A program made the translations under genes and the position numbers. Shown piece by piece: positions 1 to 64,000 of a stretch of DNA of 64,000 bases (its first letter is position 1; each line of letters begins with the position of its first letter). The DNA comes from Anabaena subtropica FACHB-260 (GTDB lineage Bacteria; Cyanobacteriota; Cyanobacteriia; Cyanobacteriales; Nostocaceae): assembly GCF_014697105.1 (NCBI RefSeq), contig NZ_JACJRF010000009.1, positions 1 through 64,000 on the forward strand, written 5' to 3'. The notes beneath the pieces are model-generated. The model ran no database searches, was not told the origin of the DNA, and saw only the letters and a list, made by a program, of their open reading frames with translations.

Positions 1-272
1 TTCCCCCTACTGCTTGCGCGTGTATTCTGATTGGATTTTCCACCACCTTTTACTCCCCACAACTCCTTCTGTTATTACTTTACTTGGACTTGTGTGTACA
101 CCGTAGCCTACAAGGAGAGAGGCTTTGAGTATTACTCCCCTTCCCTTATAGGGAAGGGGCTGGGGGTTAGGTCTGTATTTGACTCAACTACAAACCGTTA
201 TATTCCTTTTCACACTTAAGTAAATACGGTAAAATCCTACCAAATAGTTACAAGCGTATTGTATAAGTTCTC
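1..272. other. Intergenic leader without a convincing gene
   Basis: I see no convincing gene here. A short open frame at 31-219 has no ribosome-binding site, and its composition follows a dispersed repeat. The last 60 bases before the next gene are AT-rich and probably carry its promoter, but I cannot place -35 and -10 boxes with confidence. Confidence 0.5.
107..172 (-). repeat. Dispersed hairpin repeat, same family as the core of the 9320-9465 element
   Basis: Read on the minus strand, this stretch matches the order of motifs in the element between treZ and treY: a CCTAACCCCC-type start, a CCCCTTCCCT hairpin facing AGGGAAGGGG, then AAAGCCTCTCTCCTTGTAGG. I do not see the 13-bp terminal inverted repeats here, so this is a core-only or decayed copy. 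Repeats of this kind are scattered between genes in Nostoc genomes. Confidence 0.6.
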
Positions 273-710
273 ATGATGATAGATATCGCATCAATCGTTA
301 CATTTCTTGCACCCTATCTGCCATCTCTGCTAAATGTGGGTAGTAAAGTTGCAGAAGGTGCATATCAACAAGCCGGTGCAGATGGTTGGGATAAAGCCAA
401 GACTATTTGGGGTAAGCTACATCCTAAAGTAGAGGCGAAAGAAGCCGCCAAAGAAGCGGTTGGAGATTTAGCAGAGAATCCAGAGGACAAAAATTTACAA
501 ACTGTTCTGCAAGTGCAACTCAAGAAGATTTTGGATGTAGATACAACACTGGCTGAGGAAATAGCCAAAATTTTGCAAGCAACAAAATCTGATGATCGCT
601 CCGTTAATCTCAATGCTCAAGCTTATGATGAAAGTATACAGATTAATAAAGCAGGTGGCGTTGATAACTCAACCTATAACTTGACCAGAAATATCAACAG
701 CCCAAAGTAA
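273..710 (+). CDS. 145-aa N-terminal helical protein, probably the first domain of the following STAND ATPase
   Basis: This ORF starts ATGATG and encodes a 145-aa, mostly helical protein. It begins with a hydrophobic stretch (IVTFLAPYLPSLLNVG), continues with a charged Lys/Glu/Ala-rich region (about residues 45-110), and ends in a Asn/Gln-rich linker (about 112-145). Family knowledge: similar N-terminal segments occur in Nostoc upstream of or fused to NB-ARC/TPR proteins; I cannot name a Pfam family. The stop codon TAA (708-710) follows directly after CCCAAAG, and the -1 frame runs open into the NB-ARC protein. I infer that this is domain 1 of a longer protein made by frameshifting, or of a gene broken by a 1-base change. 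No clear Shine-Dalgarno sequence precedes the start. Confidence 0.7.
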   Translation: MMIDIASIVTFLAPYLPSLLNVGSKVAEGAYQQAGADGWDKAKTIWGKLHPKVEAKEAAKEAVGDLAENPEDKNLQTVLQVQLKKILDVDTTLAEEIAKILQATKSDDRSVNLNAQAYDESIQINKAGGVDNSTYNLTRNINSPK

Positions 711-776
711 CTAACTATATTGCTGTTTATGGTACTGCACAGCAAGAAATAGTCGAGTTGATAGAAAGCAGTACCA
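701..776 (+). promoter_or_regulatory. Candidate -1 programmed ribosomal frameshift signal with H-type pseudoknot
   Basis: The heptamer CCCAAAG (701-707) is in the canonical X XXY YYZ register: zero-frame codons are CCA and AAG, slipped codons CCC and AAA. The zero-frame stop TAA is the next codon. Twelve bases downstream, 720-726 (TTGCTGT) pairs perfectly with 739-745 (ACAGCAA). The 9-mer at 730-738 (TGGTACTGC) pairs perfectly with 768-776 (GCAGTACCA). The second stem starts inside the first stem's loop, which gives an H-type pseudoknot with loops of 3, 0 and 22 nt. The pairings are seen in the sequence; function is inferred. The 12-nt spacer is longer than the usual 5-9 nt. Confidence 0.55.
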
Positions 777-3421
777 AGGCAGAATCGCCGGGGGTTCTCA
801 AAGCGGGGAATCCAGGTAAAAGTTTGGCTTACTGGCAAGGAAGAACCACAGAAATTGAGCAAATACAGCAATGGTTAACTGATAACAATACCTTTTTAAT
901 TGGTATAGAAGGCATCGGTGGTACAGGTAAATCAACGCTGGCGACGAAGATTTATGATGAAATTGCAGGTTTCCCTAAGCGATTTTGGGCTGATGTCAGT
1001 AATGGGGCAAGTTTTAGCGATTTAGCCAGACAAGTATTAACACAATTCGGCTTTCCTGTACCAGAAAAAGAAGTGCAGTTAGTAGAGGCGTTAGTTAGGT
1101 GCTTGCGTTCTGGGCAATTTTTACTGATTATTGACAACCTGGAAAGCTTATTACAACCTGATAGACAGTGGGGAAGTTTATTTTACGGCGACTTTTTCCA
1201 AACATGGGTGGAATCTGGTAGTAATAGTAAGGTGTTAGTCACCACCAGGGAAAGACCGGAATTAAAAGGCTTTGAGTGGCTACTCTTGAAAGGTTTACAA
1301 GTAGATGAAGGGGTAGCACTACTAACAGAATTGGGTATTAAAGGGGATTTAGGGGAGTTTGTCGAATTAGTAGATGGGCATCCCCTACTTTTGAGATTAG
1401 TAGCAGACTTATTAAAGGAAGAATATTCACAAGACCCGGATTTAAGCAGATTAGCAGATTTAGGCTTGGGTAATTTACAGCAGTTGTTAACAGATTCCCA
1501 AGTGGTAGGTATCCATCGCCGGGAAAATGTCGGGATGGTTTTGGTGTTGGATGCCAGTTTTAATAGATTGAGTGAGTTACAAAAGGCGTTATTGCTGAAT
1601 ATTAGTGTGTATCGTGGTGCGGTTGACAGTGCAGCAGCCGTGGCTATGTTGCCGGAAAATGCAGAACCAGAGATTGAGGGAGAATTGCGGAATCTGGTGA
1701 AGCGTTCTTTGTTGGTAGAAAAACTCAATGGTAAGCGGCGATTTGAGTTTCAGTCTGTGGTTTTGGAGTATGTGCGGTATAAAGCTGGCAATCAGACACA
1801 GGCGCATCAACGAGCTATTGATTATTATCGCTCAATTGCTAAACAACCACCTTGGACAACAAAAGACGATGTTAAAGAATACTTGGAAATCTTTGATCAC
1901 TTTTATCAGTTAAAAGATTATAACTCTGCCTTTGATAACATTTGGGTTTGCGATGATTTTTTGAGCTTGCGGGGTTATTACAATGACAAAGTGGAATTAT
2001 ATGGGCAGTTGGTCAGTAAATGGGAGGGAATTGGCGAGAGAAAAAATTGGAAATATAACGCTTCTCTCACCTCATTAGGTAATGCTTACTTTTCCCTGGG
2101 AGAGTACCAACGGGCGATTGAGTTCCACCAGCAGTCTTTGGAAATATCAAGGGAGATAGGCGAGCGCAATGGCGAAGCTGTTTCCTTAGGCAATTTGGGT
2201 AATGCTTACAACTCTCTGGGGCAGTACCAACAGGCAATTAAGTTCCACCAGCAGTCTTTGGAAATCAAAAGGGAGATAGGCGAGCGCAATGGTGAAGGTA
2301 TTTCCTTGGGAAATTTAGGCAGTTCTTACCGTTCCCTGGGACAGTACCAACAGGCGATTGAATTCCATCAGCAGTCTTTGGAAATCTTTAGAGAGACAGG
2401 TAATCGCAATGGTGAAGGTAGTTCTTTAAATTGTTTAGGTAATGCTTACTGTTCCCTGGGACAGTACCAACAGGCAATTGAATTCCATCAGCAGTCTTTG
2501 GAAATCTTTAGAGAGACAGGCGATCGCAGTGGTGAAGGTGATTCCTTACACAATTTTGGTAGTGCTTATTACTGCCTAGGGCAGTACCAACAGGCGATTG
2601 AGTTCTACCACCAGTCTTTGGAAATTTGTGGAGAAATAGGCGATCGCAGGGGTGAAGGTAATTCCTTACACAATTTAGGTGGTGCTTACCATGTTCTGGG
2701 GCAGTACCAACAGGCGATTGAGTTCTACCACCAGTCTTTGGAAATTTGTAGAGAAATAGGCAATCGCAGTGGTGAAGGTAATTCCTTAATCGGTTTGGGC
2801 AATGTGTACAGTTCTCTACGACAGTACCAACAAGCAATTGAGTTCCATCAGCAGTCTTTGAAAATCACACGAGAGATAGGCGATCGCAATGGTGAAGGTA
2901 ATTCCTTAATAAGTTTGGGTAATGCTTACGGTTCTCTGAAACAGTACCAACAGGCGATTGAGTTTCACCAGGAGTCTTTGGAAATCAAAAGGGAGATTGC
3001 TGATCGTAATGGAGAAGGTAAGTCCTTAATTGGTTTGGGAAATACATACAATTTACTTGGACATCACCAACAAGGAATTAATTTCTACCAACAATCTTTA
3101 GAAATTTTTAGGGAAGTAGGCGATCGCTATGGCGAAGGTCTTTCTTTAATGAATTTGGGCAATATTTATCAACGGTGTGGCAGGATTCAAGAAGGATTTA
3201 CTGCCTTGTATCAAGCCCAGCAGATTTTTCAAGAACTTGGGATTCCTTTTGAAGCAATGCTTTATCCTCAATGGCTAAAATCAGTAATAAACTTCGCTCA
3301 ACGTGGGCGGTTGCAATTTATTTTGTGTGTTATTTTTGGGCTGATAGCATTTCCTTTTGCTTTTATATGGCTGATTCTGCTTCTTTTATGGCGTTTAATG
3401 CGTTCCCAGTTTAAAACATGA
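758..3421 (+). CDS. STAND/NLR-type NB-ARC ATPase with TPR repeats and C-terminal membrane segment
   Basis: NB-ARC signalling ATPase. Counted from the TTG at 758, the P-loop is GIGGTGKST (52-60), Walker B is FLLIIDN (121-127), the sensor-like TTRE lies at 162-165 and a GLPL-like GHPL at 207-210. About nine TPRs of exactly 40 residues span roughly 440-805. A hydrophobic segment near 848-875 is followed by a short basic tail, so the protein may be membrane-attached. STAND proteins of this design act as ligand-triggered switches; some bacterial relatives are antiphage sensors, but the ligand here is unknown. No good start codon or ribosome-binding site is visible: the frame is open from 680 and lines up with the -1 frame of the upstream ORF. 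A fused product would be about 1049 aa. Confidence 0.85.
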   Translation: MIESSTKAESPGVLKAGNPGKSLAYWQGRTTEIEQIQQWLTDNNTFLIGIEGIGGTGKSTLATKIYDEIAGFPKRFWADVSNGASFSDLARQVLTQFGFPVPEKEVQLVEALVRCLRSGQFLLIIDNLESLLQPDRQWGSLFYGDFFQTWVESGSNSKVLVTTRERPELKGFEWLLLKGLQVDEGVALLTELGIKGDLGEFVELVDGHPLLLRLVADLLKEEYSQDPDLSRLADLGLGNLQQLLTDSQVVGIHRRENVGMVLVLDASFNRLSELQKALLLNISVYRGAVDSAAAVAMLPENAEPEIEGELRNLVKRSLLVEKLNGKRRFEFQSVVLEYVRYKAGNQTQAHQRAIDYYRSIAKQPPWTTKDDVKEYLEIFDHFYQLKDYNSAFDNIWVCDDFLSLRGYYNDKVELYGQLVSKWEGIGERKNWKYNASLTSLGNAYFSLGEYQRAIEFHQQSLEISREIGERNGEAVSLGNLGNAYNSLGQYQQAIKFHQQSLEIKREIGERNGEGISLGNLGSSYRSLGQYQQAIEFHQQSLEIFRETGNRNGEGSSLNCLGNAYCSLGQYQQAIEFHQQSLEIFRETGDRSGEGDSLHNFGSAYYCLGQYQQAIEFYHQSLEICGEIGDRRGEGNSLHNLGGAYHVLGQYQQAIEFYHQSLEICREIGNRSGEGNSLIGLGNVYSSLRQYQQAIEFHQQSLKITREIGDRNGEGNSLISLGNAYGSLKQYQQAIEFHQESLEIKREIADRNGEGKSLIGLGNTYNLLGHHQQGINFYQQSLEIFREVGDRYGEGLSLMNLGNIYQRCGRIQEGFTALYQAQQIFQELGIPFEAMLYPQWLKSVINFAQRGRLQFILCVIFGLIAFPFAFIWLILLLLWRLMRSQFKT
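2065..3180 (+). repeat. Tandem 120-bp repeats coding for identical-length TPRs
   Basis: About nine in-register 120-bp units recur, each containing a version of CAGTACCAACAGGCGATTGA and CAGTCTTTGGAAAT. Similarity is very high at the DNA level, not only in protein, especially between about 2220 and 2960. Several units carry a GGCGATCGC HIP1-type octamer at the unit junction. The identity suggests recent duplication or homogenisation by recombination. Confidence 0.9.
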
Positions 3422-3552
3422 AAACTGATATCTTCTCGCCGTGGATTTTGGGCATGGTTGCGTCGCTTGTGGCGTTGGCTTCGCTCTTGGTTTCGGCGGT
3501 AAAACAGTTCGCTATTTATGAAAAAATAATAACTCAGCTATTTTCTCACTAT

Positions 3553-3900
3553 ATGCTGCACAAATATCTACCAAAACCACAGGTTTGTTTGTTAACTATC
3601 GGATGGCTGGTACAACCTATTGCTGCTCATTCCCAGACTTGAACCTATAATGACAACTATGCAAGCTCATCTCAGCAATCCTTCCTAATCAGCCAATTTA
3701 GACCAGAAGATAGTTGTGAAGCCAACGACAACTTAAGTTTATTTGCTGATACTTTTATTAGTGTGTGCCGCAAAGCATCGATTAGGCGTGAGTTTCCCAG
3801 CGAGCTTCTCTACTCTTATTTAGAAGATATCAAGAAAAATAAGTCTGCTATCGGTAAAAAAGCCTGGAAGTTGTTGAATGATGGTAGATTCAAAAAATAA
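3553..3900 (+). pseudogene. Secreted small protein interrupted by an in-frame TGA
   Basis: From the ATG at 3553 the frame reads a signal-peptide-like start (MLHKYLPKPQVCLLTIGWLV, then QPIAAHSQT), meets TGA at 3640-3642 and continues open in the same frame for 85 codons to TAA at 3898-3900. The second part is protein-like: about 85 residues rich in Ser, Asp and Lys, ending KKAWKLLNDGRFKK. The join SQT-stop-TYNDNY looks like a single nonsense change in a secreted protein of about 115 aa. Readthrough or a sequencing error are alternatives. I do not recognise the family. It lies between the NB-ARC gene and the DUF4288 gene. Confidence 0.6.
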
Positions 3901-3916
3901 ATGGGGAGGATTTCTC

Positions 3917-4279
3917 ATGAAAACTGAAAGCCTAAATAAAAAAGAATCTTTCTACATAGCAATAATTCTCTACAAATCATCGTCAGACAAACCTGATTAT
4001 CAACCTTTGTACCAAGAAAGCTTTGTTTTAATTAAAGCCACTTCATTAGAAGAAGCAAAAGTAAAGGCTGTGAATCACGGTAAAAATGAAAGTATCAGTT
4101 ATACAAATGAAAATGGCGAAACTATTACTTGGTCGTTGCAACAAGTAGTAGATGTTAACTCAGTTTTATATGATGACTTTGATTCTTCTGAGGATAGCAT
4201 TGATTTATATGCCCGCCATTTCCGCAATTATCAGGCTTACCAATCATTTGAACCTTTATTATCTAACGACGAATTGTAG
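3917..4279 (+). CDS. DUF4288 family protein
   Basis: This is a 120-aa soluble protein. The ATG at 3917 is chosen because GGGGAGGA lies 6-7 bases upstream; the frame is open further 5' to 3878 but that would overlap the preceding remnant. The pattern YIAIILYKS, followed by LIKATSLEEAKVKA and a WSLQQVVDVNSVLYDD core, matches the DUF4288 family as I know it. These are small proteins of unknown function. It follows the NB-ARC region in the same direction and may be co-transcribed with the next gene. Confidence 0.75.
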   Translation: MKTESLNKKESFYIAIILYKSSSDKPDYQPLYQESFVLIKATSLEEAKVKAVNHGKNESISYTNENGETITWSLQQVVDVNSVLYDDFDSSEDSIDLYARHFRNYQAYQSFEPLLSNDEL

Positions 4280-4326
4280 GATTTTATGATTAACCGAGAA
4301 TCAGAGGCGCTGGGTGCACGATCTTA

Positions 4327-4698
4327 ATGAATAAGATTCAAGATTTACATAAACAAGCAATGGATTTCGCTGAAATGGCACAAGTCGCTAAACTCAAAGG
4401 CGACTCTGTTTTAGCTTTGCAACTCTTTAAACAAGCATTTGAAAAAGAACGGTTAGCAGCAGAATTAATTGTCAATAATCTGGCAGCAGAACCAACACGC
4501 TCAGTCTTACATCGTAGTGCCGCAACTTTAGCAATTGATTGTGGAGAAATTGCAGCAGCAGAACGTTTAATTGCCATAGCTTTATCAGGAAATCCACCTC
4601 AAGAGATTGCCGAAGAACTCAAGGATTTATTTGTGCAGATTAACATTGATAAATATTTTGCCCGTCGTGGTATTGAATTTGATTCAGCTAAACTGTAA
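4327..4698 (+). CDS. Conserved hypothetical helical protein
   Basis: This 123-aa protein is all-helical by composition, rich in Ala, Leu and Glu, with a TPR-like pattern (AKLKGDSVLALQLFKQAFEKE). It has no signal peptide or membrane segment. It starts ATG 47 bases after the DUF4288 gene on the same strand, so the two may form an operon. I do not recognise a catalytic motif; a scaffold or protein-binding role is only a guess. Confidence 0.65.
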   Translation: MNKIQDLHKQAMDFAEMAQVAKLKGDSVLALQLFKQAFEKERLAAELIVNNLAAEPTRSVLHRSAATLAIDCGEIAAAERLIAIALSGNPPQEIAEELKDLFVQINIDKYFARRGIEFDSAKL

Positions 4699-4816
4699 TT
4701 ATGGATGATATGAAATACAACCCGAAACCATATAGAAAAAAGAATCTTTTTGTATTCATATAATCTGTAAAAATCATGATAAACATATAATTAGGAATAA
4801 AAGAGTATTTGAGGCT

Positions 4817-5065
4817 ATGTTACAAAATACCTATCAACTACCTTTGACATTTGAACAAATTATTACTCTAGTCAAACAACTGTCTGATTCAGAAAAGCTG
4901 TTACTCAGCAAAGAGCTAGAAAAAGAAACATTGAATCAGAAGTTAACCCAGTTACTAGAAATATTTCAAACTGATGAATTATCTTTAGAGAAAATTACAG
5001 AGGAAGTAGAAAACTTCCGTTCTCAAATTTATGCCAGAAAACAAAGCAATCAAGATAATTATTGA
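4817..5065 (+). CDS. Antitoxin-like small protein, partner of a truncated PIN toxin
   Basis: The product is an 82-aa charged helical protein with a core LVKQLSDSEKLLLSKELEKE, typical of small antitoxins paired with PIN-domain toxins in cyanobacteria. Its 3' end overlaps the start of a PIN-domain reading frame by 35 bases, which is a common arrangement in such modules. Because that toxin is truncated, this may be an orphan antitoxin. The family assignment rests on size, sequence flavour and neighbour, not on a definite motif. Confidence 0.65.
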   Translation: MLQNTYQLPLTFEQIITLVKQLSDSEKLLLSKELEKETLNQKLTQLLEIFQTDELSLEKITEEVENFRSQIYARKQSNQDNY

Positions 5066-5183
5066 TACTAATCTTTGGATTAGCTTTCTGATTGGGAAGG
5101 AATTAAAAGAATTACAGAATTTTTTGGTTGAAGAAACAATTCAATTAGTGATAGTTATCAGCCATCTGGTGACTGATAACTGA
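5031..5183 (+). pseudogene. Truncated PIN-domain toxin
   Basis: The reading frame starts ATG at 5031 inside the end of the antitoxin gene. It encodes the PIN-family first strand IKIIIDTNLWISFLIG, with the first catalytic Asp at residue 12, then runs into STRR repeats and stops at 50 aa. A full PIN toxin is about 130-150 aa and needs three or four acidic residues, so this fragment lacks most of the active site. Homology breaks near residue 40, just where the TGATAAC repeats begin, so the 3' part was probably lost in a rearrangement at the repeat. Confidence 0.7.
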
Positions 5184-5193
5184 TAACTGATAA
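5171..5193. repeat. STRR heptanucleotide repeat (TGATAAC)n
   Basis: Three tandem heptamers, GACTGATAACTGATAACTGATAA, sit at the junction between the broken PIN gene and the end of the amylase gene. The stop codon of the minus-strand amylase directly abuts the repeat. Such short tandemly repeated repetitive sequences are typical of heterocystous cyanobacteria. Confidence 0.8.
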
Positions 5194-5194
5194 A

Positions 5195-7123
5195 TTACGA
5201 TTCTCTACCAGATGCCCAGGTATCACGCCATTTAACTGTACCTTCTTTGGCAACCACCCAGCGACGACTTAAGATATTTTCCCGCAGAGGCGATCGCCCT
5301 TCACGCCATAAGGCATACTTGTAACTAATGAGTTTGCCTGCACTTTCGTCAAAGGGAATCTCGGCAAACCAAGTATTAGAGTTGATGTACTCTAGGGGAT
5401 AGGCTTTACTAATATCCCAGTTACCCAACTCTGGACAGTCACCGACAACGACGATGGTTTCACCTGGTTGAGTATGTACGCCATTGAGTTGGGCGCGGAC
5501 AATTGTTGGCGCTTTCACTCGTTCGCCTACATGACTGAAAACGATGACTCCCCGTTCTTCGAGTTGCAGGTTGTAAATTTTACCGTCTTTGACCTCAAAT
5601 TTATTCCGAGTTACTGCACAGGTATGTTCACCTTCTGGTAGGTCTGTTTGGACTTCTGGTAAGGTGACTTCTCCGCCACGGTTGAGGGCGACGAAGCAAA
5701 CAGAAGAACGATAACGGCGGACATAACAGTAAACATCAGGAGTTAGGTATTTTTGCCACTGGCTACCCATAGATATGGCAGGATTTAATCGCCGCACACC
5801 AGACAATAATCGGATATATCGATAAATCTCAGTTTCAGTATCCCAAGTTTCCATCATGGGGCGGTTGTATGGGTCGTTACCGCCATCAGTATCGTTATGC
5901 AGATATTGTTCTGTGCCGTAATAGATGCAAGGAATACCGCGTGATGTCATAATGAGGGCGATCGCTACCTTCAACATCGCTGGGTCGGGGTTGAGGGATT
6001 GAAAACGAGGCATATCATGGTTATCAATGAAGGTGATTAACTCCGTAGCCCCGTTGTAGCGATCATCTTGGTCAAAGATCTCTTGAATGAGATGAAATCC
6101 CCCTTCTGCACCTTGGGCTAAAGCGCCACGAATGGCTACACATAGACCAAAATCCAGCATGGTCATGCCCGAATTGTTGGCAAATTCCACAGAGCGATCG
6201 TCACTAGGATGACTGTAAATCCACTCACCAAAGATGAAGACATCTGGTTTGTGATTATACATATCACCAGTGAACTCTTGCCAAAACCAAATTGGCATAT
6301 GTTTGACTGTATCTACCCGCAACGCATCTACACCACGGTCTAACCATTGCTTAATAGCCAATTTGATATAGTTACGGTATTCAGTATTGTTTTCATTAAA
6401 AGTTGCTAAACCAGCAAGTTCACAGTTTTGTACTTGCCAATCGTCTTCCCAATCTTGGACTTCACCATAATGGTGATACCAGTGATTTACATCATTATTG
6501 AAATCGGCAATTTTTATACCATCGTCATATAATTCACCTTTACTACCACTAGTATCAGGACTGCTATGGTTGCAGACAATATCTAACACTAGCTTCATTT
6601 TCCGCTTGTGTAATTCTTCAATGAGGCGGTCAAAGGTGGTATTTCTAGTTTCTTGAGTATTGTTTAGAGAAGGATTATCTCCTTGAGCAATGTAGCGGGG
6701 ATTTAGTCGCTTAAAGTCTTTTGTCCAATAACCGTGCATGGCAGCATTGCCAACAAATAATTCTTCTACTTGCTCAAATAAAGGAGTTAACCAAACTGCT
6801 GTTACTCCCATATCTTTTAAATAGTCTAATTTATCGATGACCCCTTGCAAGTCACCACCCCAATACTTACCCCAATCTTCCCCTTTTGGGTCATAAAGTT
6901 CTGGGTTATAACCTTCGCTATTTTCAGGATCACCATCATAAAAGCGGTCTACTACCAAAAAGTAAATAGTTTCTTGACGAAATTCAATATCTCTGGTGTA
7001 GAGAAACTCTAAATCTATTTCCGTTTCTGGTGTAGGTGCTTCGATTAAAGCTTGTACCTCTGCATTGGCATTTTCAACTTTGTACTGCTCTTCGGAAAAT
7101 TGGGATGGCGGTGTTTGTACCAT
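5195..7123 (-). CDS. Alpha-amylase (GH13) with C-terminal starch-binding (CBM20-like) module
   Basis: Hydrolyses alpha-1,4-glucans such as glycogen. With the ATG at 7123 the protein has 642 aa. The (beta/alpha)8 motifs are visible: DIVCNH (181-186), VDALRVDTVKH with nucleophile Asp271, FGEW with acid/base Glu300, and DNHD with Asp370. Roughly 540-640 resembles CBM20 (VVVGDCPELGNWD). A TTG 12 bases upstream is an alternative start but is weaker. There is no signal peptide, so it is likely cytoplasmic. It is divergent from treZ and could supply shorter maltodextrins to the trehalose pathway. Its stop codon abuts an STRR repeat. Confidence 0.93.
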   Translation of the reverse strand: MVQTPPSQFSEEQYKVENANAEVQALIEAPTPETEIDLEFLYTRDIEFRQETIYFLVVDRFYDGDPENSEGYNPELYDPKGEDWGKYWGGDLQGVIDKLDYLKDMGVTAVWLTPLFEQVEELFVGNAAMHGYWTKDFKRLNPRYIAQGDNPSLNNTQETRNTTFDRLIEELHKRKMKLVLDIVCNHSSPDTSGSKGELYDDGIKIADFNNDVNHWYHHYGEVQDWEDDWQVQNCELAGLATFNENNTEYRNYIKLAIKQWLDRGVDALRVDTVKHMPIWFWQEFTGDMYNHKPDVFIFGEWIYSHPSDDRSVEFANNSGMTMLDFGLCVAIRGALAQGAEGGFHLIQEIFDQDDRYNGATELITFIDNHDMPRFQSLNPDPAMLKVAIALIMTSRGIPCIYYGTEQYLHNDTDGGNDPYNRPMMETWDTETEIYRYIRLLSGVRRLNPAISMGSQWQKYLTPDVYCYVRRYRSSVCFVALNRGGEVTLPEVQTDLPEGEHTCAVTRNKFEVKDGKIYNLQLEERGVIVFSHVGERVKAPTIVRAQLNGVHTQPGETIVVVGDCPELGNWDISKAYPLEYINSNTWFAEIPFDESAGKLISYKYALWREGRSPLRENILSRRWVVAKEGTVKWRDTWASGRES

Positions 7124-7498
7124 AATAAAATGCAATTTTTAATGCGATATAAAGTTTGTATAGACAGAGATACTAATTTTGTACTTCTGTATTCATCTAA
7201 ACAATAGGTATTATCTAGCCAAAATTTTTTTTTGAACATCTATCTTCAGTTCAGTTGTTTTAAAGGCTTGCTAAAAGCTGTTTTGCAGCCATATCAGCAA
7301 GTTTTGCCAGAAGTTGTAAATATGTAACTCGCTAAATCTACTACTTTTAACTATTAATAAATATACCTTTTGGCACTAGTAAATTAGCTTAAAGACACTC
7401 CATGATTCTATTTGGTACATGACTAAAAAGTGTGTAATTGATGACATTTGCAGTTGGCAAACTTTCACAAAACAAATTATTTAACGGGGGGATACTGC
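7124..7498. promoter_or_regulatory. Divergent intergenic region between amylase and treZ
   Basis: These 375 AT-rich bases separate two divergent carbohydrate genes and must hold both promoters. I see no clear inverted repeat or NtcA-type GTA-N8-TAC site. A GGGGGG stretch at 7486-7491 serves as the ribosome-binding site of treZ. Confidence 0.5.
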
Positions 7499-9319
7499 GT
7501 GAAAATTGGCGCTCACTACTTGGGTAACGGAGAGTGTGAGTTTACAGTTTGGTCTCCAACATTAAACAGTGTTGCGGTGCAAATTCTCCAGCCAGAGCAG
7601 CAAGTCCAGCTTAAACCTATAGCAGATGGATATTGGCAGGTAAAAGTAGCCGATGTCTATCCGGGAACGCTTTATCGGTATAGATTAAATGACCAAGAAG
7701 CCTTTGCTGACCCGGCTTCTCAGTTTCAACCCCAAGGGGTTCATGGAGCATCTCAGGTTGTTGATCATCAGTTCCAGTGGACAGATACAGGATGGGCTGG
7801 TGTTCCCTTGGAATCGATAATTTTCTACGAACTCCATGTGGGGACATTCACGCCTGAAGGGACTTTTAATGCGATCATTCCCCGTTTACCAGAACTGAGG
7901 GAATTAGGAATTAATGCTATTGAAATTATGCCGATCGCTCAATTTCCGGGTGATACTCATATTGAGTCTGCTTTGGCATACCGTAATTGGGGTTATGACG
8001 GTGTTTATCCGTTTGCTGTACAAAATTCTTATGGTAGTCCCTCAGATTTAAAGCGTTTTGTCAATGCTTGCCATGAAAATGGTATTGCTGTGGTGTTGGA
8101 TGTGGTTTATAACCACTTTGGCCCGGAAGGTAATTATATGGGTCAGTTTGCGCCCTATTTTACCCAAACATATAAGACACCTTGGGGCAACGCCATGAAT
8201 TTTGATGATGGCTATAGTCAAGGTGTGCGGAATTATTTTATTCAAAATGCGCTTTATTGGTTGGGAGAGTTTCACATCGATGGGTTGCGGTTGGATGCGA
8301 TTCAAGCAATTTATGATTTGGGTGCGAAGCATTTCTTATGGGAATTGGCGGAAGCTGTACATGACTTTTCCCAAGGGGGAACATGGAAGCGTCATTTAAT
8401 CGCGGAAAGTGATTTGAATAATCCGCAGGTCATTCGTCCGCCAGAGTTGGGTGGTTATGGAATTGATGCACAGTGGAGTGATGACTTTCACCACGCATTA
8501 CACGCATTGTTAACAGGCGATCGCCAAGGTTATTATCAAGACTTTGGTAAGTGTGCAGATTTAGCTAAGGCTTACCAAGATACTTTTGTCTATGATTGGC
8601 GCTATGCTCCACACCGCAAGCGATTTCATGGTATGTCATGTAGCGATCGCCCGTTATCTCAGTTTTCGGTATGTATCCAAAATCATGACCAAATCGGGAA
8701 TCAAATGAAAGGGGAACGCTTAAGTGAGCGCATTTCCTTTGCAGGTTTAAAGTTAGCGGCTGGTGCTGTACTCCTATCGCCTTATTTACCTTTGTTATTT
8801 ATGGGTGAAGAATACGGCGAAACCGCACCGTTTATGTATTTTGTCAGTCACTCTGACCCCGATTTAATTGAAGCTGTGCGTGCTGGACGCAAGCAAGAGT
8901 TTACAGCCTTCCACTATGCAGAAGACCCACCAGACCCTGAATCTGCGGAGACATTTTTGCAGTGTAAACTCAACTGGGAATTGCGTCATCAAGGACAGCA
9001 CAAGGTTTTGTGGGATTGGTATCGTCAGTTAATTGATTTACGCAAAACCCATCCAGCATTGCAAAATAGCGATCGCAACAGTATTCAAGCAATTAGTGAT
9101 GAAGATCAGCAAGTAGTTATTGTGCGGCGCTGGTGCGAGTCGAGGGAAGTGATATTTGCGATGAATTTTAATTCGTCGCCTGTAACGGTGATTTTACCAA
9201 TTCAGCAGAGTGCGCGGAAGTTGTTGGATTCTGGTTCTCAAGCCTCAGAATATTTGTCTGTGGGGGAGGAGGTTGTTTTACAGCCTACTAGTTTGGTGTT
9301 GTATGAGGGGGAGGTTTAG
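7499..9319 (+). CDS. treZ: Malto-oligosyltrehalose trehalohydrolase
   Basis: Releases trehalose from the terminal maltooligosyl-trehalose made by TreY. The GTG at 7499 is chosen because a GGGGGG ribosome-binding site lies just upstream, giving 606 aa, a normal TreZ length. An N-terminal CBM48-like domain (about 5-90) precedes the GH13 barrel. Key motifs are ELHVGTF (111-117), DVVYNHFGPEGNY (201-213), GLRLDA with Asp266, IAESDLN with Glu303 and QNHDQIGN with Asp397. It is the first gene of treZ-treY-treH. In Anabaena PCC 7120 this gene set is linked to dehydration tolerance. A mobile element starts at the base after its stop codon. Confidence 0.95.
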   Translation: MKIGAHYLGNGECEFTVWSPTLNSVAVQILQPEQQVQLKPIADGYWQVKVADVYPGTLYRYRLNDQEAFADPASQFQPQGVHGASQVVDHQFQWTDTGWAGVPLESIIFYELHVGTFTPEGTFNAIIPRLPELRELGINAIEIMPIAQFPGDTHIESALAYRNWGYDGVYPFAVQNSYGSPSDLKRFVNACHENGIAVVLDVVYNHFGPEGNYMGQFAPYFTQTYKTPWGNAMNFDDGYSQGVRNYFIQNALYWLGEFHIDGLRLDAIQAIYDLGAKHFLWELAEAVHDFSQGGTWKRHLIAESDLNNPQVIRPPELGGYGIDAQWSDDFHHALHALLTGDRQGYYQDFGKCADLAKAYQDTFVYDWRYAPHRKRFHGMSCSDRPLSQFSVCIQNHDQIGNQMKGERLSERISFAGLKLAAGAVLLSPYLPLLFMGEEYGETAPFMYFVSHSDPDLIEAVRAGRKQEFTAFHYAEDPPDPESAETFLQCKLNWELRHQGQHKVLWDWYRQLIDLRKTHPALQNSDRNSIQAISDEDQQVVIVRRWCESREVIFAMNFNSSPVTVILPIQQSARKLLDSGSQASEYLSVGEEVVLQPTSLVLYEGEV

Positions 9320-9465
9320 CTGACTTTTCACGTTATGTGGAAAAGCTAACGTAAAACCTAACCCCCTAACCCCCTTCCCTGCGAGGGAAGGGGGAAAAAT
9401 TAAAGCCTCTCTCCTTGTAGGGGAGAGGTTTGGAGAGGGGTTTTCCAGATCCCGTGAAAAGTCAG
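9320..9465. mobile_element. MITE-like element with 13-bp TIRs and 10-bp target duplication
   Basis: The ends are perfect inverted repeats, CTGACTTTTCACG (9320-9332) and CGTGAAAAGTCAG (9453-9465). The 10 bases GGAGGTTTAG occur on both sides (9310-9319 and 9466-9475), a perfect target-site duplication that includes the TAG stop of treZ. Inside lie two hairpins: CCCCCTTCCCT-gcg-AGGGAAGGGGG (9370-9394) and CCTCTCTCC facing GGGGAGAGG. At 146 bp it cannot code for a transposase. A 10-bp duplication would fit IS4-like transposases, but no donor is present here. Confidence 0.85.
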
Positions 9466-9541
9466 GGAGGTTTAGGAGTTTTTTTTTAACGCGGAGGGGC
9501 GCTGAGAGTTTTTGAGGTTTATTAAATGAGAGTTATAAATT

Positions 9542-12310
9542 ATGCGGATACCAAAGGCAACTTATAGGATTCAGTTTAACCCGCAGTTTGGGTTTGAGGA
9601 TGCTAGAGCGATCGCATCTTACCTTGCAGATTTAGGTGTTTCTGATTTGTATGCTTCTCCTATTTTTAAGGCTAGAAGTGGGAGTACACATGGTTATGAT
9701 GTGGTAGATGCAACTCAATTAAATCCGCAGTTGGGAACTACAGCAGAGTTTGAGGGTTTGGTGAGTGAGTTACAGTCTTTAAGTCTTGGTTGGTTGCAGG
9801 ATATTGTCCCAAATCACATGGCTTATAGCAACGAGAATCTCTATTTAATGGATGTTCTGGAACATGGGCCAGATTCTAGCTATACTGACTACTTTGATGT
9901 TTGCTGGAACTCACCATTTGGTAATAGTCAGGAACGGATTCTCGCTCCTTTGTTGGGGGATTTTTATGGTGTGTCTCTAGAAAATGGAGATATTCAACTC
10001 CAATATGAACAACATGGGATAACTGTCAATTATTACGGTTTGAAGTTACCATTGCGTTTAGAGTCTTATACAAAATTGTTGACTCACAATCTCGGCAAAC
10101 TCACGCGGACTTTAGGACGGAATCATCCTGATTTTATTAAACTTTTGGGGATTCTCTATATTCTCAAAAGTGTTCCTTCGGAAGTCGCGGGAAAACAACG
10201 TCAAGACCAAATTGCTTTTATTAAAGGGTTGATTTGGGAACTCTATACTACCAATGATGAGATACATCAATTCATTGAAGAAAATATTCAAGTATTCAAT
10301 GGAGAAGTAGGTAATTCTGAGAGTTTTAATTTACTAGATGAATTACTCAATGACCAGTTTTATCGCCTCGCTTTTTGGAAGGTCGGGGCGGAAGAAATGA
10401 ACTATCGCCGTTTCTTTACTGTGAATGAATTGATTTCTGTGAAAGTTGAAGAATTGCGCGTGTTTAACAATACCCACAGTTTAATTCACAAGCTGGTAGA
10501 ACAGGGAATATTTACAGGCTTAAGAATCGACCATATTGATGGACTTTATCAGCCGACGCAGTATTTAGAAAGATTGCGGGAAAAGATGGGAGATGTTTAT
10601 ATTACTGTTGAGAAAATTTTAGAAATTACTGAGGATTTACCAGAAAATTGGGAAATTCAAGGTACGTCTGGATATGATTTTTTAAATTATGTCAATGGTG
10701 TATTTTGTCAATCTGATAATCATGAGTCATTTGATCAGATTTATCATCAATTCATTGGTAAACCTGTAGATTACCCATCTCTAGTAAATGAGAAAAAACA
10801 CCTGATTTTAGAAAAGAATTTAGCAGGTGATGTGGATAATTTGGCAAGCTTGCTTAAGAATATATCCAGTAAATACCGCTATGGTAATGATTTTACATTG
10901 AATGGATTGAAACGAGCGATCGCCGCAGTTCTGACTCTCTTTCCCATTTACCGCACCTACATCACTCCCGATGGAATTGGAGATAGTGATAAAGCTTGCA
11001 TTCAAAAAGTAATTAACACGGCGAAAAAACAAGTACCTCTGTTACAGCATGAAATGAACTTTATTGAAAAGGTCATGTTGCTGGAATTTGATGATGCTCT
11101 CACCCAAACAGAACGGGAACAATGGATATATTTTGTCTTGCGGATGCAGCAATACAGTGGCCCTCTCATGGCTAAAGGTGTAGAAGACACTACCTTATAT
11201 GTTTACAACCGTCTCTTATCTCTAAATGAAGTGGGGGGAAATCCCAGTCATTTCGGTATCAGCGTCGATCAATTTCATCACTTTAACCAACAACACCAAG
11301 CCAACTGGCCTTACACCATGAACGCCACAGCTACCCACGACACCAAGCGCGGCGAAGATATGCGAGCAAGGTTAAATGTGTTGTCGGAAATTCCCCAGGA
11401 GTGGGAAGAACAGGTAAATAACTGGAGTCAACTTAATCAAACACATCGTAGCAATCATCAACCCGATCGCAACGATGAATATTTCCTCTATCAAACCTTG
11501 GTAGGTGCATTTCCCTTTGCAGAACACGAACAAGCCCCATTTGTGCAGAGGGTGCAAGAATACATGATTAAAGCCATTCGGGAAGCAAAAGTTCACACTG
11601 CATGGTTGCGTCCAGATAATGAGTATGAAGAAGCTTGTACCTCTTTCATTGAGAAAATACTTGACCCCAATTTATCTAAGCAGTTCTTAGAAAGCTTCCG
11701 TCCTTTCCAAGAAAAAATCGCCGATTACGGGATATACAATTCCCTTTCCCAAACTTTACTCAAAATAGCCGCACCTGGTGTACCCGACTTCTACCAAGGA
11801 ACAGAACTCTGGGATTTAAGCTTAGTTGACCCCGATAACCGTCGTCCCGTAGATTTTGAACAGCGACGCACTTACTTAAACGACATCCAAGCACAAATCA
11901 AAACAGATATTCTCGGTTTAATTCCACAACTACTGACCCACAAAACCGACGGTAGAATCAAACTGTTTTTAACACACCAAGCCCTTAAAGCCAGGACACA
12001 ATACCTATCATTATTCCAAGACGGCGAATATTCACCACTACAAGTTCACGGAACCCACGCCAAGCATATCATCGCCTTTGCCAGGCAACACAACAATCAA
12101 ACAGTAATCGCCATCGCCCCCCGCTTCCTCACCACCCTCATCCCCCCAGGACAACCTGCACTAGGCGAAATCTGGCAAGATACACACTTAAAACTCCCCG
12201 CCAAAACTTGGTACAACCCCCTCACCAACCAAACCATACAAACCCAAAACAACATACCCATAGCCCAAATCCTTACCCATTTCCCCGTAGCCTTACTAAT
12301 TGCTGAATAA
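9542..12310 (+). CDS. treY: Maltooligosyl trehalose synthase
   Basis: Converts the reducing end of a maltodextrin to an alpha,alpha-1,1 linkage (trehalosyl end). The 922-aa GH13 protein shows WLQDIVPNHMAYS (84-96), TGLRIDHIDGLYQ with nucleophile Asp330, VYITVEKIL with acid/base Glu357 and NATATHDTKRGEDMRARL for the third Asp. The insertion-rich barrel and length are usual for TreY. It lies 222 bases after treZ, on the same strand, with the MITE-like element in the gap, whose hairpins could lower read-through from treZ. The base composition shifts towards C-rich codons in the last 300 bases. Confidence 0.95.
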   Translation: MRIPKATYRIQFNPQFGFEDARAIASYLADLGVSDLYASPIFKARSGSTHGYDVVDATQLNPQLGTTAEFEGLVSELQSLSLGWLQDIVPNHMAYSNENLYLMDVLEHGPDSSYTDYFDVCWNSPFGNSQERILAPLLGDFYGVSLENGDIQLQYEQHGITVNYYGLKLPLRLESYTKLLTHNLGKLTRTLGRNHPDFIKLLGILYILKSVPSEVAGKQRQDQIAFIKGLIWELYTTNDEIHQFIEENIQVFNGEVGNSESFNLLDELLNDQFYRLAFWKVGAEEMNYRRFFTVNELISVKVEELRVFNNTHSLIHKLVEQGIFTGLRIDHIDGLYQPTQYLERLREKMGDVYITVEKILEITEDLPENWEIQGTSGYDFLNYVNGVFCQSDNHESFDQIYHQFIGKPVDYPSLVNEKKHLILEKNLAGDVDNLASLLKNISSKYRYGNDFTLNGLKRAIAAVLTLFPIYRTYITPDGIGDSDKACIQKVINTAKKQVPLLQHEMNFIEKVMLLEFDDALTQTEREQWIYFVLRMQQYSGPLMAKGVEDTTLYVYNRLLSLNEVGGNPSHFGISVDQFHHFNQQHQANWPYTMNATATHDTKRGEDMRARLNVLSEIPQEWEEQVNNWSQLNQTHRSNHQPDRNDEYFLYQTLVGAFPFAEHEQAPFVQRVQEYMIKAIREAKVHTAWLRPDNEYEEACTSFIEKILDPNLSKQFLESFRPFQEKIADYGIYNSLSQTLLKIAAPGVPDFYQGTELWDLSLVDPDNRRPVDFEQRRTYLNDIQAQIKTDILGLIPQLLTHKTDGRIKLFLTHQALKARTQYLSLFQDGEYSPLQVHGTHAKHIIAFARQHNNQTVIAIAPRFLTTLIPPGQPALGEIWQDTHLKLPAKTWYNPLTNQTIQTQNNIPIAQILTHFPVALLIAE

Positions 12311-12390
12311 CCCTACGCGAACAATTAGTGGGAGTCAGAAAGCGCGACTAATAGTCTTTAATTTTGAATTTTGAATTGGAGAGAAGCGAC

Positions 12391-13884
12391 TTGATTACAC
12401 AAACCGTCCGAACTTACATCAAACAAACCTGGAAAACCCTCACCCGTTCCCACGAACATCTACTAGAGTCAGCCCAAGACACCAAACTAGAACACCCACC
12501 CAACACCCCCTGGCTCATCTACATTTCCCCCCAGGAAGACTGTAACACCATCAAAACTGTATTAGAGCGATCGCTATCTGCAAAAGAAATGCAGCAGATA
12601 GAAATCCGCACCTTACCCAACGAAGTCGAAGACATCCAAGCACATGGGCTATTATATCTCCCAGGGCCTTATGTCGTCCCTGGTGGTCGTTTTAATGAAA
12701 TGTATGGGTGGGACAGCTACTTTATCTTACTCGGACTATTACAGGATGAAGAATGGGAACTAGCCCAAAGTCAAGTTGACCAGCTACTTTACCAAGTCCA
12801 GCATTACGGTACAATCCTCAATGCCAACCGTACATATATGCTGACGCGATCGCAACCCCCAGTCTTGAGTATGATGGTGTTGGCATTATTCTCCCACACC
12901 AAAGACCAAGCATGGCTAAAGTCAACCTTGCCATTGTTAGAAAATTTTTACTACTACTGGGTCGTACCACCTCATCTTAACCCGGCGACAGGTTTATCCC
13001 GATACTATGCCTTAGGTGAAGGCCCCGCACCAGAAGTCTTGTTTTCCGAACTAGATGAAGAAGGACTCAGCCACTACGAACGTGTCAAGCAATATTACAG
13101 AACATTTGAGATTGATGACTATGATGTGAGCTTGTATTATGACCAAGAAAAAGACGAACTAACAGACCTATTTTACAAAGGCGATCGCTCCATGCGCGAG
13201 TCTGGTTTTGATATCACCAACCGCTTTGGCCCCTTCAGCGTTGATATCATCCACTACGCACCAGTCTGTCTTAACAGCTTGCTTTATCAAGTGGAACAAG
13301 ACTTAGCCCAAATTTACAATATTTTAGGTAACAAAGAACTCAAACAACAATGGAGCGATCGCGCTACTTTACGCCAAGAACGTATAAACCAACACCTTTG
13401 GGATGAAGCAAAAGGACTTTACCTAGACTATAACTTCCACACTGGTAAACGTCGCCATTATGAATTTGCCACCACATTCTATCCCCTCTGGACAGGACTA
13501 GCATCCCCAGCACAAGCCCAACGCATCGTCGAAAATCTTTCTTTATTTTCAGCACCAGGGGGAATCTTTACAAGTACTCATGTTACAGGAAATCAGTGGG
13601 ACGCTCCTTTTGGTTGGGCCCCACTAACATTAATCGCTGTCAAAGGACTTCACCGATATGGATATCACACAGAGGGCGATGATATTGCTCATAAATTTCT
13701 AACAATGGCCATTAAAGAGTTTACACAGTATGGCTTTTTCGTAGAAAAATACGACGTAGAACGCTGTTCTGCTCAAGTTTCCGACGAAATTTGTTTTGGT
13801 TATAGTTCTAACGAAATAGGCTTTGGTTGGACTAACGGAGTAATTTTAGAACTATTAGCCGATCATGCTAATCTAGTACCTTAA
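12391..13884 (+). CDS. treH: Trehalase, GH37
   Basis: Hydrolyses trehalose to two glucose. Both family signatures are present: PGGRFNEMYGWDSYF (about 97-111) and QWDAPFGWAPL (about 401-411). The TTG at 12391 is chosen because GGAGAG lies 7 bases upstream, giving 497 aa; a start further 5' would run into an AATTTTGAATT-type repeat. There is no signal peptide, so it acts in the cytoplasm. Having the breakdown enzyme with treZ and treY implies a regulated trehalose cycle that can release glucose after stress. The next 146 bases hold only a weak hairpin (AGTACC facing GGTACT). Confidence 0.93.
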   Translation: MITQTVRTYIKQTWKTLTRSHEHLLESAQDTKLEHPPNTPWLIYISPQEDCNTIKTVLERSLSAKEMQQIEIRTLPNEVEDIQAHGLLYLPGPYVVPGGRFNEMYGWDSYFILLGLLQDEEWELAQSQVDQLLYQVQHYGTILNANRTYMLTRSQPPVLSMMVLALFSHTKDQAWLKSTLPLLENFYYYWVVPPHLNPATGLSRYYALGEGPAPEVLFSELDEEGLSHYERVKQYYRTFEIDDYDVSLYYDQEKDELTDLFYKGDRSMRESGFDITNRFGPFSVDIIHYAPVCLNSLLYQVEQDLAQIYNILGNKELKQQWSDRATLRQERINQHLWDEAKGLYLDYNFHTGKRRHYEFATTFYPLWTGLASPAQAQRIVENLSLFSAPGGIFTSTHVTGNQWDAPFGWAPLTLIAVKGLHRYGYHTEGDDIAHKFLTMAIKEFTQYGFFVEKYDVERCSAQVSDEICFGYSSNEIGFGWTNGVILELLADHANLVP

Positions 13885-14030
13885 AGAAAATTTATTTCAT
13901 CGGTACTTTTGCCTAAACTTTAGAGGAAAGCGCTCTAGGAAAAATAATTATATCTATTTGTTTTTGCGGTTCAAATGTAACTTTTCTCGTAAATGTCCCA
14001 CTACGAAACTTAAATCCATTCACATCGTAA

Positions 14031-14914
<884 letters not shown>

Positions 14915-16108
14915 ATGTCAAATATAGTCTTCTCTAGTCTGGGAATACTCTTGAGTATTATTGGTTTGTGCTTAAGCATCTGGATTGTGATTCCCGCACC
15001 TCTTTACTTCTTATTACCTTTAAGCGTGGGAGCGCCGGAAGTCTGCCATTGGTTACTATTGTTAAATACCATAGCTTTTGCAGTCGTGTTTTTTGGACTG
15101 TCCGGTAATTGGCTACAATATGTGGCTTTAAGTGTCAGCATACTCGCAATTATTCTCAGTTTATTGCCACTTGTGCAAATATATCCTGTGCAACAGCAGA
15201 TGCAGTTAGCAATGGAGAAAGAATTAGGTAAAGACTACCTGAAACCAATTTTAAGACAAGAATCTTTTGGGCGATCGCATCCTTTTAGTTTCATAGATGC
15301 GTTTACAGGTATTCATCTTGATAAAATCCGCTACACACCTAACATTGAATTTGCTTCACCCGATGGTGTACCGTTGCGTCTCAATGTCTACCGTCCTCCC
15401 CAAGTTGGACAATACCCCGCAATTGTTGTTATCCACGGTGGAGGTTGGCAAAGTGGGAGTCCTGAAACAAACTCTGATTTCAGTCGGTATATAGCGGCTA
15501 GAGGCTACACTGTTTTTGCCATCACCTACCGCTACGCACCAGCTTACAAATTTCCAGCACAACTTGATGATGTTCGTAGCGCCTTAAATTTTATCCAACA
15601 ACACGCAGTCGAATACGAAACAGACATCAATCGTATCGCCTTACTCGGACGTTCCGCCGGTGGACACTTGGCAATGTTAGCAGCTTATGAGCAAAATGCT
15701 CTACCCGTCCGCGCTGTCATCAGTTATTATGGCCCCTCAAACCTGGCTAAAGGATATCGAGAACCACCCACACCAGACGTTTTGAATGTACGATCTGTAC
15801 TCGAAGGTTTTTTAGGCGGTACACCAGACCAAGTTCCACAGCAGTACACCAAAGCCTCACCGATTAACTACGCTAATCGTCCACTCCCAACAACTTTGTT
15901 AATTCACGGTGGTCGTGATAACATCACTCGAATCGTTTTTCCCAGGCTGATGTTCCAAGCTTTGCAAAAAGCTGGCAATAAAGCGATTATGTTAGAAATT
16001 CCTTGGGCAGAACACGCTTTTGACTACATCTTTAACGGGCCGAGTAATCAGTTAGCACTTTACCACACCGAACGTTTTTTAGCTTGGGCATTGAAAATAA
16101 AAGCCTGA
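14915..16108 (+). CDS. Membrane-anchored alpha/beta hydrolase (esterase, BD-FAE/lipase-like)
   Basis: 397 aa. Three hydrophobic segments lie in the first 95 residues, followed by a catalytic alpha/beta-hydrolase domain. The oxyanion motif is VVIHGGGW, the nucleophile lies in LLGRSAGGH, the acid is probably Asp in IHGGRDN and the base His in WAEHAFDY. The combination of HGGGW and GxSAGG points to the hormone-sensitive-lipase/carboxylesterase branch. Substrate unknown. The membrane anchor suggests activity at a lipid or cell-envelope substrate. It is transcribed alone. Confidence 0.85.
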   Translation: MSNIVFSSLGILLSIIGLCLSIWIVIPAPLYFLLPLSVGAPEVCHWLLLLNTIAFAVVFFGLSGNWLQYVALSVSILAIILSLLPLVQIYPVQQQMQLAMEKELGKDYLKPILRQESFGRSHPFSFIDAFTGIHLDKIRYTPNIEFASPDGVPLRLNVYRPPQVGQYPAIVVIHGGGWQSGSPETNSDFSRYIAARGYTVFAITYRYAPAYKFPAQLDDVRSALNFIQQHAVEYETDINRIALLGRSAGGHLAMLAAYEQNALPVRAVISYYGPSNLAKGYREPPTPDVLNVRSVLEGFLGGTPDQVPQQYTKASPINYANRPLPTTLLIHGGRDNITRIVFPRLMFQALQKAGNKAIMLEIPWAEHAFDYIFNGPSNQLALYHTERFLAWALKIKA

Positions 16109-16388
16109 AATCAATTTATAAGGGAGTGGGAATGGGACAAGTATAGATTTTTCATAAACCTATGAGTGATGACTATAAAACCAAAGAAATAATCATCATT
16201 TCTTCAACTCTTAAACCATTACACCCTAAAATCATGTCCTGAAAACTTTGTAATCATAACCAGCCTCATTGCTAAGTTGGCTGTTTAATCAATATATGAG
16301 CAATACTTGTAAATATCTGGTCATAGTAATCAATGAGATCAGGTGACATGAGTATTTATGTCAAAATTGGCTACGAGGTGATATTAAA
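16109..16388. other. Intergenic region upstream of the QueD-like gene
   Basis: No gene is seen. A short hairpin AGCC...GGCT lies near 16262-16284. I looked for a preQ1-type riboswitch because the next gene is QueD-like and did not find a convincing aptamer. The spacing suggests an independent promoter for the next gene. Confidence 0.4.
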
Positions 16389-16775
16389 ATGCCAAAATGG
16401 AAGGTAGTAACAGAATTTTCATTTAATAGCGCTCACTACATCAAAGATTACAATGGCCCCTGTGGTCGGATGCACGGACATAATTATCAAATCCGCATTG
16501 AAGCAACATCAACAAAACTGCATTCTTCTCAATATTGTCCGCATTCTGTCATGGTGGCTGATTTTAGAACCTTGCGGTGGGCTAAACAAGATGTTACCAA
16601 AGGAGGGCTTGATCACGGAATTTTAAATGAAGTAATGCCTCCTGACTATGAAACAACTGCTGAGATGATTGCTAAGTATATCTACGATGAAACCAAGAAA
16701 CGAGTACCAACGGATGTACAGTTAAAAGTTCATGTTTCGGAAACTCCTAATAGCTGGGTAGAATACGAAGATTAA
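16389..16775 (+). CDS. queD: 6-carboxy/6-pyruvoyl tetrahydropterin synthase family (QueD-like)
   Basis: 128 aa, the normal size for this T-fold enzyme. Zinc ligands are visible as His16 (NSAHY) and His29/His31 in CGRMHGHNY, with the catalytic Cys25 in the same motif; the Glu of SETPNSW and the DHG motif are also present. A Cys four residues before the His pair matches QueD, which makes 6-carboxy-tetrahydropterin for queuosine synthesis, but cyanobacterial relatives can also act in pterin synthesis. No other queuosine gene is nearby, so the pathway assignment is less certain than the fold. Confidence 0.85.
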   Translation: MPKWKVVTEFSFNSAHYIKDYNGPCGRMHGHNYQIRIEATSTKLHSSQYCPHSVMVADFRTLRWAKQDVTKGGLDHGILNEVMPPDYETTAEMIAKYIYDETKKRVPTDVQLKVHVSETPNSWVEYED

Positions 16776-16818
16776 AATTATAATTTTAACGAAGACTTAG
16801 CAGCAATTATTTTTATTG

Positions 16819-16847
16819 AGAGTGCATTATGAGTAATTATGCACTCT
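16819..16847 (+). terminator. Hairpin downstream of the QueD-like gene
   Basis: AGAGTGCAT (16819-16827) pairs with ATGCACTCT (16839-16847) around an 11-base loop, 43 bases after the stop codon, followed by an AT-rich stretch without a strong T run. It may be a weak terminator or an mRNA-stabilising hairpin. Confidence 0.5.
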
Positions 16848-17235
16848 ATTATTTATTTGCTAAATATTTTCAATAATAGATAACAGTGCTGATTATGATA
16901 ATATTTATTCAAATAAAAAAGACGATGTGAATAAATATTGAATTACCTAATAGTGTTTTTTAACTACTAAAGATTTTAACAAAAATTTATATTTATTATT
17001 TTGTTATTAGTCGGAAATAGACTTTGAGTATTAATTACTAGAATAAAATATTTAGAAAAAATTAAATTATGTGAAGCCTTCAATATAGTGAGTCAATTAT
17101 TAAACTTAATCAAGTTATAAATCACTATGTGAAGTTTTTAATAATACTTGTCTCAGCTTGTAGGTCAATGTCGTGATCTGCTGTTGTAATTGTGTAATGT
17201 GAAAGTAACTAAGCTCATGATTAAATTGAGGTCTG
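16848..17235. other. Long AT-rich intergenic region
   Basis: About 390 bases of strongly AT-rich sequence with stop codons in all frames and no sign of a coding region. It should contain the promoter of the next small gene. I see no repeat or hairpin of note. Confidence 0.4.
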
Positions 17236-17454
17236 ATGACTCCTAAAATTCTGCGTCAGCTTTGGTCTGTGGTTGAAAACTCCCAAACTAAGACCCTCTT
17301 GCAGATGGACGATGCTAGCTTGGTGCAATGGTTGGTACACCAGATGACAACGCAAGCGTTGTTAGATCCCAAGGAAACCGATTTTTTGACTGGCTACATT
17401 CAATCTCGGCTAGCATTAATACGTGATCTTGCTTATGAGCGTCAGTATTTATAA
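17236..17454 (+). CDS. Conserved small hypothetical protein
   Basis: A 72-aa soluble helical protein with ATG start, rich in Leu, Gln and Thr, and a C-terminal motif GYIQSRLALIRDLAYERQYL. I do not recognise a family. Protein-like composition, a clean start and position in a non-repeat region argue that it is real. It has no operon partner and is flanked by long AT-rich and repeat-containing gaps. Confidence 0.6.
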   Translation: MTPKILRQLWSVVENSQTKTLLQMDDASLVQWLVHQMTTQALLDPKETDFLTGYIQSRLALIRDLAYERQYL

Positions 17455-17747
17455 AAGCAATTCAATAATAAATTTAGTCCATAGTCAATGGCACTAGTAC
17501 CGCCGTGAAGTTAAAAGTCATAGATGCGAAAGCAGCTTTCCGCAGGGTAAGTCAAAAGAATTGTATTCTGGGCTTTTGCGCCATTTGAAATAGTATGTTC
17601 TCTGACAAAGTTTGGCGGGACAGAAACCGATACCCTCCGGGTGCGCCAGTCCCCTATGGCGGGAAACCCGCCTTCAGGGCTGGACTTACCGCCAGCTTTG
17701 CGCTTATTTAAGCCATACTGTATTAGCTATTGGCTATGAACTATTGT
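17455..17747. repeat. Intergenic region with a GC-rich dispersed palindrome
   Basis: Between the small gene and the end of ribD lies a GC-rich block. At 17646-17683 it forms a nested hairpin: CCAG and CCC outer arms, GGCGGG-aaa-CCCGCC inner arms, then GGG and CTGG. Related blocks with CCGCAGGG and similar words occur near 48880-48960 and 51760-51810, so this belongs to a dispersed palindromic repeat family. An open frame across it is repeat-derived. Confidence 0.6.
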
Positions 17748-18938
17748 TTATTGATGTTTTTGAGGTAGATAACCTTCTACTAAGCAATCAGAACCCACGA
17801 CACGCCAAAGTACACGTTCTAAAAGTAGAGCCTCTGTCATGGTATTAAAACCCAAATCACCTACAGGTGTTGGTGCATGGCTACCACCAATGATTTTTGG
17901 GGCAATAAAGGCCAGAATTTTCTGCACTGCACCTTGAGCGATCGCACTAGCAGCCAGAGTCCCGCCACACTCCCACAGTACACTACAAAAACCGCGATCG
18001 TATAAATGAGACATTACAGCTTCTGGTGTCAGCGATGCTAACTCTACTACTTCCACACCCTTTTGCTGCAACAGTTTTTGACAATCTGGGTTAGCACCTA
18101 CTTCTGTCAACACCAAAGTGGGAGCCTCGCTTGTTTGCCACAGATGAGCATTCGTTGGCAAATCTAGCTGACGACTCATCACCACCCGCAAGGGATTATG
18201 TACCCCCTCCTGGTGACTTGTTAAGTAAGGATTATCTCGCCTTACCGTATTACCGCCGACAATTACTGCATCACAAGCAGCCCGCAGTTGATGAACTTCG
18301 CCACGAGCAGATGGATTTGTCACCCAAGCACTGTGACCAGACGTAGTTGCTATTTTGCCATCTAACGTCATGGCATATTTCAAAATACCCAAAGGTCGCT
18401 TATGAAGGATGCGATGAACAAAACCTTCATTCAGCTGCTGACAGGCTTCCACTTCTACGCCTACCAACACCTCCACCCCAGCCTCACGTAACCGGGCAAT
18501 TCCACCACCACCTACCAGAGGGTTCGGGTCAACCATACCCACCACTACCTTAGCCACACCAGCCGCAATCAATCCCTCCGAACAAGGGGGAGTGCGTCCG
18601 TAATGATTACAAGGTTCCAAATTGACATAGACAGTAGCACCACGAGCCAGTTCTCCTGCTGCCCTGAGCGCAAAAACTTCTGCATGAGGCTCACCTGCAC
18701 GGGGATGAAACCCTTCCCCCACTATTTCCCCATTTTGAACAACAACTGCTCCCACTAACGGGTTAGGCGAAGTACGACCCAATGCACGACGTGCCAATTC
18801 TAAACATCGTTGCATCATGCGGACATCAAAATCATTTCCTACCCTCTGCGCCACCGATGGCTGTGTGGAGGGTTCATGTTGCTGGATGTTGTTGGGTTGG
18901 GATGCACCTGCTTGAGCGACCACTGGAAATTTATCCAT
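17748..18938 (-). CDS. ribD: Bifunctional riboflavin deaminase/reductase RibD
   Basis: Carries out two steps of riboflavin synthesis: deamination of the pyrimidinone and reduction of its ribosyl side chain. 396 aa with ATG at 18938. The N-terminal deaminase (about 41-190) has zinc motif PHAEVFAL and PCNHYGRTPPC; the C-terminal reductase has LKYAMTLDGKIATTSGHSAWVT and the GGTLAASA region. The first 40 residues are a Gln/Pro/Ser-rich extension, so the family start may be nearer the internal Met-Met at 41-42. The gene is transcribed alone, away from other riboflavin genes. Confidence 0.93.
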   Translation of the reverse strand: MDKFPVVAQAGASQPNNIQQHEPSTQPSVAQRVGNDFDVRMMQRCLELARRALGRTSPNPLVGAVVVQNGEIVGEGFHPRAGEPHAEVFALRAAGELARGATVYVNLEPCNHYGRTPPCSEGLIAAGVAKVVVGMVDPNPLVGGGGIARLREAGVEVLVGVEVEACQQLNEGFVHRILHKRPLGILKYAMTLDGKIATTSGHSAWVTNPSARGEVHQLRAACDAVIVGGNTVRRDNPYLTSHQEGVHNPLRVVMSRQLDLPTNAHLWQTSEAPTLVLTEVGANPDCQKLLQQKGVEVVELASLTPEAVMSHLYDRGFCSVLWECGGTLAASAIAQGAVQKILAFIAPKIIGGSHAPTPVGDLGFNTMTEALLLERVLWRVVGSDCLVEGYLPQKHQ

Positions 18939-19251
18939 AATTTTGGGAATTACTGTAAATATTCTGCACGCTAACTGCTCTTATAGCGATATTTAAACAG
19001 TAATATCCTTTGTTAGTTGTCTGCCCCCTGTCTTATACCTGATTAAAGATGGGTGGCTAATAATTGTTGACCCTTACATATTTTAGGCTTTCATCACCCC
19101 AGTAAAAGAGCATTCACTGAATTTGCATTAACCCCCAAAGATAAAGCCTGAGGCGGAGTAAGGGCTAACTATTCAGTAAATGGCTGGTCTGTTTAAATCA
19201 GTCAACAGTCACAAGCTTTTTAACTAATGACTAATGACTATTGACTAATGA
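18939..19251. repeat. Intergenic region ending in STRR heptamers
   Basis: No gene is seen. At 19222-19260 lies a run of ACTAATG and ACTATTG heptamers, an STRR element. The last three codons of mreD (Ser-Gln-stop, read on the minus strand) lie inside it. Confidence 0.7.
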
Positions 19252-19857
19252 CTATTGACTTTCCAACATTTTCATCTTTTGCCACCAAGTGTTGAGAGGA
19301 TAGTACAGCACAGGGGCCCAAAGACTGCTGAGAATGGCAGAAGCCAGGGTGACACGTTGATAGTATGCCCAGATGTATTCTGTTTGGCGATCGCCTGCTA
19401 AAGTTAATTGCAATCCAAAAACAGTTTCTGCCAAAATTGCCATACCAAAGACAATTAAGGCAATAGAAATAAAATCTTCTTGGATGAAACGCTGCTTTTG
19501 CAACAATCCAGTCAACAACCCTACTAACCCCAAAGTGATAGCATGAGAAGGGTTAGGTGATGTCATAGCATCCTGAAGTAGGCCTAAAACAATCCCTGCC
19601 AAAGTTCCTACCCATACTGAGCGTTTGACACTCCACGCCACAACCCAAATTAACAACCAATTTGGCCCAATCCCCAATAATTCCATCCCTGGTAAGCGAG
19701 TAGGTAACAAGAACAAACATAACAATACAGAACCAATAGTTACTCCCAAATCCAGTAGCTGACGCAAACCCGGATGCCAACGTGCTAAAGGTAAACGCCG
19801 GACTTTCGATCTACGTTCCGGTGGTTTTGACCTACCATTAAATGAAGGTATCTTCAT
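19252..19857 (-). CDS. mreD: Rod-shape-determining protein MreD
   Basis: Integral membrane partner of MreC and MreB in the elongasome that guides lateral peptidoglycan synthesis. 201 aa, with a basic N-terminus (about 1-27) followed by five or so hydrophobic segments. It lies 24 bases after mreC as the last gene of mreBCD. The final codons GAA-AGT-CAA-TAG come from an STRR heptamer repeat, so the original C-terminus may have been slightly different. Confidence 0.93.
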   Translation of the reverse strand: MKIPSFNGRSKPPERRSKVRRLPLARWHPGLRQLLDLGVTIGSVLLCLFLLPTRLPGMELLGIGPNWLLIWVVAWSVKRSVWVGTLAGIVLGLLQDAMTSPNPSHAITLGLVGLLTGLLQKQRFIQEDFISIALIVFGMAILAETVFGLQLTLAGDRQTEYIWAYYQRVTLASAILSSLWAPVLYYPLNTWWQKMKMLESQ

Positions 19858-19881
19858 TGTTTTGAAAAATTTTCTGAGAAT

Positions 19882-20703
19882 CTAATTAGACTTTTGTTGT
19901 TTTGGGCTAACCGACTGTTGGTTTTCCATCTCTGGGTTTGTCACCTTGGGATATACAGCTACCCAATCGAGTGAACTGATTGCCGGAAAAAGTTCAATTT
20001 TGGCTATTGATGCTGGCAGTTTCTTCAAATCCAAAGACTTAATTCGCCCAACTGCCAAACCAGAAGGAAATCTTTGGCTATATGTGGATGTAGAAACTAA
20101 ATCTCCTACCTTCGCATTTGGCACTTTTTCATAAAATTCCAACACGGCTTCCGAGGAAGAATCTCCTCGGAGAACACCTTTAGCTGAAGTGCGACTAATA
20201 GTAACACCCACTTGACTTTTGAGGTCACTGATTAACAAAATGCGGCTAGTGTTGGCAGTCACACTGTCTACCAAACCAACTAATCCGCCCTCGGCTTTGA
20301 CAACATAACCCGATTTAATTCCGGCATTTGCACCGCGATTTATGGTTACTTGTTGCCACCAATGGTCAGCACTACGTCCTATAACTCGCGCAGGTATTGG
20401 ACGCGACTCTAGTGGTGCTTGTTGAACATAGCCCAATAAATCTTGAAGTTTTTTATTTTGACTTTCTAATTCGGTGATGCGCGTTTGCATCTCCAAAAAT
20501 TGTGCTTTCTTCAGACGTTCTTCCTGACGTTCTTCTAGACTTGGCCCTGTCTGCAACATTTGCCAAGGACGGGTAATTACTTGGTATGCTTCCAATAACA
20601 ACCCCCCTTGAGTCTGACGCAACATCCAGGCACTGCCAATTGCTAACCCCAATAGACCAACTTGTAAGGCTTTGCGATTCCACCAACGACGTACAGTAAC
20701 CAT
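19882..20703 (-). CDS. mreC: Rod-shape-determining protein MreC
   Basis: Periplasmic scaffold that links MreB/MreD to cell-wall synthases. 273 aa: a short basic N-terminus, a transmembrane helix (about 13-27), a coiled coil (about 55-90, LEERQEERLKKAQFLEMQ and following) and two beta-barrel-like domains (about 100-250). The end is Gln/Ser/Lys-rich. Gene order mreB-mreC-mreD with a 95-base gap to mreB is the common bacterial arrangement. Confidence 0.93.
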   Translation of the reverse strand: MVTVRRWWNRKALQVGLLGLAIGSAWMLRQTQGGLLLEAYQVITRPWQMLQTGPSLEERQEERLKKAQFLEMQTRITELESQNKKLQDLLGYVQQAPLESRPIPARVIGRSADHWWQQVTINRGANAGIKSGYVVKAEGGLVGLVDSVTANTSRILLISDLKSQVGVTISRTSAKGVLRGDSSSEAVLEFYEKVPNAKVGDLVSTSTYSQRFPSGLAVGRIKSLDLKKLPASIAKIELFPAISSLDWVAVYPKVTNPEMENQQSVSPKQQKSN

Positions 20704-20798
20704 TTATACCTATTTCTATAAATTTAGAAGATACTGGATTCTATTTCTATAAAACCCAAATCACAGCCAAATAGAACCCAATATCTAATATTTTTTCG

Positions 20799-21842
20799 CT
20801 ACATATTGCGAGAACGTCCGCTAAACACTCTTTCTAGCTGTTTGAAGTTTTCTAACACACGACCTGTTCCCAGCACAACACAGCTGAGAGGATCGGCGGC
20901 GATGTGGGTAACTATTCCGGTTTCGTGGCTAATTAGGGTATCTATACCTTTGAGCAAAGCACCACCACCAGCTAACATGATACCTCTGTCAATAATGTCT
21001 GCGGCCAGTTCAGGAGGTGTACGTTCTAATGTCCGCTTCACTGCTTCAATGATCACAGATAAGGGTTCGAGCATACTTTCACGAATTTCTGGCCCTTTAA
21101 TCGTGACAGTTCTGGGTAAACCTGAAAGCAGGTGTAAACCTCGGACTTCCATCATCGCATCATCATCATCATGGGTAGGGTAGGCTGAACCCATACGAAT
21201 CTTAATGTCCTCAGCAGTGCGTTCCCCAATCACCAAGTTATGGACTTTCTTCATGTACATGATGATGGACTCGGTTAATTCATCACCAGCAATGCGTACT
21301 GATTCGCTGATTACAGTGCCTTGGAGACTCAGCACAGCAACTTCCGTAGTTCCACCACCAATATCAATAATCATGTTACCAGTAGGTTCCGCAACTGGTA
21401 ATCCCGCACCGATCGCAGCTGCGACTGGTTCATCAATTAAATATACTTCTCTCGCTCCCGCTTGAGCAGCCGCATCCATCACAGCACGTCTTTCTACCCC
21501 AGTTACACCACTGGGAATCCCAATCACAATCCGGGGTAAGATCAAAGACCTACCTTCATTAACCCTTTGAATAAAGCTTTTCAGCATCAGTTCAGCCGTA
21601 TCAAAATCGGCAATTACCCCATCACGTAAAGGACGAAGGGCAATCACATTTCCTGGTGTACGACCGAGCATTTTTTTAGCTTCTTCCCCAACTGCCAAAG
21701 CTACCTTTTCATTTTGATCGATAGCTACTACAGAAGGTTCTTGCAGTACAATACCTTTACCAGACACATAAACGAGGGTATTTGCTGTACCGAGGTCGAT
21801 ACCCATATCCCACGATGAGCGAAAGTTCCTAAAAAGCCCCAC
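20799..21842 (-). CDS. mreB: Actin-like cell-shape protein MreB
   Basis: Forms membrane-bound filaments that position cell-wall synthesis. 347 aa, normal for MreB. Phosphate-1 motif GIDLGTANTLVYV (about 14-26), the phosphate-2 motif MIIDIGGGTTEVAVLS (about 157-172) and the adenosine motif LAGGGALLKGID (about 295) are present. It starts the mreBCD operon and is divergent from ssb over a 333-base region. Confidence 0.96.
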   Translation of the reverse strand: MGLFRNFRSSWDMGIDLGTANTLVYVSGKGIVLQEPSVVAIDQNEKVALAVGEEAKKMLGRTPGNVIALRPLRDGVIADFDTAELMLKSFIQRVNEGRSLILPRIVIGIPSGVTGVERRAVMDAAAQAGAREVYLIDEPVAAAIGAGLPVAEPTGNMIIDIGGGTTEVAVLSLQGTVISESVRIAGDELTESIIMYMKKVHNLVIGERTAEDIKIRMGSAYPTHDDDDAMMEVRGLHLLSGLPRTVTIKGPEIRESMLEPLSVIIEAVKRTLERTPPELAADIIDRGIMLAGGGALLKGIDTLISHETGIVTHIAADPLSCVVLGTGRVLENFKQLERVFSGRSRNM

Positions 21843-22175
21843 TCGTCTCTACTCCCCCTATTTCTGACACTTATAGACTACAACTGTTAATGCAAATCGT
21901 GCTGGATTTTATGATGATTTTGATCCTGAGTCCAGCTAACTAGGTTATGGTTCGATAAATTTCCGTAATTCTTACTCAGTTTCAAACATCCACATCCTTG
22001 TTATTCTTGGACTAATTCAGTATATCCGTATATTTTTTCCATTTTGTCAAGTAGTTTTGCATATTTTTATACTGTAAATTTATTGCTAAGTTTGTAACAC
22101 ATTTTCAATCAAGTCACAATTAGTTATGATTGAATTCAGAATAAATAAGTACTGATGTACTAAAAGGTAAAGCAG
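21843..22175. promoter_or_regulatory. Divergent promoter region of mreB and ssb
   Basis: AT-rich region of 333 bases between divergent genes. It must hold both promoters. I see no clear operator palindrome and no additional gene. Confidence 0.45.
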
Positions 22176-22535
22176 ATGAGCATTAATATTGTCACTCTAG
22201 TAGGTCGTGTAGGCACTGACCCAGACATTAAATATTTTGAGTCTGGTAGTGTCAAATGTAGATTGACTCTAGCAGTGAAGCGCAGAAGCCGTAACAGTGA
22301 TGAACCAGACTGGTTCACGTTGGAACTATGGGATAAGACAGCAGAGGTAGCGGGTAATTATGTCCGCAAAGGTAGTTTAATAGGAGTCAAAGGTTCCTTA
22401 AAGTTTGACTCGTGGAGCGATCGCCAAACTGGAGCCAACCGATCTACACCAATAATTAGAGTAGATCAACTAGAACTTCTAGGTTCCAAGCAAGATCGAG
22501 ACAGTGGTGGCGACTTCGCCCCGGAAAATTTTTAA
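22176..22535 (+). CDS. ssb: Single-stranded DNA-binding protein
   Basis: OB-fold protein of 119 aa that coats single-stranded DNA. The N-terminal pattern SINIVTLVGRVGTDPDIKYF and the following strands with WFTLELWDK and KGSLIGVKGSLKFDSW are typical. It ends GDFAPENF instead of the usual acidic DDDIPF-type tip that recruits partner proteins. Short SSBs without this tip are known in cyanobacteria. Its 3' end faces the SIMPL gene across an STRR region. Confidence 0.93.
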   Translation: MSINIVTLVGRVGTDPDIKYFESGSVKCRLTLAVKRRSRNSDEPDWFTLELWDKTAEVAGNYVRKGSLIGVKGSLKFDSWSDRQTGANRSTPIIRVDQLELLGSKQDRDSGGDFAPENF

Positions 22536-22540
22536 TTGGT

Positions 22541-22611
22541 TGATTGTCAGTTGTCAGTTGCAAAGAAAAACAACTGACCAACGACCACTGACAACTAACT
22601 AATAACTAATT
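22541..22611. repeat. STRR region with hairpin between convergent ssb and SIMPL gene
   Basis: TTGTCAG and ACTGACA/ACTAATA heptamers form a repeat region. GTCAGTTG (22553-22560) can pair with CAACTGAC (22571-22578), so it may also act as a transcription terminator for the converging genes. The SIMPL gene's last four codons (Ile-Ser-Tyr-stop) lie in the repeat. Confidence 0.65.
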
Positions 22612-23345
22612 TGTAACGTGACTGAGGCTTCAACTTCTTGTTCACCACCGACTACAGGAGTAGAAGCATCTGCACTGTTAAGCTTGGCAGCCTCTGCTCG
22701 GTACAATATAGGTCGTGGAGGCGCACTTGCACCACTAACTTGAATACTCACTACTTCTTTAGCCTGTAAACCCAAGCTGCTAAACACCGCATTAGCTTGT
22801 TGTTGTGCATCTTGGGTCGCCTCTCTTAAGGCTTGTTGCCTAGCAGAGGCGATCGCTTCATCAGTAGCAACAAAACTGATACCATTAATTTGTGTCGCCC
22901 CTGCTTTCACCGCCTCATCTAACAATATCCCAGCCCTATCAGTATTAATACGGAAACTAACCGTATTACTAGCCGCATACCCAGTAATCCGTTGGATATT
23001 ATTGTTGTAACTATAAACAGGATTGAGACGAATGCCAGTAGTTTGCAACTTCTCCACGTTCCGGCTTTTAAGTAAAGCAACCACAGCCGATGACCTGCGC
23101 GCCGCCTCTTGCTGTACGTCCTGAGCAGTTTTACCTTGAATTTCTACCCCTAAACTGACTTCCGACAACGTAGTAGGAATTGATTCCATACCACGACCAC
23201 TAACAGTCAAGGTACGCCACAATCTTTCCTTTTCTTGAGCTAGTCCAGGCTGCACAAAAGTCACAAAAACCAACAAAGCTAACGGTAAACTTTGCCAAAA
23301 ATTCCCAACACGCAATTGAGAACCAGCTAAAGCGATTTTAACCAT
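22599..23345 (-). CDS. SIMPL (DUF541) domain secreted protein
   Basis: 248 aa with a signal peptide (basic start, hydrophobic SLPLALLVFVTFV, cleavage probable after GLAQ near residue 36). The remainder is the SIMPL/DUF541 fold: VSGRGMESIPTTLSEVSLGVEIQGKT at the start, then Ala/Gln-rich helices and a final strand VEASVTLQIS. The family is periplasmic or outer-membrane associated; its biochemical role is not settled. It stands alone, with a 304-base gap to the antiporter gene. Confidence 0.85.
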   Translation of the reverse strand: MVKIALAGSQLRVGNFWQSLPLALLVFVTFVQPGLAQEKERLWRTLTVSGRGMESIPTTLSEVSLGVEIQGKTAQDVQQEAARRSSAVVALLKSRNVEKLQTTGIRLNPVYSYNNNIQRITGYAASNTVSFRINTDRAGILLDEAVKAGATQINGISFVATDEAIASARQQALREATQDAQQQANAVFSSLGLQAKEVVSIQVSGASAPPRPILYRAEAAKLNSADASTPVVGGEQEVEASVTLQISY

Positions 23346-23649
23346 GATTTACACTCCTCTGAAAATATATACAAATACTTTTAAACATAGAGGTATAGGG
23401 ATGACATTTGCCTAATACCTCACGCAATTACCGATAGGATTTGTATGTTCCTACTTTGACATCACCAAGGTCAAAAGCTAAAACGGTTACATTTTTTGAA
23501 ACTAAAACAATTGGATACTGAAAATAAACCCCAGATATCAAGCTTTTGTTACTCCCAATTGTAATTTTTTGCAGAGTCTGCACAAGAGTTAGTTTCCATA
23601 AAAGAGTAAAAATGGAATAGAAGGATGTTCACGTAACAACGCGTAACAA
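23346..23649. other. Divergent intergenic region
   Basis: This AT-rich gap of 304 bases separates the SIMPL gene from the antiporter gene and should carry both promoters. I see no repeat, hairpin or further gene. Confidence 0.4.
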
Positions 23650-25104
23650 ATGCAGTTTCTCAATGCAATAGACCTCACATTTCCTCTGCTGGCCAGTACA
23701 ACCGAAGCCGCAGACAGTTCAATGGTTATCGCCGCAGTCTTGTTAAGTTTAGTAGTAGTTTACCTAGCTAGCAAAGTGGGTGGCGAGTTATCCAACCGAG
23801 TGGGTTTACCAGCTGTCTTAGGCGAACTTGTAGGTGGTGTAGTAGTAGGTGTTTCTGTATTCCACCTGTTGGTGTTCCCTGAAGGTGGTGCAGACGCTTC
23901 CAGTTCTATGATTATGACTTTCCTCCAAACTACGGCTGGCTTGAGTCCAGAAGCCACACCAGCAGTATTTACAGCGCAGTCAGAAGTGATTTCCGTTTTA
24001 GCAGAACTGGGTGTGATCATCCTGCTGTTTGAAATCGGCTTAGAGTCAAACTTAAAAGACTTAATGGCGGTTGGTGTCCAAGCCATAATAGTCGCGGTGG
24101 TGGGAGTAACAGTACCATTTGCCGCAGGTACTATAGGCTTGATGGTCTTGTTTGGTATTGATGCTGTACCCGCAATCTTTGCTGGAGCTGCTTTAACTGC
24201 TACTAGTATTGGGATTACTTCTAAAGTACTCTCAGAATTGGGACGGCTCAACTCCAAAGAAGGGCAAATTATTCTTGGTGCTGCCGTGATTGACGACATA
24301 CTAGGAATTATCGTTTTAGCAGTGGTTGCCAGCCTTGCTAAAGAGGGTACGGTAGATGTAGGTCAAGTCATCTATCTAATTATTAGTGCTAGTGGCTTTC
24401 TTTTGGGTGCGATCGTCCTGGGTAATGTCTTCAATAAAAGCTTTGTAGCGATCGCTGATATGCTCAAAACACGAGGCGAACTGATAATACCAGCTTTCAT
24501 CTTCGCCTTTGTCATGGCATACATCGCTTCTATCATCCACTTGGAAGCCATTCTCGGAGCTTTTGCGGCGGGTTTAGTCCTCGAAGAAACAGACAAGCGC
24601 AAAGAACTACAAAGGCAAGTTTCTCCCATTGCCGATATGCTAGTGCCGATTTTCTTTGTTACTGTGGGAGCCAAAACCGACTTGGGCGTACTGAATCCAG
24701 CCATTCCCAGCAATCAGGAAGGTTTAATTATGGCAAGTTTCCTGATTATCGTCGCCATTTTAGGTAAAGTGATCACAGGCTTTAGCGTCTTTGGTCAACC
24801 CCAAATCAACCGTTTAGCGATTGGCGTGGGTATGATTCCCAGAGGTGAAGTTGGCTTAGTATTTGCTGGTGTGGGTGCTGCCAGTGGCGCACTGTCTAAA
24901 TCACTAGGGGCAGCAATTATCATGATGGTTATTCTGACAACCTTTTTAGCCCCCCCCTTGTTAAGATTCGTTTTTCCAGACTCAGACGATGGAAACGAGT
25001 CAGAACAATTGATTTTAGATGGCTCCGCAGGCAAACAATTAGCCATAGAAACACCATCATCTGTTGTATCTACTGCTAAAGATAGTGGAAATATAAGCTC
25101 TTAA
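23650..25104 (+). CDS. CPA2-family sodium/proton antiporter (NapA/NhaS type)
   Basis: A 484-aa membrane protein with about 12-13 hydrophobic helices. The CPA2 Asp-Asp pair is seen in GAAVIDDILGIIVLA (about 212-226), and LPAVLGELVGG at the start is typical. A hydrophilic tail (about 440-484) follows the last helix. Such carriers exchange Na+ or K+ for protons across the plasma or thylakoid membrane. It is transcribed alone. The specific NhaS number cannot be given from sequence alone. Confidence 0.9.
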   Translation: MQFLNAIDLTFPLLASTTEAADSSMVIAAVLLSLVVVYLASKVGGELSNRVGLPAVLGELVGGVVVGVSVFHLLVFPEGGADASSSMIMTFLQTTAGLSPEATPAVFTAQSEVISVLAELGVIILLFEIGLESNLKDLMAVGVQAIIVAVVGVTVPFAAGTIGLMVLFGIDAVPAIFAGAALTATSIGITSKVLSELGRLNSKEGQIILGAAVIDDILGIIVLAVVASLAKEGTVDVGQVIYLIISASGFLLGAIVLGNVFNKSFVAIADMLKTRGELIIPAFIFAFVMAYIASIIHLEAILGAFAAGLVLEETDKRKELQRQVSPIADMLVPIFFVTVGAKTDLGVLNPAIPSNQEGLIMASFLIIVAILGKVITGFSVFGQPQINRLAIGVGMIPRGEVGLVFAGVGAASGALSKSLGAAIIMMVILTTFLAPPLLRFVFPDSDDGNESEQLILDGSAGKQLAIETPSSVVSTAKDSGNISS

Positions 25105-25787
25105 GGCAGGGGAAGCAGGGGAAGCATAGGGCAGAGGAGCATGGGAGAGAAGGAAAATAACAATCAATTTTTGACTCAATACAGGCTAAATGCCCCAATA
25201 ACAGCACTTAGTACTCTCCATTGCCCCTTCCCCACCCCCCACTCCCAGGAAACTTCTATCTTCCAATCTCCGTCCTCAGGAATTAACAATTTTATTTTTA
25301 TCTCATCACTATTAGTATTTGGAATGTTATCTGTCACAGAACTAGAAACCAGACACTGTTGTGATTAGGTCAGCCACCAAAGAATGATAATATTTTTCTC
25401 TTACACCCTGAAATCCTTTTATCCCCACATCCATTTACAAAATAGTTGGAGTGTTTATTTAAAAATTTGATTGACTGCTGATGAAATAACTCAATTCCCA
25501 TTCTTTGGTAAGCTCGAAGATCGCTAACCAAAAGTTTTGAATGAATGTAGAAAAATCTGAGTATATTGGTGTTGTATTTAATGCTTCACAGCCAAAGTAG
25601 TTTGTTCTGATAGCTAGGCAATAATTAAGGGCATACTTAAAATCTCAGCCATTATATTGTGTTTTTATACCGAATTCCCAGAAAAAAAGAGGGTATCAAG
25701 GCTCAAGATAGGTGGTAAAGATGTGACAACTTGCCAATATGTTGAGATATTGACGGCTCTCGTGAACACAAATCAGGAGAAAGGATT
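25105..25787. other. 683-base intergenic region before amiC1
   Basis: It begins with a purine-rich repeat (GGGGAAGCAGGGGAAGC) and a pyrimidine-rich block (CCCCTTCCCCACCCCCC), both of the dispersed intergenic type. The rest is AT-rich. The final 45 bases, with GGAGAAAGG as ribosome-binding site, are nearly identical to the leader of amiC2. An open frame at 25141-25368 is repeat-derived and not called. Confidence 0.6.
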
Positions 25788-27683
25788 GTGAAATTACACT
25801 GGTTAGTATCTGGTACTGTTGGCACTGTCTTATTACTATCGTCGCCAGCGTTAGCGACGAGGTTGAACTCTTGGCGCTTTGATGCTAATCAAAACCGTCT
25901 GGAGATTAATACTACAGGTGCTGTCCAACCCAAGGCGCAACTGATTTTTAATCCCACACGTCTAGTTATTGATTTGCCAAACGTCACATTTGGGAAACCG
26001 CAGTTAACACAAAATATAGGTGGTAGAGTCCGTTCTGTACGTATAGGGCAATTTGACCCACAAACTACCCGCGTAGTTGTCGAACTCGCCCCTGGTTACA
26101 CTCTCGACCCCCAACAAATCAAATTTGTCGGTATCACCGCCAGCCGTTGGACAGTACAGTTACCTACTCCCACAGCAGAACAAGCGGAGTCTTCACCAGA
26201 TAATGTTTACAATGTGGTGACGATTGACTCGGATACTAGACCAAATTTACCCAATAATCCTAGACCAGAGTTACCCAGTAATCCTAGACCAGAGTTCTCG
26301 AATAATACAGTTAGCGCCGCACCCGGAAAGACTCAAGTTGAAAGCTTACAAGTAACTGGGGATGGTCTTTTTGTCCGCACAACTGGTGCCAATCCTCCAG
26401 TTCAGGTAATTCGCAGCCGCGATCGCGCTACTATTTTCATGGATATTCCCGGTGCAACTTTATCGCCACGGGCCCAACGAAATATCACTGTCAACAGACA
26501 CGGTGTCAGCCGAGTTGAACTCACCCCACTGCAAACCAGAACACCAAGCGTCCGTATGACTTTGCGGGTAGATCCCAATAGCCCAGACTGGCGAGCAACT
26601 AACAGTAGCGCTGGTGGCTTAGTCGTTCTACCCACTCGTGTAGTTAGATTACCTGATAACAATAACTCTGAACAATCGGGTAACACTCCTAATCTACCTA
26701 ACAGACTACCTACAACTAATTCAGTAGCCACAATTCAGTCGGTTGATTTGGCTAACAATGGTACACAACTACTGATTAGAGCCAATCAAGCAGTATCTGC
26801 TACAAGTGGTTGGGACAGAAATACAGGTCTTTTCCGCATTAGTATTCCTAATGCTAGGTTAGCTCCCCAAGTGACTGGGCCGGATTTAAACGCCAACAGT
26901 CCCATCCTCCGAGTACGCCTGCAAAGAGAAGAACCCAACACCGTAGTTGTTCTAGTCCAACCAGCCTCTGGAGTCCAAATTGGACAAGTCAACCAAGTTG
27001 GCAACCAGCTTTTAGCGCTACAATTACAAGGCTCACGTCGGCTGGTGACAACACCCCCCTTACCCCCTATCCAAGGACAATTACCAGACCCGACAAATCC
27101 CCGTCCTGTACCTATACCCCAACCAGGAACACGGCCAGTTCCCAAAGGTAGATTATCAGTATTCATCGACCCCGGACATGGTGGTAAAGACCCAGGCGCA
27201 ATTGGTATTGGCGGAGTGCGGGAAAAAGATATCATCTTGCCTATCAGCCAAAGAATAGCCGAAGTTTTGCAACAAAATGGCGTGCAAGTGGTGATGGCGA
27301 GAAACTCTGACTTTTTCGTCAGCCTACCAGGACGAGTACAAATGGCAGAACGAGCTAAGGCTGATGTATTCGTCAGCATCCACGCTAATGCCATAGGTGG
27401 AAATCGTTCAGATGTCAATGGTTTGGAAACCTACTATTACGATAGTGGACTGGGTTTAGCTCGCGCAGTTCATAGCAGCATTCTCCAAAGCGTAAGTGTG
27501 CGAGATAGAGGAGTTCGCCGAGCTAGATTTTATGTCCTCAGAAAAAGTTCCATGCCGTCGATACTTGTAGAAACAGGATTTGTAACTGGTCGAGAAGATG
27601 TTGCTAAACTGCGAAATCCAGCTTACCAAAGACAAATGGCTGATGCGATCGCTCGTGGTATTCTCCAGTTTCTCAAACGATAG
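25788..27683 (+). CDS. amiC1: N-acetylmuramoyl-L-alanine amidase with AMIN domains (AmiC1)
   Basis: Cleaves the stem peptide from peptidoglycan. 631 aa: signal peptide (about 1-23), an AMIN domain (about 25-130), a Pro/Asn-rich linker with repeated RPELPSN-like units (about 150-185), a second AMIN-like region (about 190-430) and the zinc amidase_3 domain (about 455-631). Zinc and catalytic residues sit in FIDPGHGGKDPG, REKDIIL, VSIHAN and LVETGF. GTG start with AGGAGAAAGG upstream. In Anabaena the AmiC enzymes drill septal nanopores for cell-cell communication. Tandem paralogue follows. Confidence 0.95.
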   Translation: MKLHWLVSGTVGTVLLLSSPALATRLNSWRFDANQNRLEINTTGAVQPKAQLIFNPTRLVIDLPNVTFGKPQLTQNIGGRVRSVRIGQFDPQTTRVVVELAPGYTLDPQQIKFVGITASRWTVQLPTPTAEQAESSPDNVYNVVTIDSDTRPNLPNNPRPELPSNPRPEFSNNTVSAAPGKTQVESLQVTGDGLFVRTTGANPPVQVIRSRDRATIFMDIPGATLSPRAQRNITVNRHGVSRVELTPLQTRTPSVRMTLRVDPNSPDWRATNSSAGGLVVLPTRVVRLPDNNNSEQSGNTPNLPNRLPTTNSVATIQSVDLANNGTQLLIRANQAVSATSGWDRNTGLFRISIPNARLAPQVTGPDLNANSPILRVRLQREEPNTVVVLVQPASGVQIGQVNQVGNQLLALQLQGSRRLVTTPPLPPIQGQLPDPTNPRPVPIPQPGTRPVPKGRLSVFIDPGHGGKDPGAIGIGGVREKDIILPISQRIAEVLQQNGVQVVMARNSDFFVSLPGRVQMAERAKADVFVSIHANAIGGNRSDVNGLETYYYDSGLGLARAVHSSILQSVSVRDRGVRRARFYVLRKSSMPSILVETGFVTGREDVAKLRNPAYQRQMADAIARGILQFLKR

Positions 27684-27972
27684 CTAGTAATAATTCACAA
27701 ACTTAATCATCCTGAGTGCCGTATTATCTCTGTTATTCTCACAAAGTTTGTGTGAATACTAACCACATCCTTATATCAGAACCCGAATTTTACGCCTTCA
27801 TGGCATGGCAAAATCAAAAGGGCGTGTTAAGATGTGTCGCCATTAGTTGTATTTTTATACCAGCGCAAAATTTATTGCAACAGAGCTGAAGTTTGAACGG
27901 TGATGGTGTGAGGATTGACCAACATTTTGGAGCATTAAATGCTCTCACGAACGCACATCAGGAGAAAAGATT
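27684..27972. other. Spacer between amiC1 and amiC2 with a duplicated leader
   Basis: ATTCACAAACTT near 27694 is an imperfect inverted partner of AAGTTTGTGTGAAT near 27745, a possible terminator or processing hairpin. The last 45 bases (GCTCTC...ATCAGGAGAAA) copy the amiC1 leader, so the duplication unit included the translation signals. Confidence 0.55.
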
Positions 27973-29850
27973 GTGAAATTACACTGGTTACTATCCGGTA
28001 CGGTTGGAACCATCTTCTTACTATCGTCGCCAGCTTTAGCAGCAAGGCTGGACTCTTGGCGGTTTGATGCTAATCAAAATCGTTTAGAGATTAACACTGC
28101 GGGTGCTGTCCAACCCAAGGCGCAACTGATTTTCAACCCCACACGTTTAGTCATTGATTTACCAGATACCACATTTGGGCGATCGCAGTTAATACAGCAA
28201 GTTGGTGGTGCAGTTCGGGCTGTACGTGTAGGACAATTTGATCCACAAACTACGCGTATCGTTGTTGAACTCAACCCCGGTTACACTCTCGACCCCCAAC
28301 AAGTAAAATTTGTTGGCATTAGTGCTAATCGTTGGACTGTGCAGTTACCTACCCCAACACTGGAAGCAGAAGCGTCGCCAACGGAAATTGCCCAGCAGCC
28401 AGTACCAACCACGCCACCGCCAACAGTTGATAGAGCTTCCGCTTTATTACCCAGAAATGTTTACTCTGTTACACCCGCTACCCAAGAACCACCTGTTAAC
28501 AATATTGCATCGGTAACTCAAATTGAAAGCTTACGAGTTACAGGTGATGGATTTTTTATCCGCACCCGTGGTGTTACTCCTCAAATTCAAGTTAATCGTA
28601 CAGAGGATAAACGGGTAATTAATATCAATGTTGCTGGCGCGTCTTTATCACCCAATATCGAGCAAGATTTATCCATTAATCGTTACGGTGTCAGCAGTAT
28701 CCAATTAACCCAACTACCAACACAAACTGTACGTATCTCCATGCAGGTGGACAAAGACAGTCCCGATTGGCGGGTAAGTACCAGCAGTGTGGGTGGGTTT
28801 GTGGTTTTACCCAGTAGAAGCGTTACCAACTTACCCCAAAATAATACTCCCAACACCATCTCATCAAATATCAACTCATCAGCTACTATTCAATCCGTAG
28901 AATTAGGTGATAACGGTACACAACTTTTAATTCGCTCTGACCAACCAGTAACAGCTAAAGGCGGTTGGGATAGATCATCTGGACTGTACCGCATCATTAT
29001 TAATAACGCTAAATTATCTCCTAGAGTTACAGGCCCAGCTTTTAATGCTAATAGTCCCGTTCTCCGCGTGCGCTTACAACCCCAAGCACCCGATACAGTA
29101 GTTGTTTTGGTACAACCAGCAGCTGGAATCCAGATAGGAGAACTCAATCAAGTTAGCAACCAGCTTTTAGCTTTAGAATTGCAAGGCTCTCGGCAATTTA
29201 CACCCCCAGTAGGTTTACCGCCTCTACCATCAACAAATCGTAGTCAATCGCCAGACATCAACATAGATAATCCCATAATCACCCCTCAACCAATACCAAG
29301 GTCAGTTCCCAGAGGAAGACTAGTAGTCGTCATTGACCCCGGACATGGTGGTAAAGATCCCGGCGCTCCTGGTTTGGGTGGGTTACTAGAAAAAGATGTT
29401 GTACTGCCCATTGGTCGGAGAATAGCGGCGATTCTAGAGCAGAATGGTGTCCAGGCAGTCTTGACGCGAGATTCAGATTTTTTTGTAGAGTTACAAGGAC
29501 GAGTAGACATCGCTGAACGAGCTAACGCCACTTTGTTTGTGAGTATTCACGCCAACTCGGTGGAAAACCGCCCTGATGTTAATGGCTTGGAAGTATACTA
29601 CTACGAAAGTGGTTATTCCCTAGCTGAATCAGTTCGTAAGAGTATCCTCCAGAATATTGGCACCCTCAAAGACCGAGGCACACGCAAAGCTCGATTCTAC
29701 GTCCTCAGGAAGAGTTCTATGCCCTCGATTCTAGTAGAAGCAGGTTATATGAGTGGTAGGGAAGATAATCCCAGGCTAGGCTCACCAGAATATCAAAATC
29801 GCATGGCAGATGCGATCGCTCGCGGTATCCTCCAATATTTAAAGAGATAG
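27973..29850 (+). CDS. amiC2: N-acetylmuramoyl-L-alanine amidase with AMIN domains (AmiC2)
   Basis: Paralogue of the preceding gene: 625 aa with the same signal peptide, AMIN and amidase_3 layout, and the zinc motifs VIDPGHGGKDPG, LEKDVVL, VSIHAN and LVEAGY. The two proteins are very close in the first 130 residues and in the catalytic domain, and differ most in the linker (about 130-180) and around 405-445. GTG start with ATCAGGAGAAA upstream. Known homologues in Anabaena/Nostoc (AmiC2, also HcwA) are needed for septal pores and heterocyst differentiation. Confidence 0.95.
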   Translation: MKLHWLLSGTVGTIFLLSSPALAARLDSWRFDANQNRLEINTAGAVQPKAQLIFNPTRLVIDLPDTTFGRSQLIQQVGGAVRAVRVGQFDPQTTRIVVELNPGYTLDPQQVKFVGISANRWTVQLPTPTLEAEASPTEIAQQPVPTTPPPTVDRASALLPRNVYSVTPATQEPPVNNIASVTQIESLRVTGDGFFIRTRGVTPQIQVNRTEDKRVININVAGASLSPNIEQDLSINRYGVSSIQLTQLPTQTVRISMQVDKDSPDWRVSTSSVGGFVVLPSRSVTNLPQNNTPNTISSNINSSATIQSVELGDNGTQLLIRSDQPVTAKGGWDRSSGLYRIIINNAKLSPRVTGPAFNANSPVLRVRLQPQAPDTVVVLVQPAAGIQIGELNQVSNQLLALELQGSRQFTPPVGLPPLPSTNRSQSPDINIDNPIITPQPIPRSVPRGRLVVVIDPGHGGKDPGAPGLGGLLEKDVVLPIGRRIAAILEQNGVQAVLTRDSDFFVELQGRVDIAERANATLFVSIHANSVENRPDVNGLEVYYYESGYSLAESVRKSILQNIGTLKDRGTRKARFYVLRKSSMPSILVEAGYMSGREDNPRLGSPEYQNRMADAIARGILQYLKR

Positions 29851-30003
29851 TAAAATTTTCATCAAGTTAAAAATTCAGTCTCAATTACTCACCCTAGAGG
29901 TGGTAAGTAAACTGCTTGTAGATACAGAATTTAGTAGTCAATTAGAAAATTGTCTGTTAGATTCTGTATTTTAATATTCCAATATCTCCAACAATATCTG
30001 CCT

Positions 30004-30882
30004 GTGTATTCATCTTCCAGCATTGAAGGTAATCTTTACGGTTTCTCAGAACAAGAACCTCAACGCGCCCCCATCGGCGTATTTGATAGTGGTGTGGGTG
30101 GGCTAACGGTACTGCGTCAAATCTATCGCCAACTACCCAATGAATCTGTAATTTATTTTGGTGATACAGCTAGACTGCCTTACGGTATCCGCTCACAAGC
30201 AGAGATTTTACAATTTGTGCGGGAAATCCTTGACTGGATGCAACAACAGCACGTCAAAATGGTGATCATGGCTTGCAATACCAGTTCTGCCCTCGCCTTA
30301 GATATAGTTCGTGAAGAATATGACATCCCTATTCTTGGTGTCATTCTCCCTGGAGCTAAAGCAGCCGTGCAGCAAGGTAAGCGGATTGGTGTGATTTCTA
30401 CTCCGGCTACAGCCAGGAGTAATGCTTATCGTCAAGCAATTTGGGAAATAGATGCTAATGTAGAAGTCTGGCAAGTCGGTTGTCCTGAATTTGTTCCCCT
30501 CATTGAACAAAATCGCATTCAAGACCCCTACACCACCGAAGTAGCCAGGGCTTATTTAGAACCTCTACTCCAGCAAGATATTGATACCCTAGTTTACGGC
30601 TGTACTCATTATCCTTTGCTTGCGCCAGTGTTGCGATCGCTCCTCCCCCCACAGGTGAAAATCATTGACCCTGCTGTTCACGTCGTCACAGCTTGCACCC
30701 AAGAATTAGACCTCCTCGGCTTAAGCAACACTCACCCACCATTACCAACGCGCTTTGCTGTTAGCGGTTGTCCCCAACAGTTTGCTCAATCAGGAGTACA
30801 GTGGTTAGGCTGTACCCCATTGGTTGAAGCCGTAGATTTTGCTTGCATACCTGTGTCCCAACGTCAACAAGACTTGGTGTAA
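30004..30882 (+). CDS. murI: Glutamate racemase
   Basis: Makes D-glutamate for peptidoglycan. Catalytic Cys residues are in VIMACNTSSALA and VYGCTHYPLL; the start of the fold is IGVFDSGVGGLTVL. The GTG at 30004 is chosen because the family's usual N-terminus is near there (292 aa); the frame is open 18 codons further 5' but that part does not look like MurI. It lies 150 bases after amiC2 and may share its transcript, which would group peptidoglycan precursor supply with its remodelling. Confidence 0.93.
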   Translation: MYSSSSIEGNLYGFSEQEPQRAPIGVFDSGVGGLTVLRQIYRQLPNESVIYFGDTARLPYGIRSQAEILQFVREILDWMQQQHVKMVIMACNTSSALALDIVREEYDIPILGVILPGAKAAVQQGKRIGVISTPATARSNAYRQAIWEIDANVEVWQVGCPEFVPLIEQNRIQDPYTTEVARAYLEPLLQQDIDTLVYGCTHYPLLAPVLRSLLPPQVKIIDPAVHVVTACTQELDLLGLSNTHPPLPTRFAVSGCPQQFAQSGVQWLGCTPLVEAVDFACIPVSQRQQDLV

Positions 30883-31087
30883 TTCGTAATTCGTAATTCC
30901 TACCCTACAAATAAAAGCTCGTCTCACTGGTTAACTATCAAATTTTGCCTCAACATAGAGTATGTAGCATCTTGTCCATAAATCTATTTATGGACATACA
31001 ACTAATTTACTTAGGTGTAGCTAGTCTGTAGGGTATTACGAATTTAGCATTAGTAATTATTCCATCACTAGTCTCTGTTGAAAATCA

Positions 31088-31122
31088 TGACTAATGACTA
31101 ATAACTATTGACTATTGACTAT
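31088..31122. repeat. STRR heptamers at the 3' end of the small membrane gene
   Basis: A run of TGACTAA and TGACTAT heptamers. The codons for Val-Asn-Ser-Gln-stop of the minus-strand small gene are inside it. Confidence 0.75.
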
Positions 31123-31302
31123 CTCACTTACTGTAGGTGAAATCGATAATTCCTGTTGACTATTATTTGTAGCTACCACAGTTCGATTATTAATGCTAGG
31201 TTTTTTACCTGTTCGTTTAGCTAATCCTAATAATAGGTAAACTGTGAATAAGTATCCAGAAGCTAAGATAAAAATCATCATAGGCATATTCCCGTAAATC
31301 AT
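31105..31302 (-). CDS. Small single-pass membrane protein of unknown function
   Basis: 65 aa: a transmembrane helix near residues 8-27 (MMIFILASGYLFTVYLLLGL), then a basic junction AKRTGKKPS and a polar tail. It starts ATG with GGTGG a few bases upstream. I do not recognise a family. The tail ends in STRR-derived codons, so the C-terminus may have been replaced by repeat sequence. A start at the second or third Met is possible. Confidence 0.55.
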   Translation of the reverse strand: MIYGNMPMMIFILASGYLFTVYLLLGLAKRTGKKPSINNRTVVATNNSQQELSISPTVSEIVNSQ

Positions 31303-32332
31303 TGTTCCACCAACACCTTTTCAAATAAATATCAAATTGCATAAAATTAGCAGAATATATTACCAACCAAGTAAATTCTTGATTGCTACATCTTGCTGCT
31401 GCAAACACTTCCGTTGAGTTTTTACTCTCTTTGCTCAACGGAGTTTACTATTTAATTAATTTTTGCAGACCATACATCTGACAGCAGTCAGATCACTAAA
31501 AATAGCAATACAAACTACATATCTCAGCAGCCTACCTAGTCCGCTTGATTTTTACTGACATCTTTATAGTAAGAGCCATGCTCACGCTCAACGCAAGCTA
31601 AAAACTTGCAGCAACTTCTCCCAAGAGATTTGCCTAGCTCCAAATAAAGAGTTCTTATCATCAAGAAAAAATCAAGAAAATACTTTCGAGATTCTAATCT
31701 TGACAATGTACTATTTTCGACTCACAACTCCAATAAAGGGACATCACTGGAAAAGTGATCTACTTTTTAGTAGTGTGAATACTTGAAAAATTTAAAATCC
31801 TTACATTTTAGCGTAACACAACAACTCAAACTTTGAAGCTAACTTTAAGGCTAAATTTCAAAATTTCTAGATGGTTACACAGAGGTTAGAAGAACTTAGT
31901 CTTAACCTAAAAATAACTAATGTGTAAGAAGTAATAGTGAACACCAGAGACATACATTTGAGCTTGTATTCAAGGCCACTCAAGATGTCTGTTGTTCGAC
32001 TCAAATTTTCGAGATATACGACTTATCTGAAAACAACAAAGACTTTTTGCTAACGACTTGAAAGTATAATTGATAACTAATGTAAATTGTCTACGGTAAA
32101 TACGCAAATAAGATGAGTTAGATAAACGGTCACAAATACACAGAAGAGAACCAAGAGACAATAACTATTATTTTTTTCCCTAACCCGAATTACCATCCCC
32201 AGGACTCAATTCCCCAGTTTCCATAGAGAAAATGAGAATATCCAAAGCAAAACCTTGCACTGGCACAGGCTTATCTTAAAATGAGTATAGGATATGTAAA
32301 CTTTCGTAACCAAAGTCAGAGTCCGCCAATCC
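31303..32332. other. Gene-free region of about 1 kb before sds
   Basis: No coding frame here looks real. Two small hairpins lie side by side at 31743-31773: ATCACT-ggaaa-AGTGAT and CTACT-tttt-AGTAG. The rest is AT-rich. A small RNA is possible but nothing in the sequence proves it. The promoter of sds should be in the last 200 bases. Confidence 0.4.
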
Positions 32333-33304
32333 ATGACCCCAGCCACCTCCCTGTTTACCCCTGTGGAAGCAGACCTGCGAATACTAGCAGATAACCTGAA
32401 ACAGCTAGTTGGAAATCGCCACCCCATTTTGTTTGCAGCAGCCGAGCATCTATTCGGAGCTGGGGGAAAGCGTATAAGACCAGCGATCGTGCTGCTGATA
32501 TCACGAGCAACAATGTTAGACCAAGATATTACGCCACGTCACCGCCGCCTAGCCGAGATTACAGAAATGATTCACACGGCAAGCTTAGTACATGACGACG
32601 TGGTAGATGAATCAGAAGTGCGGCGAGGTGTACCCACCGTTCACAGTTTGTTTGGCAATCGAATTGCCATCCTAGCAGGAGATTTTTTATTTGCTCAATC
32701 TTCCTGGTATTTAGCAAACTTGGATAATTTGCAGGTGGTGAAACTTCTCTCAGAAGTCATTATGGATTTGGCTACTGGGGAGATTCAGCAGGGACTAAAC
32801 CGCTTTGACGCTAGTATTTCAATTGAGACTTATCTCGATAAGAGCTATTACAAAACAGCATCCTTAGTTGCTAACAGCTCTAAAGCTGCTGGTTTATTGA
32901 GCGAAGTGTCTCCAGAAACTGCCGAACATCTCTATAGCTATGGTCGTCATTTGGGAATAGCATTTCAGATTGTTGATGACATTTTAGATTTCACCAGCAC
33001 TACGGATACCCTTGGTAAACCAGTCGGGTCGGATCTAAAAAGTGGTAATCTCACAGCGCCGGTTTTATTTGCTCTAGCGGAAAAACCATATTTAGAGGTG
33101 TTGATAGAAAGAGAGTTTGCCCAAGAAGGAGATTTAGAGCAAGCACTAGAACTCATACAAGATAGTCAAGGCATACAGCAGTCCAGAGAGTTAGCTGCTC
33201 ATCACACCAAATTAGCAATTGAGCATCTAGCGACTCTGCCACCCTCAGAATCTCACCAAGCACTGATCAATATAGCTGAATATGCAATAAGCCGATTGTA
33301 TTAG
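32333..33304 (+). CDS. sds: All-trans polyprenyl (solanesyl) diphosphate synthase
   Basis: Elongates isoprenoid chains, in cyanobacteria for the plastoquinone side chain. 323 aa. Both aspartate-rich motifs are present: LVHDDVVDE (first DDxxD) and QIVDDILDFT (second). The GGKRIRPAIVLL motif and the KTASL motif are also seen. The protein lacks a signal peptide. The gene stands alone with its own terminator downstream. Chain length is inferred from family membership, not read from the sequence. Confidence 0.93.
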   Translation: MTPATSLFTPVEADLRILADNLKQLVGNRHPILFAAAEHLFGAGGKRIRPAIVLLISRATMLDQDITPRHRRLAEITEMIHTASLVHDDVVDESEVRRGVPTVHSLFGNRIAILAGDFLFAQSSWYLANLDNLQVVKLLSEVIMDLATGEIQQGLNRFDASISIETYLDKSYYKTASLVANSSKAAGLLSEVSPETAEHLYSYGRHLGIAFQIVDDILDFTSTTDTLGKPVGSDLKSGNLTAPVLFALAEKPYLEVLIEREFAQEGDLEQALELIQDSQGIQQSRELAAHHTKLAIEHLATLPPSESHQALINIAEYAISRLY

Positions 33305-33352
33305 CTGGGTTTAAAAATTTCGATTTTAAATGAGCGTTTTCTGACATTTGCA

Positions 33353-33395
33353 ATTTTGGATGTGGGGTGTATTTAAAAAGTCCCACATCCAAAAT
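33353..33395 (+). terminator. Intrinsic terminator after sds
   Basis: ATTTTGGATGTGGG (33353-33366) pairs perfectly with CCCACATCCAAAAT (33382-33395), loop 15 bases, followed by a run of seven T. It lies between the converging sds and the next minus-strand gene and can serve both. Confidence 0.85.
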
Positions 33396-33399
33396 TTTT

Positions 33400-33873
33400 T
33401 TAGGCAATATCTGGGGGTATAGGTTTAGGCGATCGCAGCTTTTTTAACTGTCTTTGTATACGTTTTTGGAAATCAGCACGTCGTAATTCAAAGGTGTGAG
33501 TGGTCTTACCCGGCGTTTCCAAAAAAACGATACTATCTACGGGTTCTAATGCCACCAGTTGGAACAAAATGTGGGTAACTGGGGTAATCTTTGCACTAAT
33601 TTGAGGGTCTAGCCCAGCAGGTGAGATCAGGGAGACATCCTGTATGGTAGGTAAAGCGTAGATAACACGCTTTTCAATTCCTGGGTTTGCTCGATTGCTC
33701 AAAGTAGTTAAGACCCAGCTACCTTCTGAATCTTGAAGAATGTAGTACTGGGTGTGACGTAATTTTTGAGCGATCGCTACAAGCAAAGGAGCAATTGTTG
33801 AAACAAGATGTGGTGTAACGCCATCATTGGGTGCATTGTTAATCAGCAATTGTATTTGTGCTTCTAAATCCAT
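33400..33873 (-). CDS. Conserved cyanobacterial hypothetical protein
   Basis: 157 aa, soluble, with alternating strands and helices and a basic C-terminal helix (RADFQKRIQRQLKKLRS). It has no recognisable catalytic motif. I recall a conserved gene at this place, beside hetZ, in related genomes, but no known function. It is divergent from hetZ across about 200 bases. Confidence 0.75.
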   Translation of the reverse strand: MDLEAQIQLLINNAPNDGVTPHLVSTIAPLLVAIAQKLRHTQYYILQDSEGSWVLTTLSNRANPGIEKRVIYALPTIQDVSLISPAGLDPQISAKITPVTHILFQLVALEPVDSIVFLETPGKTTHTFELRRADFQKRIQRQLKKLRSPKPIPPDIA

Positions 33874-34057
33874 AATTACTTGTCAACGGCTCCTGGGTAA
33901 TGGCAATAACATTTATCAGAATGTGATCTATCCCATCAGAGTTGGGAATAATAAAATCAACCACATCCTCATTGCAGGATTGGTATGCGTTTAGTTTATA
34001 CGCAAAACCACAAAGCCAATACCCACGGTCGTCACAGGTTGTAAGTAAGTTTATGTT

Positions 34058-34065
34058 AGGGTCTA
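34058..34065 (+). promoter_or_regulatory. Possible HetR-type recognition core upstream of hetZ
   Basis: AGGGTCTA lies 16 bases before the hetZ start, in TTAGGGTCTAGCGAAAATC. It resembles the GGGTCTA core of the HetR-binding palindrome reported for the hetP promoter (GGGTCTAACCCC), but the second half is not conserved here. In Anabaena hetZ is a direct HetR target, which makes the site plausible. Confidence 0.4.
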
Positions 34066-34080
34066 GCGAAAATCGAGACT

Positions 34081-35286
34081 ATGAATTCAGCCGCAACAGC
34101 AACTATTCCAACCGCAAATCTTCTGGACGAAAACTCTATTGGTGGGGAAGTAATATTTAAACTGGTTTATAAAGAGTTAAAACAGTTTACCAAAGCTTCC
34201 GACCAGAATTGTCACGATGTAGCAAATCGTATCACTACAGAAGTATACCGAATTTGCACCGAAAGTAAACGGATTCAGGCCTCTGGTGCTGTAGAAAGTT
34301 CAGCCATGACCCTAGCCAAGCATCGGCTACAACAATGTCTGAGATATTATCAGCTAGGTTCCAACCGAGGCAGGGTTGAACTACACAGTACACTAAGCGC
34401 CATTATTTATCGTTACATTAATCCTCCTCAGCGCCAATTAAGTTATCAAGGGCGACTGACTATCATAGAAGATTTTTTACAAAGTTTTTATTTAGAAGCC
34501 TTAAACGCTTTCCGCCGCGAAAATCAACTCGGGGCCACCTACCGTCCCCAAACGCTTCTGGAGTTGGCAGAGTACATGGCATTCACTGAGCGCTATGGTA
34601 AGCGCCGGATTCCCTTACCAGGAAGGCAGCAACAGTTAATTATTCTCCGGGCGCAAACCTTCTCCCAACAGCAACCCCCAGAAACCAACGTCGATATCGA
34701 GCAAGCAGCCGAAGGTAGTTCTAATGACGGTGATGGCACCTGGGAAGAACCAGCAGTACAGCGATTGCGCTCTGCAATGGCTACCCAACCAGAACCAGAA
34801 CCAGAAGAAGACACCTTACGCTCCGTAGTCATTACAGAATTAATGGATTATTTGGAGCAGAAACAACAATCTGACTGTGCTGATTACTTTTCTTTACGTC
34901 TTCAGGATATGTCAGCTCAAGAAATTGAGAACGTTTTGGGATTAACACCACGTCAGCGAGATTACTTACAACAACGCTTTAAGTATCATTTGATTCGGTT
35001 CGCTTTATTACATCGTTGGGAATTAGTTCACGAGTGGCTAGAAGCTTCTTTACATACTAATTTGGGCTTGACTCCCCAGCAATGGGAAGCCTACACTGCC
35101 CAACTAGACGAGAAACAACGGTCTTTATTAGACTTGAAACAACAAGGTCAACCAGATGAAAAAATTGCCAAAACTTTAGGGTTATCAATGGCACAACTAC
35201 AGAAGCGGTGGTTTAAGATTTTGGAACAAGCTTGGGAAATTCGTAATTCCCTAGTGTCCGGATCAACTGCATCCACCCATGAATAG
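34081..35286 (+). CDS. hetZ: Heterocyst differentiation protein HetZ
   Basis: Regulator of early heterocyst differentiation, acting downstream of and together with HetR. 401 aa. I recognise the conserved central part (QRQLSYQGRLTIIEDFLQSF, YRPQTLLELAEYMAFTERYG) and a C-terminal helix-turn-helix-like part (QGQPDEKIAKTLGLSMAQLQ). An acidic linker (about 200-245, with EPEPEPEEDT) separates the two. It overlaps the first patU fragment by 8 bases, so translation is probably coupled. The cluster hetZ-patU is typical of heterocystous cyanobacteria. Confidence 0.95.
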   Translation: MNSAATATIPTANLLDENSIGGEVIFKLVYKELKQFTKASDQNCHDVANRITTEVYRICTESKRIQASGAVESSAMTLAKHRLQQCLRYYQLGSNRGRVELHSTLSAIIYRYINPPQRQLSYQGRLTIIEDFLQSFYLEALNAFRRENQLGATYRPQTLLELAEYMAFTERYGKRRIPLPGRQQQLIILRAQTFSQQQPPETNVDIEQAAEGSSNDGDGTWEEPAVQRLRSAMATQPEPEPEEDTLRSVVITELMDYLEQKQQSDCADYFSLRLQDMSAQEIENVLGLTPRQRDYLQQRFKYHLIRFALLHRWELVHEWLEASLHTNLGLTPQQWEAYTAQLDEKQRSLLDLKQQGQPDEKIAKTLGLSMAQLQKRWFKILEQAWEIRNSLVSGSTASTHE

Positions 35287-35422
35287 TAACTCAGAATCCT
35301 TCCAACCATACTTACTCGGTTTGTTGGCACATAATGTCAACAAACACGAGAATAGTAGAGAAAGTTGTCAGGAAATCAACGGGGTCAACCCTGCTCAACG
35401 ACTTTGCTACCTCAAAAAGTAG
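35279..35422 (+). CDS. patU5: PatU N-terminal fragment (PatU5)
   Basis: A 47-aa ORF beginning ATG inside the last codons of hetZ, too short for many gene finders. It starts MNSNSESFQPYLLGLLAHNV. It is in the same frame as patU3, but TAG (35420), TAA (35423) and TGA (35456) lie between them. In PCC 7120 patU is likewise split into patU5 and patU3, while in other Nostocales it is one gene. The position and frame support this identity; I cannot align the fragment without a reference. Confidence 0.65.
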   Translation: MNSNSESFQPYLLGLLAHNVNKHENSRESCQEINGVNPAQRLCYLKK

Positions 35423-35476
35423 TAAGCAAACTGGAAAAGGCAACCCCAAACCTTTTGATTAGGAGAAATTCCTACT

Positions 35477-36253
35477 GTGCAAGAACGTTTCCAAGCCGTC
35501 CTCAAGCGTCGGTTACAAATTCACATCGAAAACCACCCACCACTATTTCCCTGGGAAAGCCAAATGGTGGATTACCCAGATTATATAGAAGAGCCATCAT
35601 TGGCATTAACTCCTAATTGGGGATGGTTAGCCCAGCAAGCAAAACTGAATCTACCTGTTACCCTACCGGAGAGAGTTTTCCAAGAAATATTGGAAAGATG
35701 CCAGCAAATGGTCGAATCTTCACTACCCTTGGGCGCAAAATTAGTCCAGGTAGTAGAGGGTTTTTTCCCTAATGAGTCACAAACAATCAATGACTTAGCT
35801 GGGTTAGTATTGCGAACCAACTTTAGATCGCCTGATACTCTGGATACAATGCCTAATATTCAGAGCGATTATGCAGATTTAGACACTCGTCAACAAATGG
35901 CGTTGTCTTTGTTAGCTGCTAAACAGTTGCTAGCCAACCTGACTCTACCAGTGTCAGCAACCCAGCCGGTTGTAGAAAGACTTTGGTTGACTAGTCTCGG
36001 TGCTTTAACTTTGCGGGTAGAATACTACACCAAAGATGATGTTACCCAATTAGTTGTCCACAGTGATTTACCCACTGAAGGAATTTTAACACTGCAAGGT
36101 AATGGCAGTATTGCAATGGCGCAGTCATCAAGCCCAGGATGCTTGAGTGTAGAGTTGACCTGCAAACAACTTCAACCAAGTTATACATTAGAGGTTGATT
36201 GCCCCGAACTTGATCAGCAACCATTGCTATTTGTCATTACCCCCACCATATAG
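35477..36253 (+). CDS. patU3: Heterocyst pattern protein PatU, C-terminal part (PatU3)
   Basis: 258 aa with GTG start at 35477, preceded by TTAGGAGAAAT, a good ribosome-binding site, which supports independent translation of this half. The protein is soluble, with a helical first half and beta-rich last 100 residues. In Anabaena PatU3 influences heterocyst spacing and interacts genetically with HetZ. It follows hetZ and patU5 on the same strand and is followed by a strong hairpin. Confidence 0.85.
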   Translation: MQERFQAVLKRRLQIHIENHPPLFPWESQMVDYPDYIEEPSLALTPNWGWLAQQAKLNLPVTLPERVFQEILERCQQMVESSLPLGAKLVQVVEGFFPNESQTINDLAGLVLRTNFRSPDTLDTMPNIQSDYADLDTRQQMALSLLAAKQLLANLTLPVSATQPVVERLWLTSLGALTLRVEYYTKDDVTQLVVHSDLPTEGILTLQGNGSIAMAQSSSPGCLSVELTCKQLQPSYTLEVDCPELDQQPLLFVITPTI

Positions 36254-36487
36254 CTGAAATTACCACTGCTAGCACACTTATTATATGAAGGCAGAATGCA
36301 GAAGAGAATAAAACCTCTAGCATCGGCTTTTTAATTTTTTTCAACTATGCCAAGCCGCACTAGTTGATTAATTTCAATTGATAAGTGATTTTGCTGCTAA
36401 TTTTTTCTCAATCAAGGGTCATTAGGGCTTCTACAATAACCCGCAAAGAGAATGAAAATTTACGACTTACCAATACTCCCAAAAATT

Positions 36488-36531
36488 ACTTTCGGGGAGT
36501 TCCTGTTTTCTTAGAGGAACTTCCCGAAAGT
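36488..36531 (+). terminator. Long hairpin after the hetZ-patU cluster
   Basis: ACTTTCGGGGAGTTCCT (36488-36504) pairs with AGGAACTTCCCGAAAGT (36515-36531), 17 base pairs with one G-U, loop of 10, followed by TTTGTATC. It lies about 235 bases after patU3 and 45 bases before the next gene, so it could be a terminator or a leader hairpin of that gene. Confidence 0.65.
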
Positions 36532-36575
36532 TTGTATCTATAAGCATCTACTTTATTTCTTTGCTAACAATAGAA

Positions 36576-38903
36576 ATGTTTAAATTAACCAGGATGAATC
36601 AATTTTGGCGTTTACCTTTAAGTCTTGATTGGGGACAAAATAATCAGGGTTCGCCTTTAATGGAAGTAGAAAATTCCATTCCTTTGCGGGTATTAGTGCT
36701 GGCGTTGGTGATTACGGGAATGGTGGCTATGGATATTGCGGCTGGGACTACATTTAGTTTCTGGGCAATACCAATGAGTGTAGTTGGTACAGTTTGGGGT
36801 TATTATCATCGCCGCAAAGCCAACATTCCTGTGAAGTTTTGCATTGCAATCGGAATGTTAGTCGCACTGGGGGCTTTTTTTGGGCGATTATTTGGTGAGT
36901 TGAATGATACGCGATTAGCTTTAGCAGAGTTATTGATTCAACTGCAAGTACTCCACAGTTTTGATGTCCCGCGTCGGAAAGACTTGGGTTATTCAATTGT
37001 AATTGGGTTAATTTTATTAGGTGTAGCAGCAACTTTAAGTCAAACCCTGGCATTTGCACCTGTATTATTATTATTTTTAGCGATCGCTCTCCCCACTTTA
37101 GTGGTCAATTACCGTTCCCAATTGGGGCTAGAAAAGTCAAAAGTCAAAAGTCAAAAGTCAAAAGAAATTAAACTATCTTCTAGTTTCTCTACTTATTTTT
37201 TATTGTTTGGTGTGGTTGTTGGGTTAGGGTTGGTGGTTTTTGCCCTATTACCCAGATTCCCTGGTTATCAATTGCGGACTTTTCCTGTAAGTTCTCCTAT
37301 TGAGGTAAACCAGAGTTTTACTGGTCGCAGTATTATTAATCCTGGTTATGTCCGTCAAGGTAATGCGGATAACCAAGGTAGTGGTAATGGCGAGCAGAAT
37401 CAAAATGGTGAACCCGGAAAGGTAGATGATAGCTTTTATTACGGGTTCAATAACCAGATAAACCAAAATCTGCGGGGAGAGATGAAACCCAAGGTGGTGA
37501 TGCGGGTGCGATCACAAGCGGAGGGATTTTGGCGGGTGCTGGCTTTTGACCGTTATACAGGTAAGGGTTGGGAGATTTCCCGCAACGAGGATGTGACAAC
37601 TATTAGGCGATCGCCTTGGTCTTATCAAATTTATCTATCACCACCACCTATATCTGGTAAAACCAGGGAAGTAGTGCAGACTTACTCTGTAGTATCGGAT
37701 TTGCCTAACCTGATTCCCGCCATGTCTTATCCCAGGGAAGTTTACTTTCCCACACCGATGATCGCTGTTGACAAAGAAGGTGGGTTGCGCGCACCTGTCG
37801 GTTTATCAAAAGACCTGACTTATACGGTTATTTCTGAAGTTCCTTACCGCGATCGCAGTTTACTTGGGAAAGCTACTAACGATTATCCCCTGAATATCAA
37901 AAATTATTATCTGCAAGTTCCACCAGGAATTGCCCCCAAAGTTAAGGAACGCACCGAAGAAATTTTAGCCAACTACAACCAAAAACAAGTCGCACAATCT
38001 CAGAAAACTTTAAGTTCCAGTTACGAAAAGGCTCTTTATTTAGCGCAATACCTCAAACAAAACTATTCCATACCCGAAAATCCTTTAGGCTTACCCCATT
38101 TGGATGAAAAGGAAGATTTAGTAGAAGCTTTTTTATTCAAGCATCAAGGTGGCTACCCAGACCACTTTTCCACAGTTCTCACGGTGATGCTGCGGTCTAT
38201 TGGTATCCCAGCGCGGTTAATGGCTGGGTTTAGTGCGGGAGAATTTAACCCATTTACAGGGATGTATGTTGTGCGTAACACCGACGCTTACGCCATGACA
38301 GAAGTGTATTTCCCTAAATATGGTTGGTTTGCCTTTGACCCCATTCCCAATCATCCCCTGATTCCGCCTTCAGTTGAAGATGTACAAACTTTTAGTGTAC
38401 TGAGACAATTTTGGCAGTGGGTAGCTGGATGGTTGCCGACTCCGGTGACAGGTTTACTTAATAATATATTTGGGACATTATTTAGTTGGATTGGTAAAGC
38501 GATCGCTTGGTTTTTTGCTCTGTTTACTCAAGGTTGGTTTGGTATATTGACTGGTTTAATTGTGGGAACAACTACAGCATTTTTAAGCTGGCTAGGTTGG
38601 ACACAGTGGAAAGAATGGCGCAATCATAGCCGATTGCGTAAACTACCAGCAATGGAAAGCCTTTATCAACAAATGCTGCAATGGACGGCTAAAAAAGGTT
38701 TGGGTAAACATCCAGCCCAAACACCTTTAGAGTATGCCCAAGTATCTTATCAACATCATGGAAATACAACTGCCCAAGTTATAGATGAGATTTGCCAAGC
38801 CTATGTTAGCTGGCGGTATGGTGGTGAAAATCCTAACTTAAATCAACTGCGACGAAGATGGGAAGACATGAAAAAGGTAGGAAGCGATCGCACCTCAATT
38901 TGA
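36576..38903 (+). CDS. Membrane transglutaminase-like protein, catalytically degenerate
   Basis: About 775 aa: several N-terminal helices (about 30-235), a periplasmic/extracytoplasmic transglutaminase-core domain (about 290-600) and one or two helices near 625-680, then a cytoplasmic tail resembling DUF4129 (about 690-775). In the core, the usual GYCxHFA reads GYPDHFS (Pro528 for catalytic Cys), and DAHAWVE reads DAYAMTE (Tyr572 for His); Asp588 (FDPIP) is kept. It is therefore not expected to be active. The start is uncertain (ATG at 36576 or 36594). It follows the patU hairpin. Confidence 0.85.
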   Translation: MFKLTRMNQFWRLPLSLDWGQNNQGSPLMEVENSIPLRVLVLALVITGMVAMDIAAGTTFSFWAIPMSVVGTVWGYYHRRKANIPVKFCIAIGMLVALGAFFGRLFGELNDTRLALAELLIQLQVLHSFDVPRRKDLGYSIVIGLILLGVAATLSQTLAFAPVLLLFLAIALPTLVVNYRSQLGLEKSKVKSQKSKEIKLSSSFSTYFLLFGVVVGLGLVVFALLPRFPGYQLRTFPVSSPIEVNQSFTGRSIINPGYVRQGNADNQGSGNGEQNQNGEPGKVDDSFYYGFNNQINQNLRGEMKPKVVMRVRSQAEGFWRVLAFDRYTGKGWEISRNEDVTTIRRSPWSYQIYLSPPPISGKTREVVQTYSVVSDLPNLIPAMSYPREVYFPTPMIAVDKEGGLRAPVGLSKDLTYTVISEVPYRDRSLLGKATNDYPLNIKNYYLQVPPGIAPKVKERTEEILANYNQKQVAQSQKTLSSSYEKALYLAQYLKQNYSIPENPLGLPHLDEKEDLVEAFLFKHQGGYPDHFSTVLTVMLRSIGIPARLMAGFSAGEFNPFTGMYVVRNTDAYAMTEVYFPKYGWFAFDPIPNHPLIPPSVEDVQTFSVLRQFWQWVAGWLPTPVTGLLNNIFGTLFSWIGKAIAWFFALFTQGWFGILTGLIVGTTTAFLSWLGWTQWKEWRNHSRLRKLPAMESLYQQMLQWTAKKGLGKHPAQTPLEYAQVSYQHHGNTTAQVIDEICQAYVSWRYGGENPNLNQLRRRWEDMKKVGSDRTSI
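37132..37164 (+). repeat. Heptamer repeat (AAAAGTC)n inside a coding region
   Basis: Four AAAAGTC heptamers plus a partial unit encode KSKVKSQKSKE between two membrane helices of the transglutaminase-like protein. Total length is 33 bases, so the frame is kept. A repeat insertion in a loop is the simplest explanation. Confidence 0.8.
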
Positions 38904-39469
38904 TACTGGAATATCACGAAACCGAATCTTGGAGATTCCTTGACTTTAGAATTGGGCTATAACTTCAACTAAAGCAAGCCTATTTATAGGGGTTGGTACA
39001 TTCTCGAAAGTGATGAATGCCATTAAGCCGATGCCTTGAGTAAGATCCTGGCATACATAAGCAGTGTTATTTTTGCTGCCAAAATCAACCCTCCTAGCAG
39101 TATACTTTTAGCTTTTCAAATAGCTTAAGTTTCCCATAATCAAAAAAACTGGCAAATTGTTATCTATATTACTTACCGCAGATATTTTCCCCAAGCTTTT
39201 AATATCTTGGGGAAGAGGAAAATAATGATTAATTACTCTTAGATAGTATTTATAATACCAACTTGGCACTAGCTTTTATTAACTAGTTAGTGCCTGTGTC
39301 TTTAGGAATATTTTCAGTAAATTTGACTAATAAATAGCTAAAAAAAGCATGGTTTATATAAAAACTCAATGTGGCTAAATGTAATGCGTTGTAACTCCTA
39401 TTTTTTCGGGATAACATGAGAATACAATCCTCTTTAGCTTAGTACACCACATAAGGTGTCAGTTTTTTT
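38904..39469. other. Intergenic region of 566 bases with one hairpin
   Basis: No gene is seen. TTCCCCAAG (39187-39195) pairs with CTTGGGGAA (39206-39214) with a 10-base loop, followed by purines rather than T, so it is not a classical terminator. The promoter of remA-gmk probably lies in the last 100 bases. Confidence 0.5.
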
Positions 39470-39736
39470 ATGGAAATACAGTTAATTAATATCGGTTTCG
39501 GCAACATCGTGTCGGCTAACCGAGTAGTTGCCATTGTCAGTCCAGAATCTGCTCCTATCAAGCGGATTATCACCGATGCCAGAGACAAAAATCAATTAAT
39601 TGATGCAACTTATGGTCGCAGAACTAGGGCTGTAATTATCACCGATTCCAGCCACGTAATTTTGTCGGCGATTCAACCGGAAACGGTAGCGAATCGTTTC
39701 GTCATTTCCCGCGAACATCAGAGTGTCGAAAATTAA
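39470..39736 (+). CDS. remA: RemA/DUF370 family DNA-binding protein
   Basis: An 88-aa protein that matches the RemA (extracellular matrix regulatory, DUF370) family: [27 protein letters not shown], then [23 protein letters not shown]. In Bacillus RemA is a ring-forming DNA-binding activator of biofilm genes and lies next to gmk; here gmk follows after 186 bases, so the old linkage is kept. Its targets in cyanobacteria are not known from this sequence. Confidence 0.88.
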
Positions 39737-39922
39737 TTGGGGAATGGAGTAAAACTCCATCCTGATTTGTACCACATCAGCAGTACTATGTGAATTAGAC
39801 AAGTTTTCTGTCACTCGTGCTACAAATTCGTTAGTTAAGGTTTGCGCTGGTAACGTAGACTAGATTAAATTACTAACTTATCTAATGAATAATGTTTCTT
39901 GATTAATTCACAGGTTTAACGG

Positions 39923-40522
39923 ATGATGCAAGTTTTATCCATCCAGAGTCGTGCTACTACCAAAGAAAGTCCGTTGTCAGGCAAGCTGATTGTTTTAACC
40001 GGGCCTAGTGGGGTCGGTAAAGGTACTTTAATGCGATCGCTCCTCCAGCGTCATCCGGAACTCTATTACTCTGTATCTGCCACAACTCGCGCCCCTCGTC
40101 CTGGGGAAATCGATGGCAAAAACTATTACTTTATTAGCCGCAGTAAGTTTGAACAATTGCTTGCCCAAGGGGAATTTCTAGAATCGGCAGAATTTGCGGG
40201 TAACTATTATGGCACTCCTCGTGAAGCTGTGCTTAACCAAGTTCAATCTGGTCAGTTAGTTGTGCTGGAAATTGAGCTAGAAGGAGCGAGACAAGTTCGT
40301 ACTTCCTTCCCTGAAGCCCTGAGTATTTTTATTCTGCCGCCTTCCTTTGAAGAGTTGGAAAACCGGATTCGGGGACGTGGACAGGATTCAGAGGAAGCGA
40401 TCGCTCGTCGCTTACAGCGTGCCAAAGAAGAGATTCAAGCTGCGGATGAATTTGACCTTCAAATCGTCAATGACGATTTTGAAACGGCACTCAATGCGAT
40501 CGAAGCTGCTTTATTTGGATAA
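39923..40522 (+). CDS. gmk: Guanylate kinase
   Basis: Phosphorylates GMP to GDP. 199 aa. The P-loop GPSGVGKGT is near residues 27-35, and [19 protein letters not shown] is the GMP-binding region. ATG at 39923 gives a 16-residue extension before the usual family start ([14 protein letters not shown]). A strong terminator follows. It is downstream of remA on the same strand. Confidence 0.95.
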
Positions 40523-40576
40523 TAAATATCCTGTAAAATACCAACCAAGCATTTTATATACCAAATAAATATAACT

Positions 40577-40618
40577 AAGGACACATAAAGAAAACCATGA
40601 TCTTCTTTATGTGTCCTT
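40577..40618 (+). terminator. Strong intrinsic terminator after gmk
   Basis: AAGGACACATAAAGAA (40577-40592) pairs perfectly over 16 bases with TTCTTTATGTGTCCTT (40603-40618), 10-base loop, followed by TAGTTTT. Confidence 0.88.
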
Positions 40619-40725
40619 TAGTTTTGCAGTTAATGAGGATTCTATCTTACAATCAACAATTACCAATCCCTAATACAAGGGAAAACCTCAGCAATGCAGT
40701 GGTTACCCAATTATCAGAAAGCAAA

Positions 40726-41244
40726 CTAGCCCACTAGACCTTGAATTAAAGCAAGATTACTAGTCAAAAAGTAAGCGACTACTGCGCCACCAATACCACC
40801 AATTAAGAAAGCACTGGCGAAATTGTTCCAGCCTTCTTTAGATTGGAAAGCATCTGGGGGATTAGGTACAGTAACACTAGCAAGAGCCTTGGGTGGATTG
40901 CTGTTAGCGTAAAGAGAAAGAGCAAGAGTGAAAAGTACAACTAAGCCAATAGCACTTAGTAATCCAGCGAGGTTGGCATTAGCTGCATCCCGCAGTGGAC
41001 CTAATTTAGCGAAAGGTCCAAATAGAAAGTAACCATGAGCCATACCGACTTCTAATCCACGTCTAAAAGGAGTTAGACCTGGGCGATAAGCAGGTAAGTT
41101 ATTAATGAACCACTTAATTAAGGGAGAAGAATTAACCGGGGTTTCTAAGTTGCCCCATTGAGGATCACGTCCTGCTGGAAAAACTACTTCCCGATTTCTG
41201 GGGTCACTAGCGAGGTTTTTTGATGCGTCTACTGCTTGCGCCAT
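40726..41244 (-). CDS. psaL: Photosystem I reaction centre subunit XI (PsaL)
   Basis: Thylakoid subunit needed to form photosystem I trimers or tetramers. 172 aa with two to three hydrophobic helices (about 80-105, 140-165). The N-terminal part (NREVVFPAGRDPQWGNLETP) and the TPFRRGLEVGMAHGYFLFGPF motif are typical. It is transcribed on the same strand as psaF-psaJ but with its own upstream region and a hairpin (41364-41394) in between. I found no psaI beside it. Confidence 0.96.
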   Translation of the reverse strand: MAQAVDASKNLASDPRNREVVFPAGRDPQWGNLETPVNSSPLIKWFINNLPAYRPGLTPFRRGLEVGMAHGYFLFGPFAKLGPLRDAANANLAGLLSAIGLVVLFTLALSLYANSNPPKALASVTVPNPPDAFQSKEGWNNFASAFLIGGIGGAVVAYFLTSNLALIQGLVG

Positions 41245-41363
41245 ATTTTATGTTTGCCTCAAAAATACAATGGTGGCATTTTTATATTAATAATAATTGT
41301 AGCCAAAGGTGTTTTTTATTCGAGAAGTTTAGAAAAATTAATTTAGATTACTTAAAAGTATAA

Positions 41364-41394
41364 AACTCGCAAGCTAAAATTAGCTTTACGAGTT
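41364..41394 (-). terminator. Hairpin after psaF-psaJ
   Basis: AACTCG and AAGCTAA (41364-41377) face TTAGCTT and CGAGTT (41380-41394), interrupted by a small internal loop. It lies about 125 bases downstream of psaJ on the minus strand and probably ends the psaFJ transcript. Confidence 0.6.
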
Positions 41395-41517
41395 ACGAAA
41401 AATGATTTTCAATGCCTATTTGGAGTGATAATTACACCTAATTAAATTAAGGAAATTAACCACACTACATTAGGCAAAAAATAATAGTTTAATCGGTCTT
41501 AAAATTCCGATTTCAAC

Positions 41518-41667
41518 TTATGGTAGGGGATGGAAAAGTAGGTCTGGGAAAAAGCGATTGAATTCAATCAAAATCCCGGCTGTGATGGTCAACCAGATAG
41601 TAGCAGCTACAGGTGCTGTGGTAATAAACTTAAGTAAGTAGCTAGATTGGTCAGCTTTGTCTGCCAT
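41518..41667 (-). CDS. psaJ: Photosystem I subunit IX (PsaJ)
   Basis: A 49-aa single-helix thylakoid protein: [15 protein letters not shown], a membrane helix (about 17-34), then [15 protein letters not shown], the conserved PsaJ C-terminus. It stabilises PsaF in photosystem I. It lies 37 bases after psaF on the same strand, the usual psaF-psaJ operon. Confidence 0.95.
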
Positions 41668-41704
41668 GATTTATTCTCCAAACAATTTAATTGATTAGGT
41701 GGAA

Positions 41705-42199
41705 TTAGCGGGGAGAAACAGTAATTTCAGAGTCCTTAGCGGTTAATTCACCAGAAAGGAGTTCTTTGACTGCGGCTGCTGGCCAAGCAAAACCACTGGC
41801 GATAATGGGTAGTGCAATACCCAAATCGATTTGGATCTCTTTTTGTTCAGTATCTGAGTCCTTTTTGATTGCTTGTAGGTAAGCACGACCTACCCAACCA
41901 ATCCAACCGGCAATATAGAGGAACAGAATGCTGGGAATCAGGAAATCACCAGCTTTATCAAGACGACCATCGACAATCAAGTGGGGATAACCTTCTGGCC
42001 CACAAAGTTCCTGAGCATAACGCTCAAAACGTTTTTGACCTGATTGGGGATCAGCCGTAGTGTTACGGGCATTTTTTGCCAATGCTTGAAATGCAGGATT
42101 TTCTGCACAAGGTGTCAGATTAGCTCCCAAGGCTTTAGCTGGGGGAGCGAAACTGAATGACAGACAAATCACTAAAATCAAAGCAAACAATCGACGCAT
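41705..42199 (-). CDS. psaF: Photosystem I reaction centre subunit III (PsaF)
   Basis: Plastocyanin/cytochrome c6-side subunit. The ATG at 42199 ([17 protein letters not shown]) is chosen because it starts a lumen-targeting signal peptide and has AAGGAAAC upstream; the frame is open 21 codons further. The precursor is 164 aa, mature from about residue 24 (LGANLTPC). Two Cys (about 31, 62) and a hydrophobic C-terminal helix are typical. Confidence 0.95.
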
Positions 42200-42365
42200 G
42201 GATTTGTTTCCTTTTATTACACAAGAAAAAGTTTTTTGTACAAAACGAAGCGGCTTGTACATTTTTGATTTGCTTAACTAGCAAGTCATCATACTCTTGC
42301 GCGGGAATCGAGTAAAGTTTAAGTAAATAAAAGTTAAAGCTTCTCAAACAAATCTTTAGAGAGGG

Positions 42366-42470
42366 CTGAGTACTGAGTGGCAAGTGCTGAGTAAAATTTT
42401 CTAATTATTAAAGAAAATTATTTTAGACCTCATACCCGAAAACTCAGGACTCAGGACTCCGCACTCATTA
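42366..42470. repeat. STRR heptamers upstream of tsaD
   Basis: GAGTACT/GAGTGCT-type and GGACTCA-type heptamers occur twice, at 42366-42392 and 42441-42470, in opposite orientation: the pair can form a weak stem. The second lies just upstream of tsaD. Confidence 0.6.
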
Positions 42471-42483
42471 CTTCTTCGTAGCA

Positions 42484-43524
42484 ATGACAACTGTTTTAGC
42501 AATCGAAACCAGCTGTGATGAAACTGCCGTGGCAATTGTAAACAATCGTCAAGTTTTGAGTAGTATCATAGCCTCGCAAATTCCCGTCCATCAGCAGTAT
42601 GGTGGGGTAGTACCAGAGGTAGCCTCACGAGCGCACTTGGAAACGATAAATGACGCGATCGCCCAAGCAATGGATCAAGCTCAACTAGATTGGGATAAAA
42701 TTGATGCGATCGCAGCCACTTGTGCGCCTGGACTTGTAGGAGCGCTGTTAGTGGGGCTAACTGCTGCCAAAACTTTAGCAATTCTGCACAATAAACCATT
42801 TTTGGGAGTTCATCACCTCGAAGGTCACATCTACGCGACTTATTTGAGTGAGCCAACTTTAGATCCCCCTTTTCTTAGCTTACTGGTTTCTGGGGGACAT
42901 ACAAGCTTAATTTACGTTAAGGAATGTGGCAATTATGAAACTCTAGGTGAAACTCGTGATGATGCTGCGGGGGAAGCCTTTGATAAAGTAGCTAGGCTAT
43001 TGAAGTTGGGTTATCCCGGTGGCCCAGTCATCGACAAACTAGCCCAAACAGGCGATCCCCAAGCCTTTGCCTTACCAGAAGGAAAAGTTTCCCTAGCCGG
43101 TGGGGGATACCATCGCTATGACGGCAGTTTTAGCGGCTTAAAGACGGCTGTACTGCGTTTAGTGCAGCAATTAGAGAAAGATGGAGACTCACTACCAATA
43201 GAGGACATTGCGGCCAGCTTCCAGGCAACCGTAGCCAAAGCATTAACCAAAAGAGCGATCGCCTGTGCCTTAGACTATGGATTAGATACCATTGCCGTAG
43301 GTGGAGGAGTAGCCGCTAACAGTGGCTTGAGACAACACTTACAAACAGCAGTAAGCGCCAATAACCTCCGCGTCCTCTTCCCACCCTTGAAATTTTGTAC
43401 CGACAACGCCGCCATGATAGCCTGCGCCGCCGCCGACCATTTATCACGCGGACACACCTCATCTCTAACTCTAGGCGTAGAGTCCCGCCTAAATCTGAGC
43501 CAAGTTATGAAGTTATATAGTTAA
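42484..43524 (+). CDS. tsaD: tRNA N6-adenosine threonylcarbamoyltransferase TsaD
   Basis: Transfers threonylcarbamoyl to A37 of ANN-decoding tRNAs (t6A). 346 aa. The metal motif is His111-Leu-Glu-Gly-His115 ([10 protein letters not shown]), and the ASKHA-type nucleotide-binding pattern starts [15 protein letters not shown]. The [11 protein letters not shown] motif is also present. The partner that makes the threonylcarbamoyl-AMP (TsaC) is encoded at 49096 in this window. Its stop is followed directly by STRR heptamers. Confidence 0.96.
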
Positions 43525-43525
43525 T

Positions 43526-43597
43526 TGTCAGTTGCCCATAGACAAAACCTCTATGTTTAACCGTTGGCTATTGACTACTGACCACTGACAATTTCCC
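43526..43597. repeat. STRR heptamers between tsaD and the alpha/beta hydrolase gene
   Basis: TTGTCAG and TTGACTA/CTGACCA-type heptamers fill the gap between these converging genes. The last six codons of the hydrolase (Ile-Val-Ser-Gly-Gln-stop) are made from the repeat. Confidence 0.65.
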
Positions 43598-44486
43598 GAA
43601 TATGATTCGCAACCGCATCTGGCTGTTCTAACATTGCCAAGTGTCCACAATCAGGAATTTCAATCACGTTCTCACCACAGTATTGAAAAAGCCGATGGAA
43701 ACTGGCTAAATGACGAACATACTTGGGTTCCATCACCTTATCGTCAGTACCAGCCAAAAAATAAACTGGCTGCTTTAACTGAGATACTAACTTTGGTAAT
43801 CTGTTCACTTCTTCCTCTGTGGTGGAGTCTAGCAAAGCTCCCAAGGCTGCTTCCGGGTCAGCTACAACAAAATCTATTACACGTTGACGCGCCCATTGGC
43901 GATCCAAAGGACGAGATACACTCGCTCTAGTAAAAAGTAAATCAATGAGAGGCAACTGAGATAACCAACGTGGACGGACTTGTAAAAATCGTTGCCCGGC
44001 TACACGGAACTGTTCAAAAGCTTCTTTGAGATAAATACCGCCACCTGCATTGATACAAATGACACCCTTAATCCGTTCAGGAATTTGAGCAGATGCCCAT
44101 AAAGCGATCGTACCTCCCAATGAATGACCAACAAGCCAAGCACTGGTAATATTTAGCTGTTCCAATAGGGCTGCCAAATCTTGAGCATAAGCAGATGGTG
44201 TATGGAGAGAATCAAAAGATGAACTAATATCTTGAAGAGACTGAGCAGATAGATTGACACAACTTGATTCTCGATAAAAATCAGTTTCTATTTGTGACTG
44301 AGACTCTCCAAAACCTCGTAAATCATAAGACAAACACTGCAAATCGACTGACAACCGGGAAATCACAGGTTGCCAGTATCCACGGCTATTGAGCCAACCG
44401 TGAATAAATACTAAAGCGTCGGGGCAGGATGTGGGGGCTGTCAGCTCGTATGCGTGTGGAAAGCCCAAGATTTCAATAGTTGCCAT
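43575..44486 (-). CDS. Alpha/beta-fold hydrolase
   Basis: 303 aa, with lid region. The oxyanion motif is FIHGWLNSRGYW, the nucleophile elbow LVGHSLGGTIAL, the acid probably Asp in FLAGTDDKVM, the base His in PDCGHLAMLEQPD. There is no signal peptide. The substrate cannot be read from the sequence; related proteins include esterases and hydrolases of small metabolites. The C-terminal codons overlap STRR repeats. Confidence 0.85.
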   Translation of the reverse strand: MATIEILGFPHAYELTAPTSCPDALVFIHGWLNSRGYWQPVISRLSVDLQCLSYDLRGFGESQSQIETDFYRESSCVNLSAQSLQDISSSFDSLHTPSAYAQDLAALLEQLNITSAWLVGHSLGGTIALWASAQIPERIKGVICINAGGGIYLKEAFEQFRVAGQRFLQVRPRWLSQLPLIDLLFTRASVSRPLDRQWARQRVIDFVVADPEAALGALLDSTTEEEVNRLPKLVSQLKQPVYFLAGTDDKVMEPKYVRHLASFHRLFQYCGENVIEIPDCGHLAMLEQPDAVANHIREIVSGQ

Positions 44487-44614
44487 ATTTATATCGTAAC
44501 CCTAAGAGTGGATACGACTAAATAAGCAATTAAAAATTCAAAATAAAAATATTAGAGGTTGGAGGCTGGAGGTTAGAAAGTATATTTATTTCACTTAGTC
44601 CCCAATCCCCAGCC

Positions 44615-45334
44615 CTACTTTCCTAACAATCTTTGGCGTACCCCTTCAGCAATTTTGTGTCCCAGATACTCAGGTATGAGGCTTTCATTTGGCCCCAATA
44701 AATAGAGAATCAGTCTAGTACGTCCACGCCAAACTAGTAAATTGGCATTCACCACTAGTAGGTCTTCTTGCCAAATAGCGTACATCACTTTGTAAAACAA
44801 TCCTGGTTGATTATCAGCCTCAATCACCAAAGCGGGAAGATGGAAAACCGGATCAACATAGAATTCAGTCTGTACTTGTTCTAGACCAACGTCTAAGTTG
44901 AATTCTACAGCCAACATCTCTTCTACCTCAAACCGCCCTCCCAAAGCCTCACGAATGGCACGGCAGACGTTTTCTGCGGTTTTCTCCGTCAAGGCTTTGC
45001 TACCACGCGATACCAAAAGTTTGATAAAAACTAACATCGGTGGTCTAATCTGCCCATAGAGGCTCAAACCATGAATGGTTAATCCGTAAGCTGCTAGCAC
45101 GCCGAAAATGTCACTGAGAAGAAATGACTGATTGCGGTAGGCAAAATGCAGCGCACTTTTACTACCTTCCGGCTTCAACTCAATTACTGCACGTCTGGTT
45201 TTATAGAGACGATAAGCTAGCCGTAAATTTTGCAGTTGAATCTCACTGCTGACAAATTGTTCATAAAACTGGGGAAACGCTCGGTTAAAGCGCTTTAGAA
45301 GTTCCAGTGTCGAAGATTTTAAACCAGAAGCCAT
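44615..45334 (-). CDS. ACT-domain regulatory protein, GlnD-like C-terminal fold
   Basis: 239 aa. Two ACT-like modules: about 70-125 (FLLSDIFGVLAAYGLTIHGLS) and about 165-225 (PALVIEADNQPGLFYKVMYA, then VVNANLLVWRGRTRLILYLLG). Such tandem ACT domains bind amino acids and appear at the end of GlnD uridylyltransferase, but the catalytic domain is absent. It is probably a stand-alone sensor of unknown ligand. An intergenic stretch with purine repeats follows at its 5' side. Confidence 0.75.
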   Translation of the reverse strand: MASGLKSSTLELLKRFNRAFPQFYEQFVSSEIQLQNLRLAYRLYKTRRAVIELKPEGSKSALHFAYRNQSFLLSDIFGVLAAYGLTIHGLSLYGQIRPPMLVFIKLLVSRGSKALTEKTAENVCRAIREALGGRFEVEEMLAVEFNLDVGLEQVQTEFYVDPVFHLPALVIEADNQPGLFYKVMYAIWQEDLLVVNANLLVWRGRTRLILYLLGPNESLIPEYLGHKIAEGVRQRLLGK

Positions 45335-46270
<936 letters not shown>

Positions 46271-46348
46271 ATTTTATAAGGAAATAAACATAGCCAATGG
46301 CAAAAAAATCAGCTATAATGGGTAAAGCTTGTGTGAGTAAAGCTAAAT

Positions 46349-46422
46349 CGGGATGTAGCGCAGCTTGGTAGCGCGCCTGCTTTGGGAGCAGGATGCCGCA
46401 GGTTCAAATCCTGTCATCCCGA
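46349..46422 (+). tRNA. trnP-UGG: tRNA-Pro (UGG)
   Basis: 74 bases. The acceptor CGGGATG pairs with CATCCCG; the D arm contains GCGC...GCGC; the anticodon stem CCTGC/GCAGG encloses the loop TTTGGGA with anticodon TGG; the T arm has GGTTCAAATCC. The CCA end is not encoded. Confidence 0.96.
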
Positions 46423-46443
46423 TTCAAATTGATTAGTTGTAAG

Positions 46444-46481
46444 AAAAACCCACATCCTTGAAAATTAGGATATGGGTTTTT
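46444..46481 (+). terminator. Terminator after tRNA-Pro
   Basis: AAAAACCCACATCCT (46444-46458) pairs with AGGATATGGGTTTTT (46467-46481), one mismatch, ending in a T run. It lies 22 bases after the tRNA. Confidence 0.85.
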
Positions 46482-46673
46482 CTTATGAAATTAATCAGAA
46501 AAATTATAATTTTCTATAAAAACACTGCATTAATATGGAAAAATGCTATTTTCATCTGTGTTTGTACTGAAGATTTGAATTTGAATATTCTATATGTATA
46601 GCTGAATAAAGAATAATTACAAACAAATTTCTTATAAAAGGAAATTCTCAAAAATAAATACATATGTATAAAA

Positions 46674-46820
46674 TCAAGCAGTTAATAATCCAGCAGTAGG
46701 AGGAACGATTAGCTGTTGAACAACGTCACCATATTTGGATAAGGGCAATAAAATGGCATTGACCGTATTTACAAACACGCGAAAGTTTTTTGCCCAGTGA
46801 CCGCTATATTTAATAGGCAT
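46674..46820 (-). CDS. Small ORF (48 aa) of unknown function
   Basis: An open frame missed by length cut-offs. From ATG at 46820 to TGA at 46674-46676 it encodes 48 aa beginning MPIKYSGHWAKNFRVFVNTV and ending VPPTAGLLTA. It has a hydrophobic central part (about 22-40) and basic, aromatic N-terminal residues, so it may bind membranes. Codon composition looks protein-like in an otherwise AT-rich gap. No good Shine-Dalgarno sequence is seen. I do not recognise the family. Confidence 0.55.
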   Translation of the reverse strand: MPIKYSGHWAKNFRVFVNTVNAILLPLSKYGDVVQQLIVPPTAGLLTA

Positions 46821-47079
46821 CTACATGAATGTGTAGTGAATAGTCAAGAAAAAGTGAGAAAAGCATAACGAAGAGTACAGTCAATAAGTCGCAACGACAC
46901 GAAAACTATCCTTGAGAGTTTGAAAATTTCAAGCTTTAAGAGTAGATTAGGAGCATTTAACCACTACCACAACTTTTTCTCATTTCCCAAAGATTGATAT
47001 ATAACTAAGACGAGTTGGTGACTTGTAAATCCAACAATTTGTCTAACTGAAATTGAACACGTTGATGCGAGGAAGACTC

Positions 47080-47919
47080 ATGAAAGCATTGGTTCGCTGG
47101 GGCGCAACATTAGGCGTAATTGGAAGTACTTTACTAGGAACAGTATATTTGGGCAGCTTTCCAGCACTGGCATTATCAGAACAACAAATTAAAGAAAAAT
47201 TGGATGGCGTACCTGTTTATTTAGTTACAAATGAAAAAGGTTTACCATTAAGCCGTCCTTTACCAGACGCGCAAAATGGGCAAAAGCCTGGTGGTTCAAT
47301 AACTGGCGCTTATATGAGTCGGCAAGAAGCTCAGGCTTTTATTACCGAGCTGCGAAACGCCAAAGCTAAAGACCCCAAGATGCAAGAAATCGTCAAAAGC
47401 CTACAGGTGACAGCAGTACCACTAGGGGTAATTTATCAGCAATTGCAACAAACTAAAAAAGATCCAAATCGTCTGTTATTTGCTTTTAAACCAGTGGATC
47501 AGGAAATTAAAGGAGCAATGGATTTACTACGCCAAAGCGGTCAACAGGTAAATCAGTTTAAGAGCGTACCAATGTTTGCTGTCAGATTTTCACCAGATCA
47601 AGGTTATGTACCAATCAAAGTAGGATCTGGGGATCAACAAGTTGTACCTCTATTTTTTAGTAAACAGGATGCACAAGGTTTGTTAGGTCAAGTTAAGCCA
47701 AAACACCCGAAAGCGGATATTCAAGTTCTAGATGTAGATGGAGTAATTGAGACATTACAAGCTAAAAATGATCCTTGGTTGAACCAAGTTGTCTTAGTAC
47801 CATCTCCAGAGTCTAGAGAATATATTAGGACTCTGCCTCAAGACAAAGCGCCTAACACCCCTGCTGCTCCCAATCGCACCAATAATTCTAGACCAGGAGC
47901 AAGTCCGAATTCACGTTAA
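47080..47919 (+). CDS. tic22: Tic22-like periplasmic protein
   Basis: Cyanobacterial homologue of the chloroplast intermembrane-space import factor Tic22. The ATG at 47080 has GAGGA six bases upstream, giving 279 aa. A signal peptide (MKALVRWGATLGVIGST, cleavage probable near ALA at 33) is followed by two Tic22 repeats: VPVYLVTNEKGLPL and later VPMFAVRFSPDQGYVP, then VPLFFSKQDAQGLL. In Anabaena the protein is needed for outer-membrane biogenesis. The tail is Pro/Asn-rich. It lies two bases before prmC, a probable operon. Confidence 0.9.
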   Translation: MKALVRWGATLGVIGSTLLGTVYLGSFPALALSEQQIKEKLDGVPVYLVTNEKGLPLSRPLPDAQNGQKPGGSITGAYMSRQEAQAFITELRNAKAKDPKMQEIVKSLQVTAVPLGVIYQQLQQTKKDPNRLLFAFKPVDQEIKGAMDLLRQSGQQVNQFKSVPMFAVRFSPDQGYVPIKVGSGDQQVVPLFFSKQDAQGLLGQVKPKHPKADIQVLDVDGVIETLQAKNDPWLNQVVLVPSPESREYIRTLPQDKAPNTPAAPNRTNNSRPGASPNSR

Positions 47920-47921
47920 GC

Positions 47922-48839
47922 ATGACAAATCAACAGCTAAATGTAGTTTCTGGTTTACAACTTTGGCAATGGCGCACCAAAGCAACTCAAGCCGCGATCG
48001 CTCATAATGTTCCTGTGGTAGAAGTAGATTGGCTATTGCAGGAAATAGCTGGTTTAGACCGTTTGGCACTGCGTTTAGAGTCGTTTAAAGGCTGGTCTGA
48101 GATGGCAATTGGTTTATCTCTAGAAGAGTTAGAACAATTGTGGCAGAGGCGATTATGCGATCGCCTCCCAGTACAGTACATCGCCGGAGTTACACCCTGG
48201 CGAAAATTCAAACTGGCGGTGTCGAGTGGTGTTTTGATTCCCAGGCCGGAAACAGAGTACTTGATTGATTTAGCTGTGGCTGCTGCTACTAACAGTGAAA
48301 AAGCTTTGCAGTTACAACAAGGACACTGGGTAGACTTGGGAACCGGCAGTGGTGCGATCGCCTTGGGGTTAGCTGATGCCTTCTCTGAGGCGACAATTCA
48401 TGCTGTGGATTGCAGTTTTGAGGCTTTGGCGATCGCCAAAGAAAATGCCCATAATTTGGGTTTCGTTGACAGGATGCGATTTTATCAAGGTCGCTGGTGG
48501 GAGCCGTTAAACTTGCTTAAAGGTCAATTTAGTGGCATGGTATCTAATCCGCCCTATATTCCCAGCGACATCGTGCCTACACTACAACCAGAAGTAGTAA
48601 ACCATGAACCACATTTGGCTTTAGATGGTGGTGCTGATGGCTTAGATGCCATCCGCCATCTCATAGAGGTTGCCCCCAGTTATTTAAAACCTGGGGGTAT
48701 ATGGTTAATTGAAATGATGGCTGGTCAAGCAGATGCAGTAACAACTCTTCTGCATAAGCAAGGGAGCTATGAAAATATTCAAATTCACTCGGATTTAGCG
48801 GGTATCGAACGCTTTGCAATAGCACAGATTCAGTACTGA
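47922..48839 (+). CDS. prmC: Release-factor glutamine methyltransferase PrmC (HemK)
   Basis: Methylates the Gln of the GGQ motif in peptide release factors. 305 aa. The N-terminal helical domain is followed by a Rossmann methyltransferase with SAM motif VDLGTGSGAIALG and the substrate motif SNPPYIP. VLIPRPETEYL is the conserved entry motif. The ATG at 47922 follows the tic22 stop by two bases, so translational coupling is likely. Confidence 0.95.
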   Translation: MTNQQLNVVSGLQLWQWRTKATQAAIAHNVPVVEVDWLLQEIAGLDRLALRLESFKGWSEMAIGLSLEELEQLWQRRLCDRLPVQYIAGVTPWRKFKLAVSSGVLIPRPETEYLIDLAVAAATNSEKALQLQQGHWVDLGTGSGAIALGLADAFSEATIHAVDCSFEALAIAKENAHNLGFVDRMRFYQGRWWEPLNLLKGQFSGMVSNPPYIPSDIVPTLQPEVVNHEPHLALDGGADGLDAIRHLIEVAPSYLKPGGIWLIEMMAGQADAVTTLLHKQGSYENIQIHSDLAGIERFAIAQIQY

Positions 48840-49095
48840 GCTATAGGACTCATAATTGATTTCGGAAATAAACCTAGGGGAGCCACGGCGTTGGAAGGGT
48901 TTCCCGGCTTATTCGCTCTTAGCGTTCCCGCAGGGTAGCAAGTGGCGTTGGGCAATGCCCACCCTAAAAATACTTAGATTTTTTCAATAATCAAATAGGA
49001 TTCCTCTCTGAGCGATGAGTGCTGAGTAATAATTGCTTAACTTGTCATGGGTAATTCATAATTCGTAATTATGAATTACCCATGACAAATTATTT
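48840..49095. repeat. Repeat-rich spacer with a 47-base perfect palindrome
   Basis: The first part holds a palindromic dispersed repeat (CGTTCCCGCAGGG and TGGCGTTGGG) and STRR-like GAGTGCTGAGTAAT. At 49042-49088 a 47-base hairpin has 22-base perfect arms starting TTGTCATGGGTAATTCATAA and a CGT loop. It ends eight bases before the tsaC start, so it could influence translation or terminate the prmC transcript. Confidence 0.75.
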
Positions 49096-49680
49096 ATGAC
49101 TAAGGTTTCATTAGACGCATTAATAGCTAGTGTGCGTGCTGGCTGTTTAGTTAGTTTCCCTACCGATACGGTGCCGGCTCTGGCAACTTTACCGGAACAA
49201 GCAGAATTGATTTTTGCCGCTAAACAGCGCAGTCAGGACAAACCATTAATTCTGATGGCTGCGAGTGCGTCAGATTTGTGGCCTTATGTAAAAGGTAGTG
49301 AACAAGATTATCAAATTTGGCAACAAGTAGTCAGCCAGTATTGGCCGGGAGCGCTGACATTAGTATTACCAGCGAGTAATCGCGTGCCAACAGTGATGAA
49401 CCCCACTGACCCTACAACTATTGGTATTCGCGTGCCGCAGAGTGCGATCGCCCAAACAATCTTGTCACAGACTGGGCCTCTTGCCACCACGAGCGCTAAT
49501 TTTTCAGGACAGCCAGCTTTACTAACAATGGCAGAAATTGAGGCTCAGTTTCCCACAGTATTGACACTGGAAACATCGGAGACGGAAGTTACAGGAATTG
49601 GCTTGCCTTCTACCGTAGCCAAATGGACAGGAGAAAATTGGCAAATATTGCGGCCAGGGGCGGTAAATTTAGATTTTTAG
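49096..49680 (+). CDS. tsaC: Threonylcarbamoyl-AMP synthase (TsaC/Sua5/YrdC)
   Basis: Makes threonylcarbamoyl-AMP from threonine, bicarbonate and ATP for the t6A modification. 194 aa, YrdC-domain-only type (no Sua5 domain). Motifs are VSFPTDTVPALATLPEQ, KQRSQDKPLILM, YWPGALTLVLP and TTSANFSGQPA. Together with tsaD at 42484 it covers two essential t6A steps. A long hairpin precedes the start. Confidence 0.93.
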   Translation: MTKVSLDALIASVRAGCLVSFPTDTVPALATLPEQAELIFAAKQRSQDKPLILMAASASDLWPYVKGSEQDYQIWQQVVSQYWPGALTLVLPASNRVPTVMNPTDPTTIGIRVPQSAIAQTILSQTGPLATTSANFSGQPALLTMAEIEAQFPTVLTLETSETEVTGIGLPSTVAKWTGENWQILRPGAVNLDF

Positions 49681-49889
49681 GGGATGAGAGAGATGGGGAA
49701 GTAATATAGGTGTAAATTCGTCCACAGTCCCCAGTACCAATTTTTCAGACAGTTATAATGTTGGTCTCCTGATTTTGAGACAGTGAATTAGTCACGACTT
49801 GCCATATCAAGTGGAACTGATGAACCAAAAAATAAGGAAACTGATTTTTATACTTTGTGGTCAACTTACCAAGTTAATAACTGTCTAAT

Positions 49890-50807
49890 ATGAATTGGAG
49901 CAACTGGATATATCTAGGAGCAGGATTATTACTGGGGATAGGTGTTCGTGGATTATTTGCGCGGTCTGCAAATACCACTTCTAGCCAGTCCGTAGTCGTA
50001 CCGGGGGAGCAAGAGCATACATCACAACTCCTGCAACAGCTCCAACAAACACAACTAGCCTATGAAATGGCGCGGGAAATGAGCCAGTTTAAAGCGGGTT
50101 TTTTGGCGCGGACTACCCATGAATTGCGATCGCCTCTCAATGGTTTGATCGGGTTACATCAGTTAATTTTGTCTGATCTATGTGAAGATCCGGCAGAAGA
50201 GCGCGAATTTATTGGTCAAGCTCATGAAAGAGCGCTGAAACTGCTTCATCTGATGGATGAAATTCTCAATGTAGCTAAGACAGAACACGGTAATAACAAA
50301 TTAGATATTCAGCCACAATCTTTAGGCGATATTTTACAGGAAGTTTATAAATTAACTTATATGCTGGCGGTAGACCGCAATTTCAAGTTGCAAATTTTAC
50401 CCCCAGATCCAGCGATTCATGTTTTGGCAGATCCCAGGTGGCTACGACAAATATTGTTGAATTTAGTAGACACTACCATTGCTCAGATGCAAGAAGGCAG
50501 TATTTATATTTCTGCAAAGCTTGCACCTAATAGTAATGATGTATATATTTGGCTAGATTTACCTAATCATGCTTTAGTCAAAAGTGAATCGATTGATTTG
50601 CTCAAAATTGCAGATGAGTCTTCCCTAATAGATCAGCGCACAAAAGGTCTTTCTCCGAGCATGAAGCTATTGCTTAATCAAAAACTCTTGGCAGTGATGG
50701 GAGGAAGGTTAGAAATTATTCCCTCTCCTGAATCCCTCACCGCAGAACAACTGACTAGACTCCAGTTGTCTATCCCCCTAGCGATTCCTGAAGCTGAACT
50801 TCTGTAG
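49890..50807 (+). CDS. hepN: Membrane-attached histidine kinase, HepN-like, with degenerate ATP domain
   Basis: 305 aa: a membrane helix (about 5-24), a coiled segment and a HisKA domain with phospho-acceptor His77 (TTHELRSPLNGL). The following HATPase region keeps WLRQILLNLVDTT (Asn191), but the second Asn of the N box is replaced by Thr, and no DxGxG motif is seen, so ATP binding may be weak or absent. By position between tsaC and a GNAT gene it matches the Anabaena two-component gene hepN (alr0117), reported to affect heterocyst development. The identification rests on order and domain layout. Confidence 0.7.
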   Translation: MNWSNWIYLGAGLLLGIGVRGLFARSANTTSSQSVVVPGEQEHTSQLLQQLQQTQLAYEMAREMSQFKAGFLARTTHELRSPLNGLIGLHQLILSDLCEDPAEEREFIGQAHERALKLLHLMDEILNVAKTEHGNNKLDIQPQSLGDILQEVYKLTYMLAVDRNFKLQILPPDPAIHVLADPRWLRQILLNLVDTTIAQMQEGSIYISAKLAPNSNDVYIWLDLPNHALVKSESIDLLKIADESSLIDQRTKGLSPSMKLLLNQKLLAVMGGRLEIIPSPESLTAEQLTRLQLSIPLAIPEAELL

Positions 50808-51240
50808 CGGCCAGAGAGCTAATTCTCGATTGGTTATGTAACACCATAGTGGTGCTGTTGTTGGTTTGAAAGCCTATTTTTTCGTAAAACTCTTGTTGAT
50901 GAGTAGTCATTAAATATATGCGTTCGACCCACCTCATGCGGGGATGGGTCAATACCGTTTCGACTAATTTGCTTCCTAAGCCGTTACCCTGGTAATCTGG
51001 GTGAATGACTACATCCCAAATTGTGGCGCGATAGATACCATCGGAAGTTGCTCTAGCAAAACCAATGAGACGTTCTCCGTCCCAAACAGAAATCACTGGC
51101 TCGCTATTGGTAATGGCTATACTTAAATCCTCAATACTGCGTGCTTTCGCCCAAAAAGCAGAAATATTAAATAGCTCTTGGAGTTGATAAAGGTCTACTT
51201 CGGACTGGCGATTACGAAATTGAATCTGAGGATAGGCCAT
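50770..51240 (-). CDS. GNAT-family acetyltransferase
   Basis: 156 aa, paralogue of the GNAT at 45719, without the N-terminal extension. The acetyl-CoA loop is QGNGLGSKLV in the context TIWDVVIHPDY. VDLYQLQELFNISAFWAKAR matches the same subfamily. Its last 38 bases overlap the end of the hepN-like gene on the opposite strand, so the two genes are convergent and tightly packed. Confidence 0.85.
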   Translation of the reverse strand: MAYPQIQFRNRQSEVDLYQLQELFNISAFWAKARSIEDLSIAITNSEPVISVWDGERLIGFARATSDGIYRATIWDVVIHPDYQGNGLGSKLVETVLTHPRMRWVERIYLMTTHQQEFYEKIGFQTNNSTTMVLHNQSRISSLAATEVQLQESLGG

Positions 51241-51326
51241 GTATAGTCACTCCGATATGGCAGTATTTTTACTGTCTTTTAGTCCTATTTTGCAAGAAAT
51301 TATGGGAAATGTGTATGTATATGCAA

Positions 51327-51737
51327 CTATTTTCCAGTGTAGTGAAAAATCCATTTCCATAGAGGATGTGTTGGGCCTTGTTGCCGGATCTGAAATACTT
51401 GTTTTTCTAGACGCTGCTTTTCTTGTGGTGGCAAACCCAGCAAAATATTCCGACTCTGCCAAACTAAAACGGCAGCAGTCATTCCTATGCAAAAACCCAA
51501 ACCCAAGGTAGAGAGTGGATGGTAAAAAAGTCCATAACGCACTGCTACCCAGGTAAAGTATTGTTGCCACAAAGCAATTTCTGCCCGTAAATTCCACACA
51601 GACAGAGGTGCTACTGTTAGCCATAAACAGCCGACGAAACACCACCTACCATACACAGTCAACTGGTGTAACCTTTGTACTTGTTGAACTAAAGATGGCT
51701 CACTACTTTCAGTTGATGGTTGTTCTGGTTCATCCAT
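51327..51737 (-). CDS. Conserved membrane protein of unknown function
   Basis: 136 aa from the ATG at 51737 (MDEPEQPSTES). The frame is open further 5', but that part is repeat-derived and Pro/Ser-rich. Two hydrophobic segments (about 30-55 and 75-98) are followed by a basic amphipathic C-terminal helix. I do not recognise a catalytic motif. It lies downstream of secDF on the same strand and may be in the same transcript. Confidence 0.7.
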   Translation of the reverse strand: MDEPEQPSTESSEPSLVQQVQRLHQLTVYGRWCFVGCLWLTVAPLSVWNLRAEIALWQQYFTWVAVRYGLFYHPLSTLGLGFCIGMTAAVLVWQSRNILLGLPPQEKQRLEKQVFQIRQQGPTHPLWKWIFHYTGK

Positions 51738-51842
51738 AGGCGAAGGGAGTGGGGAACAGTGGAGCCACTGCGGTCTTGGGGTCTTCCCAAGTGGAGCAAG
51801 TGGCGTAGCAGGGGGAGAAAACAAATGACTAATGACCAATGA
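51738..51842. repeat. Palindromic repeat and STRR between secF and the next gene
   Basis: A block with GTGGAGCCACTGCGG and CAAGTGGCGTAGCAGGGGG-like words belongs to the dispersed repeat family also seen near 48880. It runs into TGACTAA/TGACCAA/TGACTAT heptamers at 51824-51854, which supply the last codons of secF. Confidence 0.6.
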
Positions 51843-52832
51843 CTATTGACTATCAACCGATGTATCAGCTACCCCGGTGTTTGGTACTACTGTAGATGAA
51901 CTAGTACGTTCACGCCACCATGTTAGAAGAGTGCTAGCGATGAAGATACTGGAATAAGACCCCGCGATGAAACCAACAATGAGGGCTAGGGCAAAGTTTT
52001 TGAGGGTTTCGCCACCGAATAGATAGATAGCGAATAATGGCAACATCGTGGTTAAAGTCGTGTTGATTGATCTTCCTAAGGTTTGGTTGACTGCGTCATC
52101 AACAATATCGGTGATGGGGCGATTGGGGTCTGTTTTTAGGGTTTCACGGATGCGATCGTAGATTACTACTGTATCATTCACAGAGAAACCTGTAATTGTC
52201 AGTAGAGCTACGATAAATAGACTATCTACTTCCGTACCCAAAACTAAGCCAAAAATGGAAAATATTCCGGCTGTGATGAATACGTCATGTAAAAGAGCAA
52301 CAATGGCAAATATGGCATAGTCTAACTGGAATCGGAAGTTCAAGTAGATGATAATGCCTGCGAAGGATACAATCAGGGCGATCATCCCAGAGGTAAATAA
52401 TTCTCGTCCTAAAGTAGGCCCGACTGTATCAAACTGATTTTTCTGCTCGTCAAAAGTTCCTATTTTTTCACTTAAAGCATTTTGTAAACTAGTCCGTTGT
52501 TCACGACCTAAGTTTTTGGTGCGGATTGTAATACCATTTTCTGCACCAGTTTCTTTATCAGTAACAATTTGAATGCTGCTGTCACCCAAACCTTGGGCTT
52601 TAGCTACTTCCCGCACAACGTTAATATCAACAGGTTGGTCACAGTTCCCTGGTTTAGTACAGTCCCTCTCAAACTGTAATCTTGTACCACCGACAAAATC
52701 CAAACTGGGGCGTAGGGGTGCGCGAATGTTGGGGTTTTGCCAAGAAATTACCATTGAGATCAGACCAACCAGGACAAAGGCGCTGGAAATAGCCCACCAA
52801 AGCGATCGCGATTTGTTAATACTGAGTTTCAT
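51843..52832 (-). CDS. secF: Protein translocase subunit SecF
   Basis: Membrane component that works with SecD to pull proteins through SecYEG. 329 aa, with six hydrophobic helices. The ATG at 52832 ([13 protein letters not shown]) overlaps the secD stop as ATGA and has GGAGGT upstream. [10 protein letters not shown] and [18 protein letters not shown] are SecF family motifs. The last codons (Val-Asp-Ser-Gln-stop) come from STRR heptamers. Confidence 0.96.
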
Positions 52833-54250
52833 TGAGCTACCTCCGCCTTCTTCGATGCACTTGTTCCTGGTAAGTTGGGACAAAATAATTCTGGTTTCCG
52901 CAAACCAGGAATACTAATTGCCAAAAACATTAAGGTGCGACTACAGGTAATGGCGGTAAACATACTCACTGCTACACCCAAAGCCAAGGTTAAGGCAAAA
53001 CCTTTGACTAAACCAGCTCCCAACCAGAATAGAGCAGCACAGGCAATAACTGTGGTGACGTTACCATCTAAAATACTAGAGAAAGCACGATAGAAACCAG
53101 ATTCTACAGAACGATACAAGGATTTACCTGCTCTGAGTTCTTCTCGCGTGCGCTCAAAGATTAGCACGTTGGCATCTACTGCCATACCAATACTGAGAAT
53201 GAAACCAGCGATTCCTGGTAAGGTCAAAGTTACACCCAATAAAGCAAAACTAGCCCAGGTCAGGGTAGAGTAGACAATCAAGGAAATGTCGGCAATCAAT
53301 CCTGGTAGTCTATAGTACACCACCATAAAAATGAGGACTAAAATCAAACCGCCAAGCCCAGCATAAATACTGCTGTTGATGCTGTCTTTACCCAAGGTTG
53401 CGCCAACGGTGCGGATTTCGGCAATTTCTACGGGTACGGGTAAAGCACCACCGCGTAACTGTACACCTAAATCATTGGCTTGTTGGGCTGTGAATCTACC
53501 TGTAATTACCGCAGAACCACCAGTAATCCCGGTAGCAGCAAACTCTATCCCCACATTGGGAGCGCTAATTAGTTCATTATCTAAGAAAATGCCGATGCTG
53601 CGCCCAGTGCCTGCTAGATTCTTGGTAAGTTCGGCAAACAGTTCACCTCCCTTTTGGTCGAAGCGGATAGCAACATTCCAGTTTGCACCTTGATTAGGTT
53701 CACCATAAGCATCTTGTAGGTGTTTCCCGTCAAGGGGTGGATCGGTGCTTTCAAATAATTCAGCGATCGCTTGATTATTTTTTTCTAAATCTTCTAAATT
53801 TTTATTAATTGCGGCTTTATCGTCGCTTTTTCTTAACTCTTCTTGTTTAGCTTTCAGTTCCAATCGTGATGCTTGAAAGGCTAACACTTGGGTTTCAGTC
53901 CCCGGTTTTTGTTTACGAAACTCTAGCTGTGCTGTACCACCAAGTACTCGTTCTGCTTGTTCTGGGTCGTTTACCCCTGGTAACTGGACAAGGATTTTAT
54001 CGGTTCCCACAGTTTGAATCACGGGTTCAGAAACGCCAAGTCCGTTAATCCGTCCTTCAACGACTCTTTTGACCCCATCCAATTCCCGTTCGGTAATTTG
54101 GGGAATTTGTGCTGATGGCTTCACTAGAATTGTAAGCTGTGATCCTCCCCGCAAGTCTAGTCCTAAGGGTACGGGAATTGTGAAAATCACCGCAATGGCG
54201 GCAATTAATAAAACTACAATCAACGCTAATAGCGATCGCTGTCTTTGCAT
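52829..54250 (-). CDS. secD: Protein translocase subunit SecD
   Basis: First subunit of the SecDF motor. About 473 aa from ATG at 54250 ([13 protein letters not shown]); a TTG start 21 bases upstream is possible but less likely. Motifs are [12 protein letters not shown] (P1 domain), [26 protein letters not shown] and the membrane motif [15 protein letters not shown]. It is translationally coupled to secF by a 4-base overlap. In cyanobacteria SecDF serves thylakoid and plasma-membrane export. Confidence 0.96.
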
Positions 54251-54364
54251 ATCATATCTCGCAACTGACAAACGCTATAATAACGCTCTTTGTAAGAGTT
54301 ATGAGCTATTCGTTAAGGTTTTAAGTATCAAAGGCTGTTGTCTTGGGGAAGTGGAATATAACTT

Positions 54365-54943
54365 TCACGCTGGGTCTACCAATATCACACCCTCATACAG
54401 CAATTCGATGGGAAACTCCAGCCCAATGCTAGATAAACTGATAATATCTCCCGCAATATAGGGATAATAAAGCCACATTCTGCCTTCGCCGCGAGAGTAA
54501 CGCTCGACAGAAATCTTTTCTGAATCAATCAAAATATACTCTTGTAAACTAGGAATTTTCAGATAGTAATTGAACTTCTCTCCCCTATCCTTACCACTTG
54601 TGCTAGGGGAAATAACTTCTGCAATTAATTTAGGTTTTTCAATAAATTTCTGTGCATTCAGGTCTTGGGGGTCACAACTGACAATCACATCAGGATAATA
54701 GTAGACACTTTGAGGTGTGAGTTGCACTTTCACATCTGACACATTGACTCGACAGCCTCTAGCACGCAGATGAGGGTATAAGTTTCTGTAAAAGTTAAGC
54801 GCAATATCATTATGAGGAATTGTACCGCCAGTCATAGCAAAAACTTCGCCGTTGACATATTCGTAACGACAGTCTTGCTGGGCTTCCCATGCAAGATATT
54901 CCTCGACGGTCATTTTTGGTTGTTCTTGGGGAGTGGCTATCAT
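54365..54943 (-). CDS. Uma2 family (DUF820) endonuclease-like protein
   Basis: 192 aa. Family features: MTVEEYLAWEAQQDCRYEY at the start, the acidic pair in YYPDVIV and LIAEVISPST and a Lys after the second strand (GKDRGEKFNYY), consistent with a PD-(D/E)xK fold. These proteins are abundant in cyanobacteria and their function is not proven; they may be nucleases. A remnant of another member lies at 56117-56343. Confidence 0.85.
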   Translation of the reverse strand: MIATPQEQPKMTVEEYLAWEAQQDCRYEYVNGEVFAMTGGTIPHNDIALNFYRNLYPHLRARGCRVNVSDVKVQLTPQSVYYYPDVIVSCDPQDLNAQKFIEKPKLIAEVISPSTSGKDRGEKFNYYLKIPSLQEYILIDSEKISVERYSRGEGRMWLYYPYIAGDIISLSSIGLEFPIELLYEGVILVDPA

Positions 54944-55021
54944 AACTTACATGATATCGATGGTAGATGTAAGTGTATAAGGGTGTAGAGCCACACCCTT
55001 ACGCGCACATACTCCTACATC

Positions 55022-56005
55022 CTAAACTCGCAGGGCAATCATTTTCTGCACAGCTTCCACGATTTGCTCTGGTTGGACAATGGTTAGGCGCTCCAGAGTA
55101 CCGTTGTATGGTGTGGGGATATCTTGAGATGATAGCCTGAGGACTGGCGCATCTAATTCATCAAAGAAGCGATCATTAATTGAAGCGATTAATTCTGCTG
55201 CAATACCGCCGGTTCGCATGGCTTCTTCCACAATAATCACTTTGTGGGTTTTGCGGATTGATGCACCAATTGTTTCTAAATCTAATGGTTTGAGGGATAT
55301 TAAATCGATGACTTCTGGGTCGTAACCTTGTTTTTCTAAAGCTTTCACGGCTTGGGTGACGTGATGACGCATCCGTGAATAAGTCAAGATGGTTACATCT
55401 TTACCAGAACGGACGATTTCTGCCTTATCTAAAGGTAGGTAGTATTCTTTTTCCGGTAAGTCCTCTTTCAAGTTATAAAGCAGGACGTGTTCAAAAAACA
55501 AGACGGGGTTATCGTCGCGGATGGCTGATTTCAGCAATCCTTTGGCATTGTAAGGCGTGGAACAGGTAACAATTTTCAAGCCTGGAACCGCTTGGAAGTA
55601 AGTTTCCAAACGTTGGGAGTGTTCTGCACCTAGCTGTCTACCCACACCACCAGGGCCACGAATCACCAAGGGAATTTTAAAGTTACCGCCGGAGGTATAG
55701 CGGAGCATCCCCGCGTTGTTGGAGATTTGGTTAAAGGCTAGGAGGAGAAAACCCATATTCATGCCTTCAATTATCGGACGTAAGCCTGTCATTGCAGCAC
55801 CTACAGCCATCCCAGTAAAACTGTTTTCGGCGATGGGAGTATCTAAAATTCTGAGTTCACCGTATTTTTTATATAAATCCTTGGTGACTTTGTAAGAGCC
55901 GCCATAGTGTCCTACGTCTTCACCCAGAACGAAGACACTGGAATCACGAGCCATTTCTTCATCAATGGCTTCCCGCAGAGCGTTGAAGAATAGTGTTTCT
56001 GCCAT
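55022..56005 (-). CDS. pdhB: Pyruvate dehydrogenase E1 component, beta subunit
   Basis: Beta subunit of the thiamine-diphosphate enzyme that feeds acetyl-CoA. 327 aa. [40 protein letters not shown] and [18 protein letters not shown] are family motifs. As usual in cyanobacteria it is separate from the alpha subunit gene. It has an independent upstream region with HIP1 sites. Confidence 0.95.
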
Positions 56006-56116
56006 TTAGACTTTTTATTACGACTATTATTTTAGAATCTTATCGTGCCATCGTAGCTAATATGGTGAGCGATCGCACTAGTTGAAAGTTCATTTATAAG
56101 TTCTGTGAGTTTATAC

Positions 56117-56343
56117 TTAGGTAGATGGATTTCCGGCTTGAAAAATCTGCTCTACAGTCAAATTCAACTCTGGGAATGTTGCGGACTGGATGCGGTCATT
56201 TCCCCGAAATTTATTAATCTGATATTCACCATCATCTAAACAGCAGACCAATATAGTAGGTTGTTTCGGCTTGCCAATAAACTCTCTCCCACCCAAACAA
56301 CAAACTCATCAAATGTGATTACTTTACGTAAAGTTTGAGTCAT
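56117..56343 (-). pseudogene. Uma2 (DUF820) remnant with internal deletion
   Basis: The minus strand starts with a Uma2-like N-terminus (ATG at 56343; MTQTLRKVITFDEFVVW), then in another frame continues with FIGKPKQPTILVCCLDDGEY, a middle INKFRGNDRIQ, and a typical family end (ATFPELNLTVEQIFQAG) to TAA at 56117-56119. The central roughly 100 codons are missing, so it is a pseudogene created by deletion and frameshift. Confidence 0.75.
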
Positions 56344-56397
56344 GGTGCGATCGTCTGGAAATGAGGGGCTATAGCAATCCTAAATTATTCATGAGAA

Positions 56398-56428
56398 GAT
56401 GCCCGACTTTTTCCATAAGTCAGGCATC
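56398..56428 (-). terminator. Hairpin after the rhodanese gene
   Basis: GATGCCCGACTT (56398-56409) pairs with AAGTCAGGCATC (56417-56428), one G-U pair, loop of 7. It lies 26 bases after the rhodanese stop on the minus strand. T-rich sequence is on the plus side, so terminator activity on the minus strand is uncertain. Confidence 0.55.
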
Positions 56429-56454
56429 TGCATTTTTCGCTTTTTAATCGCATC

Positions 56455-57006
56455 TTACCTGAATGCGATCGCCTCTCCTGCGGCTTGCCAACCAGCAAAA
56501 CTAGGTGGAAAACCCTGCACATTCTCATAGTCCAAGAGGTGCAAGGTCATTACCCCCATCGCCGAGCGATAACCTGAGGAGCAGTACAATACCATAGGGC
56601 GATCATGGGGAATTTGTTCCAGATTATGAGTCAGGGTTCGGAGTGGAATGTTAATTGCGTTAGGTATGTGTCCCGATTGATACTCAGAAGGTTCTCGCAC
56701 ATCCACCAACAAGGTTTGAGGGTTTTTTAACACGCTTTTCAACTTTTCAACATTGGCGATCGTGTAGTAGCCTGCTGGAATCGATGTGAGAAAGCGATCG
56801 ACTCCCGATTCTAGATTGGATGGTTCAGGCAGAGTTTGTATTCTTTGTTGAGATATCGATTCAGCCTTAGTGAGAGTTGCTGCTATGGTCGGGTTTTGCC
56901 CAACACCAACCAATAAGCAAAACCAGATAGCGAATCCCAACAATATCATCTGAATTGGTTTCTTAAATATCATGGATTTTTCCGGAAATGGATTTTTCAA
57001 CATCAA
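56455..57006 (-). CDS. Exported rhodanese-domain protein
   Basis: 183 aa; the TTG at 57006 or the ATG at 57003 may start it. An N-terminal hydrophobic stretch (about 18-37) suggests a signal peptide or anchor. The rhodanese domain (about 75-183) carries the active-site loop CSSGYRS (Cys expected to take sulfane sulfur) and the start motif TLLVDVREPSEYQSGHIPNAINIPL. It begins 11 bases after the Rieske gene and so is likely co-transcribed and translationally coupled. Confidence 0.85.
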   Translation of the reverse strand: MMLKNPFPEKSMIFKKPIQMILLGFAIWFCLLVGVGQNPTIAATLTKAESISQQRIQTLPEPSNLESGVDRFLTSIPAGYYTIANVEKLKSVLKNPQTLLVDVREPSEYQSGHIPNAINIPLRTLTHNLEQIPHDRPMVLYCSSGYRSAMGVMTLHLLDYENVQGFPPSFAGWQAAGEAIAFR

Positions 57007-57017
57007 TCAGTTAATGC

Positions 57018-57554
57018 TCAGACCCACCAGGGATTTTTTCCAGTACGGGGATCGGTTTCCGTCCAAGGCGAGATCAAAATACTGTTATTAAACACTGCAA
57101 CTTGAACAATTTTGAGTGGTAGAGGAGCAGGGCCTCTTACCACAGATCCATCTGGAGCATAGCGAGAACCATGACAAGGACATTGAAACTGCTGATCCAG
57201 AGGGTTCCAGGGGAAGGTACAACCGAGATGAGTGCAGTTATCGACAAGCCCAATATGATCTAGGGTGTTATCTTCTTTAACAATTAGGTAGGTGGGTTCT
57301 CCTGCCAGACCTGCAACCAAGGCACGGGTTCCCGGTGCTTCAGCCAAGATTTGCGAGGCAGGGATTTGATTCCCCAGAATATCTTTAGCGAGAATAGCAC
57401 CTCCCTCTCCCGTTTTTTCTCCTGGAGCAATGAAGAATTTGCCAGCAGGATAAAGCGTAGCACCAGCAGTAACCGCAACGGTTGCTCCTGTTAGAAAGTT
57501 GAGAAATTGCCGCCGTGACAAGGATGGACTTTCGAGTGGAAGACTGGTGTCCAT
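57018..57554 (-). CDS. petC: Rieske iron-sulfur protein, PetC-like paralogue
   Basis: 178 aa. A twin-arginine-like start (SRRQFLNFLTGATVAVT) serves as membrane anchor. The cluster ligands are Cys107/His109 (CTHLGC) and Cys125/His128 (CPCHGS), with Cys112 and Cys127 for the disulfide. The fold resembles the cytochrome b6f Rieske subunit. Cyanobacteria of this group have several petC copies; the main one is usually beside petA, so this one is probably a minor form with altered function. It precedes a rhodanese gene and follows an XRE regulator. Confidence 0.85.
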   Translation of the reverse strand: MDTSLPLESPSLSRRQFLNFLTGATVAVTAGATLYPAGKFFIAPGEKTGEGGAILAKDILGNQIPASQILAEAPGTRALVAGLAGEPTYLIVKEDNTLDHIGLVDNCTHLGCTFPWNPLDQQFQCPCHGSRYAPDGSVVRGPAPLPLKIVQVAVFNNSILISPWTETDPRTGKNPWWV

Positions 57555-57636
57555 AATGAAACTCCTTAAGAGGCGATGAGTGAATCTCGTTAAACTTGTT
57601 CGTTAGTCTGATTGTTATATCTGAACTTGATAGAAT

Positions 57637-57927
57637 CTAACTACAAACTGGCGAATCAGTTACCTGAACTACAGGATTTTCAGGGAAACGTCTAGGTCTT
57701 CCTGGTTTACGTTTATGACGCTGATTAATCGATTTTTCGCTGGCTGCTGCTAGTTCTTCCGGTGTACATTTGAACAGACGTAAAGTATCTAAATATTTTT
57801 TGGGTGTCATTGTGGGTTCAGTGCGTCCAGCTTCCCAGTTGCGGACACTGGTTTCACTGATAGCAAGCCTGAAGGCGACTTCTGCACGGCTAAGACCCGC
57901 ACGCTCTCTCAGGACTTGCATATCCAT
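57637..57927 (-). CDS. XRE-type helix-turn-helix regulator with AT-hook-like tail
   Basis: 96 aa. Residues 2-60 form an XRE/Cro-type HTH: LRERAGLSRAEVAFRLAISE, then TSVRNWEAGRTEPT. A basic tail, RHKRKPGRPRRFPENP (about 70-85), contains a GRP core like an AT-hook. It starts 83 bases upstream of the Rieske gene on the same strand, so it probably controls this cluster and itself. Confidence 0.8.
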   Translation of the reverse strand: MDMQVLRERAGLSRAEVAFRLAISETSVRNWEAGRTEPTMTPKKYLDTLRLFKCTPEELAAASEKSINQRHKRKPGRPRRFPENPVVQVTDSPVCS

Positions 57928-58148
57928 ATCTCATGCTCCCCTTGCGAAAATTAAGTTTCTAAATCAAAAATTTATTAACTATTTTCTTTTATAAGGCATA
58001 AGCGATCGCTCAACCCTCTAACATAAGGCGTAGTTTTTCGTGATTTCCATAAACTAGGACTTACGCACCCAGGTTATATGTTGAGACTGGGCGTAAGGGT
58101 TTTAAATATCTACACCCCTACACCCTTCCTCTCACAAAAGTTTCACTT
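57928..58148. repeat. Intergenic region with a TTACGC hairpin repeat
   Basis: Near 58067-58110 the words ACTTACGCACCCAG and CTGGGCGTAAGGGT form an inverted repeat with one bulge. A related word pair occurs at 54976-55015. This is a dispersed repeat and may derive from a small mobile element. No gene is seen. Confidence 0.5.
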
Positions 58149-59165
58149 TTAAATCGAGTAGTACAGAGGAAAGGATTTTGCATCTTTGGGTTTGACGTAC
58201 ACCTTTTGCTTTGGTTCTAACTGTAGCTCGTCGTAGCGATCGCGTGTTAAATGAGCATTCACTACTTGCCCATCATCTAAGGTTAATTCAACTTTAATCT
58301 CCCAACCCAAATGGATTAATCGGGTGACTGTAGCAGGTGCAGTTGTACCGTTAGCTGATTTCTCGATTACTACATCTTGTGGGCGTAAAAATACATTGGG
58401 ATGTTCTATCTCTAACTGGCTACTTTGGAAAATCCTAGAGTTGCTGGGTAAGACATTAACTGGGCCGATGAAACTCATGACAAAGGATGTGGCTGGGTTG
58501 TCGTAAATTTGCGCCGGTGTCCCTACCTGTTCTACCCGTCCCTGATTCATCACCACGACTTCATCGGAAACTTCCATCGCTTCTTCCTGGTCGTGGGTGA
58601 CAAAAACTGTGGTAACATGAACCTCATCATGGAGCCGACGTAACCATGCGCGTAAGTCTTTACGGACTTTGGCATCAAGCGCACCAAAGGGTTCATCTAA
58701 AAGTAATACACTAGGTTCTACTGCTAAGGCTCTAGCTAAAGCTACCCTCTGTCTTTGACCACCAGATAGTTGTGAAGGATAGCGATCGCCTAACCCGGTT
58801 AATTGTACTAGTTCTAATAACTGCTCTACCCTGCCCTTAATTTTATTCTTTGGAGCTTTGCGAATCTCTAACCCAAAAGCTATATTCTGCCTGACAGTTA
58901 AATGCTTAAATAAGGCATAGTGTTGAAACACAAACCCAATGTTGCGTTCTTGTACACTTTGGGTTGTAGCATCCTTACCTGTAAGAATAATTTTGCCACT
59001 ATCTGGTGTTTCTAAACCAGCAATTAAGCGGAGCAAAGTAGACTTACCAGAGCCAGAAGGCCCCAACAGAGCTACGAGTGAACCACTCTGGATTTCTAAG
59101 CTTACCTGATCAACTGCCTGGAAACTACCGAACTGTTTGGATACGTTTTCAACTACTATGCCCAC
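58149..59165 (-). CDS. cysA: Sulfate/thiosulfate ABC transporter ATPase CysA
   Basis: 338 aa. The ATPase domain (1-230) has Walker [11 protein letters not shown]-loop FVFQHYALF, signature [15 protein letters not shown], Walker [13 protein letters not shown] and the His of [11 protein letters not shown]. The C-terminal TOBE-like domain (about 240-338) is normal for CysA. No sbpA or cysT/cysW lies beside it, so the ATPase is an orphan that must pair with permeases encoded elsewhere. Confidence 0.88.
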
Positions 59166-59490
59166 TGCCGCTACACCTCTGCAAATCTATCTACGGCTAA
59201 TTGCTAGGTTTACCGTGTTTTTTATATATACCATATCTAAATGTAGTTAGATTGTGTTACTCCGAAAAAGATTTTATTTGCTTTCTAGAAGAAATTACTA
59301 TGTTTTTCTCGCTACAAATAATTCAAGGTTTGTAGTTAGGACTTTATTCCTTCTTTTCAGCCTAAAGACCTGACTTACGAACTCAATCATATTGAAGAAG
59401 AATACAGAACTCAGAACAAGAAAGTGGGGGACTTAAATCCTATTACTCATTACTCATTACTCATTACTTATTACTCCTTACTCCTGACGG
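59166..59490. repeat. Intergenic region with TTACTCA heptamers before chlP
   Basis: At 59440-59484 about six heptamers of the TTACTCA / TTACTTA type form an STRR. The remainder is AT-rich. The STRR ends about 170 bases upstream of the chosen chlP start. Confidence 0.75.
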
Positions 59491-59658
59491 ATGTTTACTG
59501 ATGGTATCCATTCTCTAAACTCTATCTATTTCAGCCATATTTATGTCGAAATGTTAAGGAATATTGCATTTCTGTCAAAACCTAGAGGTAGAGCGCGAAA
59601 TCACCCAAAAGACCGTGGTAGGATGCTTTCGGTAAATGTGAAGATTGGGAGACGACCT

Positions 59659-60879
59659 TTGACACTACGGGTTGCTGTTGTTGGGTCAGGCCCAGCTGGT
59701 TCCTCTGCTGCTGAAACACTAGCCAAAGCTGGGATTGAGACCTACCTGTTTGAGCGCAAATTAGATAATGCTAAACCATGTGGGGGGGCAATTCCCCTAT
59801 GTATGGTAAGTGAGTTTGACTTACCACCAGAAATTATCGATCGCCAAGTGCGGAAGATGAAAATGATTTCACCTTCCAATCGTGAAGTTGATATCAATCT
59901 GATAAATGAAGAAGAATATATAGGAATGTGCCGTCGTGAGGTGCTAGATGGCTTCTTACGCAATCGGGCGGCAAAATTAGGGGCAAATTTAATTAATGCC
60001 ACCGTTCATAAAGTTGATATACCTGGAAATAACACCGACCCGTACACCATTCATTATGTTGACCATAATGAAGGCGGCGCGCAAGGTGTCACAAAAACTT
60101 TAAAAGTAGATTTGATTATTGGTGCAGATGGGGCTAATTCCCGCATTGCCAAAGAAATGGATGCAGGGGATTATAATTATGCGATCGCTTTCCAAGAGCG
60201 TATCCGCTTACCCGAAGACAAAATGGCATATTACAACGACCTTGCCGAAATGTATGTCGGTAATGACGTTTCCACAGACTTTTATGCCTGGGTATTCCCC
60301 AAATATGACCACGTAGCCGTTGGTACCGGCACAATGCACGTCCACAAAGCCAGCATCAAACAGTTACAAGCTGGTATCCGCGCCCGCGCTAGCGAAAAAC
60401 TAGCAGGCGGTAAAATCATCAAAGTAGAAGCCCACCCCATTCCCGAACATCCCCGTCCCCGGCGTGTTGTTGGTCGTATTGCCTTAGTGGGAGATGCGGC
60501 TGGCTACGTTACTAAGTCTTCTGGTGAAGGGATTTACTTTGCTGCTAAATCTGGGCGGATGTGTGCAGAAACCATTGTAGAAGTTTCTCAAAAGGGTAGC
60601 CGTATTCCCACAGAAAACGAACTCAAGCTTTATCTCAAACGCTGGGATAAAAAATACGGACTCACTTACAAAGTGTTGGACATCCTGCAAACAGTATTCT
60701 ACCGTTCTGATGCTACCCGCGAGGCATTTGTAGAGATGTGTGGAGACTTAGATGTGCAGAAGCTCACCTTCGACAGTTATCTGTATAAAACTGTTGTTCC
60801 CGCTAACCCCATCACCCAGCTAAAAATCACTGCCAAGACAATCGGTAGTCTCATCCGTGGTAACGCTTTAGCACCCTAA
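59659..60879 (+). CDS. chlP: Geranylgeranyl diphosphate reductase ChlP
   Basis: Reduces geranylgeranyl chains to phytyl for chlorophyll and tocopherol. 406 aa from the TTG at 59659, chosen because the family begins TLRVAVVGSGPAGSSAAETL at this point and GGGAGA lies just upstream. The frame is open 5' for 56 codons, including an ATG at 59623; that part is not family-like. The FAD motif GSGPAGS, the GADGANSRIAKEM motif and the GDAAGYVTKSSGEGIYFA motif are present. Confidence 0.92.
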   Translation: MTLRVAVVGSGPAGSSAAETLAKAGIETYLFERKLDNAKPCGGAIPLCMVSEFDLPPEIIDRQVRKMKMISPSNREVDINLINEEEYIGMCRREVLDGFLRNRAAKLGANLINATVHKVDIPGNNTDPYTIHYVDHNEGGAQGVTKTLKVDLIIGADGANSRIAKEMDAGDYNYAIAFQERIRLPEDKMAYYNDLAEMYVGNDVSTDFYAWVFPKYDHVAVGTGTMHVHKASIKQLQAGIRARASEKLAGGKIIKVEAHPIPEHPRPRRVVGRIALVGDAAGYVTKSSGEGIYFAAKSGRMCAETIVEVSQKGSRIPTENELKLYLKRWDKKYGLTYKVLDILQTVFYRSDATREAFVEMCGDLDVQKLTFDSYLYKTVVPANPITQLKITAKTIGSLIRGNALAP

Positions 60880-60942
60880 ACTTAACGTAACTGTACATTA
60901 ATTCGTAATTGAATCTGTAACTACGAACTACGAATTAACGTC

Positions 60943-60980
60943 AAATGGCACTCCCCTAATACCAACAGGGAGTGCCATTT
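60943..60980 (+). terminator. Terminator after chlP
   Basis: AAATGGCACTCCC (60943-60955) pairs perfectly with GGGAGTGCCATTT (60968-60980), 12-base loop, followed by TATT. It sits between chlP and the convergent rpaA. Confidence 0.85.
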
Positions 60981-61195
60981 TATTACCTAGTTAAGTCTAT
61001 TGTTGATTCGTAGCGATGTGAGTGTCATTCTGTAGGATACGTAGTTTAGGGAATTTAGGCGCGTATAACGCGACTTCTCGAAGAGCATATATCCCGTGAT
61101 ACTACCCTACCTTACGAACTGCATTTCCCTCAATGTGACACATAATCTTACGGATTGATGAAATCAGGACTCAGAGCAATGACTGGAACCGAATT

Positions 61196-61939
61196 TCATT
61201 CAACAACTGATGCAGCAGCGCCCTCTCCCGATGGTGGAACACTGGGCAATTCCAGGCAATATCCCGCACCATATACTGTCTTGATATAGCGAGGATGGCG
61301 GGGGTCTGGTTCTAACTTAGTTCTCAAATGCCGGATATGCACTCGAATAGTTTCAATGTCGTCATCTGGATCGTAACCCCAAACTTCCCTGAGAATTTCG
61401 CTTGGAGAAACTGTCTGTCCGTGACGCTGAAGTAAACAGTGGAGGAGTTCAAATTCCAAGTGAGTCAATTTCACAGTTTGACCGAACCATATAGCCTCAA
61501 ATCTTTCAGGAACTAAAGTTAGAGGCCCGTAGTTCAAAATTTCGCTATGTTTAGCTGCTTGAGGAATGCGGTCAGTGCGTCGCAATAATGCCCGCACCCG
61601 TGCCAGCATCTCTTCCACTTCAAATGGCTTGGTAAGATAGTCGTCTGCGCCTGCATTAAAGCCTTCTACCTTGTCTTGAGTTTGGCTGAGAGCAGTCAAC
61701 ATCAAAACAGGAATCTCCGATGTACGTTCATCTCGACGTAGCCGTTGGCAAACCGTAAAACCATCAACTCTGGGTAACATCAAATCAAGCATAATCAGGT
61801 CTGGTTGTAGCTGGAGAGCTAGTGCTTGACCTTTAATGCCATCTTCAGCTTGGCTTACGTCGTAGCCAGCCATCTCTAGATTGACAGCTACGAGTTCTGA
61901 AATCGCTGGGTCATCGTCTATTACAAGAATCCTCGGCAT
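61196..61939 (-). CDS. rpaA: OmpR-type response regulator RpaA
   Basis: 247 aa from the ATG at 61939 ([11 protein letters not shown]). Receiver domain: Asp9/Asp10, phospho-acceptor Asp52 (IMLDLML) and Lys104 (LTKPFE). The C-terminal winged helix has [20 protein letters not shown]. The sequence matches RpaA, the circadian-output regulator, rather than Rpa[21 protein letters not shown] is diagnostic in my memory. The frame is open 42 codons upstream without family similarity. Confidence 0.9.
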
Positions 61940-62917
61940 TCTTAAAAAATTATTACTACTTATTAAGGATAAATAAGAACCTTTGGTAGATACAAAGATT
62001 TCTGTCTTGATTATAAAAAAGATTTTAAATCTAACATAAACCTTAAAACTAACAGAATTGATCAATCAGGATGAAAATACATGAAATTTTCATCCTGATT
62101 ATGTTACCCTTCCTACAATCTGGCTCCTTGTCTCCAAAATAAGGTTGTTACAATTGTTTACTTTATTTTGTGAATAAAAAACTATCTGCAAAACAAAACT
62201 ATCCATCCAGAGCCTCCTTATCACAAAATAGTATTTATGAGTGGGCAAGATGTATCAATTATCTGTTGGTTTGCCACACCTAAAAATCCTCATAGTACGA
62301 TTGTAGGTACTTATGGTATTGCAGGCGATCTAAATAATGAGTGTTTTTTGTGGTACACAGTAACTAAATTATGGTGATATTGTGAGTGGGGTGGTATTAT
62401 AGCCGAATTTAGTTAGGGAGCGATGGGCTACGCCCCACTTGCCCCACTCACTCACTGTAGGCGAGATCGCTTACTCATGGTCGTCCAGCATCCTGCAAAC
62501 AGCATCTGGTATTTTGACAACGAAGTGATAATTAAGCGTTTTGTTTTCTCATCTATAGAAGTTTATTATGAAGGAAACAGTCCTTGACAACTGTTATCAG
62601 AGATATCAAAATCAAGTTTAATTATTTACTAGGCTGTACGCGTCAGTTGTCAGTCGCTTTTAATCTAGTTTAATAGCCCATCTCCTTGACGATATTATGC
62701 AAAATAAGCAAAGCCTACTTAGACAGGCTTTGCTTATTTGATACAACAGTGTTGAGAATTAGGAATAGTAACAACCTAAGTAATTAAACCGCACAGCAAA
62801 GCATAAAAACCCTTTTATCCTTAACTCAGTGTCCCCAATTTTTCAGGGAAATCAGAGGTAGAATAGCAATTACTTAAAGTTCTAATCAAGCTGGCTTCCA
62901 CTGTGCAGGTTTACTGT
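61940..62917. other. Gene-poor region of about 1 kb
   Basis: Most is AT-rich sequence with no gene I can support. A 46-aa open frame at 62237-62377 (MSGQDVSIICWFATPKNP and onwards) has no clear ribosome-binding site and no family I know; it may be a remnant. A CGATGGGCTACGCCCCACTTG-like palindromic repeat lies near 62420-62460. The promoter of rpaA should be in the first 200 bases. Confidence 0.4.
62702..62739. terminator. Perfect 15-bp hairpin downstream of the PEP-CTERM gene
   Basis: AAATAAGCAAAGCCT (62702-62716) pairs perfectly with AGGCTTTGCTTATTT (62725-62739), 8-base loop. On the minus strand the arm is followed by TTTTGC, and on the plus strand by GATAC. It lies about 180 bases after the PEP-CTERM gene and could be its terminator. 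Confidence 0.65.
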
Positions 62918-63532
62918 CTAGGCGGATGCTGGCTTTTTCTTTAGGACTCTACCCAAGGAACCAACAACCAACAAACCGAAAATTATTCCAGGTTCAGGAA
63001 CAAGAGTAGCTGTGAGTTGACCACCATTATCTAATCTACAGTTGGGGAATGTGTCACAGACTTCTGGAGACAGATCATCTTTCAAAAAGATAGCAGCTAT
63101 AGGTAATCCTTGGTCAGGATTGCGATAGGTATAGAAAAGAAGGTCTGTTAAGCTTGTGTTAAAGTCAGCACCTACATCAAAACCATTTGCTGTATCAAAG
63201 CTATCAGATTGCAAAACAGTCTCTGAAACTGTATCAAAGTTGAAATTAAAATTACTACTAGAAGTAGGAAAATTATATCTGAAACTTTGCAACAAACTTC
63301 CTGCGGGGTCGAAGAAAGAAATACCGAACCGATTCAGTTGATCTCTAGTAACAATGCTTCCTTGGAAAGCATTGTCATAACCAAAATAACCTTGAGCCGA
63401 ATAACCCTGATTTCCTGTCCAATCAATTCTGTAAGTAGCAGCGTCAGCACTGGAGATATTGGCTAAAGTAGCCATTGAAGCAACAGCAGCTACAGCTACA
63501 GTAGTTTGTATTTGGTTCAAAATGCTTTTCAT
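62918..63532 (-). CDS. Exported PEP-CTERM sorting-domain protein
   Basis: 204 aa. A signal peptide (about 1-31, ending ISSADA) is followed by a beta-rich extracellular domain and a C-terminal PEP-CTERM signal: VPEPG (about 180-184), a hydrophobic stretch (IIFGLLVVGSLG) and a basic end (KKKPASA). Such proteins are cut and anchored or released by an exosortase. In cyanobacteria they often accompany exopolysaccharide. The central domain is not a family I recognise. Confidence 0.85.
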   Translation of the reverse strand: MKSILNQIQTTVAVAAVASMATLANISSADAATYRIDWTGNQGYSAQGYFGYDNAFQGSIVTRDQLNRFGISFFDPAGSLLQSFRYNFPTSSSNFNFNFDTVSETVLQSDSFDTANGFDVGADFNTSLTDLLFYTYRNPDQGLPIAAIFLKDDLSPEVCDTFPNCRLDNGGQLTATLVPEPGIIFGLLVVGSLGRVLKKKPASA

Positions 63533-64000
63533 TTTTTTGATAAAAGAAGTAAATTCCGATGTGGTTGCAGCGATCGCTAATTTCTATTTCTGCGTTATAA
63601 AAACGTAGACAATTTTAGCGATAAGTAAGCTCTAGAAATTACTTTCATGTAATTACCTAAGCACATGAGAAGTCAGAATTGCCTGTGCCTATATTAGGAT
63701 TTCCATCTGATTTTTGAAATGTAAGTAGGATGGGTAATACCCACGAAAATCTGGATATGTGTGGACACTAGCCACCTAACACTTAGGTTTCAAGTTTATT
63801 TTACAGACTTTTTTCAAAAATCAAACCGGATTTCTATAGGCTTGGTTACTAATAGCTAGATTCCTAGCTCCTGGGAATTATGAAGACAATTGGTGCTGTC
63901 AGACATTAATAATGTCTAAAACCACTAGTGGGAATTCTATCATTAGATTCAATTTAGTTTTAATAGTTTAGGCTTTATTTTTCAATATAAAAATAAAACA
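63533..64000. other. Intergenic end of the window
   Basis: AT-rich sequence with one HIP1 site near 63570 and no convincing gene. The promoter of the PEP-CTERM gene lies at its left end. Confidence 0.4.

Follow-up and report, generated by a model that had tools for sequence, protein, structure and literature searches.

A probable programmed -1 ribosomal frameshift site between an effector-like protein and an NLR-like sensor in Anabaena subtropica, with likely recoding in related cyanobacterial loci

The joining of two overlapping reading frames by the ribosome offers a way to make a short protein and a longer fusion from one gene. In this study, we have explored such an overlap in a 64,000-nt stretch of the genome of Anabaena subtropica FACHB-260 (contig NZ_JACJRF010000009.1, positions 1 to 64,000 of the forward strand; hereafter, the window), together with related loci from other cyanobacteria. 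Our comparisons make it very probable that the junction serves as a site of programmed -1 ribosomal frameshifting, at which mostly a small effector-like protein and, in the minority, its fusion to an NB-ARC/TPR sensor would be produced. Programmed frameshifting had been inferred in the original prediction from the junction itself, and it is now supported by the conservation of the site, by purifying selection on both frames and by equivalent heptamers elsewhere. On a wider scale, we consider it likely, although less firmly so, that recoding across the cyanobacterial phylum yields an immune effector and an NLR-like sensor from one gene, either by -1 frameshifting (at exchangeable heptamers) or by UGA/UAG readthrough with a covarying pseudoknot at 8 nt, and that the ribosome would thereby fix the ratio of the two products. 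Frameshifting and Bell/NLR pairs are each already known; the surprising part is the recoding in two modes.

The layout of the junction is the one first described from the window (Table 1). The heptamer CCCAAAG stands in the exact X_XXY_YYZ register for a -1 shift out of the effector ORF, which ends in AGC CCA AAG TAA (protein end ..NINSPK), so that the zero-frame stop is immediately 3' of the heptamer. The -1 frame is uninterrupted from position 680 to its own stop at 3419-3421, through the NB-ARC and TPR regions, and overlaps the zero frame by 28 nt. As had also been claimed, the sensor frame is without a good start: ATG and GTG are absent before the P-loop, and TTG occurs at 758 and 824. The heptamer motif by itself is weak, because CCCAAAGTAA alone would be expected by chance 0.3 times per window with both strands counted; the weight of the frameshift case comes from the relatives, not from the motif alone.

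Table 1. Features of the junction and of the two reading frames, in window coordinates.
Feature	Position	Strand	Basis or remark
Zero-frame ORF, 145-aa small helical effector-like protein	273..710	+	ATG at 273 or 276
Slippery heptamer C_CCA_AAG, -1 register	701..707	+	21/22 junctions; the other one has AAAAAAG
Zero-frame stop TAA after the heptamer	708..710	+	22/22, but TAA is part of the selecting pattern
-1 frame: linker, NB-ARC, TPR repeats, C-terminal hydrophobic segment	707..3421	+	Frame reading, Pfam
NB-ARC domain	845..1405	+	Pfam PF00931, residues 47-233 of the -1 product
TPR array of about nine tandem 120-bp units, 40 residues per repeat	2078..3163	+	Domain match and repeat analysis
Pseudoknot stem S1 (proposed), 5' arm; shared in part with the competing nested stem	720..726	+	7/7 pairs in 17/22 rows
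Stem S1 3' arm	739..745	+	22-row alignment
Stem S2 5' arm	730..738	+	Covariation at pair 734-772
Stem S2 3' arm	768..776	+	22-row alignment
Competing nested stem 5' arm, extends S2	723..728	+	6/6 pairs in 13/22 rows
Competing nested stem 3' arm	777..782	+	Predicted fold and 22-row alignment

The AlphaFold2 model of the effector (mean pLDDT 70) has five helices in residues 5-102, where pLDDT is mostly about 80-90 and where the first helix is hydrophobic by eye, followed from residue 106 by a tail that is disordered in the model (pLDDT mostly below 50). Comparison with Pfam, NCBIfam and PADLOC gave nothing reliable, and a fold search against the PDB returned 96 matches at E<=10 and none at E<=0.001; any activity given to the effector is a guess, because no reliable Pfam family and no solved fold matched it. 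Judged from its Pfam domains (NB-ARC, PF00931, E 1e-13; TPR array, PF13424, E 2.2e-87), the -1 product is a STAND (NLR-like) sensor of the NB-ARC/TPR type. The tandem units of the TPR array show 80% matches, and the copy number of such arrays may be variable between strains. A protein in which the two are fused is a plausible product, because two other loci (L150, L164) encode the effector domain in the same frame as TPR or WD40 repeats.

To place the junction among its relatives, the 145-aa protein was searched against 119 related genomes, of which 27 matched (the window's own included), and the start of the sensor against 217 genomes of the family, of which 210 matched, mostly with weak STAND relatives; the named relatives found include Nostoc, Anabaena, Dolichospermum and Aphanizomenon. 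We examined the junctions in 47 of the best sensor-start matches (L032-L078), related loci being taken as separate here and in all junction counts below. A heptamer and TAA in the -1 register, with an effector ORF in frame zero, are present at 22 of these junctions, from 21 genomes and 8 genera: CCCAAAG precedes the TAA in 21 and AAAAAAG in one (L072, at the same place), and since the 22 were selected by the heptamer-plus-TAA pattern, the invariance of the heptamer there carries no independent weight. What can serve as an independent check is how the remaining 25 loci are built. They comprise 22 loci whose sensor is a separate gene with its own ATG, and in many cases with a segment of the type MAEEPNPSN..NNIEMNVTASGDSKVTQVGQINAAEV, one locus (L073) in which a different N-terminal domain is in a single frame with the sensor, and two partial loci (L077, L078); a startless -1 sensor frame without a heptamer is found at none of the 47. 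We also looked for an uninterrupted single frame without the heptamer, and none of the 47 close relatives has effector and sensor in one frame.

Purifying selection is seen on both frames in the slippery class: dN/dS is 0.17-0.33 for each (dS 0.29-1.23; 443-616 sensor codons) in 13 of the 21 possible comparisons against the window. All 21 CCCAAAG loci use CCA for the slippery Pro, and the preceding codon, AGC or AAC, has C as its third base in every one; by comparison, 3 of 20 other conserved four-fold columns are invariant in the same loci. The sensor of L071 is truncated by a stop after 327 codons, and the effector copy of L102 (Nostoc sp. CMAA1605) looks interrupted, its ORF being without the usual N-terminus and preceded by a transposase-like ORF, with the junction intact.

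For the downstream RNA, the original prediction of an H-type pseudoknot is less well supported than first put. Both stems are present in the window, starting 12 nt after the heptamer (S1 with 7 bp, S2 with 9 bp), but the minimum-energy fold of positions 711-790 is not a pseudoknot: it combines S2 with a nested stem, at -21.6 kcal/mol (z -2.5; 3 of 200 shuffles equally good). S1 and the nested stem are alternatives, because the latter reuses part of the 5' arm of S1. In the alignment S1 is broken in 5 of 22 rows, one of which (L045) keeps the nested stem, and the pairing of S2 is reduced to 4-5 of its 9 positions in L043, L062 and L074. Pair 734-772 of S2 is A-U in 11 rows, G-C in 5, G-U in 5 and other in 1; the covariation rests mainly on this one pair and on related sequences, and the structure used for the count was derived from the window, which favours S1/S2. 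S2, which pairs well in the window class and covaries at one pair, is supported; the H-type pseudoknot with S1 is not uniquely supported, and some relatives have lost the structure. A structured stimulator is likely in the window class. At 7 of the 22 junctions (L041, L043, L044, L062, L068, L072, L074) an AGGAG lies 9-12 nt upstream of the heptamer, and these include all four loci with at most 4 of the 7 S1 pairs, a pattern that was noticed after seeing the data and may reflect kinship. A scan of 14 loci with Rfam gave an L10 leader in L135, away from the junction, as the sole match.

The slippery arrangement extends to a wider effector family. A different but related effector, 20-23% identical to that of the window, occurs on Xenococcus-like and Prochloraceae contigs (L124, L125, L126), and an order-wide search of 388 genomes with it gave a match in 68. 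From both effector groups 118 loci were retrieved and 113 placed, with no effector match in L172, L176, L190, L199 and L200. Counting an overlap only where a P-loop pattern lies downstream, a protein overlaps the effector ORF in the -1 frame at 19 of the 113 loci (5 window-type loci already counted and 14 new ones) and in the +1 frame at one, L024, where it has its own ATG; unfiltered, the counts are 21 and 1. The two loci so added are exceptions to the pattern: L027 has a 56-aa effector remnant and no heptamer, and L166 has two heptamers and an overlapping protein with its own ATG. At each of the 19 P-loop overlaps in -1 there is exactly one in-register heptamer. The 14 new junctions, which are not all independent (some are close relatives, and four are in one genome), carry AAAAAAG (8), GGGAAAG (3), CCCAAAG (2) or GGGAAAC (1) in overlaps of 13-40 nt, and 14 of 14 with a heptamer compares with 0.41 expected by chance at the background rate of the same effector ORFs. 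According to the accessible text of Atkins et al. (2016; PMC5009743), AAAAAAG, CCCAAAG and GGGAAAG are shift-prone in E. coli; these are three of the four kinds found and account for 35 of the 36 junctions. Slippage would presumably take place at a useful efficiency. One genome (G088) has four different effector-sensor junctions of the -1 class (L142, L162, L201, L217), and that of L142 leads into a sensor whose P-loop region is NACHT-like by eye.

In a second class of loci, the effector and the downstream frame are in phase. The frame is open for at least 100 codons past the effector stop in 48 of the 113 loci; we set aside four in which an ATG lies at most 17 codons past the stop (L021, L180, L186 and L205; the stop is UAA in two of these), and the 44 kept loci came to 40 distinct ones once duplicates of the first 54 nt were removed. 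The stops in the 44 are UGA (39) or UAG (5) and never UAA, the next base is C in 40, and common forms of the context are UGA CUA CAG CCG or UAG CUG AAG UCG; a P-loop pattern is found downstream in 39, and an ATG lies 21 codons past the stop in three (L151, L152, L156). A perfect 5-bp stem starts exactly 8 nt after the stop in 28 of the 40 distinct loci, versus 1.8 expected from shuffles. This stem has two-sided changes, clearest at pairs 2 and 4, and is present in all five extra in-frame loci that were picked by eye from a phylum search. Pairing of its loop with downstream sequence reaches at least 4 Watson-Crick pairs in 20 of 33, versus 11.9 with reshuffled partners, a level attained in 1 of 2000 reshuffles. 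The stem is absent in 12 of the 40. Two of these, L203 and L209, seem to have it in a displaced or imperfect form; the other ten are the UGA loci L145, L147, L148, L151-L153, L155, L156 and L177, most of which share another sequence downstream (CUGCUGGU, CUGCUGGG, or CUCUCUGGUAGCC and variants), and L216. L139 has a UGA junction as in its kin, in a frame that is not open for 100 codons. Taken together, stop identity, context and stem suggest that the in-frame loci are a probable stop-codon readthrough class with the same two products. The window's own genome also holds such a locus (L169, G000:C1:243730-246830), with its stop at UGA CUA CAG UCG and a stem 8 nt after it, so that one organism would use both modes of recoding. 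Selenocysteine at UGA is not supported: SelB was over the cut-off in 0 of 34 genomes (control, 2 of 14), a set that leaves out G183, G406 and G498, which also hold in-frame loci; UAG is also used as an in-frame stop.

Four other explanations of the window's junction have to be weighed. In the first, ribosomes would stop at the TAA and restart at a GTG, TTG or ATG about 40-50 nt downstream, no fusion would be made, and the heptamer would merely encode Pro-Lys. Such reinitiation is possible at 16 of the 22 loci, because an ATG, GTG or TTG occurs there at codons 15-18 of the sensor frame, and Bell/BASS pairs are described as adjacent or overlapping genes in the accessible text of PMC7889193. However, the candidate codon varies (TTG, GTG, ATG) and shifts in position, and in 6 of the 22 loci these codons are absent before sensor residue 40, with no start-like codon before residues 40-64, within or past the conserved linker. 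Reinitiation also leaves unexplained both the slippery heptamers at 14 junctions outside the window group and the preponderance of -1 overlaps (19, against one in +1) at the P-loop loci, and we regard it as unlikely. A second possibility is that the slippage is transcriptional instead of ribosomal, as might be thought from the A-rich heptamers (AAAAAAG, at 9 of 36 junctions). Polymerase slippage needs a run longer than that in CCCAAAG or GGGAAAG/C, the kinds found at 27 of the 36 junctions, and with the downstream RNA stem kept in most of the window class this possibility is highly unlikely. A third is an unusual start codon in the sensor frame at the junction (e.g. GUA or AUU), the heptamer being coincidental; it would draw on the GTA at 707-709 in 22 of 22 rows and the ATT that comes next in most, but 15 of the 22 have no AGGAG in the 24 nt that precede the heptamer, and it leaves unaccounted for the other 14 junctions, where heptamers of different kinds lie at different distances from the stop; this makes it most improbable. 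Finally, a one-base frameshift mutation or assembly error in a former single gene, now a broken copy, which was originally named as the main alternative and which gains from an overlap so short (28 nt) that one base would join the frames, has a negligible probability given the same arrangement in 22 loci of 21 genomes and 8 genera, the dN/dS of 0.17-0.33 in both frames, the lack of a single-frame effector and sensor among 47 close junctions, the other slippery heptamer at the same place in L072, and the excess of heptamers.

Based on these results, programmed -1 frameshifting is our preferred reading of the junction, and it allows us to propose a model. Most ribosomes would make the 145-aa helical protein and terminate at the TAA, and a minority would slip by -1 on C_CCA_AAG, aided by the downstream structure, to make an effector-NB-ARC/TPR fusion of about 1049 residues. 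The products would then be abundant free effector and a scarce effector-carrying sensor, and recoding plausibly sets the effector:sensor ratio. In the relatives with separate genes, the effector C-terminus (..NAYDQSTVKQVGKIEANEVSF) resembles by eye the N-terminus of the NLR (..ASGDSKVTQVGQINAAEV), as in the Bell-domain/BASS-motif NLR amyloid signalosomes of filamentous bacteria (Dyrka et al. 2020), which the accessible text of PMC7889193 describes as two-gene systems with matching motifs. The spacer between the separate genes contains short tandem repeats whose sequence differs between species (L003 2158-2432, L009 2022-2177 and L012 2548-2691, in oriented coordinates; also L014 and L015). As to the motif shared within Bell/BASS pairs, the sensor of the window has no N-terminal copy of the effector's C-terminal motif. 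We propose a scarce effector-carrying sensor because of this lack of a motif copy, unlike in the two-gene relatives; a sensor of the window class would instead receive the whole effector via recoding. Once activated, the sensor may oligomerise, and its fused effector copy and the shared tail could then serve to nucleate free effector or to recruit it; the probable site is the membrane, and the probable outcome a suicidal defence response. We infer this sensor-templated recruitment, including any amyloid formation or toxicity, by analogy. The relatives would reach the same two-product output by separate motif-matched genes or, apparently, by in-frame UGA/UAG readthrough. A bolder extension would be that translational stress during infection shifts the effector:sensor ratio.

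To our knowledge, there is no earlier recoding-controlled NLR family; if our reading is true, the loci described here would be the first, with a conserved readthrough pseudoknot in cellular bacterial genes. They would also provide a natural range of solutions for making one kind of protein pair: separate genes, frameshifting or, apparently, readthrough. Gene-finding programs are likely to cut such loci in two or to mis-annotate them, and sensors already described may for this reason lack the effector domain that belongs to them. Our literature search, whose coverage of subscription journals is incomplete, found nothing on programmed frameshifting with a bacterial NLR or on frameshifting with amyloid signaling, and the combination of frameshifting with Bell/NLR is not described in the accessible texts of PMC7889193, PMC8086366, PMC12261475, PMC3711429, PMC5009743, PMC7159879, PMC10907252 and PMC8195603. 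In the first of these, as far as accessible, the terms frameshift, readthrough and stop codon occur 0 times. The GeneTack survey of reading-frame transitions covered 1106 prokaryotic genomes, cyanobacteria included (PMC3711429), and its accessible main text (cluster tables aside) does not contain the terms NB-ARC, TPR, Nostoc, Anabaena or ATPase; surveys of this type could already contain the window's junction as an unnamed cluster. The subunit stoichiometry of amyloid/NLR signalosomes is named as a knowledge gap in the accessible text of PMC7889193. If our reading holds, this stoichiometry would be encoded in the gene itself, in the form of a recoding signal, and would thereby be directly measurable and changeable by synonymous mutation.

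The comparison with known systems brings out both what is familiar and what is distinct in these loci. In dnaX, -1 frameshifting yields the short form of one enzyme subunit. The window's junction is like dnaX in its heptamer classes, in the stop just after the slip site, in the likely downstream structure and, in some relatives, in the upstream AGGAG; the difference is that slippage in the window would extend an effector-like protein by an entire NLR sensor. In retroviruses, gag-pol is recoded either by frameshifting or by readthrough, the latter with a pseudoknot that lies 8 nt past the stop. The likeness to gag-pol lies in the short product and its fusion, in the two alternative modes of recoding among relatives and, for the in-frame class, in the stem 8 nt after the stop; here, however, the genes are cellular and bacterial, and encode an effector and a receptor, not virion proteins. 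The conflict systems with effector-associated domains in multicellular bacteria share the homotypic coupling of an effector to an NTP-dependent core, in cyanobacteria and actinobacteria, but couple through paired domains in separate proteins, as far as the accessible text of PMC7159879 describes them; in its main text, to the same extent, frameshift, readthrough, stop codon and recoding occur 0 times. The Bell/BASS pairs, on the accessible description in PMC7889193, resemble the window's pair in having a small helical protein with a hydrophobic N-terminal stretch, directly upstream of an NLR, in filamentous cyanobacteria. They differ in that the two proteins of the window would be joined by recoding, the NLR being without a motif or start of its own and the tail being changed.
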